From contig NZ_VRYH01000001.1 in the NCBI RefSeq assembly GCF_008079445.1, positions 629,196 to 693,195 of the forward strand: DNA of 64,000 nt, in the 5' to 3' direction. A model generated the notes under the pieces. It searched no databases. It worked only from the letters and a program-made list of their open reading frames with translations, and was not told where the DNA came from. Below, piece after piece: positions 1 through 64,000 of this stretch. Positions within the stretch are counted from its first letter, which is position 1; every line of letters starts with the position of its first letter. The translations under genes were made by a program, and so were the position numbers. Source of the stretch: Aidingimonas lacisalsi. Lineage in GTDB: Bacteria > Pseudomonadota > Gammaproteobacteria > Pseudomonadales > Halomonadaceae.

Positions 1-543
1 GATCGCTGGCCCCAGACTGGCGACCGGTGCCGTTTCGGTATTCTCGACCTGCAGGACGGCATGGGGATTACCGATCGATAGCGCCCCGATCTGCCATCGC
101 TCATCTTTTACATCCAGTACATGCAAGATATGGTCGCCGTCGGCTTCGAAAGGGATCGCTGCAGGCGTGAAATCCGGTATCCCCATATCGACGGTGATAC
201 GATCGTCGTTCTCGACGGTCAGCGTTAGCGGGCCACCGCAGGTTTCGACATGAATTTCATTCTTGTGGGTAAGACGCTGATCCCGTACGAAGCGAGCGAA
301 GCAGCGTGCGCCATTGCCACAGTTTTCGACTTCCCCGCCATCAGCGTTGAAGATGCGGTAACGAAAGTCCATGTCGGGGTTCTGGGGTGGCTCGACAATC
401 AGCAGTTGATCGAATCCGATGCCGAAATGACGATCGGCGAACCGGCGTACCTGGTCATTGTTCAAGCGTGCGCGCTGCGTGACCAGGTCGACCACCATGA
501 AGTCGTTACCCAAGCCGTGCATCTTCGTGAAGTGCAGCAACAT
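1..543 (-). CDS. dapF: Diaminopimelate epimerase, C-terminus cut by window edge
   Basis: Converts LL-diaminopimelate to the meso form in the cytoplasm, the last shared step before lysine and peptidoglycan precursors. The start reads [19 protein letters not shown], typical of DapF, followed by an N-A-D-G-G stretch and the E-N-C-G-N-G motif that carries the first catalytic cysteine. The second catalytic cysteine and the C-terminus lie before base 1, so about 181 residues are visible. The ATG overlaps the lysA stop by one base (TGATG), which suggests translational coupling. Order argH-lptM-lysA-dapF is common in gammaproteobacteria. Confidence 0.96.
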
Positions 544-1820
544 CAGCGTGCCCCCGATGCATCTGGCGGTAACAGCGATTCGCCAGCCCAGAGCGATTCG
601 AGGCTTTCCCGTTGCCTGACCAGATGAACCTGCCTACCGTCGACCATGACTTCGGGGGGGCGAGGGCGGCTGTTGTAATTCGATGCCATCACGAATCCAT
701 AGGCCCCCGCCGAGCGAACGAGCAGGAGATCGCCATCGGCAATGGCCAGGTGGCGATCCTTGCCGAGGAAGTCGCCGGTTTCGCAAACCGGCCCAACGAT
801 GTCGTAGGTAGCGGCCTGACGAGCCAAGGTGGTATCCACCGGTAGAATGGCCTGCCATGCCTGATAGAGGGATGGACGAATCAAGTCGTTCATGGCGGCG
901 TCGACGATCGCGAAGTTACGCGTCTCGCCCGGCTTGAGAAATTCGACCCGCGTCAGCAGTATCCCAGCATTGGCGGCAATCGAGCGGCCGGGCTCGAACA
1001 GCAGCGTCATGCTCTGGCGCCCATGTTCGGCGAGCCGTGTCAGCAGTGCGGTAGCATAGTCAAACGGCGCCGGTGGCCGCTCATCGTGATAAGGCACGCC
1101 AAGCCCGCCACCGAGATCAAGATGATCGATGGTGATGCCCACCGTTTCCAAGCGTTCCAGCAACACCAGCAGCCGGTCCAATGCATCGAGGAAGGGAGCC
1201 AGCTCGGTGAGTTGCGATCCAATATGACAATCCAGACCCACTATCTTCAGGTTCGGTAGGGCCTGAGCTCGTTGATAGGCGGCAAACGCGTCATCGACAG
1301 CGATACCGAATTTGTTGTCCTTGAGCCCCGTCGAGATGTAAGGATGCGTACCGGCATCGACATCCGGGTTGACACGCAACGACACCGGGGCCGTCTGGCC
1401 GCGGCGCTCGGCAACGGCATTCAGGCGTTCGAGTTCGGCCCGGGACTCGACATTGAAGCACTTGATGCCGACATCGAGGGCGCGCGCCATTTCCGCGTCT
1501 CGCTTGGCGACGCCTGAAAACACCACGTTCGCAGGGTCGCCACCGGCTGCCAGGACACGCTCGAGCTCACCTAGGGATACGATGTCGAAGCCCGCGCCGA
1601 GCCTGGCCAGCAGCGCCAGCACCGCCAGGTTGGAGTTTGCCTTGACGGCATAGCAGATCAGGTGCGGATGACGACCCAGGGCATCGGCATAGGCATGGAA
1701 GTGGCGTTCCAGAGTCGCCCTGGAGTAGACATAGCAGGGCGTATCGAAGCGCTCGGCGATCTCGGCCAGCGCTACGTCCTCGGCATACATCACGCCGTCC
1801 CGGTATTCGAAATGATCCAT
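543..1820 (-). CDS. lysA: Diaminopimelate decarboxylase
   Basis: PLP enzyme that decarboxylates meso-diaminopimelate to L-lysine. The protein is 425 residues, normal for LysA. Visible landmarks are the YAVKANSN motif with the PLP lysine (about residue 60), the H-I-G-S motif near the middle, the glycine-rich DLGGGLG phosphate-binding stretch, EPGRS, and the C-E-T-G-D motif near the C-terminus. It begins two bases after the lptM stop and ends overlapping dapF, so lptM-lysA-dapF look co-transcribed. Antisense frames of 77-125 residues over this gene are shadows. Confidence 0.97.
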
Positions 1821-1822
1821 GC

Positions 1823-1981
1823 TCAGTTCCCGTCTGCGTCGTCCTGGTTGTCGTCGTTACCTTGCGGGTCGTAGCGTTCGGCGGCCTCGTCGTCGTCGGG
1901 CAGGTATAAGGGGCCTTTCTGGCCACAGCCGGCGGTAACAAGCAGTATAGCGATCAGCAGCGATATCCCCAGGCGTGGCAT
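1823..1981 (-). CDS. lptM: LptM-type small lipoprotein (YifL family)
   Basis: A 52-residue lipoprotein. The start MPRLGISLLIAILLV is a hydrophobic signal segment ending in the lipobox TAGC; the mature end begins CGQKGPLYLP, the hallmark of the LptM/YifL family, followed by an acidic D/E/N-rich tail. In E. coli LptM binds the LptD-LptE lipopolysaccharide translocon and helps LptD oxidative maturation in the outer membrane; that role is carried over from the family. It sits one base after the argH stop and two bases before lysA, the usual place for this gene. It is easily missed because of its length. Confidence 0.9.
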   Translation of the reverse strand: MPRLGISLLIAILLVTAGCGQKGPLYLPDDDEAAERYDPQGNDDNQDDADGN

Positions 1982-1982
1982 G

Positions 1983-3389
1983 TCAGACCTCCTGCCGAGT
2001 CATGGTGGCCAGCGACTCACGCGCGCGCTGCGCCGCAGCACGTACCTGATCCGGGGCCGTCCCACCGATATGGTTGCGGGCGGCCACCGAGCCTTCCAGA
2101 GTCAATATCTCGAAGACATCGGCGTCGATGCTGCTGGAAAATTGCTGCAGTTCCGCCAGTGACATCTCCGCAAGGTCCTTGCCGTGCTGTATGCCGTGTG
2201 CGACCGACTGACCGACGATTTCATGCGCATCGCGAAAGGCGACTCCCTTGCGGACCAGATAATCGGCCAGGTCGGTGGCTGTCGAAAAGCCGCGACGGGC
2301 TGCCTCGTACATGTTGTCGGTCTTGGCCTCGACAGCCGGGATCATGTCGGCGAACGCACGCAACGCGCCCTTGACCGTATCAACGGTATCGAACAGGGGT
2401 TCCTTGTCTTCCTGATTGTCCTTGTTGTAGGCCAGCGGTTGCGACTTCATCAGGGTCAGCAGGCTCATCAGGTGGCCATAGACGCGCCCCGTCTTGCCGC
2501 GTACCAGCTCCGGGACATCCGGGTTCTTCTTCTGGGGCATGATCGAACTGCCCGTGCAGAATCGGTCGGGCAGGTCGATGAAGTCGAATTGGGCGCTGGT
2601 CCATAAGACCAGTTCTTCGCTCATGCGCGACATGTGCATCAACAGCATGCTGGCGAAGGCCGTGAACTCGATGGCGAAATCGCGATCACTGACAGCGTCC
2701 AGAGAATTGTCGGCGGGACGATCGAAGCCCAACAAGTCAGCGCTGACATGCCGGTCGACCGGATATGTCGTACCGGCCAGCGCAGCGGCCCCCAGCGGCA
2801 TGATGTTGACGCGCCGGCGGCAATCTCGCAGCCGCTCATGATCGCGTGTGATCATTTCCTGCCAGGCCAGCAGGTGGTGACCGAAAGTGACGGGCTGTGC
2901 ACTCTGCAGGTGGGTGAATCCCGGCATGATGGTGTCTGCCTGCCTGGCCGCCAACTCGATCAAACCATGACGCAATCTGGCAAGCTCCAGATCGATGGAA
3001 TCGATTTCGTCACGCAGGAACAGGCGAATATCGGTGGCAATCTGGTCATTGCGGGAGCGACCGGTATGAAGCTTCTTGCCGGTGACACCGATCATGTCGG
3101 TCAAGCGCGCTTCAATGTTCATGTGGACATCTTCGAGAGCGATCGACCACGGGAAGTCGCCGGCATCGATTTCCTTGGCAATGTCCTCGAGACCGCTGAT
3201 GATGGAGTCACGCTCTGCATCGCTGAGCACTCCGACACGTGCCAGCATGGTGGCATGCGCTATCGATCCCCGGATGTCATGAAGTGCGAGGCGTTGATCG
3301 AAGTTTACCGAGGCAGTGAATCGCTCGACGAATGCATCGGTAGGTTCACTGAAACGACCGCCCCAGGATTGGTTGGTTGAATGGGTCAT
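1983..3389 (-). CDS. argH: Argininosuccinate lyase
   Basis: Splits argininosuccinate into arginine and fumarate, the last step of arginine synthesis. The 468-residue protein shows [11 protein letters not shown] at the start, HTGRSRNDQ (substrate loop), [12 protein letters not shown], and the family signature [12 protein letters not shown] with the catalytic serine. An in-frame extension of 45 residues upstream (to 3524) has no family similarity, so the start MTHSTNQSW at 3389 is used. The gene is divergent from hemC and leads the cluster argH-lptM-lysA-dapF. Confidence 0.97.
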
Positions 3390-3446
3390 CAAACGGTACA
3401 TCCTGCGTTGTTGGCCTGAACGTCTATGCTTGGGCATTGACTTGGC

Positions 3447-3455
3447 AGTGTACCA
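3447..3455 (-). promoter_or_regulatory. Possible extended -10 promoter for argH
   Basis: On the minus strand the bases read TGGTACACT, an extended -10 (TGn plus TACACT) with a weak -35 (TGGCCA) 16 bases upstream. It lies about 60 bases before the argH start in the argH/hemC divergent region. Assigned by eye only. Confidence 0.35.
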
Positions 3456-3501
3456 GAGTCGGCGGCGCTGGCCACGCGACCAGCAAGGCCGCAACTCGCA
3501 T

Positions 3502-3530
3502 TTTTCCTGTTTCCTTCGGTGCATTATGAT
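3502..3530 (+). promoter_or_regulatory. Possible promoter for the hemCDXY operon
   Basis: TTTTCC, 17 bases, then TATGAT, giving a start near 3537, about 80 bases before hemC. The -35 is poor, so this is a tentative reading. Confidence 0.3.
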
Positions 3531-3616
3531 GTCAACAGCACCGGGGGCCGAGGAGCGCCTTCATTTCATCTTGTGCGTGGGCTTGCGAGACCCGCGCTCA
3601 CCGACAGGAGAGAGCC

Positions 3617-4558
3617 GTGTCCGCCTACACTATCCTGCGTATCGCAACCCGCAAAAGCCGTCTCGCTTTGTGGCAGGCCGAACACGTTCGCGACCGGCTC
3701 ATGGCGGTACATCCAGGCTTGCAAGTGGAACTGGTTGCCATCTCCACGCGTGGTGACAAAATTCTCGACACGCCGCTGGCCAAAGTGGGCGGTAAAGGGT
3801 TGTTCGTAAAGGAGCTGGAAGAGGCCATGCTCGATGGACGGGCCGATATTGCCGTCCATTCGATGAAGGACGTTCCCATGCATTTCCCGGAAGGTCTGGG
3901 GCTATCGGTCATTCTCGCCAGTGCTGAGCCCACCGATGCCTTCATCTCCAATCACCATGCCTCCTTTCAAGTGTTGCCTGAGGGCGCGCGAGTCGGGACG
4001 TCGAGCCTGCGCCGAGGATTGCAGGTTCGCGAGGCTCGGCCGGATATCGAGGTATTGACGCTGCGCGGCAATGTCCAGACGCGTTTGTCCAAGCTGGATG
4101 ACGGTGAATTCGATGCCATCATCCTGGCGACCTCCGGGCTGCGACGGCTGGGACTCGGCGATCGAATCACGACGGAATTGCCGCCTGAGGTCTGTCTGCC
4201 GGCGTGTGGACAGGGGGCACTGGGGATCGAGTGTCGTAGCGATGATGCGAATCTGATCGAAATGCTAGCGCCATTGGATGATCCGCGGACCGCGACACGG
4301 GTGCGTGCCGAGCGTGCCATGAATACTCGGCTGGAAGGCGGTTGTCAGGTGCCGATTGGTGGACATGCGACGTTCGAAAACGATGGGCGCACTCTCTGGC
4401 TCCGGGCCCTGGTCGGCAACCCTGAGGGCACCCAGGTGTTGCGTGCCGAAGGTCGGGGCGCGGCCAGCGAACCGGAAGCGCTCGGTTTACGTGTCGCCGA
4501 TGACCTCCTTGACCAAGGGGCTGGCGAGATCCTGGCGGAAGTCTATGGTAGTGCCTGA
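3617..4558 (+). CDS. hemC: Hydroxymethylbilane synthase (porphobilinogen deaminase)
   Basis: Polymerises four porphobilinogens to hydroxymethylbilane in heme and siroheme synthesis. The 313-residue protein starts with GTG after an AGGAGAG Shine-Dalgarno. Family landmarks are [13 protein letters not shown] near residue 8, the HSMKDVP motif around residue 80, GTSSLRR, and [10 protein letters not shown] with the cysteine that anchors the dipyrromethane cofactor (about residue 242). Its stop overlaps the hemD start (ATGA). First gene of hemC-hemD-hemX-hemY; unlike Pseudomonas there is no algR-type regulator in front. Confidence 0.97.
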
Positions 4559-5367
4559 TGATGTACCGGCCTCGGGTACTGATTACACGGCCCGGTGAAC
4601 GCGGGCGTGTGCTGGCGTCGGCCCTGTCGTCGCGGGGAATGGCCGTCGAGCCGTTGGACATGATGTATCAGGAAATGCTTCCGGAAACACCGGCCATGCG
4701 AGCCTGCTGGCTGGATTTCGATCACTTTTCTCGCATCATCGTGGTCAGTCCGTTTGCGGCCGAGTGTCTGGCTGATGCCCTGGACCGATACTGGCCTCAA
4801 TTGCCGATTGGTCCGCAGTATTATGCCGTTGGCAGCGCGACGGCGGAGGTGTTGAGTCGGGAGTTGCAGGTCAAGGTTCATCTCCCCGTGGCTGCGAATA
4901 CGTTCCAGCCACGGCGGGAAACCAGTGAGGCGCTGCTGGCGCTGCCGTCGTTGCAGCACCTCGATGAGGAGAAGGTGCTGCTGGTGGCGGGTGTCGGGGG
5001 GCGCACGGCGTTAACCGAGACACTGACGTCACGTGGCGCCCGGCTGACTCGTCTGGCACTCTATCGACGGGTTGTCACGTCACCGCAGGGCGCCATGCGT
5101 GACTGTTTGAGCGACGGTCTCTTCGATGCGCTGATAGTGAGTAGCGGCGAACTACTCGAACATCTGGCAGGATGGTGTGGTAGCGCGGCGTTGAACCAAC
5201 CGCTAATCGTTTCCAGTCAGCGCTTGGCTACACTGGCAGTCAACCTGGGGTTCGCCGACCCGCGTGTCGCCGCAGGCGCTACGGCGACCAAGCTGGCGGC
5301 CATGACCGCTCGGGTATGTGGCTTGGAAGGGGGCGATGTCGATCATGATGATCTTGAAAAGGGCTAG
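4558..5367 (+). CDS. hemD: Uroporphyrinogen-III synthase
   Basis: Closes and inverts ring D of hydroxymethylbilane to make uroporphyrinogen III. The family is weakly conserved; support comes from the start (RPRVLITRPGERGRVLAS), the length of 269 residues, the 'VVSPFAAE' and 'VAGVGGRTALTETL' segments, and position between hemC and hemX. Two adjacent ATG codons (4558 and 4561) are possible starts; the first overlaps the hemC stop and suggests coupling. Confidence 0.93.
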   Translation: MMYRPRVLITRPGERGRVLASALSSRGMAVEPLDMMYQEMLPETPAMRACWLDFDHFSRIIVVSPFAAECLADALDRYWPQLPIGPQYYAVGSATAEVLSRELQVKVHLPVAANTFQPRRETSEALLALPSLQHLDEEKVLLVAGVGGRTALTETLTSRGARLTRLALYRRVVTSPQGAMRDCLSDGLFDALIVSSGELLEHLAGWCGSAALNQPLIVSSQRLATLAVNLGFADPRVAAGATATKLAAMTARVCGLEGGDVDHDDLEKG

Positions 5368-5373
5368 CGACAG

Positions 5374-6906
5374 ATGAGCAAGCAACGACACGATCAGGAC
5401 GAACACCAGACGCCCTCCCGTCAGGAGCAGGCTGACGAGGACCAGCAGGATAGAGATTCGGCGTCGACATCTCCCGATTCGACCCATGAGTCCTCCCCGT
5501 CGGCAACGGAATCCAATGAGACAGCGACGCCGTCGTCTTCCAGGCAAACCGTTTCGAACGCCCAGAGACACGAGTCGGATGAGCCGTCGTCGGCTACCGA
5601 GGCAACGCCTGGCAAAGACAAGGAAACGAGCCGAACAGCAGGCACTTCCGCCCCCGGTAAACGCTCCGATGCCAATGTCGCCAAGACAGCAAAGAAACGG
5701 TCTCAACGTGGTAAGTCCAGCCAGCCCGACACATCGTCCTCAGGCACTGGCAAGTCGACTAGTCAATCATCATCGACATCGAATGGTCCGACTCCTCGTA
5801 CGTCATCCAGCGGCGGTGGCCGGTCGAAAGCGGGAGGGACTGCTGCTACCGGGGGCACGAGTGGAGGAGGTGCCGGCAAGGCCGGCATCGTGGCCTTGGT
5901 ATTGGTGGTCGTACTTGCGGTCGCTGTCATCCTTGCTGGTTGGTGGGGTTGGCAGCGTCTCGACCAGCAACAGCAACGCCTGACTCAAGTGGATACCAAT
6001 GCCGAAGCGATCAGTGAGCTGGAGTCCCGGCTCGAGGAGAGCGCAAGCGAGCGGCAGTCGGCACTGGATGACGCGTTGCAATCGTTGCGCAGCGAGTTCG
6101 AGGATTACCGCGGCGAGGTGAACGGCACCCTGGATGATGTCCTTGCTGAACTCTCTCGAGAGCAGGACACCGATGAGCGCGAGTGGCTACACGCTGAAGC
6201 CGCGTATCTGCTACGACTAGCCAACCAGAGGCTCCAGTTGGAGCGTGACGCCGAGGGAGCCGCTGCACTGTTGCGCACCGCTGATGAGCGTCTGCGTGAA
6301 GCCGATAACCCGGCGCTCACTCCCGTACGTCGTGAGATCGCTTCGGAGTTGGCGGCTCTGGACTCCGTCGCGAAAGTGGATCGTACCGGTTTGTATCTCG
6401 CATTGAATGCCCAGCAGGAACAACTGGCTGACCTGCCGCTCAAGCAGGATATCGAGGCCCAAGCCGTCGAGGGCGAGGATGCCCAGGCGCCTGAAGGCGG
6501 TTGGCGGCAACAACTGTCCCATTTCGGTGCTGAACTCAAGGACTTGGTGACCGTCCGTCGCCATGATCAGGCACTAGAGGCGCTGATTTCGCCCGAGCAG
6601 GAGTCATACTTGCGGCAGAACGTGCGGTTGTTGATCGAACAGGCGCAGCTTGCCTTGCTCAAGGAGGAGGGAGCCCTCTACGAAGAGAGTCTCGATGAGG
6701 CAATGACGCTGGTGGAAACTTATTACGACAGTGACCGGGATAGCGTTCAGTCCGTACTGGATCGGCTCGAGGCACTACGTGGAGAAGTGATACGCCCCGA
6801 ACTTCCCGATATTAGCGGTTCCCAGCAGGCGCTCGCGACATTTATCGAGCGTCGTTTCGAGGATGGTGGTGATCGGGCAACGGACGATCAGGAGGATGAC
6901 GCATGA
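5374..6906 (+). CDS. hemX: HemX-like membrane protein
   Basis: Bitopic inner-membrane protein of the HemX family (510 residues), often mislabelled uroporphyrin-III C-methyltransferase; there is no SAM-binding methyltransferase signature here. A very long N-terminal segment (residues 1-170) is rich in S, T, Q, D and G and looks disordered. It is followed by one membrane helix (about 171-193), a coiled-coil segment rich in Q and E (195-260), and the conserved periplasmic domain. Its molecular role is unknown. It overlaps hemY by four bases (ATGA). The N-terminal tail is much longer than in E. coli HemX. Confidence 0.88.
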   Translation: MSKQRHDQDEHQTPSRQEQADEDQQDRDSASTSPDSTHESSPSATESNETATPSSSRQTVSNAQRHESDEPSSATEATPGKDKETSRTAGTSAPGKRSDANVAKTAKKRSQRGKSSQPDTSSSGTGKSTSQSSSTSNGPTPRTSSSGGGRSKAGGTAATGGTSGGGAGKAGIVALVLVVVLAVAVILAGWWGWQRLDQQQQRLTQVDTNAEAISELESRLEESASERQSALDDALQSLRSEFEDYRGEVNGTLDDVLAELSREQDTDEREWLHAEAAYLLRLANQRLQLERDAEGAAALLRTADERLREADNPALTPVRREIASELAALDSVAKVDRTGLYLALNAQQEQLADLPLKQDIEAQAVEGEDAQAPEGGWRQQLSHFGAELKDLVTVRRHDQALEALISPEQESYLRQNVRLLIEQAQLALLKEEGALYEESLDEAMTLVETYYDSDRDSVQSVLDRLEALRGEVIRPELPDISGSQQALATFIERRFEDGGDRATDDQEDDA

Positions 6907-8126
6907 GAAAGCTGATTCTACTGATCGTCCTCGGCTTGGCCGTTGGCGCTCTTTTCGGCCAACTGATGCAGGTTCTGCCGGGGTATTGGTTGATTCGTGT
7001 CGGCGATACCTCGGTACAGACATCGTTCTGGTTCGGACTGGTATTGCTGCTGGTCGTCTTCCTGGTGCTGCACTTTGCCTTGCGAGTGCTGGCGCGATTA
7101 CGCCGCCCGGTCAGCCGCTTCAAACTATGGAATACCCGAGCACGTCATCGCAATGCCATGCGGCGTACCGTGCGTGGCCTTGTCGCTCTGGCCGAGGGGC
7201 GTTGGAAGCGGGCGGAAAAATCCTTGGTCAAAGCAGCCGATGACTCCAGCACACCGTTGGTCAACTATCTGTCAGCGGCACTGGCGGCTCATTATCAGGG
7301 GCGTTATGACCAGGCGGATACGTTGCTCAAGCGAGCGCACTTGAGTACCGAGGGAGCCGATACCGCGGTAGGGATGGTGCAGGCACAGTTGATGCTGGAT
7401 CGTCAGCAGTTCGAGGAGGCGTTGGCGACGCTGACGCGACTTGACCGTCAGTTGCCCAACCATCCTCAAGTGCTCAAGCTGCTCAAGCAGGCTTACTTGA
7501 GTGTCAATGACTGGGACGGCTTGCGTCGGTTGATGCCCCGTTTGGCGTCCCAGCAGTTGATTGCTCAGGAAGAACAGCAATCGCTGGAACAACGAGCCTA
7601 CCGTGAGTTGCTCATGCAGGCGTCTCAGCATCCTGAGGATATCGAGCGGGTACGTAATCTATGGGCCGATATGCCCGATCATCTGCGCAGCGACGTCGAT
7701 CTGGTGGTGTTGTATACCGAAGCCTTGATCCGTGGCGGTGAAGAAGGGTTGGCGGAGCGTCTACTACGGCATTCACTCAAGGAGCACTGGGATACGCGTC
7801 TGGTATTGCGCTATGGATTATTGAATGTCGATGCCGGTCGACAACTGGCCTACGCCGAGAAATGGTTGCAGGAGCGCCCTAACGATCCGGATCTGCTACT
7901 GTCCTTGGGGCGTCTTTCCCTGCGCAATGCTTATTGGGGCAAGGCGCAGGAGTATTTCGAAACCAGTCAGCGCCAACGACCCAGTGGGGTCGTATGTGCG
8001 GAGCTGGCACGGCTCTATGCGAACCTGGGTGAGCACAACAAGAGCCAGCTTTACTACCGGCAGAGCGTCGAGTTGCTCGATAAATCATTGCCGGCGTTGC
8101 CTCAGCCCAGCGATGATAATTTGTGA
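6903..8126 (+). CDS. hemY: HemY-type TPR membrane protein
   Basis: A 407-residue inner-membrane protein with two N-terminal helices (about residues 3-22 and 40-62) and a cytoplasmic tetratricopeptide-repeat region. This is the HemY_N family that closes hemCDXY operons in gammaproteobacteria. It is distinct from the Bacillus HemY oxidase. A link to heme synthesis is implied only by operon position. It is followed by a good intrinsic terminator. Confidence 0.92.
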   Translation: MRKLILLIVLGLAVGALFGQLMQVLPGYWLIRVGDTSVQTSFWFGLVLLLVVFLVLHFALRVLARLRRPVSRFKLWNTRARHRNAMRRTVRGLVALAEGRWKRAEKSLVKAADDSSTPLVNYLSAALAAHYQGRYDQADTLLKRAHLSTEGADTAVGMVQAQLMLDRQQFEEALATLTRLDRQLPNHPQVLKLLKQAYLSVNDWDGLRRLMPRLASQQLIAQEEQQSLEQRAYRELLMQASQHPEDIERVRNLWADMPDHLRSDVDLVVLYTEALIRGGEEGLAERLLRHSLKEHWDTRLVLRYGLLNVDAGRQLAYAEKWLQERPNDPDLLLSLGRLSLRNAYWGKAQEYFETSQRQRPSGVVCAELARLYANLGEHNKSQLYYRQSVELLDKSLPALPQPSDDNL

Positions 8127-8163
8127 CGCACCGTCACTGTCGACATTCTCGTTTTGCTCTCCT

Positions 8164-8188
8164 GGGCGCCTGACGGCGCCCTTTTTTT
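8164..8188 (+). terminator. Intrinsic terminator of the hem operon
   Basis: Perfect 7-bp GC stem (GGGCGCC / GGCGCCC) with a TGAC loop followed by seven T. It lies 38 bases after the hemY stop. Confidence 0.93.
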
Positions 8189-8258
8189 GTGAGAACCGGT
8201 CATTACCCACCATGCCGGGGCTATTTGATTTTCTGATAGAGAGAATCAGCGCCACAAC

Positions 8259-8274
8259 TTGTCCGATCGGTCAA
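8259..8274. promoter_or_regulatory. RutR/TetR-like operator, upstream copy
   Basis: TTGTCCGATCGGTCAA is an imperfect inverted repeat that matches most positions of the RutR consensus TTGACCAnnTGGTCAA (recalled from E. coli). Its centre is 42 bp, about four helical turns, from the second copy at 8301. Both sit in the gap before a nucleobase permease. The regulator is not in the window. Confidence 0.45.
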
Positions 8275-8300
8275 CTGTTGCCTAGTCTAGGCTTATCGTA

Positions 8301-8316
8301 TTGACCAATCGGTCAG
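8301..8316. promoter_or_regulatory. RutR/TetR-like operator, downstream copy
   Basis: TTGACCAATCGGTCAG contains perfect arms TGACC and GGTCA around a four-base centre and is the better match to the RutR consensus. It lies about 73 bp before the permease start, so it could overlap the promoter. Confidence 0.5.
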
Positions 8317-8388
8317 TCCTTGTCTGCTGACTTCATAGGGCGACCATTGTCTCGAATGCCCCATTTCAACAACAAAGGGACCATGGCT

Positions 8389-9756
8389 ATGCAACACTCT
8401 TCGACTGCAGATATCGAGACCTCGCGGTCAGACACGTCGCATTCCGGGAAGAGGCTGGACGGTTACTTCAATGTTCGGCGTCGCGGCTCCACGCTAAAAA
8501 CCGAGATACTTGCCGGTGTTGCTACCTTCCTGGCCTCAATGTATATCATCGTGGTCAATCCGGCGATTCTCAGTGATGCCGGGATTCCTTTCTCGGCGGC
8601 GTTGTCAGCCACGGTGCTCATCAGCTTCATGAGCAGCCTGGCGATGGGCCTCTATGCGCGCAACCCCATCCTGGTAGCACCGGGGATGGGCATGAATGCA
8701 TTGTTTACTTATACCCTGGTGATGGGAGCGGGGCTGTCCTGGGAAGTGGCATTGGGCTGTGTATTCTGGTCCGGGGTTCTGTTTGCAACGCTAGCGTTGT
8801 TCAATGTCCGGCAAGCCATCATCGATGCCATACCGGAGTCGCTGCGTTATGCCATTACGTGTGGCATCGGGTTGTTCATCACCTTTATCGGCTTCAAAAA
8901 TGCAGGCTTCATCGTCGGCAGCGAGGCAACGCTGGTCTCGCTTGGCCAGTTGAGCCCGACGTTGATCACGTTCTTCACCGGCATGATGGCAACCGTCGTA
9001 TTCGTGATCTGGCGTTTCAATGGTGCGCTGATCCTCGGCATTGTCCTGACGACATTGCTGGCGGTACCCATGGGACGTTTATGGGGGGGCGACATACTGG
9101 TGGAATGGAGCGGGATGGCAGCCTGGCCCGATTTCAGTGTTGTCATGCAGGTGGATATCTGGGGAGCTCTCAAGGTGGCTTATCTGCCGTTCATCTTTGT
9201 GATGCTCTTCACCAACTTCTTCGATGCGCTATCGTGTTTCATGGCGCTTTCGGAGTCGGCCGACCTCAAGGATGAGCAGGGCAATCCACGTAACCTCAAG
9301 CGTTCCATGACCGTCGATGCCTTTGCTTCGATGATTGCCGCACCGTTGGGAACCAGTGCCGCTCAGACGTTCATCGAGTCGGGAGCCGGTGTGTCACAGG
9401 GTGGGCGTACCGGGCTCGTGGCCGTGGTCATCTCGTTGCTATTCCTTCCGTTTCTGTTCCTGTCGCCCCTGCTATCCCTCGTACCCAGCATTGCCACGGC
9501 ACCAGCCTTGGTGCTGGTAGGGCTGTTCATGCTGGCGCCTATCGGCAAGATCGAGTGGACCCGGTTCGAGCAGGCCTTTCCTGCGTTTCTGGCCATCATT
9601 CTCATGCCGTTGACCTATTCCATTACGCTGGGAATCGCTTTTGGTTTCCTCAGCTTCGTGGTGATCAAGGTTTGTACCGGACGGTTAACCGATATCAAGC
9701 CGGCGATGTGGGTATCGGCAGCCCTGAGTGTCGTCATGCTGGCGACTACGCACTGA
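8389..9756 (+). CDS. NCS2-family (AzgA-like) purine/nucleobase permease
   Basis: Polytopic inner-membrane transporter with 12 or more hydrophobic helices, related to the AzgA/PbuG branch of xanthine-guanine-hypoxanthine-adenine permeases. Marks are KTEILAGVATFLASMYIIVVNP near the N-terminus, the APGMGMNALFTY motif, the TNFFDALSCFMALS segment and 'PLGTSAAQTFIESGAGVSQGGRTGL' seen in pieces. Substrate cannot be fixed from sequence. The ATG at 8389 lies eight bases after AAAGGGA; an ATG at 8383 is too close to that site, and a longer frame to 8320 has no family support. Two RutR-like repeats upstream suggest nucleobase control. Confidence 0.9.
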   Translation: MQHSSTADIETSRSDTSHSGKRLDGYFNVRRRGSTLKTEILAGVATFLASMYIIVVNPAILSDAGIPFSAALSATVLISFMSSLAMGLYARNPILVAPGMGMNALFTYTLVMGAGLSWEVALGCVFWSGVLFATLALFNVRQAIIDAIPESLRYAITCGIGLFITFIGFKNAGFIVGSEATLVSLGQLSPTLITFFTGMMATVVFVIWRFNGALILGIVLTTLLAVPMGRLWGGDILVEWSGMAAWPDFSVVMQVDIWGALKVAYLPFIFVMLFTNFFDALSCFMALSESADLKDEQGNPRNLKRSMTVDAFASMIAAPLGTSAAQTFIESGAGVSQGGRTGLVAVVISLLFLPFLFLSPLLSLVPSIATAPALVLVGLFMLAPIGKIEWTRFEQAFPAFLAIILMPLTYSITLGIAFGFLSFVVIKVCTGRLTDIKPAMWVSAALSVVMLATTH

Positions 9757-9801
9757 CACGTATGCCAGGACGTTGCATACGTTTCTGATCGTTCGGAAAT
9801 G

Positions 9802-9828
9802 ACGAGGGCTGATTCAGGCAGCCCTCGT
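9802..9828. terminator. Hairpin between convergent permease and channel genes
   Basis: Ten-bp stem (ACGAGGGCTG / CAGCCCTCGT) with a seven-base loop, between the two convergent 3' ends. There is no clear T run on either strand, so termination is plausible but not certain. Confidence 0.55.
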
Positions 9829-9851
9829 GTCTTGCAGAATGACTTAGGGCG

Positions 9852-12215
9852 TTATTCCGGCTCGTCGACATCATCGCCATCAGGCTTGCGGTGCGAATCG
9901 TCGCCGGTATGGTCGATATCCCGATGCGGATTACCGGCGCTCGATGGCGTACCTGCGTTACGTCGAGACGCATCGAGGAGTCGGAGGTTGGCGGCCGGCG
10001 CCTGCCCTTCCTTGTCCTCGCCGAAGTACAAGGTCGTATGGGGGAAGGGAATTTCAATGCCCGCCTCGTCGAAGCGCATCTTGACCAGACGATTGTAGGC
10101 GCGGCCTACGGCCCACTGGTCGCCAGGTGTGGTCTTGATGACCACACGAATGTTTACCGAGCTATCCGCCAGCGCAATGACGCCGGCTACGGTAAGCGGT
10201 GCAAGCAGTTTCTGACCGTGCTCTTCGCTGGCCTTGAGATCTTCGAAAGCCCGTTCCAGCTGGACAATGGCCTCGTCGATATTCTCGCGATAGGCAATGC
10301 CATATTCGCCGACATGGTTGCCGAACTCACGCATATAGTTGGAAACCGTATCGACGCTGGAGAAGGGGACGATGTGATAGGTACCTGACAGATCTCGGAT
10401 CGCGACGGACCGGATGCTCAAGCGTTCGGCCGTACCGGTGATGCCGCCTACGGTCACGACGTCGCCGGTATTCATGGCGTTTTCGACCTGGATGAATACG
10501 CCGGTGATGATGTCCTGTACCAGCTTTTGCGCCCCGAAACCGATGGCAAGGCCGAGCACGCCGGCACCGGCGATCAGTGGCCCGATATTGATGCCGATTT
10601 CCGAGAGCGCAATCATCGCCGTCATCGTGATGATGGCGATGGCCAGTGCATTACGGAACAGGCTGAGCAAGGTCCTGGCGCGGGCAGAGGGTTCATCGCC
10701 CCCGGTGTCGGGGTTGAGACGATGCTCGATCAGGCTGGCCAGGCCGATCCAGACTGCCAATGCCAGCACCACGATGAAAAAGACGCTGACTATATTGCCT
10801 GTCAAGGTACGACCGGCGTCCGAGGCGTACCAGGCTGCCAGATCGAACGCATTCCAGGCATTGAGCGTCAGCATGACGACGGCGATCAGGATGATCGCGC
10901 GAATCACTCGCAGGATATTGGGGACATAGGCGTTGAGACGCTTCTCCAGCATGGGCAGCCTGTCGCGCAGCGGCGCTGTCAGCGTGATCTGTCGCCCGAT
11001 CGTCTGAGTCAGCAGGTTCGAGAGCAGTGCACCAATGCCGACGATGATCAATGTCTTGAACGTAGCGGCGGCGACAAACGGCAGGGCATCGTCGGGACGA
11101 ATCAGGGTGACCAGCAACACCATCAGGAAATAGGCGATGGCTAGCCAGTGCCAGAGCTTGGCGAGCAGGTTCAGCGTTACCCGGGAGGCCTGCAGGGTCG
11201 CCTTGGCAGCGGATTGCTCTATGGATTGACGCAACGACAGGCGGTTCTTGAGCACGACTGTCACGGCATAAACGAAAGCACCTAGCATGATCAGGGTGCC
11301 CACTGCCTGACCGAGGGCTGTCGATAGGTAGAAATTGAGCAGGGGAACGACGACCAGTAGCCCATAGCCTACCAAGCCAATGAGACGGGCAAACCAGCCG
11401 TTCCAGTAAGCGGCCGCGGATGCCGAAATGGGCAACAGACGTAGACCTTCGTAACGCGATGCGAACAACATGCGAAGACCGGCCTTGAGGAGCTCGATGA
11501 CCAGGAAGGCATTAAGGAACAGCGAGGCTCGTGTAGACAGCGCGCCGCTCTCGCCGATGGCGAAGGTGGCAATCAAATTGCCGCCGACATAGGCAAGCAC
11601 AACGATGAGGATGTCGGCAACGGCTGCCATGCCGACGGCAAGTACCAGCCGTAAAACAGGCGTCAATAGGCTGCCAGATATCGACCATTGACTGATGCGC
11701 GAGAACAAGGGACGCACCAGATAGCGAAGGATCAGGAAAAGCGCAATGGTGGCGGCGATAACCAGCCCAAGGTTGATCGCGGCATTGGTGAAGGCGCTGG
11801 TGTCGAAGGCGCTACTATCGCCGTCTGCCGAACCCACGCCGAAAAGGTTGGCGACGGTAGCGACCGATTGGCTGAACTGGTGACCGATATCACCGACGAT
11901 TTGGCTGGAGGTTTCAGCCAGGCGTCGCGGCAGTGAGACTTCTTCAGCGCGTTGGTTGCCTGGTGCGTCTGCGGCGATCGCTTCAGACGATGCACTCAAT
12001 GGTGAACTCGACGTCCCTTCGCGTTCGGCGAGTTGCCTAAGCTCTTCGATCAGCCGGTTACGGGAGTCCTCATTTTCCAGCAAGTCAGCCAGTGTGGAGT
12101 AAGCTGGACTATCGGGTGACGGTGCCTCTTGCTGAGCCTGTGTGGTCGGTACGATCAGTAGGGTGGCCATAACGAGCCAACCTATCAATATCGCGATAGA
12201 ACGTAGTTTCAGCAC
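9852..12215 (-). CDS. Large mechanosensitive channel, MscS superfamily (YbiO-like)
   Basis: A 787-residue inner-membrane channel expected to release solutes on hypo-osmotic shock. It has a signal peptide ending near TTQAQQ, a periplasmic region (30-140), about ten membrane helices, then the MscS pore and beta domain: A-G-A-GVLGLAIGFGAQ pore helix (about residue 555), 'VENAMNTGDVVTVGGITGTAE' seen in pieces, and a C-terminal alpha/beta domain with an unusual charged tail. Length and layout fit YbiO (about 740 residues) rather than small MscS. The start is GTG after GGGAG. Such channels suit a halophile that must dump osmolytes. Confidence 0.9.
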   Translation of the reverse strand: MLKLRSIAILIGWLVMATLLIVPTTQAQQEAPSPDSPAYSTLADLLENEDSRNRLIEELRQLAEREGTSSSPLSASSEAIAADAPGNQRAEEVSLPRRLAETSSQIVGDIGHQFSQSVATVANLFGVGSADGDSSAFDTSAFTNAAINLGLVIAATIALFLILRYLVRPLFSRISQWSISGSLLTPVLRLVLAVGMAAVADILIVVLAYVGGNLIATFAIGESGALSTRASLFLNAFLVIELLKAGLRMLFASRYEGLRLLPISASAAAYWNGWFARLIGLVGYGLLVVVPLLNFYLSTALGQAVGTLIMLGAFVYAVTVVLKNRLSLRQSIEQSAAKATLQASRVTLNLLAKLWHWLAIAYFLMVLLVTLIRPDDALPFVAAATFKTLIIVGIGALLSNLLTQTIGRQITLTAPLRDRLPMLEKRLNAYVPNILRVIRAIILIAVVMLTLNAWNAFDLAAWYASDAGRTLTGNIVSVFFIVVLALAVWIGLASLIEHRLNPDTGGDEPSARARTLLSLFRNALAIAIITMTAMIALSEIGINIGPLIAGAGVLGLAIGFGAQKLVQDIITGVFIQVENAMNTGDVVTVGGITGTAERLSIRSVAIRDLSGTYHIVPFSSVDTVSNYMREFGNHVGEYGIAYRENIDEAIVQLERAFEDLKASEEHGQKLLAPLTVAGVIALADSSVNIRVVIKTTPGDQWAVGRAYNRLVKMRFDEAGIEIPFPHTTLYFGEDKEGQAPAANLRLLDASRRNAGTPSSAGNPHRDIDHTGDDSHRKPDGDDVDEPE

Positions 12216-12597
12216 GCTGCGATCTCCCTATTTCGCGTGGAAGTGATGATCATGCCACCCGATTGCGGCAACCAGACGATACCTAGGCTCTCTGAAAATT
12301 GTCTACGCGTTACGCCTGACCATTCAGTGTTAACGCAAATGCCATCAAGGCCCCACCGGCGCCTTGATAGCTCCGCTTTTCGCTGATTATTGACCTATCC
12401 AGGCTGCATTCGTTGACTTGCCATGCAAAAACCAGTGTAGCGGCATCACAGCACGTTATCCGTGACCGGGCAAACCAGTCGCGTGTCGTACTGAGTATAT
12501 TCTCTATACAAATATTGTACACGAAGGTGGCTTGATGCAAAGCCCTCTTCGTAGGGTGAGTCGTGCTGAAACCATTGATTCAACCGAAGGGTGTCCG
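12216..12597. other. Intergenic region without a convincing gene
   Basis: This 382-bp gap should hold the channel gene promoter. It contains a hairpin at 12344-12368 (ATCAAGGC / GCCTTGAT, nine-base loop) and an AT-rich patch with the inverted repeat TACAA-ATA-TTGTA (12507-12519) near -10-like hexamers. A 76-residue minus-strand frame (12310-12540) starts with TTG, has odd composition and no recognisable family, and was not called. Confidence 0.5.
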
Positions 12598-13149
12598 TTA
12601 TTCGAGGTCTTCTTCATAAGGCTGGACCGGTGAATCCTCATCACAATTCGGGTCGGTAGTGAAGGTCTCCCGAACATCCAGGACGCCGAGGTGTTTGATG
12701 GTCCGTCGCCCGAGGAGGACGGGATAGTTCATCTTGCTGCGATCACGGAGACTGAAGTCTTCTTCATAAACGGTATCGCCCATGCAGATGTCCATGATGA
12801 CTGTCGGACGACGCGATTCGCCCCCGGCGCCACGCAGGATCAGATTACGATTGACCGCCTTTTCCAAGGTTTCGGATGTCACTTCCCCGGTGTCTTCATC
12901 TTCCAGTTCGAGACGGAACCTGACCCATTCTTCGCCATCCTTTTCGAACCGCTCGATATCCCGGGCATCCATGGAGGAAGTGAGAGCCCCGCTATCGAGT
13001 TTGGCCTTGACTTCGACCCCCCAAGGCTCAACGGTGGTTTTCTCCACCCATCCGAAGGTCTTGTCCTCGTCAGCCACAGCCGTCGTGGCCGTCGTCACCA
13101 GCAGTACTCCCATGGCGGTGAGGATGGAACGATATAGTTTGTCGATCAT
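12598..13149 (-). CDS. Retropepsin-like periplasmic protein (Zn_protease / DUF785 family)
   Basis: A 183-residue secreted protein: signal peptide to about residue 26 (cleavage near AVADED), then the RimK-associated 'ATP-dependent zinc protease' fold, which is really retropepsin-like. The K-L-D-S-G-A motif carries the catalytic aspartate (D-S/T-G type). Other family marks are the 'NLILRG' and 'YPVLLGRRTI' segments. The mature protein is strongly acidic. The start at 13149 follows AAGGAGG; an ATG eight codons upstream has that Shine-Dalgarno inside its own frame. Substrate is unknown. There is no rimK neighbour. Confidence 0.85.
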   Translation of the reverse strand: MIDKLYRSILTAMGVLLVTTATTAVADEDKTFGWVEKTTVEPWGVEVKAKLDSGALTSSMDARDIERFEKDGEEWVRFRLELEDEDTGEVTSETLEKAVNRNLILRGAGGESRRPTVIMDICMGDTVYEEDFSLRDRSKMNYPVLLGRRTIKHLGVLDVRETFTTDPNCDEDSPVQPYEEDLE

Positions 13150-13311
13150 TGAGCCTCCTTCAATGGTAAGCATAGGATCATAACGCCTGCTGAGCGGCTA
13201 TTGTGATGAGACGCAGGTGTGACGCCGTTGCCCGTTACGTCATCCTGACATCGGCATCGTGTACTAAACCCACAAGGATACTGTCTGACCATGATGAAAC
13301 AAGGAAGTGCG

Positions 13312-13440
13312 ATGTGTCGCCTCTATTGCCGTCTGTCCAAGGGGATCATCGCTGGCGGATTCATGGTCGATGATGCGGCATGGTCCGAGGAACGACTATC
13401 CGGATTAGTCCTATCCGTTCGCCAGGCCGATGTCGCTTGA
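13312..13440 (+). CDS. Possible small protein of 42 residues
   Basis: Open frame MCRLYCRLSKGI... ending QADVA, preceded by AAGGA at an ideal six-base spacing. It lies on the plus strand in the 372-bp gap between the retropepsin-like gene and ssrA, both on the minus strand. In-frame ATGs at 13291 and 13294 have poorer sites. I recognise no family and see no clear promoter; it could be chance. The rest of the gap holds the protease promoter region and the ssrA terminator. Confidence 0.25.
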   Translation: MCRLYCRLSKGIIAGGFMVDDAAWSEERLSGLVLSVRQADVA

Positions 13441-13483
13441 CGAACTGCAGACAGTTCTGACGCTGCAAGGAAAACATGAAACG

Positions 13484-13505
13484 AAAAAAGCACCCGTAGG
13501 TGCTT
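13484..13505 (-). terminator. Intrinsic terminator of ssrA
   Basis: On the minus strand: AAGCACC, TACG loop, GGTGCTT, then a run of T. It begins 17 bases past the tmRNA 3' end. Confidence 0.92.
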
Positions 13506-13521
13506 GATTCGTATAGGGTGT

Positions 13522-13901
13522 TGGTGGAGGCGGCGGGAATTGAACCCGCGTCCGCCGGTACTCGCTCTTCGGCTCTACATGCTTAGCTTCGTCTTTTGCT
13601 TTAACGCTGCTGACTCCGACGAACAGGATGCAGCAACGCGATTCTTCTTCGATTTAACGACTGACGTGAAGACGCCGCCAGCCGCGATCCCATCAGTCTT
13701 AGCTCGTATCCCGTCCGTGATGAATGGGCACATCACTTTCGGGCCAGGCTAACAACTAGCAGTTGTTACGCTGCCAGTGCGCCTTGAGCGTAGTTGTCGT
13801 CGTTTGCGACTATTTTATCGTGATGCTGGATTTACGAGATACATCACACTCTCGGCATGCACCTAGGAGGTTGTCACCGGCGTCGAAGCCATGTCGCCCC
13901 C
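13522..13901 (-). ncRNA. ssrA: Transfer-messenger RNA (tmRNA)
   Basis: About 380 nt. The 5' end GGGGGCG pairs with the 3' CGCCTCC to form the tRNA-like acceptor stem (one G-U pair), followed by A and an encoded CCA; the T-arm reads GGTTCAATTCCCGCC-like on the minus strand. The internal tag frame lies at 13807-13766 and encodes ANDDNYAQGALAA followed by TAA, giving a 13-residue degradation tag with the usual ALAA end and a Q-G insertion relative to the ten-residue Pseudomonas tag. It rescues stalled ribosomes with SmpB, encoded just upstream. A plus-strand 82-residue frame across its 3' end is a common artefact. Confidence 0.97.
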
Positions 13902-13975
13902 GTAGCGCTCATCTTATCAGATGGGGATGGCCAGGCGCTAGATCAAGGTGCCTACCATCAAATAGCCGACCTGCC

Positions 13976-14461
13976 CTAGTTGTTCTCACGCATGATGCGC
14001 GCGCGTTGCCGATTCCAGTCGCGTTCTTTCTCCGTCGCTCGCTTGTCGTGCATTTTCTTGCCGGTGACAAGTGCCAGTTCACATTTGACCAGGTTCTTTT
14101 TCCAATAGAGCTTCAGGGGGACGCAGGTATGTCCCTTGTCTTGAGTGCGCGAGAATATCTTGGCAATCTCCTTGCGATGCAGGAGCAGCTTGCGTGTGCG
14201 CGTCGGATCGGCCACTTCGTGCGTACTGGTCGTATTGAGTGGTGTAATGTGACTGCCCAATAGCCAGGCTTCACCGTTCCGAACCAGAATATAGGTATCG
14301 GTGAGCTGGGCCTTGCCGGCGCGCAGGCTTTTGACTTCCCAGCCGGACAACGACAGGCCGGCCTCGAAGGTTTCGTCGATGTGATACTCGAAACGAGCCT
14401 TCTTGTTGAGCGCGATGGCGTTGCCGCCTGGGCCTTTGCTCTTGCCTTTCTTGTTGGCCAT
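13976..14461 (-). CDS. smpB: SsrA-binding protein SmpB
   Basis: Binds the tRNA-like domain of tmRNA and brings it to stalled ribosomes. The 161-residue protein has the N-terminal basic stretch [41 protein letters not shown], and the basic C-terminal tail rich in K, R and D that enters the mRNA channel. It lies 74 bases upstream of ssrA on the same strand and is divergent from ratA, the standard arrangement. Confidence 0.97.
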
Positions 14462-14587
14462 AGGACCTCATGTGTTGATATGCCGGGTTCCCCCTCCGAC
14501 ATGGGGGGAAGCGTGATACCATTCAAGGTTTGATGGATAAACCGTCCATGATACGCCCAAGGCCCCACAAAGTCAGCGGAGAGGTAC

Positions 14588-15025
14588 ATGCCAACGGTCA
14601 ATCGTTCTGCTCTGGTGCGGCACTCCCCCCAGACCATGTTCAACCTGGTCAATGATTTCGAGCGGTATCCGGAATTCCTGCCCGGCTGTCGTGAAGCGCG
14701 ACTGATAGAACGGGATGAAGCTCACCTGGTCGGAGAGTTGACCCTGGCCAAAGCCGGGGTCGAACAAAGTTTTACCACACGCAATGACCTGTACGAGCCG
14801 GAGCGTATCGAACTGTCGCTGGTCAGTGGCCCCTTCCGCCGTTTACGGGGGCGCTGGCTGTTTACCCCGATGGGGGAGGAGGCCTGCAAGGTCAGTCTGG
14901 AAATGGAATTCGAGTTCGCCAATCGATTGCTGGGCATGGCTTTCGGGAAACTGTTTCAGCAAGTGGCTGGACAGTTGGTCGATTCGTTTACGCGCCGCGC
15001 CGATGACATCTATGGGAAGTACTGA
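14588..15025 (+). CDS. ratA: RatA / coenzyme Q-binding START-like protein
   Basis: A 145-residue member of the polyketide cyclase/START (Coq10-like) family. In E. coli RatA was described as a toxin blocking 70S assembly, while Coq10 homologues bind ubiquinone; the true role here cannot be decided from sequence. Marks are 'ALVRHSPQTMFNLVNDFERYP', seen in pieces, EFLPGC, and the C-terminal 'GMAFGKLFQQVAGQLVDSF' helix. The stop is overlapped by rnfH. The gene is divergent from smpB. Confidence 0.92.
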   Translation: MPTVNRSALVRHSPQTMFNLVNDFERYPEFLPGCREARLIERDEAHLVGELTLAKAGVEQSFTTRNDLYEPERIELSLVSGPFRRLRGRWLFTPMGEEACKVSLEMEFEFANRLLGMAFGKLFQQVAGQLVDSFTRRADDIYGKY

Positions 15026-15365
15026 GTTGCGTGAGACTGATGCAAACGAAGCAACGCTGTCGGTCGAGGTGGCGTTTGCGTTGCCGGATCGCCAGAAAAT
15101 CGTTCCCCTCCTGGTGACGCCCGGAACGACCGCACGACAAGCGGTGCAGCAGGCGGATATGACGTATCATTTCCCGGACCTGTCGCCAGAGACTTTCCTG
15201 GAGGCCGATCTTGGCATCTTCGGCCATGCGCTGCGGGACCCGCAAACGCATGTGCTACGCGACGGCGATAGAGTGGAAATCTATCGCCCTCTGCTCATCG
15301 ATCCCAAGGCTGCTCGTGCTCGGCGTGCTGCCGAGGCACGTTCGACCAAGTCCGGTAGACGCTAA
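15012..15365 (+). CDS. rnfH: RnfH-family ubiquitin-like protein (RatB)
   Basis: A 117-residue UPF0125 protein with a beta-grasp fold. 'SVEVAFALPDRQ', 'GTTARQAVQQ' and 'RDGDRVEIYRPLLIDPKAAR' (in pieces) are the family signature. Function is not established; it is named after rnf clusters but here it follows ratA as in E. coli. The ATG at 15012 overlaps the end of ratA by 14 bases. Its stop overlaps the bamE stop on the other strand (CTAA shared). Confidence 0.92.
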   Translation: MGSTELRETDANEATLSVEVAFALPDRQKIVPLLVTPGTTARQAVQQADMTYHFPDLSPETFLEADLGIFGHALRDPQTHVLRDGDRVEIYRPLLIDPKAARARRAAEARSTKSGRR

Positions 15366-15865
15366 TAGTCGTCGGATGACTCCGGTTCGAGCGAGTCGTC
15401 TTCGCTCGAGGTGTCGCCACCGCTGGGTGCGTTGCCCGGCTCGGGAGTCGGGTTAGGCTGCGTCGGGAGTGCCGCATTTTCAGGATTGGCGCCTTCCGGA
15501 GCCGGACCGGGGCCTTGATCGGTTGGCAAATCGATATCGCCGCCTATGTCTCCCTCCGTTTCGATATTCGCCAGGCGATTACCCTGGAAGGTGAGTGTGA
15601 CACGGCGCTGTTCTACGTCATCATAGGCTTCGTCGAGATAGAACACATAGTCCCACTGGTCAGCATCGAAAGGCGCTTCGAGCAACGGTGTGCCCATGAT
15701 GGACCTCACTTGCTCCCGGCTCATGCCGGGTTGCAGTTGGGAGACCATTTCCTGATCCACCATGTTGCCTTGGGGCAGATCGCGCTTGTAGACGCCGAAG
15801 TAACTGCACCCGCTAACGAGTGACAGAGCGACTGAGAGGGTGACGGTTTTAATCAACTTTTGCAT
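15362..15865 (-). CDS. bamE: Outer membrane assembly lipoprotein BamE (SmpA)
   Basis: A 167-residue lipoprotein of the beta-barrel assembly machine. Signal peptide with lipobox VSGC (cysteine near residue 20), then the conserved 'YKRDLPQGN', 'QLQPGMSREQVRSIMGTPLL' (in pieces) and 'WDYVFYL' motifs. The last 60 residues form an acidic, proline-rich tail longer than in E. coli (113 residues in total there). The start MQKLIKTV at 15865 is preferred to one 16 codons upstream. It is divergent from fur, as is usual. Confidence 0.95.
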   Translation of the reverse strand: MQKLIKTVTLSVALSLVSGCSYFGVYKRDLPQGNMVDQEMVSQLQPGMSREQVRSIMGTPLLEAPFDADQWDYVFYLDEAYDDVEQRRVTLTFQGNRLANIETEGDIGGDIDLPTDQGPGPAPEGANPENAALPTQPNPTPEPGNAPSGGDTSSEDDSLEPESSDDY

Positions 15866-15937
15866 TTGAGTCCGTTCTTCACTATCGTGGATTCGGTCGA
15901 TCATACCCGACACTACACGTTACTGCGAAGAGCGACC

Positions 15938-16381
15938 ATGGCTGATCAGAACCATGAATTGCGTAAGGTGGGTCTCAAGGTCACCCTGCCTCGCGTCAAA
16001 ATACTACAGATCCTCGAAAATGCCCCGGATCAACACCATCTGAGTGCCGAAGATGTCTACAAGGCGCTGCTTGATGCGGGTGAAGATGTCGGTTTGGCCA
16101 CTGTATACCGTGTGCTGACCCAATTTGAAACCGCTGGTCTGGTGATACGCCATAACTTCGATGGTGGACATGCGGTGTTCGAACTCTCGCAGGAAGAACA
16201 CCATGACCACATGGTGTGTCTGGACAGCGGAGAAATCATCGAGTTTTTCGATGAAGAGATAGAGCGTCGTCAGCAGGAGATCGTCGAAGAACATGGTTAT
16301 GAACTCGTCGATCATGCGCTCGTGCTTTACGTGCGCCCGAAAGGTTCCAAGGTGACTCGTCAGGAGACGATCAAGAAATAA
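15938..16381 (+). CDS. fur: Ferric uptake regulator Fur
   Basis: A 147-residue iron-dependent repressor. N-terminal winged helix (DQNHELRKVGLKVTLPR, 'LATVYRVLTQFETAGLV' recognition helix in pieces) and C-terminal metal-binding dimer domain with H-H-D-H and E residues. The usual CxxC reads C-L-D-S, so only one cysteine of that pair is present, as in some Pseudomonas Fur proteins. Separated from bamE by a 72-bp divergent promoter region in which I see no obvious Fur box. Followed by a hairpin at 16451. Confidence 0.96.
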   Translation: MADQNHELRKVGLKVTLPRVKILQILENAPDQHHLSAEDVYKALLDAGEDVGLATVYRVLTQFETAGLVIRHNFDGGHAVFELSQEEHHDHMVCLDSGEIIEFFDEEIERRQQEIVEEHGYELVDHALVLYVRPKGSKVTRQETIKK

Positions 16382-16450
16382 TCGCTCCATGGTGTATCGT
16401 CCGTGGCGTCGCGGATAGGTAGGCCAGCGGCATGAGTCACCATGTCTTTA

Positions 16451-16483
16451 CGCCGATACCCAGCCCATGGATATCGGCGTTTT
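16451..16483 (+). terminator. Probable terminator of fur
   Basis: Eight-bp stem CGCCGATA / TATCGGCG with a 13-base loop followed by TTTT. It lies between the convergent fur and recN genes. Confidence 0.7.
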
Positions 16484-16517
16484 GACGTGCGTATTCGATA
16501 AAGTGCTGCGTTAGTGG

Positions 16518-18191
16518 TCAGTGATGCTCATGCTGACTGGCTTCCAGCATTTCTCGTGCATGGGCGAGTGTGCGGTCGGATAGCTTGACGCCCCCCAGCA
16601 TGCGGGCGAGTTCGCGAACTCGGCCAGCCGGGTCGAGGTGAGCCATTTGAGTTTGGGTCGTGTCTTGCTCGGCCTGTTTTTCGATATGCAGATGATGATG
16701 CGCTTGTGCAGCGACTTGCGGGAGGTGGGTCACGGTCATGACTTGTCCGTGTTGGCCGAGTCGCTTCAGCAACTGGCCGACGATCTCGGCCGTCGCACCA
16801 GAGACACCGACATCGACTTCATCGAATACCATGGTAGGGGTCGTCGAATGATTGGCGGCTACGACCTGAATGGCAAGACTGATACGGGAGAGCTCGCCTC
16901 CCGAGGCGACTTTGCTCAAGGGACGTGCCGGTTGGCCGGGATTGGCGCTGATCAGGAAGCGGACACGATCCAGGCCGTCCGGGCCTGGCGTGTCGCGAGC
17001 CTCTATGTCCACTTCGAATGATGCCTTGCCCATGGCCAGGAAGGCGAGTTGTCCCTGGACTTCCTGGCCGAATTGAACGGCTGCCTGGCGGCGCTGTTCG
17101 CTGATGCGTCTTGCCTGATCGCGCCACTGATCGCGTAGTGTTTCCACTTCGGCTGACAAGGTGTCCAGGTCGTGTTCACCATTTTCCAGCCCGTTCAGTT
17201 CTGCATGTAGTCGCTGATGCAAGTCCGTCAGTTCCTCGGGGAGGATCTGATGCTTGCGGGCGATGCGATGGACTTCTCCCAGGCGCTCTTCCACCCAGGC
17301 CAGACGCTCTGGATCCAATTCCGTTGCACCGATGAAACGGTGCAGCTCGCGCGTGGCTTCTTCGATCTGGATGCGAGCCTCGCCAAGCATCGTCAGAGCA
17401 TCGGCCAGCGCACCACGATCACTGCCCGGTAATGGGGAGACTCGATTGACAGCTTGGTGCAACAAGGCCAATGCGCCACTGTCATCGCTGTCACAGTAGT
17501 CGGTGGCGACCTGCGCTTCGCGCAGGGATTCCTCGGCATGGGCGAGTGTTTCCTGCTCGCGTTCCAGCGTGTCGAGCTCGCCTTCTGATAAGGCCAGTTG
17601 ATCGAGTTCCTCGACTTGATAGCGAAGCAATTGTCGACGTGCCTGAATTTCGTCACTGTCTTCCGAGAGGCGCTTGAGGCGTTGTCGGCGATCATGCCAC
17701 TGGCGGTACAGGGCGTTGAGTGATGCCACGTCCTGGCGATGCCCTGCGAAATCGTCGACCAGGCGCAGATGTGTCTCGTCTCTCAGCAGGGCTTGATGGG
17801 CATGCTGACTGTGGATATCGATCAGGTGTTCACCCAGGGCCTTGAGATCGGTGATGGTGGCAGGTTGGCCGTTGATCCATGCCTTGGAGCGGCCGGAGGC
17901 AGTGACAACTCGCCGTAGTAGGCAGTCATCGCCGGGTAACTCGCGTTCGGCGAGCCAATCGCTGGCAGCGGGGAGTGAGCCGATGTCGAAACGCGCCGCA
18001 AGATCGGCACGGTCCGTACCGTGGCGAACGCTGCCGGCATCGGCTCTCTCACCCAGGCACAGCCCCAGTGCGCCAAGCAGAATGGACTTGCCGGCACCGG
18101 TTTCCCCGGTGATCGCCGTCATTCCATCCTGTAGCTCCAGGTCAAGGCTGTCGACGATGGCGTAATTACGGATGGCGAGCTGTACCAGCAT
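16518..18191 (-). CDS. recN: DNA repair protein RecN
   Basis: A 557-residue SMC-like ATPase acting in double-strand break repair. N-terminal Walker A GETGAGKS (about residues 29-36), long coiled-coil middle with the LRYQVEELDQL segment, C-terminal ABC signature 'KVASGGELSRISLA' and Walker B 'TMVFDEVDVGVSG'. It is divergent from grpE; usually SOS controlled, but I did not find a convincing LexA box in the 200-bp gap. Confidence 0.97.
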   Translation of the reverse strand: MLVQLAIRNYAIVDSLDLELQDGMTAITGETGAGKSILLGALGLCLGERADAGSVRHGTDRADLAARFDIGSLPAASDWLAERELPGDDCLLRRVVTASGRSKAWINGQPATITDLKALGEHLIDIHSQHAHQALLRDETHLRLVDDFAGHRQDVASLNALYRQWHDRRQRLKRLSEDSDEIQARRQLLRYQVEELDQLALSEGELDTLEREQETLAHAEESLREAQVATDYCDSDDSGALALLHQAVNRVSPLPGSDRGALADALTMLGEARIQIEEATRELHRFIGATELDPERLAWVEERLGEVHRIARKHQILPEELTDLHQRLHAELNGLENGEHDLDTLSAEVETLRDQWRDQARRISEQRRQAAVQFGQEVQGQLAFLAMGKASFEVDIEARDTPGPDGLDRVRFLISANPGQPARPLSKVASGGELSRISLAIQVVAANHSTTPTMVFDEVDVGVSGATAEIVGQLLKRLGQHGQVMTVTHLPQVAAQAHHHLHIEKQAEQDTTQTQMAHLDPAGRVRELARMLGGVKLSDRTLAHAREMLEASQHEHH

Positions 18192-18308
18192 GGCGATTGC
18201 CCTCCCTATAGCGGCCGATCAGGCCTTCTTATCACTAGGCCATGTTTGTTTATACAGTAGTTGTCGAGTGACGGCAATGTGCTCGGCGATCTTGTCTAAT
18301 CTGACCGG

Positions 18309-18336
18309 CTTGAGATCGCAACAACCATCCCCATAT
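18309..18336 (+). promoter_or_regulatory. Sigma-32 heat-shock promoter of grpE
   Basis: CTTGAGA, a 13-base spacer, then CCCCATAT: near-consensus for RpoH (CTTGAAA, N11-15, CCCCATnT). It lies about 60 bases before the grpE start. Confidence 0.88.
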
Positions 18337-18397
18337 AGGCAGCAACGTTCACCATTGAGCGACTAGCCCATTTGCGCATGCTTTTCAGGAGATCCAC

Positions 18398-19039
18398 ATG
18401 GCAAAAGAACCTCAGAGCCCGCTGGAAGACGAACTCGCGCGTGACGAGAGCGAAGCTGAGCCGCAGGCCACCGAGGGTGAGCCGGACGATGCTGCAGAGG
18501 CCGCCGATACGGTGTCGGAGGACGCTACCTCTGAGGCCGAAGCGTCGGCCGAACCTGCGACGGAAGAGGATCCCGATGTGCTGGCTGCCAAGGTGGAGGA
18601 GCTAGAGCAAAGTCTCGCCGAAGCCAAGGATCAGGCAATGCGTGCGGCTGCCGAGGCACAGAACGTGCGTCGCCGTGCCGAGCAGGAAACCGAGAAGGCA
18701 CGCAAGTTCGCCTTGGAAAAATTCGTGAAGGAACTGTTGCCTGTCGTCGATAGTCTGGAAAAAGCGCTCGAGAGCATGGAGGACGGCGCTAGCGAGGCGC
18801 ATCGTGAGGGTGTGTCGATGACACTCAAACTCCAGCTCGATGTGCTCGCCAAGTTCGGTGTCGAAGAGGTGGAGCCTGAAGGCCAACCATTCGATCCTCA
18901 ATATCACGAGGCCATGACCATGGTGCCCAATCCGGAACTTGAGCCCAATACCGTAATGGAGGTCATACAGAAAGGGTATCTGCTCAACGGACGGTTGGTT
19001 CGTCCGGCCATGGTGGTAGTCAGCCAGGCGACCGAATAA
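18398..19039 (+). CDS. grpE: Nucleotide exchange factor GrpE
   Basis: Releases ADP from DnaK. The 213-residue protein has an unusually long acidic N-terminus (residues 1-65, rich in E, D and A), a long coiled-coil helix (66-130) and the C-terminal beta domain with '[20 protein letters not shown]' (in pieces) and [14 protein letters not shown]. It has its own sigma-32 promoter and is followed by dnaK and dnaJ. Confidence 0.97.
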
Positions 19040-19098
19040 TACAGGGTCGGCTGTATCGATGCCGATGCGCCGGATTGCAAATAAAGGCGGGGTGCGGG

Positions 19099-19126
19099 CT
19101 TGAAATGACCGGTAAGACCCCCACAT
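19099..19126 (+). promoter_or_regulatory. Sigma-32 heat-shock promoter of dnaK
   Basis: CTTGAAA, a 13-base spacer, then CCCCACAT. This is a consensus RpoH -35 with a near-consensus -10, about 65 bases before dnaK. The spacer length equals that of the grpE promoter. Confidence 0.9.
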
Positions 19127-19191
19127 AGACGACAACTACGTGGTGAATGCCACGCAAACTGGATCAAAGCAACGAATTTCGAGGAATATCT

Positions 19192-21123
19192 ATGGGACGC
19201 ATCATCGGAATTGACCTGGGGACAACCAACTCCTGTGTCGCGGTTCTTGACGGTGACAATCCGAAAGTCATCGAAAACGCCGAAGGTGGCCGCACCACTC
19301 CGTCCATCATCGCTTACACCGATGATGGTGAGATCCTGGTGGGGCAAGCTGCCAAGCGGCAAGCTGTCACCAACGCCGAGAACACGCTGTATGCCATCAA
19401 GCGCCTGATCGGTCGTCGCTTCAACGACGATGTGGTGCAAAAAGATATCAAGATGGTGCCGTACAAGATTACCGAGGCCGATAATGGTGACGCCTGGGTA
19501 GAAGTCAAAGACAAGAAGTTGGCGCCACCGCAGGTCAGCGCCGAAGTACTGAAGAAGATGAAGAAGACCGCCGAAGACTATCTCGGCGAAGAAGTGACCG
19601 AAGCGGTCATCACTGTGCCGGCTTACTTCAATGATTCCCAGCGTCAGGCCACCAAGGATGCCGGCCGTATCGCCGGGCTCGAGGTCAAGCGCATCATCAA
19701 CGAGCCGACCGCGGCTGCGTTGGCTTACGGCATGGACAAGTCTCGCGGCGACAAGACCCTCGCGGTTTATGATCTGGGTGGTGGTACCTTCGATATTTCC
19801 ATCATCGAGGTGGCGGATGTCGACGGCGAGACTCAGTTCGAGGTCTTGGCGACCAACGGCGATACCTTCCTGGGTGGTGAAGACTTCGACATGCAACTGA
19901 TCAACTATCTGGTCGATCAGTTCAAGTCCGATAGCGGGATCGACCTGTCTGGTGACAATCTGGCCATGCAGCGTCTCAAGGAAGCTGCCGAGAAGGCCAA
20001 GATCGAGCTGTCCAGCGCGCAGCAGACTGATGTCAACCTGCCGTATATCACGGCCGATAACACTGGGCCGAAGCACCTCAACGTCAAGGTGACTCGTGCC
20101 AAGCTGGAATCGCTGGTCGAGGATTTGGTCCAGCGCTCGCTGGGACCGTGCAAGACCGCACTGGCCGACGCCGGACTGTCCAACTCCGAGATCGACGATG
20201 TGATCCTGGTCGGTGGCCAGACGCGTATGCCGATGGTGCAATCCAAGGTTGCCGAGTTCTTCGGCAAGGATGCCCGCAAGGACGTCAATCCGGACGAAGC
20301 CGTGGCCGTGGGTGCGGCGATTCAAGGTGGCGTGCTCGGTGGTAACGTCAAGGACGTGCTGTTGCTCGACGTGACTCCGTTGACGCTTGGTATCGAGACG
20401 CTGGGCGGCGTGATGACTCCGCTGATCGAGAAGAACACGACCATCCCGACCAAGAAGACTCAGACCTTCTCGACCGCGGATGACAACCAGACGGCCGTGA
20501 CCATTCACGTGCTACAGGGTGAGCGCAAGCAGTCCGGACAGAACAAGTCGTTGGGTCGCTTCGACCTGGCTGACATTCCGCCGGCGCCGCGTGGCGTGCC
20601 GCAGATCGAAGTCGCCTTCGATCTCGATGCCAACGGCATCCTCAACGTGTCTGCCAAGGACAAGGCGACCGGCAAGGAGCAGTCGATCGTCATCAAGGCG
20701 TCCAGCGGCTTGTCGGAAGAAGAAATCGAACAGATGGTCCAGGATGCCGAAGCGCATGCCGACGAGGACAAGAAGTTCGAGGAACTCGTGCAATTGCGTA
20801 ACCAGGCCGACGGTATGGTCCACGCTGCACGCAAGACACTCGATGAGGCTGGCGACAAGGCTACCGAAGAAGAGAAACAGGCGATCGAGACCGCGATCTC
20901 CGAATTGGAAGAAGCGTCCAAGGGGGACGATCAGGAGGCCATCCAGAGCAAGCTGGATGCCTTGACCGAGGCCTCTGGCAACTTGGCTCAAAAGATGTAC
21001 GCCGAGCAAGCCGAAGGCGCACAGGCGGAAGATACCGAGTCAGGCGAGGCTGGCACCAAGACGGAAGACGACGTGGTCGATGCCGAGTACGAAGAAGTCA
21101 ACGACGATCAGAAGAAGCAGTAA
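19192..21123 (+). CDS. dnaK: Chaperone protein DnaK (Hsp70)
   Basis: A 643-residue ATP-dependent chaperone. Marks: [18 protein letters not shown] at the start, the second phosphate loop '[13 protein letters not shown]', '[11 protein letters not shown]', the linker [13 protein letters not shown], and a C-terminal tail with an E-D-acidic EEVNDD end. The ATG at 19192 follows GAGGA; a frame reaching back 15 codons lacks family similarity. A 534-residue antisense frame (18904-20508) is a codon-structure shadow. Confidence 0.98.
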
Positions 21124-21153
21124 CCACGACGTCCAGGCCAAGGATGACGGCAG

Positions 21154-21173
21154 CGCGGGAGACGACTCCCGCG
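21154..21173. other. Strong hairpin between dnaK and dnaJ
   Basis: Perfect 8-bp stem CGCGGGAG / CTCCCGCG with an ACGA loop and no T run, 30 bases after dnaK. It may be an attenuating, processing or mRNA 3'-end protecting structure that lowers dnaJ relative to dnaK. Confidence 0.55.
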
Positions 21174-21213
21174 TTGGCGTTTCCGCGGCAGGCAAACGGA
21201 GGCACATGGACCC

Positions 21214-22347
21214 ATGTCCAAACGTGACTACTACGAGGTATTGGGCGTCGAGCGCGGGGCCGATCAGAAGGAGATCAAGAAGGCCTATCGTCGCCTCGCC
21301 CAGAAGTACCATCCAGATCGCAATCCAGACGATAGCAGTGCGGCGGAGAAGTTCCGCGAGGTCTCCGAAGCCTATGAAGTGCTGACCGACGACGAGAAAC
21401 GCGCTGCCTATGACCAGTTCGGCCACGCCGGCGTCGATGGCGAGGCTGGCGGCGGCGGTTTCGGTGGCGCTGGCGCTGGCGGTTTCAGCGACATTTTCGG
21501 CGATGTGTTCGGCGATATATTTGGTGGTGGCGGGCGCCGCAACCCCAACGCACCACAGCGTGGGTCGGATCTGCGCTATAATCTGGAACTCGATCTTGAA
21601 GATGCCGTGGCAGGCACCAGTGTGGACATTCGCGTACCTCGTCACGTGGAATGCGAGCGTTGTGACGGCGGTGGTGCCGAGCCAGGGTCGACCAAGGATA
21701 CTTGCCCAACCTGTGGCGGCCACGGCCAGGTTCGTATGCAGCAGGGCTTCTTCGCTGTACAACAGACGTGCCCGACCTGTCATGGCAGTGGTCAGCATAT
21801 CAAGGTGCCCTGTCATGAATGTCATGGTGACGGGCGAGTGCGCGAGACCCGTACCCTGTCGGTGAAGATCCCGGCGGGTGTCGATACCGGCGACCGCATT
21901 CGTCTCAATGGCGAAGGTGAGATGGGCGTCAACGGCGGCCCACCCGGCGATCTGTATGTTCAGGCTGCGATCAAGCCGCATCCGATCTTTCAGCGGGAAG
22001 GTCGCCACCTGCAGTGTGATGTTCCGATCAACTTCGTCGATGCCGCCTTGGGCGGGGAGCTGGAAGTGCCAACACTGGATGGCCGGGTTAAGCTCAAGAT
22101 TCCGCCGGAAACCCAGACCGGCAAGCTGTTCCGCCTCAAGGGTAAGGGCGTCAAGCCGGTCCGTGGTGGTGCGCCTGGCGACTTGTTGTGCAAAGTGGTG
22201 GTAGAGACCCCGGTCAAGCTCAATGAGAATCAGAAGGAACTGCTGCGCAAGTTTCAGGAGAGCCTCGGCGAGAACAATAGCCACTCACCCAAGAAGAGCA
22301 ACTTCTTCGACGGTGTGAAAAAGTTCTTCGAGGATATGAAACCGTAA
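21214..22347 (+). CDS. dnaJ: Chaperone protein DnaJ (Hsp40)
   Basis: A 377-residue type I J-protein that stimulates DnaK ATPase. J domain at residues 1-70 with HPD (YHPDRNPDD), a G/F-rich linker (75-115), four CxxCxGxG zinc motifs ([32 protein letters not shown]), and the C-terminal substrate-binding barrels. Followed by a terminator. Antisense frames up to 414 residues are shadows. Confidence 0.98.
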
Positions 22348-22385
22348 CCGGCGCATCCGCTGCGATGCCCTTGACGATTCTCTAG

Positions 22386-22417
22386 GCCCTCGTCGCCCAA
22401 CGGTGATGAGGGCTTTT
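22386..22417 (+). terminator. Intrinsic terminator after dnaJ
   Basis: Twelve-bp stem (GCCCTCGTCGCC with GGTGATGAGGGC, two G-U pairs), four-base loop, then TTTT. Confidence 0.88.
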
Positions 22418-22503
22418 GTCATCTTGGGCGTGCCGCTCTTGGCTTTGCCAAGCTGGTGGCTCATCGGCGATGATAGCCGTATGAGCCTTCAAGGATGCTT
22501 GGC

Positions 22504-23754
22504 ATGACTCACGATACGATTGTCTTGGGTGCCGGCATGGTCGGTACCTCGGTCGCTTTTCACTTGGCTTGCCGTGGACGTTCGGTCGCTCTGGTGGACC
22601 GGCAGGCGCCAGGGCAAGCGACGTCTTTTGGCAATGCCGGAATCATCCAGCGTGAAGCTGTCCAACCGCATCCGTTTCCCAGAGATGTTGCTACTCTGTT
22701 GCGAGTGTTGCCCAATCGGCGCATCGACATTCGCTATCGTCCCAAAGGCATGGCTGAATCGGCCGGCCCTCTTTGGCAGTACTGGCGACATTCGGCACCC
22801 GAACGCTATGCTGCCATCGTGGCTGAATATGCGACCTTGATTCGCCACTGCACTCAGGAACATCAGGTCATGATCGATGCGGCACAGGCCGAGTCATTGG
22901 TGAGCAAGGCGGGCTGGCTGGAAGGGTTCCGTTCCCAGCCCATACTTGACGAAGTCCTCGCCAATGCACGCACGCTGGAGCAACGCTTCGGCGTGACCCA
23001 CGACCTGCTGGATCATCGCGCGCTCAAGGCGGCTGAGCCTGATTTGTCGGATGAATTGATCGGTGCTATCCAGTGGACCAATGCCTGGACGGTGAATGAC
23101 CCTGGTGCGCTAGTGCAGGCATATGCTCGTGCCTTCGTCGAGCAAGGCGGTATCTTCGAGCGCATGGAGGTACAACGTCTTGATCCGACAACCCATGGTT
23201 GGCGCCTGAATACCGATTCCGGCGCCCTGGAAGCGCAGGATATCGTGGTGGCCGCGGGCCCCTGGTCATTGCAATGGCTCACACCGTTAGGCTATCGCCT
23301 GCCGATGTTCCCCAAGCGTGGCTATCATATGCATTACTCTCTGGCTGACGATGCATGCCTCAATCACTGGCTGATGGACTTCGAATCCGGTTATCTGCTG
23401 GCGCCGATGCGTTCAGGCATTCGCCTGACAACCGGGGCTGAGTTGACAACGCTTGATGGTCCTTCAAGAGGGGGGCAGCTGGCCGCAGCTGAGAGAGTGG
23501 CCCGGCAACTCCTGCCGCTTTCAGAACGCCTGGATGATGAGCCATGGCAGGGCAATCGTCCCTGTATGCCGGACATGAAACCGGTGATTGGCCCGGCGCC
23601 AGGACACGATGGATTATGGTTCGCGTTCGGTCACGGCCATCAAGGCTTCACGCTAGGGCCGGTGACGGGGCGCATTCTGGGAGAAATGATGACGGGGGAG
23701 CCGCCGCTGGTGGATGTGACCCCGTTTCGTCCCGAACGTTTCACCGTCTCGTGA
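22504..23754 (+). CDS. FAD-dependent D-amino-acid dehydrogenase-like oxidoreductase
   Basis: DAO-family flavoprotein of 416 residues. The N-terminal Rossmann fingerprint VLGAGMVGTS binds FAD; 'DRQAPGQATSFGNAGI' is typical of DadA-like enzymes; the C-terminus has P-DMKPVIGPAPGHDGLWFAFGHG split by a GHQGFTLGP motif. Likely oxidises a D- or other amino acid, with electrons going to the quinone pool; substrate is unknown. The start at 22504 is chosen because AAGG lies nine bases before it, whereas the ATG at 22495 touches that site. Accessory gene between dnaJ and dapB. Confidence 0.87.
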   Translation: MTHDTIVLGAGMVGTSVAFHLACRGRSVALVDRQAPGQATSFGNAGIIQREAVQPHPFPRDVATLLRVLPNRRIDIRYRPKGMAESAGPLWQYWRHSAPERYAAIVAEYATLIRHCTQEHQVMIDAAQAESLVSKAGWLEGFRSQPILDEVLANARTLEQRFGVTHDLLDHRALKAAEPDLSDELIGAIQWTNAWTVNDPGALVQAYARAFVEQGGIFERMEVQRLDPTTHGWRLNTDSGALEAQDIVVAAGPWSLQWLTPLGYRLPMFPKRGYHMHYSLADDACLNHWLMDFESGYLLAPMRSGIRLTTGAELTTLDGPSRGGQLAAAERVARQLLPLSERLDDEPWQGNRPCMPDMKPVIGPAPGHDGLWFAFGHGHQGFTLGPVTGRILGEMMTGEPPLVDVTPFRPERFTVS

Positions 23755-23841
23755 ACGCCAGATTTCGTGCCTTGGAGACTGGCGTTCGCGAGGGCAACCA
23801 TCATACGCTAGGCGTCTCGTTGATAGATACTGGAGGCTGTC

Positions 23842-24123
23842 ATGCCGATTTCCCGAGCCGATATCGTGACCGAATCCGGCACGGAATTGATGAATCGCCT
23901 TTGTAAGCACTGGGCTCACAAGCTTCATGTCGAGCAAGATGAAGGGCACGCGAGAGTCGCATTCGATGAAGGCTCATGCCTGATGCAAGCGCAAAATGAC
24001 AAGCTGGTCGTCGCGCTCGAGGCGTTGGACGATGCAAGCTTGGATCGTCTTGAACAAGTGGTCGATGAACACTTGGCGCGTATGGCGGGAGAAGAAAAGC
24101 TGGATATCGTCTGGGAAAACTAA
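23842..24123 (+). CDS. DUF2218 family protein
   Basis: A 93-residue cytoplasmic protein. Residues 'TESGTELMNRLCKHWAHKL' (in pieces), 'HARVAFDEG' and the E-K-L-DIVWE end match DUF2218. Function is not known; relatives often sit beside iron- or siderophore-related genes, which is not the case here. A TGGAGG Shine-Dalgarno precedes it. Confidence 0.85.
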   Translation: MPISRADIVTESGTELMNRLCKHWAHKLHVEQDEGHARVAFDEGSCLMQAQNDKLVVALEALDDASLDRLEQVVDEHLARMAGEEKLDIVWEN

Positions 24124-24164
24124 AGGGTGCAGCGGTCTCTTACAATGTCGGAGACCTGTCTGAC

Positions 24165-25076
24165 ATGAACTGGCGGAGAGTATTGCAGGCCCATCTCGGC
24201 ATGTTGCTCTGGTCGCTGTTGGTCGGTCTATCCTTTCCGGTTGTCGGTTGGATCAGCGACCCGTTACCCCCCTTGCTGTTGACCTCATTGCGGTTTTTCA
24301 TTGCATCGCTGGCATTGGGTGTTCTAGTCAGACCGTCGTTCCGTGAATGGCCGGGTCGGCTATCCTTGGGGCTGTACGCCATGATGGGCCTATGTCTGGC
24401 CGGGTTTTTCGGTGCCATGTTCTGGGCAGCGCATCACGCAACGGCGGTATCCATGTCGACGCTGTTCGTGAGCGTGCCGCTCCTGGCCTTTCTTCTGGGA
24501 TGTCTGGCGGGTGTAGAGCGCCTTGCCTGGCGCTTGCCCTCCATTCTTGTGTTGGGAGCCATGGGCGCGCTCGGACTGGCGTGGGCGGAAGCCCGTCAGG
24601 GGCAAGATGAAGGGTGGCACTTCGGTATTGGTGAAGCGGTGTTTTTCCTGGGATGTGTTTCGTCGGCGCTTTACCCAGTGCTGAGCAAGTGGGGGTTGTC
24701 GCGTGGCTTGCTGTCAACATCGGCGGCGGTCCGAACCTTCTGGAGTCTGCTGATCGGGGCTCTATTGATCGGTTTGGCAGGATTGGGAATCGAGTCATCG
24801 GCCGCGCTTGCCCGGATGACATGGTTTGATGGCCTGATACTGGTATATCTGGGGCTCTGTTCCAGTGCCTTGACATTCTGGCTGCAGCAGCGAGCGACGG
24901 CGGTACTGACACCGGGTGCAGTGACCGCCTACAGTTATCTTGTGCCCTTCGTGTCGATGCTGTTGCTGTTCGTTCGTTCGCCGACCCATATCGATTGGGA
25001 GTGGTTACCGGGCGGTTTACTTGTGCTGACGGCTATGCTGTTGCTGCTACGCAATGGTGTCGAGAGTCCCCGTTGA
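24165..25076 (+). CDS. EamA/DMT-family transporter
   Basis: Ten predicted membrane helices in two five-helix EamA repeats over 303 residues (repeat 1 about 8-135, repeat 2 about 155-295). Marks: 'LLWSLLVGLSFPVVGW', 'LTSLRFFIASLALG', and 'LGLCSSALTFWLQQRA'. Probably a metabolite or amino-acid exporter; substrate not predictable. It starts 41 bases after the DUF2218 gene and may be co-transcribed. Confidence 0.88.
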   Translation: MNWRRVLQAHLGMLLWSLLVGLSFPVVGWISDPLPPLLLTSLRFFIASLALGVLVRPSFREWPGRLSLGLYAMMGLCLAGFFGAMFWAAHHATAVSMSTLFVSVPLLAFLLGCLAGVERLAWRLPSILVLGAMGALGLAWAEARQGQDEGWHFGIGEAVFFLGCVSSALYPVLSKWGLSRGLLSTSAAVRTFWSLLIGALLIGLAGLGIESSAALARMTWFDGLILVYLGLCSSALTFWLQQRATAVLTPGAVTAYSYLVPFVSMLLLFVRSPTHIDWEWLPGGLLVLTAMLLLLRNGVESPR

Positions 25077-25088
25077 GTGGTCTACCTT

Positions 25089-25097
25089 TGTTATACT
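25089..25097 (+). promoter_or_regulatory. Extended -10 promoter for dapB
   Basis: TGTTATACT: extended -10 (TG, one base, TATACT), with no good -35 at the usual distance. It lies about 35 bases before the dapB start. Confidence 0.45.
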
Positions 25098-25119
25098 GCG
25101 TTGATATCGAAATGCTTGA

Positions 25120-25947
<828 letters not shown>

Positions 25948-26062
25948 GATGGCTCTGGCCAAGAATTCGAAAATCCTGTAGTATTCCAAAAATTTTGGCC
26001 GGGCGCAGGGTGTAGCAGCCGTGTGAGCGCTTGTTGAGTCGGGCCACCAGCATGCCGAGCGA

Positions 26063-26170
26063 ATGACAACAAGCGGGATGAAACCGGTCTTTGATATCGG
26101 CTTTCGTCCCGCTTTTTTACGGCCCTCGGCCCAGTCCTTGGTTGGCTTCGCCGTCATCACCAGACTTTAA
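26063..26170 (+). other. Possible leader open frame upstream of carA
   Basis: A 35-codon frame ([14 protein letters not shown]...) whose ATG lies eight bases before the stem of the terminator at 26071 and that runs through and past it. Its ATG overlaps the stop of a four-codon frame at 26052 (ATGA). Shine-Dalgarno is weak (GAGCGA). The layout resembles pyrBI-type attenuation, in which translation into the hairpin prevents termination, but no database match or expression evidence is available. Confidence 0.25.
26071..26118 (+). terminator. Terminator or attenuator before carA
   Basis: Long hairpin: AAGCGGGA pairs with TCCCGCTT, extended inwards by GAAA/TTTC and CCG/CGG, followed by six T. It is 124 bases after dapB and 117 before carA, so it is either the dapB terminator or a carAB attenuator. 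Confidence 0.88.
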
Positions 26171-26171
26171 T
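26142..26171 (+). promoter_or_regulatory. Possible carA promoter downstream of the terminator
   Basis: TTGGCT, 18 bases, then TTTAAT, with a start near 26178. If real, carAB is transcribed independently of the upstream terminator. Confidence 0.35.
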
Positions 26172-26234
26172 GAGTCCGTTCTTGAGGCTGTGGCTTTCGT
26201 TGGCAGTCTCGAGCCAGCATGGGAGGAAGTTGCG

Positions 26235-27380
26235 TTGAACAAACCCGCGATACTGGCCTTGGAAGATGGCAGTGTGTTTCAGGGCACCGCCATTGGCGCT
26301 GATGGGCAAACCTGCGGTGAGGTGGTATTCAATACGGCCATGACCGGCTATCAGGAAATCTTGACCGATCCCTCCTATACCCGACAGATCGTGACACTGA
26401 CCTACCCTCATATCGGGAATACCGGCGTCAACCGCGAGGATGTCGAGTCCGGAGCCATCGCTGCCGCCGGGTTAGTCATACGGGATCTGCCACTGTTGGT
26501 CAGCAACTTCCGCTCCGAGCAGTCGCTTTCCGATTATCTGAAGAGCCAGAACGTACTGGGCATCGCTGATATCGATACCCGTCGCCTGACGCGCCTGTTG
26601 CGCGAAAAGGGGGCGCAGAACGGTGCTATCCTCGCGGGGTCTGAAGCCGCAGGCGATGACGCCGCAACGCGTGCCTGCGAGGTGGCCAGGGCATTCCCGG
26701 GGCTCAAAGGAATGGATCTTGCTCAGGTCGCGTCGTGTCAGTCTCCCTATGAGTGGCATGAGGGCGAGTGGACGCTGGGATCGGGGTACGCCGACATGAG
26801 TTCCGTCGAGCGACCTTTTCACGTAGTCGCCTACGATTACGGAGTCAAGCATAACATCCTTCGCATTCTAGCCTCGCGCGGTTGCCAGTTGACCGTCGTG
26901 CCGGCCCGTACGCCAGCGTCGGAGGTGCTCTCCATGCAGCCCGATGGTGTCTTCCTGGCCAACGGTCCCGGCGATCCTGAACCCTGCGATTATGCCATCA
27001 AGGCCATTCAGGAGATTCTCGCCACTGACGTTCCGGTATTCGGTATCTGCCTTGGCCATCAACTCCTGGCGCTGGCCAGCGGTGCGAATACCGTAAAGAT
27101 GAAGCATGGCCACCATGGCGCGAACCATCCGGTGCAGGATATCGACACCGGGCAGGTGCTGATCACTAGCCAGAACCATGGCTTCGCTGCCGATGAGACG
27201 ACATTGCCAGCCAATCTGCGCGCCACACACCGGTCGCTGTTCGATGGGACGCTACAAGGTGTCGAACGCACCGATCGTCCGGCTTTCAGCTTTCAGGGCC
27301 ACCCCGAAGCGAGTCCGGGACCGCACGATGTTGCGCCACTATTCGATCGCTTTGTCGGGATGATGAAAGCACGCCGTTGA
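26235..27380 (+). CDS. carA: Carbamoyl-phosphate synthase small (glutaminase) subunit
   Basis: Hydrolyses glutamine and channels ammonia to CarB for carbamoyl phosphate, shared by arginine and pyrimidine synthesis. The 381-residue protein (E. coli 382) has the N-terminal CPSase domain ([32 protein letters not shown]) and a class I glutamine amidotransferase domain with the nucleophile in [11 protein letters not shown] (about residue 269) and the His-Glu pair in [11 protein letters not shown]. The start is TTG, eight bases after GGGAGGA; the frame extends 48 codons further upstream, through the promoter region, without family similarity. Confidence 0.96.
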
Positions 27381-27432
27381 GCACGCCATAGTCAGAACGT
27401 TCTTTTCACCGATCCTAGCTGCGGGAACCGTC

Positions 27433-30659
<3,227 letters not shown>

Positions 30660-30663
<4 letters not shown>

Positions 30664-31136
30664 ACAAGGTGCCGATGACCGTCGCAGGCGAGGCGCGCCT
30701 GCGTGAGGAGCTGGAACAGCTCAAGGGCGTCGAACGGCCCCAGGTGATCAATGCGATTGCCGAAGCGCGTGAGCACGGCGACCTCAAGGAGAATGCCGAA
30801 TACCATGCCGCGCGTGAGCAGCAGGGATTCATCGAGGGGCGCATTCAGGAAATCGAAGGCAAGCTCGCTAGCGCCCAGGTCATTGATGTGACCAAACTAC
30901 CAAAGACCGGCAAGGTGATCTTCGGCGTCACGGTCGAGCTGGTCAACCTGGATACCGATGAAGAGGTGAGTTATCGAATCGTGGGTGAGGACGAAGCTGA
31001 TATCAAGTCCGGCATGATCTCGGTGACGTCACCCATTGCCCGTGCCCTGATTGGCAAGGAAGAGGGTGACGTGGTCGTGGTCAAGACCCCAGGTGGTGAG
31101 GTCGAATACGAGATCGGCAGTATCGAGCATCTCTGA
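30660..31136 (+). CDS. greA: Transcription elongation factor GreA
   Basis: A 158-residue factor that stimulates RNA polymerase transcript cleavage. N-terminal coiled coil with the acidic tip '[20 protein letters not shown]' (in pieces) and C-terminal FKBP-like domain ending '[16 protein letters not shown]'. It overlaps carB by four bases, so it should be co-translated; the carAB-greA order is as in Pseudomonas. Confidence 0.97.
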
Positions 31137-31147
31137 ACGATGCCCTG

Positions 31148-31181
31148 AAAAAGCCCGCGACGATCATGTTGCGGGCTTTTT
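31148..31181. terminator. Bidirectional terminator between greA and yhbY
   Basis: Perfect 11-bp stem AAAAAGCCCGC / GCGGGCTTTTT with a 12-base loop; T runs on both strands serve the convergent greA and yhbY genes. Confidence 0.93.
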
Positions 31182-31217
31182 GCGAAGTCGTCGTGCGTTT
31201 GCTCGTTGTCCGGCGTT

Positions 31218-31544
31218 CTAGCGCCGCCCGTGATGGTTCTCGAAGCGCTGGATATTCGACAGCTTGGGGTCGGCCTGCGGGTTGGCGCGATAGAGCAGCG
31301 CCACCTTCCCGATGGTCTGAACCGCCTCGGCACCGCTGTCGGCGAGAAGTTGTTCCAGCATAGCGGCGCGTCCCTCGCGGTCGGGAAGTGCAAGCTTGAC
31401 CTTTATCAACTCATGGTCATTGAGCGCACGTTCGAGCTCGTTCTGCAAGCCTTCGGAGATACCGTGCTCGGAGACCGCGACGATAGGGTGCAGATGATGG
31501 CCGATGCGGCGTAGTGCTTTCTTTTGTTGCTGTGACAAGCTCAT
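31218..31544 (-). CDS. yhbY: YhbY/CRS1-CRM RNA-binding protein
   Basis: A 108-residue single CRM-domain protein associated with pre-50S ribosomes. Marks: SLSQQQKKALRRIGHHLHPIV split by 'VSEHGISEGLQNELERAL', 'HELIKVKL', and the G-K-VALLYR segment near the end. The start at 31544 is used; a 19-codon upstream extension is not conserved. It is divergent from rlmE, as in E. coli. Confidence 0.94.
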   Translation of the reverse strand: MSLSQQQKKALRRIGHHLHPIVAVSEHGISEGLQNELERALNDHELIKVKLALPDREGRAAMLEQLLADSGAEAVQTIGKVALLYRANPQADPKLSNIQRFENHHGRR

Positions 31545-31683
31545 GGTATTGTAACGGTTCCTATATTGCCCGAGGCGCCATGGTAAGGCGAAAGCTGCCA
31601 TAGCGAAAGGCGTGTCGTCGGCTTCTTCCTACCCACGGTATTCGGTTGTCGGTGATTGGACATTTCAGCATTCAGGGGGGGGT

Positions 31684-32358
31684 GTGACACGTTCATCCCA
31701 TTCCAGTAAGTCATCTAAGCACGGTGGGAGTGGTAAGCGTCGTGCCGGCTGGCTCAAGGAGCATTTCGATGACCCCTATGTGCAGCGCAGCTGGCAGGAT
31801 GGTTATCGCAGTCGAGCCAGTTACAAGCTGCTTGAGGTCGATGCCAAGGACACGCTGTTCCGACCGGGGATGACCGTCATCGACCTGGGAGCGGCACCGG
31901 GAGGCTGGAGCCAGATTGCCGCTGAGCGTGTAGGGGACACCGGATGTGTCGTGGCGTCGGATATTCTGGAGATCGATCCAGTCCCGGGAGTCACCTTCAT
32001 CCAGGGGGACTTTACCGAGGATGAGGTGCTCGATGCGATTCTGGATTCTCTCGAGAATCGTCCGGTAGACCTTGTGATATCGGATATGGCCCCCAATATG
32101 AGTGGTATGGCGGCAATCGATCAACCGCAGGCCATGTACCTTTGCGAGTTGACGTTGGCGCTGGCACAGCAGGTGTTGTCACCGGGTGGCGGCTTGCTTG
32201 TCAAGGTCTTCCAGGGGGAAGGTTTCGACGATTATCTGAAGACGTTGCGTCTGGGGTTCGATAGAGTGGTTACACGCAAGCCGCAGGCATCACGCGACAG
32301 GTCGAAAGAAGTGTATCTGCTGGCTGAGCGATTCCGGGGCGAGTCCCCTCTGAGTTGA
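31684..32358 (+). CDS. rlmE: 23S rRNA (U2552-2'-O)-methyltransferase RlmE (FtsJ)
   Basis: Methylates U2552 of 23S rRNA in the 50S subunit, using SAM. About 224 residues with '[12 protein letters not shown]', the SAM motif [15 protein letters not shown], the acidic motif '[12 protein letters not shown]', and '[14 protein letters not shown]', which supply the K-D-K-E catalytic set. The GTG at 31684 lies within a G-run that can act as Shine-Dalgarno; an earlier GTG at 31612 would add 24 residues. Upstream of ftsH as in E. coli. Confidence 0.93.
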
Positions 32359-32547
32359 CTGGTAGCAGTAAATGAGGCATTCGGGTTGTTGAGAGGGATA
32401 GCTACGAACTAACGTATCGATAGACAGACAGTGGACAGTGGGTATGTCACCCTGATACGTCCAAACGAATGGTGGAACGCTGCCAGGTTGGGTAATGTCA
32501 AACACCATGAAAGCTGGCAGAGCGATTTTGGCAATGAGGGTACTCCC

Positions 32548-34527
32548 TTGAACGATATGGCGAAAAACCTGATCCTGTGGTTGGTCATCGCGGCAGTTCT
32601 GCTGACGGTGTTCAACAACTTCAGTGTGGACAACTCTCCACAGGCGATGAACTATTCACAGTTCGTCGAGCAGGTACAGGACAATCAGATCCGCAGTGTC
32701 ACCATCGATGGTTACACGGTAACGGGTGAGCGCACTGATGGGTCGCAGTTCCAGACTATCCGTCCCGCAGCAGAAGATCCCAAGCTGATGGATGACTTGC
32801 TCGCCAACGACGTGACCGTGGTTGGTAAGGAGCCCGAGCAGCAGAGCTTGTGGACACGCTTGCTGATCGCCAGCTTCCCGATCCTTATCATTCTGGCGAT
32901 CTTCATGTTCTTCATGCGTCAGATGCAAGGTGGTGCCAGTGGCAAAGGCGGCCCGATGAGTTTCGGCAAATCCAAGGCCAAACTGTTGAGTCACGATCAG
33001 GTCAAGACGACCTTTTCCGATGTCGCTGGTTGTGACGAGGCCAAGGAGGAAGTCGAGGAACTGGTCGACTTCCTGCGTGATCCGACCAAGTTCCAGCGCC
33101 TGGGGGGTACCATTCCCCGTGGTGTGTTGATGGTCGGGCCTCCAGGGACGGGGAAGACCCTACTGGCGAAATCCATCGCCGGTGAGGCGAAAGTGCCGTT
33201 CTTCTCGATTTCCGGTTCCGATTTCGTCGAGATGTTTGTCGGTGTCGGTGCTTCGCGGGTGCGCGACATGTTCGAGCAAGCCAAGAAGCAGGCGCCCTGC
33301 ATCATTTTCATCGATGAGATTGACGCTGTGGGACGTTCGCGTGGCGCCGGCATGGGTGGTGGCAATGACGAGCGTGAACAGACGCTGAATCAACTGTTGG
33401 TTGAAATGGATGGCTTTGAAGCCAATGAAGGCGTCATCGTTATCGCAGCCACTAACCGTCCTGATGTGTTGGACCCTGCGTTGCTGCGACCTGGCCGCTT
33501 CGACCGTCAGGTTACTGTGCCGTTGCCCGATATTCGCGGGCGTGAACATATCCTGGGCGTGCATTTGCGCAAAGTCCCGCTCGGCGACGATGTCAAACCA
33601 CAGTTCATCGCTCGTGGTACGCCCGGTTTCTCAGGTGCCGATCTGGCTAACCTGGTCAATGAGGCTGCGTTATTTGCTGCACGCCGTAACAAGCGCCTGG
33701 TAAGCATGGATGAGCTGGAGCTCGCCAAGGATAAGATCATGATGGGCGCCGAGCGCCGTTCGATGGTCATGACCGAGAAAGATAAGCTCAATACCGCTTA
33801 CCATGAGTCCGGGCATGCGATCATCGGTCTGGTGATGCCCGAGCATGACCCAGTCTACAAGGTGAGCATCATTCCTCGTGGCCGCGCCCTTGGTGTGACG
33901 ATGTTCTTGCCGGAAGAGGATCGTTACAGCTTGTCGCGGCAACAGATCATCAGCCAGATCTGCTCACTGTTTGGCGGTCGTATTGCCGAGGAGATGACGC
34001 TAGGGCCCAATGGTGTGACGACGGGAGCCTCCAACGATATCAAGCGTGCCACTGAGTTGGCTCACAATATGGTTGCCAAATGGGGGTTATCCGACGAGAT
34101 GGGGCCGGTCATGTATGATGAGGATGAATCCCATCAATTCCTGGGTGGCCCTGGTCAGGGCAATAAGCTCAAGTCCGGTGAAACGACGACCCGCCTTGAT
34201 AAAGAAGTGCGCCGTATCATCGATGAATGCTATGCCCAGGCTCGTCAGATCCTGGAGGATAACCGCGACAAACTGGATGCGATGGCCGAGGCGCTGGTTC
34301 AGTACGAAACCATCGATGCCGACCAACTCAAGGATATCATGGATGGCCGCAAGCCGCGTCCTCCCCAGGATTGGCATGGTGATGATTCGGATGGTGGTTC
34401 GCCGGTCACTGGTAAACCTGCCGTTGAGCCCGAAGAGCCTCAATCCGATAACGGTGATGAGGCAGAGGACGATGAGGGACCGCGGCGGCGACCTTCGGAT
34501 CCGCTAGGTGGGCCTGCTGGCCATTGA
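32548..34527 (+). CDS. ftsH: ATP-dependent zinc metalloprotease FtsH
   Basis: Membrane AAA+ protease that degrades RpoH, LpxC and misfolded membrane proteins. Two N-terminal helices (about 8-24 and 108-126) flank a periplasmic domain; Walker A GPPGTGKT near residue 197, Walker B '[11 protein letters not shown]', SRH, and zinc site HESGH near residue 419. The last 60 residues are acidic and proline-rich. The likely start is TTG at 32548, seven bases after GAGGG; the ATG at 32557 would begin MAKNLILWL, as in E. coli. Confidence 0.97.
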
Positions 34528-34563
34528 TGGTAGCTGCCGTCGGTAACTGCTGATGGCAAGATG

Positions 34564-34593
34564 TAACAGGGCGCCTTTCTCGGCGCCCTGTTA
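34564..34593. terminator. Hairpin after ftsH
   Basis: Perfect 12-bp stem TAACAGGGCGCC / GGCGCCCTGTTA with a TTTCTC loop. No T run follows, so it may be a terminator assisted by other factors or a 3' stabiliser. Confidence 0.6.
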
Positions 34594-34684
34594 CGTATAA
34601 TGCTGAGATGTCACATGCTGGTGTTGCCGACAGTGAGTCTCCAAGCCGATGTTTATCGCAAGCTAGTGGTAGGATAGGAGGGGC

Positions 34685-35548
34685 ATGAACGTAGAGTCGC
34701 CTATGGATATGCTGCATTGTGGTCGGCATAGATTGGATATTTCCTTCCCACGGGTCATGGGCGTTCTCAATGTAACGCCGGACTCGTTTTCCGATGGTGG
34801 GCGCCATATTGCCGTGGATGACGCGTTACGTCATGCCGAGGGCATGCTGGCACAGGGGGCTGCCATGGTCGACGTAGGGGGGGAGTCGACGCGGCCGGGA
34901 GCGTCTCCTGTCACGCCTCAACAGGAACTCGATCGTGTCGCGCCGGTCATTGAAGTGCTGGTCAGAGAACTCGATGCGCTAGTTTCAGTGGATACCAGTG
35001 CCCCTGAAGTGATGACGGAAGCTGCGGCGCTAGGAGCAGGGATGCTCAATGACGTTCGTGCGTTGCGTCGCGAAGGCGCTTTGCAGGCCGCAGCACGGAG
35101 TGGCCTGCCGGTGTGCATCATGCACATGGTGGGGGAACCAGGGGATATGCAGGATTCTCCCTACTATGATGAAGACATAGAAGACGCTGTCAGTCGCTTC
35201 CTGGCCGAGCGGATCGAGGCTTGTGAAGCCGTCGGTCTGCAGCGGGATCGATTGATCCTGGATCCAGGGTTCGGCTTTGGCAAGACGGTGGAACATAACT
35301 TGCGTCTGCTCAACAGGATGGATGCCCTGCAAAGCCTGGGCCTCCCCTTGCTGGCCGGCATGTCACGCAAGAGCATGATCGGCAAGGTGCTGGAACGTCC
35401 AGTAGAAGAGCGTTTGCCAGGCGGTTTGGCGTTGGCCACGCTTGCCGTAGAACGAGGAGCTCGCCTCTTGCGCGTTCACGATGTCGGCCCCACCGTGGAT
35501 GCTGCCAATATGACTTGGGCTGTGCTACAGGAAGGCTTGGAGCCATGA
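34685..35548 (+). CDS. folP: Dihydropteroate synthase
   Basis: Joins p-aminobenzoate to the pterin pyrophosphate in folate synthesis; the sulfonamide target. The 287-residue TIM-barrel protein has both signatures, [16 protein letters not shown] and '[12 protein letters not shown]', plus [13 protein letters not shown] and the 'GMSRKSMIG' loop. It overlaps glmM by four bases; the pair folP-glmM is conserved after ftsH. Confidence 0.97.
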
Positions 35549-36891
35549 CAAGACGTTATTTCGGAACGGACGGCATTCGCGGCACCGTGGGACAGTATCC
35601 GATCACTGCGGATTTCATGCTCAAGTTGGGCTGGGCGATGGGACGTGTTCTTTCCCGGGAGGGACGGGCCAAGGTCTTGATTGGCAAGGATACGCGGATT
35701 TCCGGTTACATGTTCGAATCGGCGTTGGAGGCCGGTCTGTCGGCTGCCGGTGTGGATGTCTCCTTGCTTGGACCGATGCCGACTCCGGGGATCGCCTATT
35801 TGACGCGTACCTTTCGTGCCGATGCGGGCATCGTGATCTCGGCATCCCACAATCCTCATGGTGACAATGGCATCAAGTTCTTTTCTGCCGAGGGGACCAA
35901 ACTGCCGGATGAGATCGAGGATCGTATCGAACACGAACTCGATAAACCGTTGGAAACGGTGGCTGCGGATCAATTGGGCAAGGCGGTACGTATTGACGAT
36001 GCTGCCGGGCGCTATATCGAATTCTGCAAGTCGACGATTCCGGATCGTGTCAATTTATACGGTTTGAAAGTCGTGCTCGATTGTGCACATGGTGCCACTT
36101 ACCATATTGCTCCCAATGTATTCCGGGAGTTGGGTGCTGACGTCAGCCTGGTCGGCGCCAATCCGGATGGTCTCAACATCAATCAGGCCGTTGGATCGAC
36201 TCATCCTGCGGCGCTGCGAGCTGCCGTGATTTCTGCTGGCGCCGATCTGGGAGTCGCCTTCGACGGCGATGGTGACCGGGTATTGCTCGTGGATGCCGAT
36301 GGGCGCGAGATAGATGGCGACGATATTCTGTTCTTGATAGCCCGGGACCGTCATACGCGCGGTGAATTGGGTGGCGGTGTCGTCGGGACGCTGATGTCCA
36401 ATTTTGGCCTTGCGGCTGCATTGGCGTCGATGGATGTTCCGTTCGAACGTGCCAAGGTCGGTGATCGTTATGTCATGGAGCGCATGCAGGCTAATGGCTG
36501 GCACCTGGGCGGTGAGTCTTCCGGGCATATTGTCTGTGGTCATGTACAGACAACGGGAGATGGTATCGTCTCTGCATTGCAGGTTCTGTCAGTCATGATG
36601 CGAGAGGGCGTGCCATTGGCTCAGTTACTGAATGGATTCGAGAAAGCGCCTCAGGCATTGGTCAATGTCCGCCTTGCACCACAGACCAATCGAGCGTCAT
36701 TGCTGGAAAGCAACGAGCTCAAGGCCTCGCTGACCGCTCTTGAGAAAGAGCTGGGCGATGAAGGGCGCGTCCTGCTTCGTCCTTCCGGGACAGAGCCATT
36801 GATTCGTATCATGGTCGAAGGCCGCCCTCATCTTGATGTCGAGGGGCTGGCAAGACGACTAGCCAGCGATGTGGAATCGTTGTTGACATAG
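35545..36891 (+). CDS. glmM: Phosphoglucosamine mutase
   Basis: Converts glucosamine-6-phosphate to glucosamine-1-phosphate for UDP-GlcNAc. The 448-residue protein has [11 protein letters not shown] at the N-terminus, the phosphoserine loop [14 protein letters not shown] (Ser near residue 101), the metal loop DGDGDR, 'GGESSGHI' and the C-terminal RPSGTEP phosphate-binding loop. The ATG at 35545 overlaps the folP stop. Confidence 0.98.
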
Positions 36892-36995
36892 CAGGGCTGC
36901 GAGCGGAGTACGCTGGCTGACTGTTGCGATGCTGTTGTTGTCATGATAGGGCGGCTCCGATACCATTTCGCTCCACTTGGATAAGGGGATCCCTC

Positions 36996-37748
36996 ATGCG
37001 CAAGCCGTTGATCGCCGGTAACTGGAAAATGAATGGGTCATTGTCGCTGATCGATCGCTTCGGCGAGGCATGTTCCGAGACGGACTTGCCTTTAAACGTA
37101 GAGGTCGCGCTGATGGTCCCCGCGCCCTATCTGGACGCTGCCCGGCGAGCCTTTGCCGATACTCCGATGGCTTGGGGGGGGCAAACGCTTCATGACCAGG
37201 CTGCTGGCGCTTTCACGGGAGAAGTAAGCGGCCCGATGCTGGCTGAGTTCGAGGCGCGTTACGTGCTCGTGGGGCACTCCGAGCGACGTGCCCTGTTCCA
37301 GGAGGACGACGCGGCCGTGCTGGCGCGGGTGGTTGCCGCCGTGGATGTCGGCCTGGTGCCTATTGTCTGTGTAGGCGAGACTCTGGAAGAGCGCGATGCG
37401 GGGGATACGGAGTCGGTAGTCTTGGGGCAGGTTGATGCCGTTCTGGCGGGTCTGGAAGCACGCGCGCGGGAACGGTTGGTAGTGGCTTACGAACCCGTCT
37501 GGGCGATCGGGACTGGAAAGACGGCGACCCCCGAACAGGCACAAGCGGTACATGCCTCGATCCGGAGTCACGTCAACAAGACCTACTCTGAAGCGCTGGC
37601 CGAAGGCCTTCGCTTACTGTACGGCGGCAGCATGAAGGCTGCCAATGCCACCGAGCTGCTCACGCAGCCGGATATCGACGGCGGCCTGATAGGGGGAGCT
37701 TCACTCCAGGTCGACGATTTTCTAGCCATTTGTCAGTCAGCAGGTTAA
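36996..37748 (+). CDS. tpiA: Triose-phosphate isomerase
   Basis: Interconverts dihydroxyacetone phosphate and glyceraldehyde-3-phosphate. A 250-residue TIM barrel with GNWKMNG (catalytic Lys), VGHSERR (catalytic His near residue 95), [13 protein letters not shown] (catalytic Glu near residue 167) and '[11 protein letters not shown]'. Start after AAGGGGA; an upstream 24-codon extension is Cys-rich noise. Four bases before secG. Confidence 0.97.
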
Positions 37749-37752
37749 TTGC

Positions 37753-38112
37753 ATGCAAGTTGCCGTTCTTATGATTCATGTGGCGATTGCTATCGCCTTG
37801 GTCGTGATGATCTTGTTACAACAGGGCAAAGGGGCCGAAGCCGGGGCCGCGTTTGGCGGTGGTGCATCTCAAACTGTCTTTGGGTCTCGCGGTAGCGGGA
37901 GTTTTCTTGCCAAGGTGACCGCACTTCTGGCAGCGGCGTTTTTCGTAACGTCGCTGACGCTAGCCTATTTCGCCTCTCAGGCTGGTGAAGTCCAGGTGGA
38001 AGGCATTCCTGACGCGGAAGTCATCGAGGAGCGCAATGCCGCGCCAGAGGTTGACGAAAGCGCAAGTGAAGAGGATAATGCCGCGCCAGTGCTGGAAGAT
38101 AGCAGCAATTGA
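37753..38112 (+). CDS. secG: Preprotein translocase subunit SecG
   Basis: Accessory subunit of SecYEG. 119 residues with two membrane helices (about 3-21 and 53-73), the conserved [17 protein letters not shown] cytoplasmic loop and '[12 protein letters not shown]'. An acidic C-terminal tail follows the second helix. Lies between tpiA and a tRNA-Leu gene, the usual gammaproteobacterial position. Confidence 0.96.
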
Positions 38113-38153
38113 CAGCGCGTAGTCGTGTTGTCGGTCCAGTGCGGATAGTCGAT

Positions 38154-38240
38154 GCCGAAGTGGTGGAATTGGTAGACACGCTATCTTGAGGGGGTAGTGA
38201 CCTTACGGTCGTGCGGGTTCAAGTCCCGCCTTCGGCACCA
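38154..38240 (+). tRNA. tRNA-Leu (anticodon GAG)
   Basis: 87 nt with encoded CCA. Acceptor GCCGAAG pairs fully with CTTCGGC; the anticodon loop TTGAGGG gives GAG; a long class II variable arm is present; the T-arm is GCGGG-TTCAAGT-CCCGC. Downstream of secG. Confidence 0.96.
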
Positions 38241-38294
38241 TCGAAAGTGATTTTGCTGGAGTCACTTCGAATCCAAGATTGGTATCAGCCAAAC

Positions 38295-38323
38295 TTGACA
38301 TATCAGGCGATGTTTTGTAAACT
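38295..38323 (+). promoter_or_regulatory. Sigma-70 promoter of the initiator tRNA
   Basis: Perfect -35 TTGACA, 17-base spacer, -10 TAAACT, followed by a GC-rich stretch (CGCCGACC) of the kind seen in stringently controlled stable-RNA promoters. Start near 38330, a few bases before the tRNA. Confidence 0.85.
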
Positions 38324-38336
38324 CGCCGACCTGTGA

Positions 38337-38413
<77 letters not shown>

Positions 38414-38459
38414 TTTTGGCGAGTCTTGGCCAACTTGGTGTGAAAGGTTTCTTGTAAAG

Positions 38460-38486
38460 AGCCCCTTCCAGCCGAAGGGGCTTTTT
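38460..38486 (+). terminator. Terminator between initiator tRNA and rimP
   Basis: Nine-bp stem AGCCCCTTC / GAAGGGGCT, CAGCC loop, T run. Some read-through or a further promoter must feed rimP-nusA-infB. Confidence 0.92.
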
Positions 38487-38613
38487 GTTAGCAGCTCATC
38501 TGTTGGCGGTACTCCTGTTGGCAGGCTGTGCTGAGATCACGCCAATCAGCCACCTAGCTTCCTTTCATCTCCTGGCCAGGTGCCTGACGCAACGGCTGTG
38601 GGAGTTTTTGTCT

Positions 38614-39072
38614 GTGGCAATCAAGGATACGGCGCTAACCACACTTATAGAGCCAGTGGTAACGGCGATGGGCTTCGAACTCTGGGGAGTCATGCGCTTT
38701 CAGGGCAAGTATCCCCGTGTGGTGATCTATATTGATGGCGCTGACGGTGTATCAGTGGACGATTGCGCTGATGTTAGCCGCCAAGTCAGCGCTATGCTTG
38801 ATGTCGAGGACCCGGTGGCTGGTGAGTATCGTCTTGAAGTGTCGTCGCCGGGAATGGATCGGCCGTTGTTCACTCTCGAGCAGTTTGCTCGTTACGAAGG
38901 GCATGTGGCGGCTCTCAAGCTGCGCACGCCTTTTGACGGTAGACGCAAATTTCAGGGCCTTCTGGCCGGTGTCGAGGGCGATGAAGTGCTGCTGCAGCTC
39001 GACGGCGAGGAGTATTGTTTTCCCATCGAATCCATCGATCAGGCGCGGGTAGTTCCCCAGTTTGACGACTGA
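38614..39072 (+). CDS. rimP: Ribosome maturation factor RimP
   Basis: A 152-residue 30S assembly factor. 'IEPVVTAMGFELWGV', 'YPRVVIYID', 'VSVDDCADVSRQVSAMLDVED' (in pieces) and 'LEVSSPGMDRPL' identify the family. The GTG start at 38614 lies ten bases after GGGAG; a TTG at 38608 is a possible alternative. Upstream in-frame residues, which resemble a lipoprotein signal by chance, are the terminator region. First gene of the nusA-infB operon. Confidence 0.93.
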   Translation: MAIKDTALTTLIEPVVTAMGFELWGVMRFQGKYPRVVIYIDGADGVSVDDCADVSRQVSAMLDVEDPVAGEYRLEVSSPGMDRPLFTLEQFARYEGHVAALKLRTPFDGRRKFQGLLAGVEGDEVLLQLDGEEYCFPIESIDQARVVPQFDD

Positions 39073-39112
39073 CTTCGTTATGTAAGGACGGCTTTTCTGG
39101 CGAGGCAATGGC

Positions 39113-40606
39113 ATGAGCAAAGAAATACTGATGGTCGTGGACGCGATCTCGAATGAAAAGGGCGTGCCCCGCGACGTGATTTTCGAGGCGGTGGAATCCG
39201 CCTTGGCCAGTGCGTCCCGCAAGCGTTTCAACAATGAAGAAGCAGCGGTTCGCGTGAAGATCGATCGCCAGACTGGCGACTACGAGACATTCCGTTACTG
39301 GACAGTGGTTGACGATGACGAGTTCGAGACACCGGACTACGAGATCAAGCAGTCCATCGCCGAGCAACGGGATCCGCCTTTGGCATTGGGTGATGTCGTC
39401 GAAGAGCGTATCGAGAATGCTGTCTTCGGCCGAATTGCCGCCCAGACTGCAAAGCAGGTGATCGTGCAGAAAGTGCGCGACGCGGAGCGTGCCGAGGTCG
39501 TGCGTCAGTACATGGACCGTGAAGGAGAATTGGTTGCCGGGATCGTCAAGAAGACGACCCGCGATGGGCTCGTCATTGATTTGGGCGAGAACGCGGAGGC
39601 GTTCCTGCCACGCGGTGAAATGATTCCCGGTGAGCGTTACCGGATGAACGAACGCGTGCGCGCCTTGCTGGTCAAGGTCGATGCGGATGCACGAGGGTCG
39701 CAATTGATCCTGTCGCGTATCAGTCCTCAATTGATCATTGAATTGTTCAAGATCGAAGTACCGGAAATTGCCGAACAGCTCATCGAGATCAAGGGCGCCT
39801 CACGGGATCCGGGATCGCGCGCTAAAATTGCCGTCAAGACCAATGATCGCCGCATTGATCCTGTGGGGGCCTGTGTCGGTATGCGTGGGTCACGAGTTCA
39901 AGCCGTTTCCACTGAACTGCAAAATGAACGTGTCGATATCGTCCTTTGGGATGACAACCCGGCTCAGTTGGTGATCAACGCCATGGCTCCGGCGGATGTA
40001 GCCTCGATTCTCGTGGATGAGGATAACCACTCGATGGATGTCGCCGTTGGCGAAGACAATCTGGCTCAGGCTATTGGGCGCAATGGTCAGAACGTGCGGC
40101 TGGCTTCGGAGTTGACGGGGTGGAAGCTCAACGTGATGACCGAAGATGAAGCCGAAGGCAAGCGTGAGCAAGAGATCGACAGCTTGGTCGAGCATTTTAT
40201 CAATCATCTCGAGGTCGACGAATCACTGGCACGAGTGTTGGTCGAAGAAGGGTTCACATCGCTTGAAGAAGTGGCTTACGTACCGCTTGAAGAGATGCTT
40301 GAAATCGAAGAGTTCGACGAAGATCTCGTCGAAGAATTGCGTGCGCGCGCCAAAGATGAACTTCTCAATCTCGCGATCGCCTCCGAGGAAGCCCTGGATG
40401 GTGCTCAACCGGCAGATGACCTCCTTGACATGGACGGAATGGAGCGCCACCTGGCCTTCATCCTGGCCAGTCGCGGCATCGTTACCATGGAGGACCTTGC
40501 CGAACAGTCCGTTGATGATCTCAAGGATATTGACGGTATGGATGAAGAGCGCGCCGCAGCACTGATCATGACTGCCCGTGCGCCCTGGTTCGAGAGCGAA
40601 CAGTAA
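39113..40606 (+). CDS. nusA: Transcription termination/antitermination protein NusA
   Basis: A 497-residue RNA polymerase-binding factor. N-terminal domain ([19 protein letters not shown]), S1 domain (about 135-200), two KH domains ('[18 protein letters not shown]', '[20 protein letters not shown]' in pieces) and two acidic C-terminal AR repeats (about 365-497), as in other gammaproteobacteria. Confidence 0.98.
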
Positions 40607-40633
40607 ACTGGTCACGGGCTCAGGAGGGTCGTA

Positions 40634-43261
40634 ATGTCAGAAATGACCGTTAAAGATTTTGCAGTCAAGGTGGGGCGTGAAGTGCCCCGCCTACTCGAGC
40701 AGATGAAAGAAGCCGGACTTCCGCATACGTCCGAGGGTGATGCCGTGTCCGAAGAGGACAAGCAGCGCTTGCTGGATTACCTGACTAAAAGTCATGGTGG
40801 CGGTAGCGGATCGCGTAACCGAATCACGTTGACACGCAAGACCAAGAGCCGTATCCGCTCTGGTGACCGCGGCAAGACTATCGAAGTCCAGGTCCGCAAG
40901 AAGCGAACTTATGTGAAGCGTGGCGAGGAAGAGCAGGAGGCGGAACAGGCCGCGGCGCATTCCCAGCCGGAAGAGGCCGGACCGCGTCAATTGGTGGGTG
41001 ACATGGCGGATTCGCAGCAGCAAGCAGCTGCTGCGGCACTGGAACAGCAGGAAGCCGCTCAAGCCCAGGAAACGGAGCAAGCGACAGAAGAGACAGCCGC
41101 AGACGCGGGTGCCTCGACTGAGTCGGCAGAACCCGTTGCTGAAACACCACAGCCACAAGCTGACTCGCAGCCCGGCGAGACGAATGAGCCGGCGGTGTCG
41201 GAGGGTGCGGATACCATTCCGGCTGAACCTGAGATTCCCGTGCCTGAACTCGAGGAAACCAGTGAGCCGCAGGAAACCGTCAATGCGCCTCCCAAGGAGC
41301 CACGCGGCGATACACGACGTGCCGCCCCCAAGAAAGCATCCGGCAAGAAAGGTCGGCATGGCCGTAGCGACGATGAGGATCGCAGTGATCGTGAAGAACG
41401 TCGTCGCGGGGGCAAAAAGGCCAAGCGTGCCGAGCGCCGCGGAAGCCGGCGTGGTGGTCGCGATGGGGGTGGTGGCAAGCATGGCTTCCAGAAGCCGACT
41501 CAGCCGATCGTCCGTGAAGTGTCTATCCCCGAGTCGATCAGTGTTGCCGACTTGGCCGACAAGATGTCGATCAAGGCCAACGAAGTCATCAAGACGATGT
41601 TCACCATGGGTGCCGCGGTGACCATCAACCAGACGATTGACCAGGAAACGGCAGTCATCGTCGTCGAGGAAATGGGGCACAAACCCAAGCTGGTCAAAGA
41701 TGATGCTCTGGAAGAGGAAGTGCTGGAAGGTATCTCCTATGAAGGTGAGGAGATCACTCGTGCACCGGTCGTGACGGTCATGGGGCACGTCGACCATGGT
41801 AAGACGTCGCTGCTCGACTATATTCGTCGCACCAAGGTGGCGACAGGCGAAGCTGGTGGTATCACTCAGCATATCGGGGCCTATCACGTCGAACACGACA
41901 ATGGCGATGTCACGTTCCTGGATACGCCCGGCCATGCTGCTTTCACGGCAATGCGTGCCCGCGGTGCCAAAGCGACGGACGTCGTCATTCTGGTGGTGGC
42001 AGCTGACGATGGTGTCATGCCACAGACGATCGAGGCGATCGATCACTCCAAAGCGGCGGAAGTCCCGATCGTGGTTGCCGTCAACAAGATGGACAAGGAG
42101 GGCGCCGACCCTGACCGTGTCAAGAACGAGTTGTCGCAGCATGGCGTTATCTCCGAGGAGTGGGGGGGCGATACCCAGTTCGTTTACGTCTCGGCTCAGA
42201 CCGGTGATGGTATCGATGAGCTGCTGGAAGCCGTGTTGCTGGTTTCCGAAGTGTTGGAGCTCAAGGCCGTTCCCGAAGCCCCTGCCAAAGGGGTGGTAGT
42301 CGAGTCACGCCTTGATAAAGGTCGTGGTCCGGTAGCCACGGTTCTGGTACAGAATGGCACCTTGAAGAAAGGCGATATTGTGTTGGCCGGTCTTCACTAT
42401 GGACGCGTCCGCGCTCTGTCCAATGAACTTGCTCAGCAGGTTGAGGAAGTTGGCCCTGCCATGCCGGTCGAGATTCAGGGACTGGATGGTACGCCGGATG
42501 CCGGTGACGACTTCATGGTCGTGGCCGATGAGCGAAAAGCGCGTGAAGTTGCCAACTTCCGTCAGGGTAAATATCGCGAGGTGCGCCTGGCTCGTCAGCA
42601 AAAGGCCAAGCTGGAAAATATGTTCAGCCAGATGGGCCAAGAAGAGGTGGCCAAGGTCAACATCGTGCTCAAGGCCGATGTACAAGGGTCACTGGAGGCG
42701 ATCAGAAGCGCATTGGAAGACTTGTCGACCGATGAAGTCCAAGTCGCTGTCGTCTCTTCGGGTGTCGGCGGTATCACGGGCACCGATGCCAACTTGGCAT
42801 TGGCAAGTGATGCCATCGTGGTCGGGTTTAACGTCCGGGCTGATGCTTCTGCCCGAGAAATCATCGAGCGCGAAGGATTGGATCTACGTTATTACAGCGT
42901 GATCTACAATCTCGTCGATGAAGTCAAGCAGGCCATGAGTGGCATGCTGGCGCCCGAATGGAAAGAAGATATCATTGGTGTGGCGGAAGTTCGTGATGTT
43001 TTCCGAGCGCCCAAGATCGGTGCCGTGGCAGGCTGCATGGTGCTGGAAGGTAATGTCTACCGCCACAAGAAGATTCGTGTCCTGCGTGAGAACGTTGTCA
43101 TTTACGAAGGTGAACTCGAATCACTGCGTCGCTATAAGGACGATGTCAACGAGGTCCGCAACGGCATGGAATGTGGTATCGGGGTCAAGAACTACAATGA
43201 CGTTCAGGTCGGCGACAAGATCGAAGTATTCGATCAGGTCAAGGTCGAACGTAGTCTTTAA
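40634..43261 (+). CDS. infB: Translation initiation factor IF-2
   Basis: GTPase of 875 residues that delivers fMet-tRNA to the 30S subunit. N-terminal IF2_N domain ([20 protein letters not shown]), a long A/E/Q-rich linker (100-290), a second IF2_N-like domain, then the G domain with GHVDHGKT (about residue 384), DTPGHAAF and NKMD, and C-terminal domains. Possible internal starts for shorter isoforms, known in E. coli, were not assigned. A 483-residue antisense frame is a shadow. Confidence 0.98.
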
Positions 43262-43272
43262 GGCGGCCCCCT

Positions 43273-43680
43273 ATGCGCGAATTCAAACGAACCGACCGCG
43301 TTGCTGATCAGCTGCAAAAAGAGTTGGCGGTCCTCATCCAGCGCGAGATCAAGGATCCGCGCCTGGGTATGGTAACGATTAGTGGTGTTACGGTAAGCCG
43401 TGATCTCGGCTATGCGGATATCTACATCACGCTGCTGGGAGAAAATGATCTCGCGCGTATCGAGGAGAACCTTGGGGTCTTGGCACGTGCCCGAGGTTTT
43501 CTGCGGAGCCAGATTGCTCGGCGTATCAAACTGCGCCATGTTCCTGAGTTGCGCTTTCATTATGACGAAAGCATCGTTCGCGGCGAAAAGCTCTCCTCGT
43601 TGATCGATGAGGCGGTGGCAAGTGACAGGCATCGTCACGGCGAAGACGATGAAGAGAATGGCGGTGGAGAGCATCACTGA
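43273..43680 (+). CDS. rbfA: Ribosome-binding factor A
   Basis: A 135-residue KH-like protein for 16S rRNA 5'-end maturation and cold adaptation. 'REFKRTDRVADQLQKELA', 'IQREIKDPRLGMVTIS', and 'LRFHYDESI' mark the family; the tail is H/E/D rich. The stop overlaps the truB start (TGATGG). Confidence 0.97.
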   Translation: MREFKRTDRVADQLQKELAVLIQREIKDPRLGMVTISGVTVSRDLGYADIYITLLGENDLARIEENLGVLARARGFLRSQIARRIKLRHVPELRFHYDESIVRGEKLSSLIDEAVASDRHRHGEDDEENGGGEHH

Positions 43681-44606
43681 TGGCCAGGCGTCGTCGAGGA
43701 GTGCCGGTCAATGGCGTATTGTTACTCGACAAGCCTACCGATATGTCGAGTAATCATGCCTTGCAGCGTGTGCGGCGTCTGTTTCGCGCTCAGAAGGCAG
43801 GGCATACCGGCACCCTGGACCCGATGGCCACGGGGTTGTTGCCGATATGCTTTGGTGAAGCCACCAAGTTTTCTTCCTATCTGTTGGAAGCGGACAAGGT
43901 GTATCGGGCACGGATTCGTTTAGGGGAAACCACAACGACGGGTGATGCCGAGGGCGATGTCGTCGAGCGCCACGAGGTGCCGCCGCTTACATCAGAGAGT
44001 GTGGAAGCAGTGCTGATCCAGTTCCAGGGGGATATAGAGCAAGTGCCGCCGATGCACTCTGCCCTGAAACACAATGGCAGGCCCCTGTATGAACTGGCTC
44101 GTGAAGGAAAGACAATCGAACGTGCAGTACGTCATGTGACGGTTTATGATACGCGTCTGTTGTCACACGATGCCGAAGCGATAGAGCTGGAGGTTTCTTG
44201 TAGCAAGGGCACGTATATCCGAACGCTGGCTGAAGATATCGGCCGCTATCTGGGTTGCGGTGCTCATCTGACGGCATTACGGCGGCTCAAGAGTGGTCCT
44301 TTCGATAGTGCCGGCATGAAAGTGTTTCCGGAACTCGAGCGTAGCCCATCCGATCGCGAAGCGATGTTGTTACCGGTGGATTCCCTGGTTGTGCACTTAC
44401 CCTGGCTGGCACTCAAGGATGGGGCAGCGTCCAGCCTGTTGCATGGACAGTCCGGCAAGGTCGAGGCTCAGGATCTTGAGCCTGACACGCTGGTTCGACT
44501 CTATCATGATGCTGCCTTTCTTGGGTTGGGCAGGATCAAGGCGGTGGGGCAAGTGGTGCCCCACCGCCTGAGGAATACCGCTGACGATGTTGTCAGCGGT
44601 GCATAA
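43680..44606 (+). CDS. truB: tRNA pseudouridine(55) synthase
   Basis: Makes pseudouridine 55 in the tRNA T-loop. The 308-residue protein has 'GVLLLDKPTDMSSNHALQRV', GHTGTLDPMATGLLP with the catalytic Asp (near residue 46), and a C-terminal PUA-like domain. Its last 70 coding bases contain two strong inverted repeats (44539-44599). Confidence 0.97.
   Translation: MARRRRGVPVNGVLLLDKPTDMSSNHALQRVRRLFRAQKAGHTGTLDPMATGLLPICFGEATKFSSYLLEADKVYRARIRLGETTTTGDAEGDVVERHEVPPLTSESVEAVLIQFQGDIEQVPPMHSALKHNGRPLYELAREGKTIERAVRHVTVYDTRLLSHDAEAIELEVSCSKGTYIRTLAEDIGRYLGCGAHLTALRRLKSGPFDSAGMKVFPELERSPSDREAMLLPVDSLVVHLPWLALKDGAASSLLHGQSGKVEAQDLEPDTLVRLYHDAAFLGLGRIKAVGQVVPHRLRNTADDVVSGA
44539..44599. repeat. Tandem strong hairpins inside the truB 3' end
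   Basis: First: perfect 13-bp stem AGGCGGTGGGGCA / TGCCCCACCGCCT with a five-base loop (44539-44569). Second: CCGCTGAC / GTCAGCGG with a six-base loop (44578-44599). Both lie in coding sequence just before the truB stop and have no T run. Confidence 0.75.
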
Positions 44607-44675
44607 TGGGAAGAGCGAGACGATCGCTTTTCTCCTCAGGTGGCCAATGGAAATCAATATGGCCATTAGCTAGCA

Positions 44676-44701
44676 GGAGACTGCAAATATGCGTGGTCTC
44701 C
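44676..44701 (+). promoter_or_regulatory. rpsO leader hairpin, possible S15 autoregulatory element
   Basis: GGAGAC pairs with GTCTCC around a 14-base loop, 40 bases before rpsO. In E. coli S15 represses its own mRNA through a leader structure; whether this hairpin does so is inference. Confidence 0.3.
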
Positions 44702-44741
44702 AACACTCATCATTCAGGCATATTGCATACTGGAGTAACAG

Positions 44742-45011
44742 ATGGCATTAACTGCTGAAAAGAAGGCCGAAATCGTCAAGCAATACGGCCATAGCGATAC
44801 CGATACCGGCTCCCCGGAAGTGCAAGTGGCTCTGTTGACGGCCAACATCGATGGCTTGCAGGATCACTTCAAGACCAATAAGCAGGATCACCACTCTCGC
44901 CGTGGGTTGATCCGGATGGTCAACCAGCGCCGCAAATTGCTTGATTACATCAAGCGCAAGGACTATGAGCGCTATCAGTCGATTATCCAGCGCCTTGGAC
45001 TGCGTCGCTGA
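44742..45011 (+). CDS. rpsO: 30S ribosomal protein S15
   Basis: 89 residues, the normal length. '[21 protein letters not shown]' (in pieces), D-HHSRRGL and the '[19 protein letters not shown]' segment identify S15. Lies between truB and pnp, the conserved order. Confidence 0.98.
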
Positions 45012-45090
45012 TTTGGCGGACGACAATTCAAGAGGGGCTTCTTGCAAGCCCTGCTTCCAGGCCGGCTAATGCATGCACCTGGTACCTTCA

Positions 45091-45122
45091 CGACAGGCAG
45101 CCCTGACATGGGCTGCCTGTCG
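45091..45122. other. Perfect hairpin between rpsO and pnp
   Basis: Thirteen-bp stem CGACAGGCAGCCC / GGGCTGCCTGTCG with a TGACAT loop and no T run. In E. coli the rpsO-pnp gap carries a terminator and an RNase III site through which PNPase controls itself; this stem is a candidate equivalent. Confidence 0.6.
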
Positions 45123-45236
45123 CGTTTGGCACCAGGGTTTTTGCAGCTATGTGTGGCTCTGAATGCTACGAACTCCTAAAATGGTCACCGAGTCAAAACG
45201 ACCAAACATGAAACAGACAAGTTGAAGGATGATACC

Positions 45237-47375
45237 GTGAATCCGGTCAAGCAAAGTTTTCAGTACGGTGGTAGCACCGTCACGCTAGAAACGGGCCGCG
45301 TCGCTCGACAGGCCACCGGTGCTGTGCAGGTGACCATGGATAATACCGTGGTATTGTGTACCGTGGTTGGCAAGAAGGACTTGAAGCCCGGGCAGGATTT
45401 TTTCCCGTTGGCGGTGTTTTATCAGGAAAAGACCTACTCGGTTGGCAAGATTCCCGGTGGTTTCTTCAAGCGTGAGGGGCGGCCCACGGAGAAGGAAACG
45501 CTGACTTCACGGTTGATTGATCGTCCTATTCGTCCACTGTTTCCCGATGGATTCATGAACGAGGTACAGGTGATCTGTACCGTGTTATCCGCTGATCGTA
45601 ACCAGGATCCGGATATTGCCGCGATGATTGGTACCTCGGCAGCGTTGGCGATTTCAGGTATTCCCTTCAATGGCCCTCTTGGAGCGGCGCGGGTCGGCTT
45701 TACCGAAAGCGATGGATACTTTCTCAATCCGACCGTGGAAGCACTCGCTGCCTCCGAACTGGATATGGTCGTGGCCGGTACGAGCAAAGCGGTCCTGATG
45801 GTCGAGTCGGAGGCCAAGGAGCTGTCTGAAGACGAAATGCTGGGGGCGGTACTGTATGCTCACCAGGAAATGCAGGTGGCCATAGCGGCGATTAACGAGT
45901 TGGTCGAGAAGGCCGGCAAGCCGAAGTGGGATTGGCAGCCGCCGACGGAAAATACGCCCCTGAAAGAGGCCATGACCACCGGCTTCGAGAGTAAAGTGGG
46001 CGATGCTTACCGCATTACCGACAAGATGCAGCGTCAGGATGCGCTATCCGCTATCAAGGCGGAAGCTATCGAGCAATTGACGGGTGAGGCAGATGACTCA
46101 TTCGATGCCGATGAGGTTGCCGATGCCTTTTCCAGCCTCGAGAAGCGAGTGGTTCGCTCGCGGGTTACCAATGGCGAGCCACGGATTGATGGCCGTGATC
46201 ATAAAACAGTGCGTCCCCTGGATATCGATGTCGGTTTATTGCCCAAGACTCATGGGTCAGCGCTGTTTACGCGGGGCGAGACTCAGGCCATGGTCGTTTC
46301 GACCTTGGGTACACTGCGGGATGCGCAATTGATCGAGTCGCTGGAAGGTGAGCGAAAAGACCGCTTCCTGCTGCATTACAACTTCCCTCCGTACTGTGTC
46401 GGTGAAGCCGGTTTCATGGGGGGGCCAAAGCGTCGCGAAATCGGCCATGGCCGTCTAGCCCGCCGGGGCGTTGAGGCTATGCTGCCCAATGACGACGATT
46501 TCCCCTATACCATTCGGGTCGTATCCGAGATTACCGAGTCCAATGGCTCCAGTTCCATGGCCACCGTATGTGGTACCTCTTTGGCGTTGATGGATGCCGG
46601 AGTGCCGCTCAAGGCACCTGTCGCCGGTATTGCCATGGGATTGGTGAAGGACGGTGACAAGTTCGCGGTACTGACGGATATCCTCGGTGATGAAGACCAT
46701 CTGGGCGATATGGATTTCAAGGTCGCCGGTTCCGCGGAAGGCGTTACCGCCCTGCAAATGGATATCAAGATCGAGGGGATCAACGAAGAGATCATGGAGA
46801 CGGCGTTGCAGCAGGCCCTTGAGGCTCGTCTGCAAATTCTCGGTGAAATGAACCAGGTGATCTCGCAAAGCCGTACCGAAGTGTCGGAAAATGCGCCGTC
46901 AATGGCGACGATCAATATCGATCCGGATAAGATCCGTGATGTGATCGGCAAGGGGGGCGCGACGATTCGCAAGCTCTGTGATGACACAGGTGCCTCTATT
47001 GACCTCGATGATGATGGCACTGTGCGGATCTATGCGGATGACAAGACCGCTGCCAAGAAGGCAATCGACGCCGTATTGGAAATCACGGCCGAAGCGGAAA
47101 TCGGCAAGCTTTACAAGGGCAAGGTAGTACGCATCGCCGATTTCGGGGCCTTCGTCAATATCATCCCGGGCACCGACGGGTTGGTTCATATCTCCCAGAT
47201 CGTGCCCGAGCGTGTCAACGATGTCCGCGATTACCTCAATGAGGGGGATGAGGTCATCGTCAAGGTGCTCGATATCGATAATCGCAATCGCGTTAAATTG
47301 TCGATCAAGGAGATCACCGCGGAAGAGAGGGCGGCATTCGAAGCCTCTGAGGCGGAACCCCAACCCCAACTGTAA
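45237..47375 (+). CDS. pnp: Polyribonucleotide nucleotidyltransferase (PNPase)
   Basis: 3'-5' phosphorolytic exoribonuclease of the degradosome, 712 residues. Two RNase PH domains ([16 protein letters not shown]; '[11 protein letters not shown]'; 'SSSMATVCG'), KH domain '[15 protein letters not shown]' near residue 565 and S1 domain to the end. GTG start at 45237, eight bases after AAGGAT; a TTG at 45222 would add five residues. Confidence 0.98.
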
Positions 47376-47390
47376 GACTTACGCTGTAAG

Positions 47391-47432
47391 ACAACCGCCG
47401 TCAGGGGGCTATCCTGGCGGCGGTTGTCTTTT
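47391..47432 (+). terminator. Terminator after pnp
   Basis: Stem of about 15 bp (ACAACCGCCG with CGGCGGTTGT, continued by TCAGG/CCTGG) followed by CTTTT. It separates pnp from the convergent thiolase gene. Confidence 0.85.
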
Positions 47433-47459
47433 GGCAGCCCAGAAAATGCATGCAGCGCC

Positions 47460-48638
47460 TTAACGTTCGATGGCCAGTGCAACCCCTTGCCCGCCACCGA
47501 TACACAAGGTGGCAAGCCCCTTTTTCGCGTCACGGGCTGCCATTTCGTGCAACAGCGTGACCAGAATGCGGCCGCCAGAAGCGCCAATGGGGTGACCCAA
47601 GGCGATGGCCCCACCATTGACATTGATCTTGCTGGTATCCCAATCCAGCTCCTTGTTCACCGCCAGGGCCTGTGCAGCAAACGCTTCATTGGCTTCCACC
47701 AGGTCCAGTTCATCCAGGCTCCAGCCGGCCTTCTCGAGGCAGCGACGCGTTGCCGGTGCAGGACCGATTCCCATGATAGCTGGGTCGACACCGGCATTGG
47801 AGTAACCGGCAATCCTGGCCATAGGCTCCAGGCCAAGCGACTTTGCCTTGTCGGCACTGCATATCATGACGATGGCCGCCCCATCATTAATCGATGACGC
47901 GTTGCCTGCCGTAACGCTACCGTCTTTCTTGAAAGCCGCTTTCATCGCTCCCAATTTTTCGGCCGTTACTCCGGCGCGCGGACCTTCATCGGTTTCGAAT
48001 ATTTCTGGGTCACCTTTACGCTGAGGGATCTCGATAGGGACGATCTGTCCTTTGAACCTGCCGGCATCGATAGCGGCGGCCGCTTTCTGTTGCGAGGCCG
48101 CTGCGAATTCATCCATGGCCTCCCGAGAGATACCGTATTTGTCCGCGAGGTTCTCGGCAGTGACACCCATGTGGTAGTTGTTGAAGCTATCCCATAGGCC
48201 GTCGTGTACCATGGAGTCCAACGCCTTCCAGTCCCCCATTCTCTGGCCGATTCGCGAGTTAGGCAGCACGTGCGGAGAGAGGGACATGTTTTCCTGGCCA
48301 CCGGCGACGATCAATTCGGCGTCACCACATCGAATCGCTTGAGTCGCTAAGTGAAGCGCTTTCAGTCCTGAGCCGCAGACCTTGTTGATGGTCATGGCAG
48401 GAATGGTATCGGGTAGCCCGGCGTGGATCGAGGCTTGGCGAGCGGGATTCTGTCCGACGCCAGCGGTCAGGACCTGGCCAAGCAGGACTTCATCCACTTG
48501 ATCGCCTTCGACACCGGTCGAGTTCAGGAGGTCCTTGATGACATGGGCACCCAACTCACTGGCGGGAATGCCGGCCAGGGAGCCACCGAATGTGCCGATG
48601 GCAGTGCGACGAGCCGCGACAATCACCACATCTTGCAT
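47460..48638 (-). CDS. Acetyl-CoA acetyltransferase (thiolase)
   Basis: Condenses two acetyl-CoA to acetoacetyl-CoA or runs in reverse; biosynthetic (PhaA/AtoB-like) thiolase of 392 residues. Active-site cysteine in [10 protein letters not shown] (residue 88), '[10 protein letters not shown]', '[17 protein letters not shown]' (catalytic His) and CIGGGQG (second Cys). It could feed polyhydroxybutyrate, common in halophiles, but no pha genes are present. Start at 48638 after GAGGA; a 21-codon upstream extension is rejected. Confidence 0.95.
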
Positions 48639-48770
48639 AAAAGCATCCTCGTAACGGAGGTAGGATCTTCTAGCATAGGTGACTCTTGTGCGCCGCGACA
48701 ATGACTCTTAAGGAGTAAATCGCGACATCGGCTTACTCATATGGGTAGCAAGAGCCAGGACCGGACGCAC

Positions 48771-49634
48771 CTAACTAGCGTCATTTACGGGCAGGGCAAC
48801 CGAGAGATTATCGATGAGCCGGGCCGGTCCGAGATGGACCGCCGCCAGGAGTACCGCACTGCGTGTTCCGGGGTGAACCTCGTCCAGGTCGGAGGCCTGT
48901 CGAAGCTCGAGATATTCGGTCGTGAACCCTTCGGCTGATAACTGGTGACATGCGTCGGTTAATACCACTTGCTCAGGGGTCCCGGCCTCCAATGCATCAC
49001 GTGCCTTGCATAGGGTGCGATAGAGTCCGGGGGCTGTTAGGCGTTCCTCGTCGCTGAGGTAGCTGTTACGGGATGACAGCGCCAAGCCGTCAGCTGCCCT
49101 GACTGTGGGAACGCCAACAATATCGATGGAGAAATGCAGGTCATCGACAAGCCGACGAATGACGGTGAGCTGTTGATAATCTTTTTCGCCAAAGCATGCC
49201 AGATGAGGCTGGACCAGATTGAACAGCATGGTGACGACGGTTGAGACACCATCGAAGTGACCGGGTCGGTGGGCACCACAGAGTCCTTCACTGACTCCGC
49301 TGACCATGACTTTTGTATGGGAAGGCAGGCCGCGAGGATACAGCATGTCGGCGGTAGGTATGAAAAGCAGGTCACAGTCGGCTTGCTCCAGGGCCTGACG
49401 GTCAGCCTCCAGGGTTCTGGGGTAGGTGTCCAGGTCTTCGTCCGGGCCAAATTGCAAGGGATTGACGAAAATCGTGGCGACCACGATATCAGCACGGGCG
49501 CGGGCTGCCTCGACCAGGGCCAAGTGCCCGGCATGCAGGTTTCCCATGGTGGGTACCAGGCCAATGCGCTGTCCTGCCTCTTTTGCGCTTGCCAGCACAT
49601 GCCGCAGTTCGCTGATATCCTCTATGATTCGCAT
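48771..49634 (-). CDS. panC: Pantothenate synthetase (pantoate-beta-alanine ligase)
   Basis: ATP-dependent joining of pantoate and beta-alanine in coenzyme A synthesis. 287 residues with LVPTMGNLHAGHLALV (HIGH-like motif), 'VATIFVNPLQFGPDEDL', 'FGEKDYQQL' and SSRNSYLS (KMSKS-like loop). Its start overlaps the panB stop by one base. Confidence 0.97.
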   Translation of the reverse strand: MRIIEDISELRHVLASAKEAGQRIGLVPTMGNLHAGHLALVEAARARADIVVATIFVNPLQFGPDEDLDTYPRTLEADRQALEQADCDLLFIPTADMLYPRGLPSHTKVMVSGVSEGLCGAHRPGHFDGVSTVVTMLFNLVQPHLACFGEKDYQQLTVIRRLVDDLHFSIDIVGVPTVRAADGLALSSRNSYLSDEERLTAPGLYRTLCKARDALEAGTPEQVVLTDACHQLSAEGFTTEYLELRQASDLDEVHPGTRSAVLLAAVHLGPARLIDNLSVALPVNDAS

Positions 49635-50425
49635 CAGAAGCTGTGCTCCGCAGCGGGGAAGCGTCTCGCCTTCACGTCTTCATGGTAGTGACGGAAGGCC
49701 GAGGCAATGTCATCGGCGTCAGTGAGGAAGTTCTTGGCGAAGCGTGGTGTTCTGCCTTGAGTGACACCGATGACATCGTGCATGACAAGAATCTGTCCGT
49801 CGACATCGACGCCGGCACCGATGCCTATCACCGGTACCTCCAGAGTATCGCGCATGACTTGACCCAGTTCGGCTGGTACGCATTCGAGCAGAATCACCGA
49901 CGCGCCTGCGTCAACCAGAATCCTGGCATCGGCAAGCAGTTGATCGGCGCGCTCCTGATCGCGTCCTTGAATCTTGTAACCGCCGAACTGATGTACGGCT
50001 TGCGGTGTCAGTCCCAAGTGAGCACATACGGGGACACCCCGTCGCGACAATTCCCGAATGCCATCGGCCATCCATGACTCGCCTTCGATCTTGATCATCT
50101 CGGCGCCGGCGCGCATCAACTCGCCGGCGTTCTGCAGAAGACGTTCCTGGCTGATATTGCTCATGAATGGCAGGTCGACCATCAATAAACTGTTGCCCTT
50201 GCCTTGAGCTGCACATCGTGTGTGGTAACGGATATCGTCCAGGGTGACGGCCAGAGTGCTGTCATGACCTTGCAGCACCATGCCGAGTGAGTCACCGACC
50301 AGAAGGACCTCAATACCGGCATCACTCGCCATACGAGCAAAGGATGCGTCATAGGCAGTCAGGCAGCTGAACGTTTCTCCACCACGCTTGTATGCTTGTA
50401 GCGTGCTAAGGGTGACAGGTTTCAT
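49634..50425 (-). CDS. panB: 3-methyl-2-oxobutanoate hydroxymethyltransferase
   Basis: Makes ketopantoate from alpha-ketoisovalerate and methylene-tetrahydrofolate. 263-residue TIM barrel with 'LTAYDASFARM', 'LLVGDSLGMVLQGHD', 'AHLGLTPQAVHQFGGYK' and 'GIGAGVDVDGQILVMHD'. Its 148-bp upstream gap contains several TGTTAC/GTAACA words. Confidence 0.97.
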   Translation of the reverse strand: MKPVTLSTLQAYKRGGETFSCLTAYDASFARMASDAGIEVLLVGDSLGMVLQGHDSTLAVTLDDIRYHTRCAAQGKGNSLLMVDLPFMSNISQERLLQNAGELMRAGAEMIKIEGESWMADGIRELSRRGVPVCAHLGLTPQAVHQFGGYKIQGRDQERADQLLADARILVDAGASVILLECVPAELGQVMRDTLEVPVIGIGAGVDVDGQILVMHDVIGVTQGRTPRFAKNFLTDADDIASAFRHYHEDVKARRFPAAEHSF

Positions 50426-50501
50426 AGGCGTGCTGTCTCAATCGTTATCGTGTCAGCGGCCATGTTCAATGGCCTTTGATGGCACTGTTTTATTAATGCC
50501 C

Positions 50502-50584
50502 TGTTACGCCAAGTGTTACATCCATGGCTTGTTTTGGGCGATCAGGTAACACATCTGCTGAAACACTTTACCGTTACGGTAACA
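50502..50584. repeat. Cluster of TGTTAC / GTAACA half-sites upstream of panB
   Basis: TGTTAC at 50502 and 50514, GTAACA at 50546 and 50579 (the last inside the folK 3' end). The 50502 and 50546 pair has a start-to-start spacing of 44 bp, close to the 45 bp of the TGTTAC/GTAACA pair upstream of the CrcZ-like RNA. Possibly sites for the same regulator; no promoter pairing was established. Confidence 0.35.
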
Positions 50585-51071
50585 CGACCCGCAAGCCGTC
50601 ATCAGGTAGCCTGCACGCTAATGTAGCGATATCCTCGCCTCCCGCCAACGACACGTGACCGGCAATATCGGCCAGCGGAGTGAGGACGAAGGCACGTTCA
50701 AGCATATGAGGGTGTGGAAGTGTCAATCGAGAAGTCTGCATCCGTCTCTCGCCATACAGTAACAGGTCGAGGTCCAGCGTGCGGGGACCCCAGCGGCGCT
50801 GTCGCTGACGCCCATGTCGTTGCTCCAGAGCCTGCAGTTGATCGAGCAAAGCGAGCGGTGATAGCCGCGTCGAGACTGCCACCACGGCGTTGACGAAATC
50901 CGGTTGATCCTGAGGACCAACGGGGCGACTGCTATAAAGGGGAGAGCAGCGGGTCAACTGAGTGATAGGCAGCCTGCCTAACTCCTCCATCGCACGCTCA
51001 ATATGCAATTGAGGTGAATCGATGTTACTCCCTAACGCGATATAGGCGGTGGATCCTGGCTGATCAGTCAT
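50574..51071 (-). CDS. folK: HPPK, 6-hydroxymethyl-dihydropterin pyrophosphokinase
   Basis: Transfers pyrophosphate to 6-hydroxymethyl-dihydropterin in folate synthesis. 165 residues with 'AYIALGSNI', 'QPDFVNAVVAV', RRWGPRTLDLDLLLYG (metal-binding Asp pair) and 'LPHPHMLERAFVL'. The start MTDQPGSTAY at 51071 overlaps the pcnB end by eight bases; a longer frame to 51179 lies inside pcnB. Confidence 0.96.
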   Translation of the reverse strand: MTDQPGSTAYIALGSNIDSPQLHIERAMEELGRLPITQLTRCSPLYSSRPVGPQDQPDFVNAVVAVSTRLSPLALLDQLQALEQRHGRQRQRRWGPRTLDLDLLLYGERRMQTSRLTLPHPHMLERAFVLTPLADIAGHVSLAGGEDIATLACRLPDDGLRVVLP

Positions 51072-52458
51072 TCTGGTTTGGGGCGGACTGTCGGCGTCGT
51101 TTACGAGAACGCCGTTTTTTGGGACGACTGTTCGGTCCTGTATCGACCTTACCCAGTAGGCGATGTCTTTCATGGTCATCAGCCTCCTGGAAAGCAGACC
51201 ACCACTGACCGAGGCCCGGTTCTATCTCACCGGCTTTCTCTCGCAATAGCAGGAAATCGTAGGCGGCGCGGAAGCGTGGATGATCTCGGGTCTGAAAAGC
51301 GCGCTTGCCGTTGCGACGTGGCAGGCGTTGTTGCAATTCCCAGATGTCGCGCATAGGCAAGCTGAATCGCTTGGGGATGGCGATGTGCTGGACTTCACGT
51401 GTGACGGCTTGCTGGGCAGCGGTTTGTTGTGCGGGAACGGGGGGCATCCCTTCGTCTTCCAATGTGTGTTGCCGCTGAACCATGCCAGGCCACAAGAAAG
51501 CGGCAAACAGGAATGCCGGCGTCACAGGGCGATCCTGGTGAATACGGGCATCTGTACTGGTGAGAGCCTGCTCAATCAGTGCTTCAGCCCAAGGCAGTTC
51601 GTGCATGGATTCTTCCGCTTCGGGAAACAGCATCGCGAACAACTGGTACTCCCTGAGCATTCGGAACGTGTCCAGTGCATGTCCCGCGAGGAAGAGCTTG
51701 AGAACTTCATCGAATAGGCGTGCTGGTGGAATCTGAAGCAGCAACGGTGCTAGCTCGTGGATTGGCGATGCGGTGTCGGCGTCCAGTTGGAAGCCTAGCT
51801 TGGCCGCGAACCGGACGGCTCGCAGCATCCGCACGGGATCCTCTCGGTAACGCGTTTCGGGATCGCCGATCAGGCGTAGCGTGCGAGACTCGATATCCCT
51901 GGCACCATCGGCCCAGTCATGAATCGAGAAGTCGGCAATGTTATAGTAAAGCGCATTGACCGTGAAATCCCGACGTCTTGCATCCTCTTCGATATTACCC
52001 CAGACATTGTCGCGCAGCAGAAGCCCCTCTTCCGACTGACGCGAGACATGTTCACCATGATCATCGTTGGGCCGCCCGCGGAACGTCGTGACTTCGATGA
52101 TTTCCCGACCGAAGCGAACGTGGACGATGCGAAAGCGTCGACCGATGATGCGCGAGTTTCGAAAGAGATCACGCAACTGCTCTGGGGTGGCATCAGTGGC
52201 GACATCGAAGTCTTTCGGTTGTTTGCCAAGCAGAGCATCTCGAATGCAGCCTCCGACCAGATAGGCCTCAAAACCGGCGTTATGTAGTCGATAGAGCACC
52301 TTCAGTGCGGCATCGGAGAAGAGGCTTCTCGAGACCGGATGATCTTCACGAGGAATGATACGCATACCGGGTGATTGTCCGGCACCTTCCTGAGTGGCGA
52401 AAAAATTTTTCAAACGTTCACCGGGGTGCTGTAGAAAGCGGGTAAATCCTTTGAACAT
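51064..52458 (-). CDS. pcnB: Poly(A) polymerase I
   Basis: Adds poly(A) tails that promote RNA decay. 464 residues: nucleotidyltransferase core with YLVGGCIRDALLG and 'KDFDVATDATPEQL', 'RRDFTVNALYY', head-domain RNA-binding region, and a C-terminal tail very rich in R and K. Start MFKGFTRFLQHP at 52458; a frame reaching 52485 adds nine residues. It follows the CrcZ-like RNA as in Pseudomonas. Confidence 0.96.
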   Translation of the reverse strand: MFKGFTRFLQHPGERLKNFFATQEGAGQSPGMRIIPREDHPVSRSLFSDAALKVLYRLHNAGFEAYLVGGCIRDALLGKQPKDFDVATDATPEQLRDLFRNSRIIGRRFRIVHVRFGREIIEVTTFRGRPNDDHGEHVSRQSEEGLLLRDNVWGNIEEDARRRDFTVNALYYNIADFSIHDWADGARDIESRTLRLIGDPETRYREDPVRMLRAVRFAAKLGFQLDADTASPIHELAPLLLQIPPARLFDEVLKLFLAGHALDTFRMLREYQLFAMLFPEAEESMHELPWAEALIEQALTSTDARIHQDRPVTPAFLFAAFLWPGMVQRQHTLEDEGMPPVPAQQTAAQQAVTREVQHIAIPKRFSLPMRDIWELQQRLPRRNGKRAFQTRDHPRFRAAYDFLLLREKAGEIEPGLGQWWSAFQEADDHERHRLLGKVDTGPNSRPKKRRSRKRRRQSAPNQND

Positions 52459-52586
52459 GCAGCGATCTAGACTCGCGGTTGGCAAAAGACTTCAAGTGTA
52501 GCCGACCACCGACACATTGGGAACCATATGTTGGGCCATGGGAACGCCTCGTATCTGTCGTCAGCATGGGTGGTGGCTTGCGAGCT

Positions 52587-52595
52587 ACTATAGCA
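52587..52595 (-). promoter_or_regulatory. Extended -10 promoter for pcnB-folK
   Basis: Minus strand TGCTATAGT: extended -10 with TATAGT; the -35 is poor. It lies between the crcZ terminator and pcnB, about 130 bases before the start codon. Confidence 0.45.
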
Positions 52596-52687
52596 GGTGA
52601 AGCCGGTGCTAGCAGTTTCTCTTGCCGTTAGCAACGATATTGCTGGCAGCCTGAACTGGCAGGTAGGTCCCGAGCTGTAATGATGTA

Positions 52688-53183
52688 GAAAGGGGAGGCC
52701 TGATGGCCTCCCCTTAAAGCAAGCATTCAGCATCCATGCTGCTGATTTTTCTTCGTGATGGCGCATCGCCTTGAATACGCACCACGGTCATTAAAAATCA
52801 TTCGGGTAAGCGATCGACTTGTTATTGGTGCTTGACCCCTGCACGACCGTCTCGTATTCAAAACAATAATCCAACCACGACGGTAGAGAAACTACCTTCC
52901 TTCGGCTTGTTATTCTTGTTGCCGAAGATGCATCTCTGACGAGCTTGTTCTTGTTATTGCCCGTACTCGATGCGTCGCGTCCTGAACCGGACCCTCGATG
53001 CTTTTGTCATTGTTATGACCGAGCCGCAACCCATTATGCCTTGTTGTTGTGTTGGCATGTGGTTGCGTTATGGCACTGACCGTTTGTTGTTGTTGGCGGT
53101 TGTGCTATGCCGAAACGATACCGCGTTGTTGTTGTTTGGCTGAACCGGATAGTCGGCGTTTGTCCGGGAATTGTTCTTCTTGG
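52688..53183 (-). ncRNA. crcZ: CrcZ-like Hfq-titrating regulatory RNA
   Basis: No protein gene fits this stretch between cbrB and pcnB, the exact position of crcZ in Pseudomonas. On the minus strand it has a sigma-54 type promoter, about 495 nt of RNA and a strong terminator. The RNA carries about eight A-rich motifs of the AAnAAnAA kind at (plus coordinates) 53171-53181, 53126-53137, 53083-53094, 53041-53053, 53002-53014, 52945-52958, 52907-52920 and 52819-52826. Several are loops closed by short GC stems. In Pseudomonas such motifs bind Hfq(-Crc) and relieve catabolite repression; function here is inferred from position and motifs. Confidence 0.82.
52690..52715 (-). terminator. Terminator of the CrcZ-like RNA
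   Basis: Eleven-bp stem AAGGGGAGGCC / GGCCTCCCCTT with an ATCA loop; the 3' arm ends in TTTCT. Confidence 0.9.
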
Positions 53184-53194
53184 TCTATATAGTA

Positions 53195-53208
53195 GCAGAA
53201 GCCATGCC
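53195..53208 (-). promoter_or_regulatory. Sigma-54 promoter of the CrcZ-like RNA
   Basis: Minus strand TAGGCATGGCTTCTGCTA: GG and GC separated by exactly ten bases, close to TGGCACN5TTGCW. Start predicted near 53183. An A/T-rich patch just upstream (53213-53236) could bend DNA or bind IHF. Confidence 0.75.
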
Positions 53209-53283
53209 TATCAATAAAAAAATGATAAAAAACAGGTAGTTAATTTGGTGTCGAATCAATACGGAAGTCGAATCCGCCGAATG

Positions 53284-53334
53284 TGTTACCCGACATGCAG
53301 CCTGATGGGGCATATGCTGTGTGAGAAGGTAACA
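53284..53334. promoter_or_regulatory. Candidate CbrB enhancer site
   Basis: Perfect 7-bp arms TGTTACC (53284-53290) and GGTAACA (53328-53334), centred about 126 bases upstream of the predicted sigma-54 start, a suitable enhancer distance. TGTTAC/GTAACA words are recalled as part of CbrB sites in Pseudomonas; spacing here (37 bases between the arms) is longer than I remember for those. Confidence 0.55.
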
Positions 53335-53413
53335 AATGGTGCGGAATGTCTATTGGTGGCTGCCGTCATCCCCTGGAAGCCCGCTGTCGCGGGCGTTAGA
53401 CATTGGTCGTGAC

Positions 53414-54808
53414 CTAGCTGGCGGAACGGCCGCGCGTACTCCGTTTGCGAGGGATTCCAAGACGTTGCCGGCGTTCCCAAAGACATTTGCGGCTGATTCC
53501 CAATTTTTGCGCCAGCTCGGTTTCACTCATCTGATCCTGGTGTTCCAGGACGAAATGCTGAAAATAATCTTCGAGCGAGAGCTCATCGTCATTGAGTGGG
53601 GCTTCGGGGTTGCTGAAATGCTGTCTCGGTGGCGATGCCGGCCCAGGGGGCGGCGCACCGCGGGGTGTCGCGATTGGCCGCAATCCCAGGTCGTCCGGAT
53701 GGATGAGATGGCCTTCTGCGAGTATGACGCCACGTTCCAATGCATTTTGCAGCTCTCGGACGTTGCCCGGCCAAGGGTAGTCGCGAATCTCGCGACGTGC
53801 TGTGCGTGAAAGCTTGAGTCCTGGTCGATGATGGCGCTGACAGGCGCTTTCGAGCAGTGCGTCGGTAATCTTCAAGATATCGTCCTCACGGTCACGCAGG
53901 GGGGGCAAGTCTATCTGCATGACATTGAGGCGATAGTAAAGGTCGAGTCGAAACTCGCCGTTCCGCGACAAGGCATGCAGGTCCCGGTGAGTGGCTGCAA
54001 TCAGGCGCACGTTGACATGCCGTGTCTCGATCGAACCTATCTTGCGGATTTCTCCTTCCTGAAGAACGCGAAGTAATCGAGCCTGGGCATCCATCGGCAA
54101 CTCGCCGATTTCATCGAGAAACAGTGTCCCACCATCGGCGGCTTCGACGAGTCCGGTACGTGCAGCATTGGCGCCGGTAAAGGCGCCTTTTTCATGACCG
54201 AAGAGTTCGGACTCGATGAGTGTTTCCGGAATGGCAGCACAATTGACGCAAATCAGCGGCGCCTTGTTGCGTTGGCTCTGCTGATGGATGGCGCGTGCAA
54301 CCAATTCCTTGCCGGTACCGGATTCGCCCTGGATCAAGACCGTCACATCGGCGGGAGCCGTCTTGCGAATTCGTGAATAGACAGCCTGCATGGCGGCACA
54401 GTCGCCGGTCATTGCCGGTGATTCCTCTTGAGGAGACGCGATTTCCGAGCCAGCGGTGCGGCCATATTGCTGTAATGTCTTGTCAACGGTTTCCAGCAAT
54501 TCGTCATGGTCGAAGGGCTTGGCGATATAGTCCACGGCCCCCTGTTTGAGTGCATCGACCGCGGAACGCATGCTGGCGTAACTAGTCATGATCAGGACCG
54601 GCGTCGGTGATGCGATCTCGATCAGAGCCGTGCCCGGGTCGCCCGGGAGGCGCAAGTCGCCAATGACCAAATCGTAGCTTTGCGGATCCAATGACCTGGC
54701 ATCAGTCAAGGATTCCGCTTCACTGACTTCATGGTCATGACGTTCCAGCAGCCGCCGCAGGGCGCTGCGGATAATGGCTTCGTCTTCAACGATTAGAATT
54801 CGGCTCAT
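53414..54808 (-). CDS. cbrB: Sigma-54 dependent response regulator CbrB
   Basis: NtrC-type activator of 464 residues: receiver domain (1-115, phospho-acceptor near D51 in GDLRLPG), AAA+ domain with GESGTGKE (161-168), GAFTGA (208-213) that contacts sigma-54, Walker B near 226-234, and a Fis-type HTH at the C-terminus ('ETELAQKLGISRKCLWERR'). It should activate the CrcZ-like RNA just downstream. Start MSRILIVEDE chosen; one five codons upstream is also possible. It overlaps cbrA by 23 bases. Confidence 0.94.
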   Translation of the reverse strand: MSRILIVEDEAIIRSALRRLLERHDHEVSEAESLTDARSLDPQSYDLVIGDLRLPGDPGTALIEIASPTPVLIMTSYASMRSAVDALKQGAVDYIAKPFDHDELLETVDKTLQQYGRTAGSEIASPQEESPAMTGDCAAMQAVYSRIRKTAPADVTVLIQGESGTGKELVARAIHQQSQRNKAPLICVNCAAIPETLIESELFGHEKGAFTGANAARTGLVEAADGGTLFLDEIGELPMDAQARLLRVLQEGEIRKIGSIETRHVNVRLIAATHRDLHALSRNGEFRLDLYYRLNVMQIDLPPLRDREDDILKITDALLESACQRHHRPGLKLSRTARREIRDYPWPGNVRELQNALERGVILAEGHLIHPDDLGLRPIATPRGAPPPGPASPPRQHFSNPEAPLNDDELSLEDYFQHFVLEHQDQMSETELAQKLGISRKCLWERRQRLGIPRKRSTRGRSAS

Positions 54809-57746
54809 GTGGGGCGTTGCCATCCTCTTTGCTCAAGGGCAACCACATACTGATGCGGGTGCCATGCGCTTGGCCGGGGGGCGGTGACTCGATCCGAATG
54901 TGTCCTTGATGTTCGGCAACGATGCTGTAGGCCAGTGATAACCCCAGCCCCGTTCCCTCACCCACGGCTTTTGTCGTCGTGAACGGTTCAAACAGATTCT
55001 CACGAACCGATGGATCAATGCCGGACCCTTCATCAGTGACGGTCGCATGTACCCCGCCCTCCTCACTGGTTACGGAGATGATGATCTGGCCATCATCCGG
55101 ACTGGCATCGCGGGCATTACTCAACAGGTTCACGAATACTTGCACCAACTGCTGCGCATTACCATCGACGTACAGGCTCTGGGGGCATTCATTCCGATAG
55201 CTGACATCCTGACGTGATCGTGCCAAATGGATCAAGTGCAGGGCTTCATCGATCACCTGGTGGAGATTGATACGAGTGAAGTTCGTCGTTTGTGCATGTC
55301 TGCCACCGTGCGCGAAACCGACCAGTGAATTGACGATGCGCGATATGCGGTCGGTAAGTTGTTGGATATGCTCAGCGGTTTCCAAAATGGCTGGATCGGT
55401 CGTGTCATAGCGAAGATTCTGAGCCAGTGATGATATACCGGTGACCGGATTGCCGATCTCATGAGCGACCCCAGCGGCCAATCGTCCGATGGATGCCAAA
55501 CGCTCGGCATGGACCAACTCGTCTTCGAGCCATTTCAGTTCGCTATGATCCTCAACCAGGATCACGCTACCGCCCCGCTCAAGGTCATCCCCCTGTAATG
55601 ACGCCTTATGAAGCGTTAAATAACGACGGCCGATCGTCAGTTCTACCGGCTGCTTGTAAAGTCGCTCCGCATCTTCCGTGAGTATCCTGCCAAGAAGTTC
55701 ACCCCAGGGGGATGGCAGACTATTGCGATGAGCGCCGATGACGCTGTTGCCTTCGATGCCGGAAAGGTCACTGAGGGCATCATTCCACATTAACAGTTCG
55801 TCATCGTCTCCGAAGGCACACAAGCCAATGGGAAGCTGAGCCAACGTTCGACGGTGGTAGCGGCGTAGACCATCCAATTCCCTGGCTAGGCCGGTGAGTC
55901 GTGAGCGGTAAGCTTCCAGACGGTTTTCGACGAAGTGAATGTCATCGGTCGCCGTTTGCCCGTCACGGTGGTATGGCAGGTAGCGATCAACGATATCCTG
56001 TGCAACCGACGGTCCCATGAGCCCTGACAGGTTCGCTTGGATTCGGTCACGCAGCCGACGCAAAGCATAAGGCCGGTGTTCTTCGTCTGTCATGCGCAGG
56101 GCCGACATGGCACGATCGACTTCTCGTTCCGCTACGTCCCGGCCCAAGGCTGTCGCTAGTGAGCGCTTGCAGTCCTCCCCATTGGCCGCCAGCAATGGCA
56201 GTCGTTTGGGCCGAATGACGGCATCTACCGAACAAGCCTCTGCGGCAGCCCGTTCGCCTTCTGACGTGCGTGTAATCAGTGATACAAGGATGAATGTCAG
56301 GATATTGGCTGCTAGAGAGACGAGAGCCACGATGTACCAGGTGGGCTCCGTGGCCAGCATCTCCAGTCCCGGTGGAATGATGATCACGGGAGGGTGTCCA
56401 CTTAACAGTGGCCACCATGAACCAAGTAACCAGATCGACAGCCCCGCCAGCAAACCGGCAACCATGCCCTTGCGGTTGGCCCCGGGCCAATAGAGTACGG
56501 CGAGTATCCCGGGCAGGCATTGAGCCATGCCGACGAAAGAGACCAGCCCTAGGCTCGTCAGGTCATTCTTGATGCCGACCGTGCGATAGAACAGCCACCC
56601 GCCAAGGATGACGATAGCAATGAGTGCACGTCTCAACCACAGTAGCCAGCGATACAGGTTCGGCTGTTGTGAGGGCGGGTGGGCGACGAGTACCAGATGA
56701 TTGAGCATCATGCCCGATAATGCGAGGGCTATGATGATCAAGGTGCCGCTGGCAGCCGCCAGGCCAGCGATGAACACGAGTGAAGCCACCCATGGGGAGT
56801 CTGAGAGCCCGAAGCCGAGATAGGCACTGCCAAGAGTGCCTGGGTCGGCGCCGGCATGCTGGGCGCCCCAGAGGATCAAAGGGATGGGTAGCGCCATGAG
56901 TAACAGGTAAAGAGGCAAGCTCCAGCCAGCTTTCAATAGCGCGCGACGGGATAGCGTCTCGGCGAACGTCATGTGAAACATGTGTGGCATCAAAAACGCT
57001 GCAGCGAAGAACAGCATCAATAGGGTTCGCCATTGCCCGGGTTCGAGGCGTGTCACGCTCATCCGATGTCTGAGCCCTTCATTATCGAGCCAGTTTTGCA
57101 GGTCGGCAGGGCCGTTGAAGATGCCGAATAGAGCAATGGCTCCCAGTGAGAGCATGGCGACCAGTTTGACCAGGGATTCCAGGGCGATTACGGCGACGAC
57201 CGTATCGTGACGCGCATGAAGCCGACTGTGCCGGGCACCGAAGAAAATGGCGAATAAAGCGATAAGAAGACAGAAAGCGAGCGCTAGTAACGCTGGCGAG
57301 CCGGCTTGTGTCAAAAGATGGATCGTATCGCCGAGCGTCTGAATCTGTAGTGCCAGCAATGGCAGAACAGCCAGCAGACTCACTATCGTGATCAGTGTGC
57401 CGACCCAACGTGAGCGGAAACGAAATGCGAACAGGTCGGCGAGCGAGGATAGTTGATAGGTTTGCGTCATGCGCTGGATTGGCAGCAGCAGCACTGGGGC
57501 GAGCAGGAAAGCTCCGGCTACACCGAGATAATAGGCGAGATAGCCGTAGCCGGATTGGCTGGCGAACTCCAGGCTGCCATAGGTAGCCCACGCGCTGGCA
57601 TAAACGCCGAGAGCGAGCGTGTAGACTGCTGGGTGGCGTGCAATGCGTGACGGAATCCAGCCGCGTTCAACGGCTAGCGCGCAGAGGAACAGCAACGAGA
57701 GGTAACCGGTCCCCAGTAGGAAGACGCCGCCCAGACTAGCGTTCAT
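54786..57746 (-). CDS. cbrA: Sensor histidine kinase CbrA with transporter domain
   Basis: A 986-residue inner-membrane kinase. The N-terminal half (about 1-505) has some 13 helices of the sodium:solute symporter family; then a helical linker, a PAS-like domain (about 625-740), HisKA with G-V-AHEIGNPVTGI (His near 762) and HATPase with 'VNLLSNARDAS' and 'GEGTGLGLSLAYSIV'. In Pseudomonas CbrA controls carbon/nitrogen use and its symporter part is linked to histidine. It overlaps cbrX at the start and cbrB at the end. Confidence 0.95.
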   Translation of the reverse strand: MNASLGGVFLLGTGYLSLLFLCALAVERGWIPSRIARHPAVYTLALGVYASAWATYGSLEFASQSGYGYLAYYLGVAGAFLLAPVLLLPIQRMTQTYQLSSLADLFAFRFRSRWVGTLITIVSLLAVLPLLALQIQTLGDTIHLLTQAGSPALLALAFCLLIALFAIFFGARHSRLHARHDTVVAVIALESLVKLVAMLSLGAIALFGIFNGPADLQNWLDNEGLRHRMSVTRLEPGQWRTLLMLFFAAAFLMPHMFHMTFAETLSRRALLKAGWSLPLYLLLMALPIPLILWGAQHAGADPGTLGSAYLGFGLSDSPWVASLVFIAGLAAASGTLIIIALALSGMMLNHLVLVAHPPSQQPNLYRWLLWLRRALIAIVILGGWLFYRTVGIKNDLTSLGLVSFVGMAQCLPGILAVLYWPGANRKGMVAGLLAGLSIWLLGSWWPLLSGHPPVIIIPPGLEMLATEPTWYIVALVSLAANILTFILVSLITRTSEGERAAAEACSVDAVIRPKRLPLLAANGEDCKRSLATALGRDVAEREVDRAMSALRMTDEEHRPYALRRLRDRIQANLSGLMGPSVAQDIVDRYLPYHRDGQTATDDIHFVENRLEAYRSRLTGLARELDGLRRYHRRTLAQLPIGLCAFGDDDELLMWNDALSDLSGIEGNSVIGAHRNSLPSPWGELLGRILTEDAERLYKQPVELTIGRRYLTLHKASLQGDDLERGGSVILVEDHSELKWLEDELVHAERLASIGRLAAGVAHEIGNPVTGISSLAQNLRYDTTDPAILETAEHIQQLTDRISRIVNSLVGFAHGGRHAQTTNFTRINLHQVIDEALHLIHLARSRQDVSYRNECPQSLYVDGNAQQLVQVFVNLLSNARDASPDDGQIIISVTSEEGGVHATVTDEGSGIDPSVRENLFEPFTTTKAVGEGTGLGLSLAYSIVAEHQGHIRIESPPPGQAHGTRISMWLPLSKEDGNAPHEPNSNR

Positions 57747-57912
57747 CCAGATGCCTCTTTTGTTCCAGCCAGACAGAGAGAGCGATCAGGATGCCCCAGA
57801 TCAGGAAAGGGCGATACCAGGCGATCCCGGGTGTCGCCCACCCGCTCATGAGCATGGGGGACAGCAGGTAACCGCCAAATACCAGAAACAGCATGATGCG
57901 ATAAACGTACAT
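57736..57912 (-). CDS. CbrX-like small membrane protein
   Basis: 58 residues with two hydrophobic helices (about 5-25 and 36-52): MYVYRIMLFLVFGGYLL at the start and a charged tail EQKRHLDER. It ends 11 bases inside cbrA, so the two are probably translationally coupled. A small open frame in the same place (cbrX) has been described in Pseudomonas putida; similarity in position and topology is clear, sequence identity was not tested. Start at 57912 follows GGGAG; a TTG four codons upstream is less likely. Confidence 0.75.
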   Translation of the reverse strand: MYVYRIMLFLVFGGYLLSPMLMSGWATPGIAWYRPFLIWGILIALSVWLEQKRHLDER

Positions 57913-57947
57913 GGTTGCTCCCAATCGAGTTGGCGATAGCAGTGATG

Positions 57948-58835
57948 TTAACAGGCTGGATTACGTCGTTGGGCGTGGGGTGTCAATTTTTCGATATCCC
58001 AATGCTGAATTGCATGATGGAGCTGGTCGTGGACTGGTGCGACAGCCAATTCTGCGGGGGGCGTCTGGTCGAGTGCGATCAGCGCTTGGTGCAACACGCC
58101 ACGCACGGCATCTCCACTGACCGGTAGCGCCGGGGCGTGATTCTGCTTGGAAAGCTTCTGCCCATTGTCAGCGACAACCAAGGGTAAGTGCAGATAGCGG
58201 GGTTCATTCAGGTCCAGGGCCGCCTGAAGTTGGCGTTGCCAGGGCGTATTATCCAATAGGTCGAATCCCCGCACGACATCACTGATACCCTGAAAAGCAT
58301 CGTCAATGACAACAGCGAGCTGATAGGCCCACAAATTGTCCTTGCGCTTGAGGACAACGTCGCCAAGCTGAGCTGGATCGAACTCCTGCTCACCGAATAA
58401 TCGGTCGCACCATCGAATGGGGCGTCGCCCCAAGTCACTACGCAGACGCCAGGCTAGCGGCTTGTTCGGGTCACGAACACCGCTGCGGCACCAGCCGGGA
58501 TAGATCGGATAGTCTTGCCATTGCTTGCGCGAGCAGCTACAGGGATAGGCGAGTTCCTGCCGTCGGAGCTGCTCCAGTGCTGCTTGGTAAGCGCCATCGC
58601 GATCATGCTGGTAGCACACAGTGTCATCCCAGCATAGCCCAAAGGCCTCGAGCTGCCGCAGTATCTCGTCGCTGGTGCCGGTAGGACAACGCGGTGGATC
58701 AATGTCCTCAATGCGAACCAGCCATTGGCCGCTTGCGTGTCGAGCATCCAGAAAGCTGCCCAATGCAGCGATCAATGACCCAAAGTGCAATGGACCAGAA
58801 GGAGTGGGCGCAAAACGTCCACGATAGGTACTCAT
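57948..58835 (-). CDS. gluQ: Glutamyl-Q tRNA(Asp) synthetase
   Basis: Attaches glutamate to queuosine in the tRNA-Asp anticodon. 295 residues resembling the catalytic half of GluRS: RGRFAPTPSGPLHFGSL (HIGH-type motif), four-cysteine zinc site including PCSCSR and GWCRSG, and LSKQNHA (KMSKS-type). No anticodon-binding domain, as expected. Start MSTYRGR at 58835; a TTG seven codons earlier is possible. Follows dksA as in other gammaproteobacteria. Confidence 0.95.
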   Translation of the reverse strand: MSTYRGRFAPTPSGPLHFGSLIAALGSFLDARHASGQWLVRIEDIDPPRCPTGTSDEILRQLEAFGLCWDDTVCYQHDRDGAYQAALEQLRRQELAYPCSCSRKQWQDYPIYPGWCRSGVRDPNKPLAWRLRSDLGRRPIRWCDRLFGEQEFDPAQLGDVVLKRKDNLWAYQLAVVIDDAFQGISDVVRGFDLLDNTPWQRQLQAALDLNEPRYLHLPLVVADNGQKLSKQNHAPALPVSGDAVRGVLHQALIALDQTPPAELAVAPVHDQLHHAIQHWDIEKLTPHAQRRNPAC

Positions 58836-58863
58836 AAGTTGGCGTCGTTCAACCAAGGATCCG

Positions 58864-58882
58864 CGAGCCCTCGAAGGGCTCG
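58864..58882. other. Hairpin between dksA and gluQ
   Basis: Eight-bp stem CGAGCCCT / AGGGCTCG with a three-base loop and no T run, 36 bases past the dksA stop. It may stabilise or partially terminate dksA mRNA. Confidence 0.45.
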
Positions 58883-58917
58883 TCGGTCCGATATCGCGGG
58901 TCCATGACGATGGCCGA

Positions 58918-59355
58918 TCAGCCGCCGAGCTGTTTCTCCTTCAGTTCGGCCAATGTCTTGCAGTCGACACAGAGCGTTGCCGTGGGGCGAGCTTCGAGTC
59001 GGCGAATGCCTATTTCAACGCCACAAGCATCGCAAAAGCCGTAATCGTCCTCATCGATCTTTTCGATGGTTTCGTTGATCTTCTTGAGAAGCTTGCGTTC
59101 ACGATCGCGCGCGCGCAGTTCCAGGCTGAACCCTTCTTCCTGGGTGGCCCGGTCCGCGGGGTCGGCATAATTGTTGGCTTCTTCCTGCAGATGGCGGACG
59201 GTACGGTCGACCTCTTCCATCAGTTCCTGCTTCCAGCTCAGCAAAATTTGCCGGAAGTGCTCCAATTGCTTGTCGTTCATGTACTCTTCACCCGGCGCCG
59301 GCTCATACGGGGTGAATTTTCGGGGCGTTTCGGCTTTCTGTTGTGTTGCTGGCAT
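58918..59355 (-). CDS. dksA: RNA polymerase-binding transcription factor DksA
   Basis: Works with ppGpp to control rRNA and amino-acid promoters. 145 residues: coiled coil (about 35-110) with the D-P-A-D-RATQEE tip, then a four-cysteine zinc finger (CDACG ... CVDC) and a C-terminal helix. Divergent from an aminotransferase gene across a 222-bp gap containing CACTATAGTG (59462-59471), whose minus strand offers a TATAGT -10 for dksA. Confidence 0.97.
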   Translation of the reverse strand: MPATQQKAETPRKFTPYEPAPGEEYMNDKQLEHFRQILLSWKQELMEEVDRTVRHLQEEANNYADPADRATQEEGFSLELRARDRERKLLKKINETIEKIDEDDYGFCDACGVEIGIRRLEARPTATLCVDCKTLAELKEKQLGG

Positions 59356-59577
59356 GGGGCTGCCTCATTGCTTGAGTGACTGCTGATCAATACCTGACGC
59401 TGAGTGAGGTATCTCCCGCCAAAGGTCTGTTTGTTTAGCGAAAAATCTCGGCATTTGCAACCACTATAGTGATGGAACGTGCCATGCAAGATACTGGTTG
59501 CCAAGAGTACACTGTCGTTGGACCGTAGCATATGATTTCTGTGCCCGGTTCATTGTAGGGGCTCGCAGGAGAAGACG

Positions 59578-60747
59578 ATGCGTTGGAGTTCAAGAGTCGA
59601 CAACGTGCAGCCGTTTCGCGTGATGAGTTTGCTGGAAGCGGCGCAAGCACGGGAAGCAGCAGGGCATGATGTGATCCACCTGGAAGTGGGCGAGCCAGAC
59701 TTTGCAACGCCTGCCGCTATCGTCGACGCTGCCCGGCAGGCGCTTACGGCCGGACAAACCCGCTATACGCCTGCTACCGGGATACCCGCATTGCGTGATG
59801 CCATCTCTGGATATTATGCAGACCAGTTTGGTGTTGAGCTGGAGCCGGAGCGTGTCATCGTGACGCCGGGGGCATCCGGAGCCTTGCTGTTGGCGAGTCA
59901 GTTGCTGGTCGAGCCAGGGACTCGTGTATTGATGGCCGATCCGACCTATCCCTGTAACCGGCATTTCATGGCGTTGGCGGGTGCCGAACTGGACACGGTT
60001 ACCGTAGGGCCTGAGAGTGGCTGGCAACTGGATGAAGCGCTTGTGTCTGCTCACTGGCGCCATGATACGCGCTTGGCCATGTTAGCGACGCCATCGAATC
60101 CGACCGGCCATATGCTTGATGCGAGCCGGCTTGCCGCAGTGGTGCATGCCGTCGACATGCATGGTGGACACCTGTTAGTGGATGAAATCTACCAGGGGCT
60201 GACATACGATGTGGAGCCGGTGTCTGCTGTCTCGCTCACGCCGGACGCCTTCGTAGTGAACAGCTTTTCCAAGTACTTTGGGATGACTGGCTGGCGTTTG
60301 GGGTGGCTGGTGGCTCCTAGATCGGCTATCGAGCCGTTGACGCGCTTGGCCCAGAATATTTTCCTGGCACCCTCGACACCGGCTCAGTATGCAGCGCTGG
60401 CCGCGTTTGACCCTGCATGCCGCGAGGAACTGGAATCGCGTCGTCGTGAGCTGCATCAGCGCCGTGATGCCTTGCTGCGTGGATTGTCAGCTCTTGGGCT
60501 GGCCCCGTCAGTACCTCCCCAGGGGGCCTTCTACCTGTGGTTGGATATCTCCAGTTATAGCCATGATAGCCAGGCATTCTGCCGTAGCTTGCTGGAAGAA
60601 GAGAATGTAGCCATTACACCGGGCATCGACTTTGCCGTTCGTGGAGGGGATACGCATGTCCGTATTGCCTTTACGACCCGTATAGAGCGGCTTGAGGAGG
60701 CGGTTGAGCGCCTGTCACGGTTCCTGGCTCGCCAACCGGGGGGATGA
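59578..60747 (+). CDS. PLP-dependent aminotransferase, class I/II
   Basis: 389 residues, fold-type I. 'HLEVGEPDFATP', 'RYTPATGIPALRDAI', 'TPSNPTGHM', and NSFSKYFGMTGWRLGW with the PLP lysine (about residue 233). The family often acts as aspartate, alanine or aromatic aminotransferase; exact substrate is not given by sequence. Preceded by AGGAGA and abutting sfsA without a gap, so the two are likely co-transcribed. Confidence 0.92.
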   Translation: MRWSSRVDNVQPFRVMSLLEAAQAREAAGHDVIHLEVGEPDFATPAAIVDAARQALTAGQTRYTPATGIPALRDAISGYYADQFGVELEPERVIVTPGASGALLLASQLLVEPGTRVLMADPTYPCNRHFMALAGAELDTVTVGPESGWQLDEALVSAHWRHDTRLAMLATPSNPTGHMLDASRLAAVVHAVDMHGGHLLVDEIYQGLTYDVEPVSAVSLTPDAFVVNSFSKYFGMTGWRLGWLVAPRSAIEPLTRLAQNIFLAPSTPAQYAALAAFDPACREELESRRRELHQRRDALLRGLSALGLAPSVPPQGAFYLWLDISSYSHDSQAFCRSLLEEENVAITPGIDFAVRGGDTHVRIAFTTRIERLEEAVERLSRFLARQPGG

Positions 60748-61473
60748 ATGGACTATCCTCGGCTCACGCCTGGCACACTTCGTCGCCGCTACAAACGCTT
60801 CCTGGCCGATATTGCCTTGGATGATGGCACGGTGGTGCAAGCACACTGCCCGAATACAGGCTCGATGCGGGCCGTCAATATTCCGGGAAGTCATGTCTGG
60901 CTGTCCGCCAGCGACAATCCTCGACGTAAACTGGCATGGACCTGGGAATTGGTTGAACTTCCTGGCGCTGCCGGTGGCAGCGCGTTGGCATCGGTGCATA
61001 CCGGTCGCACCAACGACATTGTCGAGGAGGCGCTGCGGCTGGCCCTTCTTCCGGAACTGGCCGGCTATACGGCTATGCGGCGAGAAGTCGCTGCAGCGGG
61101 GGCTCGTCTGGATTTTCGGCTTGATTATCGCGGTGACGAGGCCTGTTTCGTCGAAGTCAAGCAAGTCACGTTGAGAGAAAGTGATGGCCACGGTTATTTT
61201 CCCGATGCCGTCAGCGTGCGTGGCCTCAAGCACCTTGAAAGCCTGAAGCAGTTAGCCGCACAGGGGCACCGAGCGGTGTTGCTGTTCTGTGTCGCACATA
61301 CCGGGATTGCCGATGTGGCTGCGGCTGCGCACCTCGATCCGGCTTATGCCAACGCGTTGAGTGACAGCATCCAGCAAGGTGTCGAGGTGATGGCATACGG
61401 TTGTGAGGTGTCATGCATGGCAGGGGTGCCGCATGGTATTCGTTTGGCGAAACGGTTACCGGTCATCGTCTAA
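60748..61473 (+). CDS. sfsA: SfsA family protein (sugar fermentation stimulation)
   Basis: 241 residues. 'RYKRFLADIALDDGTVVQAHCPNTGSM' (in pieces), 'RTNDIVEEAL', and D-EACFVEVKQVTLRE with the nuclease-like acidic/Lys pattern identify SfsA. Described in E. coli as a DNA-binding stimulator of maltose genes; its nuclease-like fold suggests nucleic-acid binding. Start codon follows the aminotransferase stop directly. Confidence 0.95.
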   Translation: MDYPRLTPGTLRRRYKRFLADIALDDGTVVQAHCPNTGSMRAVNIPGSHVWLSASDNPRRKLAWTWELVELPGAAGGSALASVHTGRTNDIVEEALRLALLPELAGYTAMRREVAAAGARLDFRLDYRGDEACFVEVKQVTLRESDGHGYFPDAVSVRGLKHLESLKQLAAQGHRAVLLFCVAHTGIADVAAAAHLDPAYANALSDSIQQGVEVMAYGCEVSCMAGVPHGIRLAKRLPVIV

Positions 61474-61482
61474 GTGTGGGCG

Positions 61483-61947
61483 TCATTCGCGATCGATGTA
61501 GAAGCGTTGAGCGAAGCTGACTGTTTCAGGGGGCTCGTCTGGGGAATAGGTCACGTCCAGTTCAAAGTGCATGGGGGCGTCTTCACGAATCCGGAAGGTG
61601 GCAATCTGATAATGCGCTTCACCGTCACGGACGTGCCTGAACGCCAGCTCTTCTGACTGTCCCGACGGCCCGCCGATACGGCCATCGACCATGGCGTCCA
61701 CGTGTTCGCTTTCGCCTTTCCCGGCGTCTCGCAAGAAGCTGACATTCAACATGGCCAGGACCTTGCTGCGCTGGATATCGTGCATGCTGGCGATATCCGG
61801 GGACAAGAAGCTGGTATTCACGGCACTGTAGTGTATCTGGTAGTCCCCGACCCGTTTGGACTGCTGAGCATAGAGTGATGTCGCTGCCAGAAGCAGGCTG
61901 GCTCCCAGGCACGGGATGAGAGCGTGTAGATGACTATGGCATCTCAT
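61483..61947 (-). CDS. DUF4426 periplasmic protein
   Basis: 154 residues with a signal peptide ending near LYAQQ. 'GDYQIHYSAVNTSFLSPDIA' (in pieces), 'AMLNVSFL' and 'FAQRFYI' mark DUF4426. Function unknown. Found after metX-metW in Pseudomonas as well. Convergent with sfsA, nine bases between stops. Confidence 0.9.
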   Translation of the reverse strand: MRCHSHLHALIPCLGASLLLAATSLYAQQSKRVGDYQIHYSAVNTSFLSPDIASMHDIQRSKVLAMLNVSFLRDAGKGESEHVDAMVDGRIGGPSGQSEELAFRHVRDGEAHYQIATFRIREDAPMHFELDVTYSPDEPPETVSFAQRFYIDRE

Positions 61948-61980
61948 GCGAATTCTCCAACAAACTGGGCAGCGGCTCTG

Positions 61981-62580
61981 CTATGCCCCGTGGCGCCCGA
62001 TACGGTAAACGGCGGTTTCTCCAAAGAGATTGGGCCATAGCTTCGCACTCCAGTGAGCTTCATGGTCTCCGTTTCCTACCGCTTGGTCGCGGATGATCAG
62101 GTCCTTGTCACGACATAGCCTTTCAAAATCATTAAACGTCGATAAATGGATGTTGGGTGTGTCGTACCAAGCATACGGCAACGACTTGGAAACAGGCATG
62201 TAACCCTTGAATCCAAGATAGAAGCGATGACGCCAATACGCGAAATTGGGAAACGTAATGATGCACTCTTCGGCGATACGCAGCATTTCGTCCAGCATCA
62301 GGTCGGGACGGCGTAATGCTTGCAGTGCTTGAGTCATGATGACGAGGTCATAGGCGTTGTCGTCAAAGTTGGCCAGCCCTTGGTCCAGATTTTGTTCAAT
62401 GACATTGACGCCGCGTGCCATGCAGGCAGTAATCCCCTCGGGATCGATCTCGAGTCCGTAGCCACTGACGCCTTTCTCACGGGCGAGAGTATCCAGCAAA
62501 GCGCCGTCACCACACCCCAGGTCGAGAATATGGGCCCCTTCCGGAACCCACCGACGAATAAGAGCCAGGTCAGAGCGCAT
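61981..62580 (-). CDS. metW: MetW methyltransferase-like protein
   Basis: 199 residues with the SAM-binding motif ILDLGCGDGALL, 'GLEIDPEGITACMARGVNVI' (in pieces), 'ITFPNFAYWRHRFYLGFKGYMP' in pieces and H-LSTFNDFERLC. Known to be needed with MetX for methionine synthesis in proteobacteria; MetW-MetX complex formation has been reported. It overlaps metX by one base. Confidence 0.95.
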   Translation of the reverse strand: MRSDLALIRRWVPEGAHILDLGCGDGALLDTLAREKGVSGYGLEIDPEGITACMARGVNVIEQNLDQGLANFDDNAYDLVIMTQALQALRRPDLMLDEMLRIAEECIITFPNFAYWRHRFYLGFKGYMPVSKSLPYAWYDTPNIHLSTFNDFERLCRDKDLIIRDQAVGNGDHEAHWSAKLWPNLFGETAVYRIGRHGA

Positions 62581-63737
62581 CAGTGGGCCTCCTTCAGAGA
62601 CAGGTCACGGGCAATACGCCCCATGAAAGCGGAAAAAACGGACTGATAACGGGGCTCCGGAAGCAAAAAAGCGTCGTGTCCATGTGGCGATTCGATACGC
62701 GCATAGCTGACCGACTTGTCGGCCTGTATCAGCGCATCGACAAGCTCTTCGGAACGCGATGGCGGGAAGCGCCAATCCGAGGAAAAGCTGACAACCAGGA
62801 AAGGGCAGTTGGCTGGCGCCAGTGCAGTCGCCAGGTCGCCACCGTGAATGTCTGCCGGATCGAAATAGTCGAGCACCTTGGTCATCAGCAGGTATGAATT
62901 GGCATCGAACGACGTCGAGAATGTATCTCCCTGGTAGCGCAAATAAGATTCCACCTGGAACTCGACGTCATAGCCGAAATGGAAATCGTCTTCCCTGAGG
63001 TTGCGACCGAACTTGTACCCCATCGAATCTTCCGACAGGTAGGTGATATGGCCGATCATTCGGGCCAGTTTGAGCCCACGTCGGGGGATGGCGTCGTGCT
63101 CATGGTAGCGCCCACCATAGTATTCGGGGTCGGAACGAATCGCCTGGCGCGCGACCTCGTTGAAGGCGATGTTCTGTGCCGACAGCTTCGGCGTCGCAGC
63201 GATAATCAAGGCATTGGCAATACGTTCAGGATAAGCCAGCGTCCACTGGAGTACCTGCATTCCTCCGAGACTGCCGCCAGCGACTGCGGCGAAGCGTTCG
63301 ATACCCAGCCGGTCGGCGAGCCTGGCTTGGCTATGGACCCAGTCGGTCACTGTCATCATGGGAAAATCGGGACCCCACACCCGTCCCGTTTCCGGGTCGG
63401 TGGAGCAGGGACCGGTACTCCCATGGCACCCTCCCAGATTGTTCAGCGATACCACGAAGAAGCGATTGGTATCGATACTCTTGCCGGGGCCGATATGCGC
63501 TTCCCACCATCCGGGCTTTCGGTCATCTTCATGATGATAGCCTGCGGCATGATGATGTCCTGATAGAGCATGGCAAACCAGCACTGCATTACTGCGTTCG
63601 GCATTGAGCTCGCCATAGGTCTCGTAAACCAGATCGTAACTGGGCAACGTCCTACCGCAAGCCAAGGTCAACGGGGTATCGAAATGTGCTGTCTGGGGTG
63701 TCACAAGGCCGACCGAGTCGGAAGGAATCTTGGACAT
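62580..63737 (-). CDS. metX: Homoserine O-acyltransferase MetX
   Basis: First committed step of methionine synthesis, acylating homoserine. 385-residue alpha/beta hydrolase with '[24 protein letters not shown]' in pieces, GGCHGSTGP, nucleophile in [10 protein letters not shown] (Ser near 147) and C-terminal Asp/His (PHGHDAFLL). Proteobacterial MetX paired with MetW often uses succinyl-CoA, but acetyl-CoA cannot be excluded by eye. Start MSKIPSDS at 63737; a 15-codon extension is not family-like. Confidence 0.94.
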
Positions 63738-63798
63738 TGTGGTATCGGTACTCTGCGAGGTTGATAGATCCTGCACAATCACTAAGTTCCTGTCATTG

Positions 63799-64000
63799 TT
63801 ATAGGCCGATCAGTGCGCCGGATACACCAGCGGCACGCGTCAGGGAACTGACAACCAGGCCGTCGAGGAGGCTGATTGCGATGAATGCCACGATAGGCGA
63901 CAAGTCAATCATGCCCAGAGGAGGGATGACCTTGCGTAGTGGCGACATGATCGGCTCGACCAATTGCATGATGAGTATCGCGCCGGGGTGACTGGCCTGG
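63799..64000 (-). CDS. YggT family membrane protein, N-terminus cut by window edge
   Basis: 66 C-terminal residues are visible: '[17 protein letters not shown]', '[13 protein letters not shown]' and a final helix ending GALIGL, typical of the second YggT repeat. Small inner-membrane protein usually between proC and metX; proC would be expected beyond the window. Function is unclear (linked to osmotic tolerance in some reports). Confidence 0.9.

Follow-up and report, generated by a model that had tools for sequence, protein, structure and literature searches.

A predicted CrcZ-like RNA gene between cbrB and pcnB in Aidingimonas lacisalsi, with similar loci across its order

Sponge RNAs of the RsmY/RsmZ type carry repeated GGA motifs for RsmA/CsrA and are under GacA control. 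A closer counterpart of the locus described here is CrcZ (CrcY/CrcX) of Pseudomonas and Azotobacter, the Rfam family RF01675. In P. aeruginosa, CrcZ is 407 nt long, has six A-rich stretches and titrates Hfq, according to the CrcZ passages of PMC4063720. In the passages that treat the system, a 2018 paper and a 2022 review describe CbrAB and the cbrAB-crcZ synteny as exclusive to the Pseudomonadaceae (PMC6296734, PMC8871633). A section of another paper places CbrA/CbrB in Pseudomonas and Azotobacter and mentions a different system for Chromohalobacter (PMC7918813), and cbrAB transcripts are reported from marine microcosms in part of a further paper (PMC5073097). Among open-licence papers, no literature on CrcZ in Marinobacter or Oceanospirillales was found. 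Where CrcZ and Halomonas occur in one paper, the CrcZ passage concerns Stutzerimonas in one case, and in the other (PMC9049629) Halomonas appears in the reference list only.

We analysed a 64-kb window (64,000 nucleotides) of the genome of A. lacisalsi, a halophilic relative of Halomonas, in which a sequence-only reading had proposed a CrcZ-like RNA gene downstream of cbrB and had correctly named Halomonadaceae as the host family. Read along the minus strand, the locus consists of cbrA (57746-54786; histidine kinase, 986 aa), cbrB (54823-53414; receiver and sigma-54 activation domains), a gap and pcnB (52458-51064; poly(A) polymerase). From the end of the cbrB stop codon at 53414 to the likely pcnB ATG at 52458, the gap measures 955 bp and holds one RNA unit. 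It had been said to lack a plausible protein gene, and no ORF of at least 80 aa lies wholly within the RNA unit. A 99-aa ORF (52467-52766, minus strand) starts in the 3' end of the RNA and passes through its terminator. In an alignment inspected by eye, the frame of this ORF is shifted in one relative (L009) and meets an early TAA in three others (L011, L056, L105). Elsewhere in the window, Rfam identified a tmRNA gene (13522-13901, minus strand) and two tRNA genes (38154-38237 and 38337-38410, plus strand). The genome also has cas1 and cas3 by Pfam (L254 of contig C1, 6431-7348 and 12277-14958, both on the minus strand).

Upstream of the RNA unit, the sequences TGTTACC (53328-53334) and GGTAACA (53284-53290), noted before as enhancer-like, are indeed present and form part of an 18-nt inverted repeat that is 78% matching. 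TGTTAC equals the forward CbrB subsite of P. putida as given in the promoter passages of PMC6296734. The GTAAC of the reverse subsite starts 80 bp upstream of the sigma-54 box. This box, of the GG-N10-GC form that had been predicted, is AGGCATGGCTTCTGC (53195-53209), with GG at 53208-53207 and GC at 53196-53195. Its first base differs from TGGCA, the usual form among relatives, and inspection of the window by eye did not reveal R1, the middle CbrB subsite that pseudomonads have.

The predicted non-coding RNA is about 495 nt long, with predicted ends at 53183 and 52689. About eight A-rich motifs had been expected; exactly eight AAnAAnAA motifs were counted, spread from 53181 to 52746. Motif 1 is AAGAAGAA (53174-53181), motifs 2, 3 and 4 are all AACAACAA (53129-53136, 53087-53094 and 53041-53048), motif 5 is AATAACAA (52951-52958), motif 6 is AACAAGAA (52913-52920), motif 7 is again AATAACAA (52819-52826) and motif 8 is AAGAAAAA (52746-52753). 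In 1000 dinucleotide shuffles, the mean count was 0.56 and the maximum 4. When 495-nt segments were scanned in steps of 5 across the 64 kb on both strands, only the RNA unit held five or more motifs. The predicted fold of -172 kcal/mol lies below all 100 shuffles (mean -129.9, sd 5.6; z -7.5). Several of the motifs fall in predicted loops, such as a 14-nt loop closed by CTTCGGC/GCCGAAG; motif 6 lies in a loop closed by a 7-bp hairpin stem (52900-52906 and 52921-52927), and motif 7 is within the 3' hairpin core described below. The 11-bp terminator of the sequence-only reading (52690-52715) was borne out, with arms at 52690-52700 and 52705-52715 that are complementary at 11 of 11 positions and TTT next to them. 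Intergenic DNA that is A-rich by chance and happens to match a promoter would fit the off-consensus first base of the window promoter, but the shuffle and whole-window controls, the conservation of the unit in 27 sequences and the recurrence of the layout in 52 of 71 loci make this explanation extremely improbable.

The Rfam CrcZ covariance model had been suggested as a check, and here the RNA scored 11.8 bits against a cut-off of 95. The RNA is not accepted as a member of RF01675, and both the CrcZ and the P24 matches in the window, being below their cut-offs, were excluded as evidence. The P24 match (RF00629) is a weak one that ends in the terminator (18.7 bits where 100 are needed, E 0.018), and the RNA is not a member of that family either. 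Among 20 loci given to the CrcZ model, six reached the cut-off: five of family code f21 (306.8-334.4 bits) and L021 of f2 (102.5 bits). The sixth f21 locus, L019, has incomplete sequence; judged from these CrcZ scores, f21 would be the Pseudomonadaceae. None of the seven loci tested from f1, the code of the Halomonadaceae, reached the cut-off. As side observations, Rfam 'sRNA P36' matches lie directly after cbrB in L015 (1389-1451, minus strand), L019 (188-248, minus strand), L023 (2951-3011) and L025 (2952-3012). By eye, they coincide with a hairpin, part of which is shared with the CbrB subsites upstream of crcZ, and P36 may be this terminator/enhancer rather than a separate sRNA.

With CrcZ, the window RNA shares its place after cbrB, several AAnAAnAA motifs and a terminator, the CbrB subsites and sigma-54 promoter at equal spacing, the lack of a conserved ORF as far as seen, and a genome with Hfq, RpoN and a Crc-like gene. 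It differs in its size of about 495 nt and its eight motifs, compared with 407 nt and six A-rich stretches, and in its 3' hairpin core, which is a different one and near-invariant. Thus, the proposed CrcZ-like identity stands in the sense that the RNA probably works like CrcZ, as layout, promoter geometry, motifs, partners and conservation suggest, and falls in the sense of RF01675 membership. With sponges of the RsmY/RsmZ type, the likeness is that copies of a binding motif titrate a repressor of translation, whereas the motif (GGA) and the activator (GacA) are not those of the window RNA.

The protein partners of such a system are encoded in the genome. Among solved structures, Hfq is closest to 1u1s, which we take to be from P. 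aeruginosa, with 66 of 74 aligned residues identical, and RpoN is present. The CbrB of the window, which adjoins CbrA and precedes pcnB, stands at 61-63% to the six f21 loci. Pfam gave it a receiver and a sigma-54 activation domain; NCBIfam gave NtrC-type models alone, with all 25 matches listed below cut-off. CbrA matches that of genome G197 at 78% over its full length, and its N-terminal half reaches 32-36% with other long proteins. At E 0.001, its Pfam matches are kinase domains alone, and the SLC5/SSF transporter domain is absent from them, which is a weakness of the case. No Crc, CbrA or CbrB model was among the NCBIfam matches listed. A candidate for Crc sits between pyrE and rph, of which pyrE and RNase PH were confirmed. 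The two solved structures that it matches best are 2myi, which was deposited under the name Exodeoxyribonuclease III and is presumably a Crc, and 4jg3, a 'Catabolite repression control protein'. By eye, the QETK, GDFN and SDH of the genome's separate ExoIII gene are replaced in this protein, as they are in 4jg3. TIGR00633 and TIGR00195 of NCBIfam both name it exodeoxyribonuclease III above cut-off and no Crc model was among the matches; we therefore call it Crc-like. An order-wide Crc search (188 of 244 genomes at E 1e-45) was set aside, as it did not separate Crc from exonuclease III paralogs.

We put the probability that this is a CrcZ-like regulatory RNA gene, driven by CbrB and sigma-54 and titrating Hfq, at roughly 80%. 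From the DNA itself we infer that the RNA would be transcribed, depend on CbrB, bind Hfq and have a physiological effect. In the proposed mechanism, exhaustion of the preferred carbon source would lead CbrA to activate CbrB, which would bind the TGTTAC/GTAACA sites and turn on the sigma-54 promoter. The RNA would then draw Hfq-Crc away from the A-rich sites at which mRNAs for uptake and catabolism start translation, and removal of Hfq-Crc would lift their repression.

A-rich motifs at translation starts were counted in 400 kb of A. lacisalsi and in three other genomes. In an earlier count, 16 of 324 genes had fallen into the bin at the start, and this count was redone with a better gene caller. 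In A. lacisalsi, 13 of 302 genes carried the motif at the start, 7.7-fold over other bins. The outgroup G276, in which no RNA was found beside cbrB, gave 12 of 316 (3.4-fold), the f21 genome G094 gave 4 of 311 (1.6-fold) and the outgroup G367 gave 2 of 331 (1.4-fold). The start enrichment does not discriminate, and the f21 genome, expected to be positive, is also weak. Among the motif-bearing genes from the first caller, 8 of 15 encode uptake proteins by Pfam, including three DctP as well as TctC, SBP_bac_3, BPD_transp_2, Sugar_tr and BCCT, compared with 6 transport proteins among 20 random genes. This bias toward uptake proteins is suggestive only.

The layout had been expected beyond the pseudomonads, in a Halomonadaceae genome. 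It was found there, and the scope proposed was too small, as a large part of the order has the arrangement. Of the order's 244 genomes, 208 gave a CbrB match with an E of 1e-100 or better, and these cover 95 of 113 genera. For a closer comparison, the strict layout was defined as an [AT]GGCAY-N7-GC box that has GTAAC 78-83 bp before it and at least two motifs after it. The 71 cbrB loci compared were chosen, not random: the 30 best CbrB matches, L157 and 40 loci picked across families, with 10 of 47 family codes left out. The strict layout was found in 52 of them, from 22 of 37 families, and 46 of 65 loci (21 of 36 families) had it outside f21. A looser form was found in 11 more loci and neither form in 8. 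Of the 8 loci without the promoter, L167 and L192 have 7 and 3 A-rich motifs before pcnB, and only 171 bp of L157 were covered. Across 70 loci, 56 of 75 TGGCAY-type sigma-54 boxes after cbrB have a GTAAC that starts 79-82 bp upstream, and a second cluster of spacings lies near 100-104 bp. An IHF-like site is found between GTAAC and the box in 30 of the 75, compared with 14 of 1500 shuffles. An order-wide count of the pattern (155 of 244 genomes) was not used, since a reversed control pattern often matches and the matches were not tied to cbrB. A second match to the promoter pattern in the A. lacisalsi genome (L205, G000:C22) lies, by eye, inside an apparent phosphatase gene and was taken as chance.

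The number of copies in the strict loci is one in 41, two in 6 and three in 5. The loci with three tandem CbrB/sigma-54 RNA units after cbrB are L016, L017 and L018 of family code f38 and L173 and L198 of f14. Very short versions, with a gap of 243-387 bp and 2-4 A-rich motifs, occur in f24 (L026, L030, L032, L033, L037) and f9 (L169, L197), and look as if they were a minimal sponge. The RNAs of different families have place, promoter and motifs in common, and too little sequence or structure to prove a single descent; from synteny, descent from one RNA is likely. Outside the order, the layout was found in none of seven CbrAB loci (L156, L158-L163; 1.5 kb downstream), taken from the 25 genomes that have CbrB matches. 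In these loci cbrA is beside cbrB, no pcnB was found and each has one A-rich motif within that 1.5 kb; their CbrB identity is 56-60%. As the economical reading, we infer that CbrAB is older and that the RNA was added in an ancestor of the order.

The same arrangement was reached from the promoter alone. A blind scan of public genomes used only the forward site, the reverse site and the sigma-54 box, and matched at least 118 stretches. Of the 118 matches listed, 102 have cbrB and/or pcnB as a neighbour, 74 of them both genes, and 98 of these 102 are by title not Pseudomonas, Thiopseudomonas or Pseudomonadaceae. The scan requires GTAACA and all six f21 loci carry GTAACG, so pseudomonads are under-represented by design. 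In the downstream stretches of the matches listed (up to 450 nt), the mean is 6.0 motifs, compared with 0.73 in shuffles, and 100 of 110 exceed the maximum of 100 shuffles. In the other 16 of the 118 matches listed, the stretch contains no cbrB on the upstream side and no pcnB on the downstream side. Nine of these bear titles of unrelated phyla, have 0-2 motifs and were taken as chance, and L055 and L070 have 3 and 2 motifs. In L071, L137 (Motiliproteus MSK22-1), L109, L054 and L043, the promoter pattern is followed by 4-9 A-rich motifs; it is possible that these are extra copies like CrcY/CrcX.

Within the Halomonadaceae, the RNA also has a near-invariant 3' hairpin core (52754-52880 in the window, minus strand; GTTGGATTATTGTTTTGAATACGAG ... 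GTGCGTATTCAAGGCGATGCGCCATCACG). From the Halomonadaceae, 27 RNAs align, and for 15 of 54 consensus pairs one or more sequences have both partners of the pair changed. In 28 sequences, 17 of 20 pairs of core helix 1 are invariant; in helix 2, the inner helix next to it, both partners change in 4 of 8 pairs. Each of the five measures of core pairing lies above 500 of 500 shuffles, which kinship among the sequences alone can also bring about, and a control with slid partners lowers all five. A coding reading of the core was rejected because its length varies by non-multiples of three and helix 2 covaries. Beyond the family, the core model matched Oceanospirillum at E 7.7e-09 and 0.0022, and gave weak matches to copies in L016 and L017 (0.027); these are 4 matches in 100 other loci, with nothing else at E 1.

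Such conservation of the core sequence is what an ordinary Hfq-dependent base-pairing sRNA under CbrB and sigma-54, rather than a sponge, would show. What recurs across families, however, is the repeated A-rich motif with the promoter, while the core model has so few matches elsewhere, and we consider this explanation unlikely. The RNA could also have a dual function, in which it titrates Hfq and its core binds a second partner, either a protein or an RNA by base pairing; this would explain why the core is conserved in Halomonadaceae. The invariance of helix 1 beside a varying helix 2 favors this idea, as does the persistence of the core in genomes without cbrAB and its extension to Oceanospirillum. 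Structural conservation alone could, however, serve stability or the presentation of loops, and we regard a second function as doubtful though worth keeping in mind. The reading as a CrcZ-like sponge remains the one we prefer.

Three Halomonadaceae genomes from two genera, all rated 100% complete (G036, G176 and G130, with loci L239, L238 and L237), have the RNA unit before pcnB, complete with sigma-54 box, A-rich motifs, core and terminator. No CbrB ortholog was found in them (matches 39-48% identical, best E about 1e-90) and no CbrA (best matches 32-34%). Since the unit is kept in three genomes without CbrA/CbrB, dependence on CbrB is not universal. GTAAC about 80 bp upstream of the box is absent in two of the three, and G036 has one at 78 bp. 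The 24-nt block of the core has three changes in two of the three. These genomes suggest that the RNA is of use independently of CbrAB. To our knowledge, both the Halomonadaceae 3' hairpin core and the RNA before pcnB without cbrAB are new.

The position of the unit directly before pcnB, where it remains after loss of cbrAB, could also mean that it is an attenuator-like leader of pcnB and not a free RNA. Against this stand the strong terminator, which precedes the pcnB ATG by about 230 bp, and a promoter-like CTACACT box after the terminator, seen by eye in the window and in L237-L239. In addition, L164, L185 and L200 have a loosely scored RNA unit with no pcnB match within 2.3-2.5 kb downstream. 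A pcnB leader is thus very unlikely, and we return to the regulatory RNA of the CrcZ kind.

As a tentative scenario, possible but short of being our expectation, the sponge would be ancestral to the order, presumably Pseudomonadales in the GTDB sense, where it joined an older CbrAB. In the Halomonadaceae, the RNA would have gained a second, invariant module that has a partner of its own; in two genera, it would have outlived its activator and passed to another sigma-54 activator. A control system that has been called unique to the Pseudomonas family appears to be older and more widespread. If these loci work, carbon control of Hfq-Crc by a sponge RNA would extend to Halomonas, Marinobacter, Marinobacterium, Oceanospirillum, Thalassolituus and other marine and industrial bacteria, and the Rfam CrcZ family would cover just a corner of the sponge arrangement. 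The genomes that have the RNA gene but not CbrAB would allow the role of the RNA to be separated from that of its activator.
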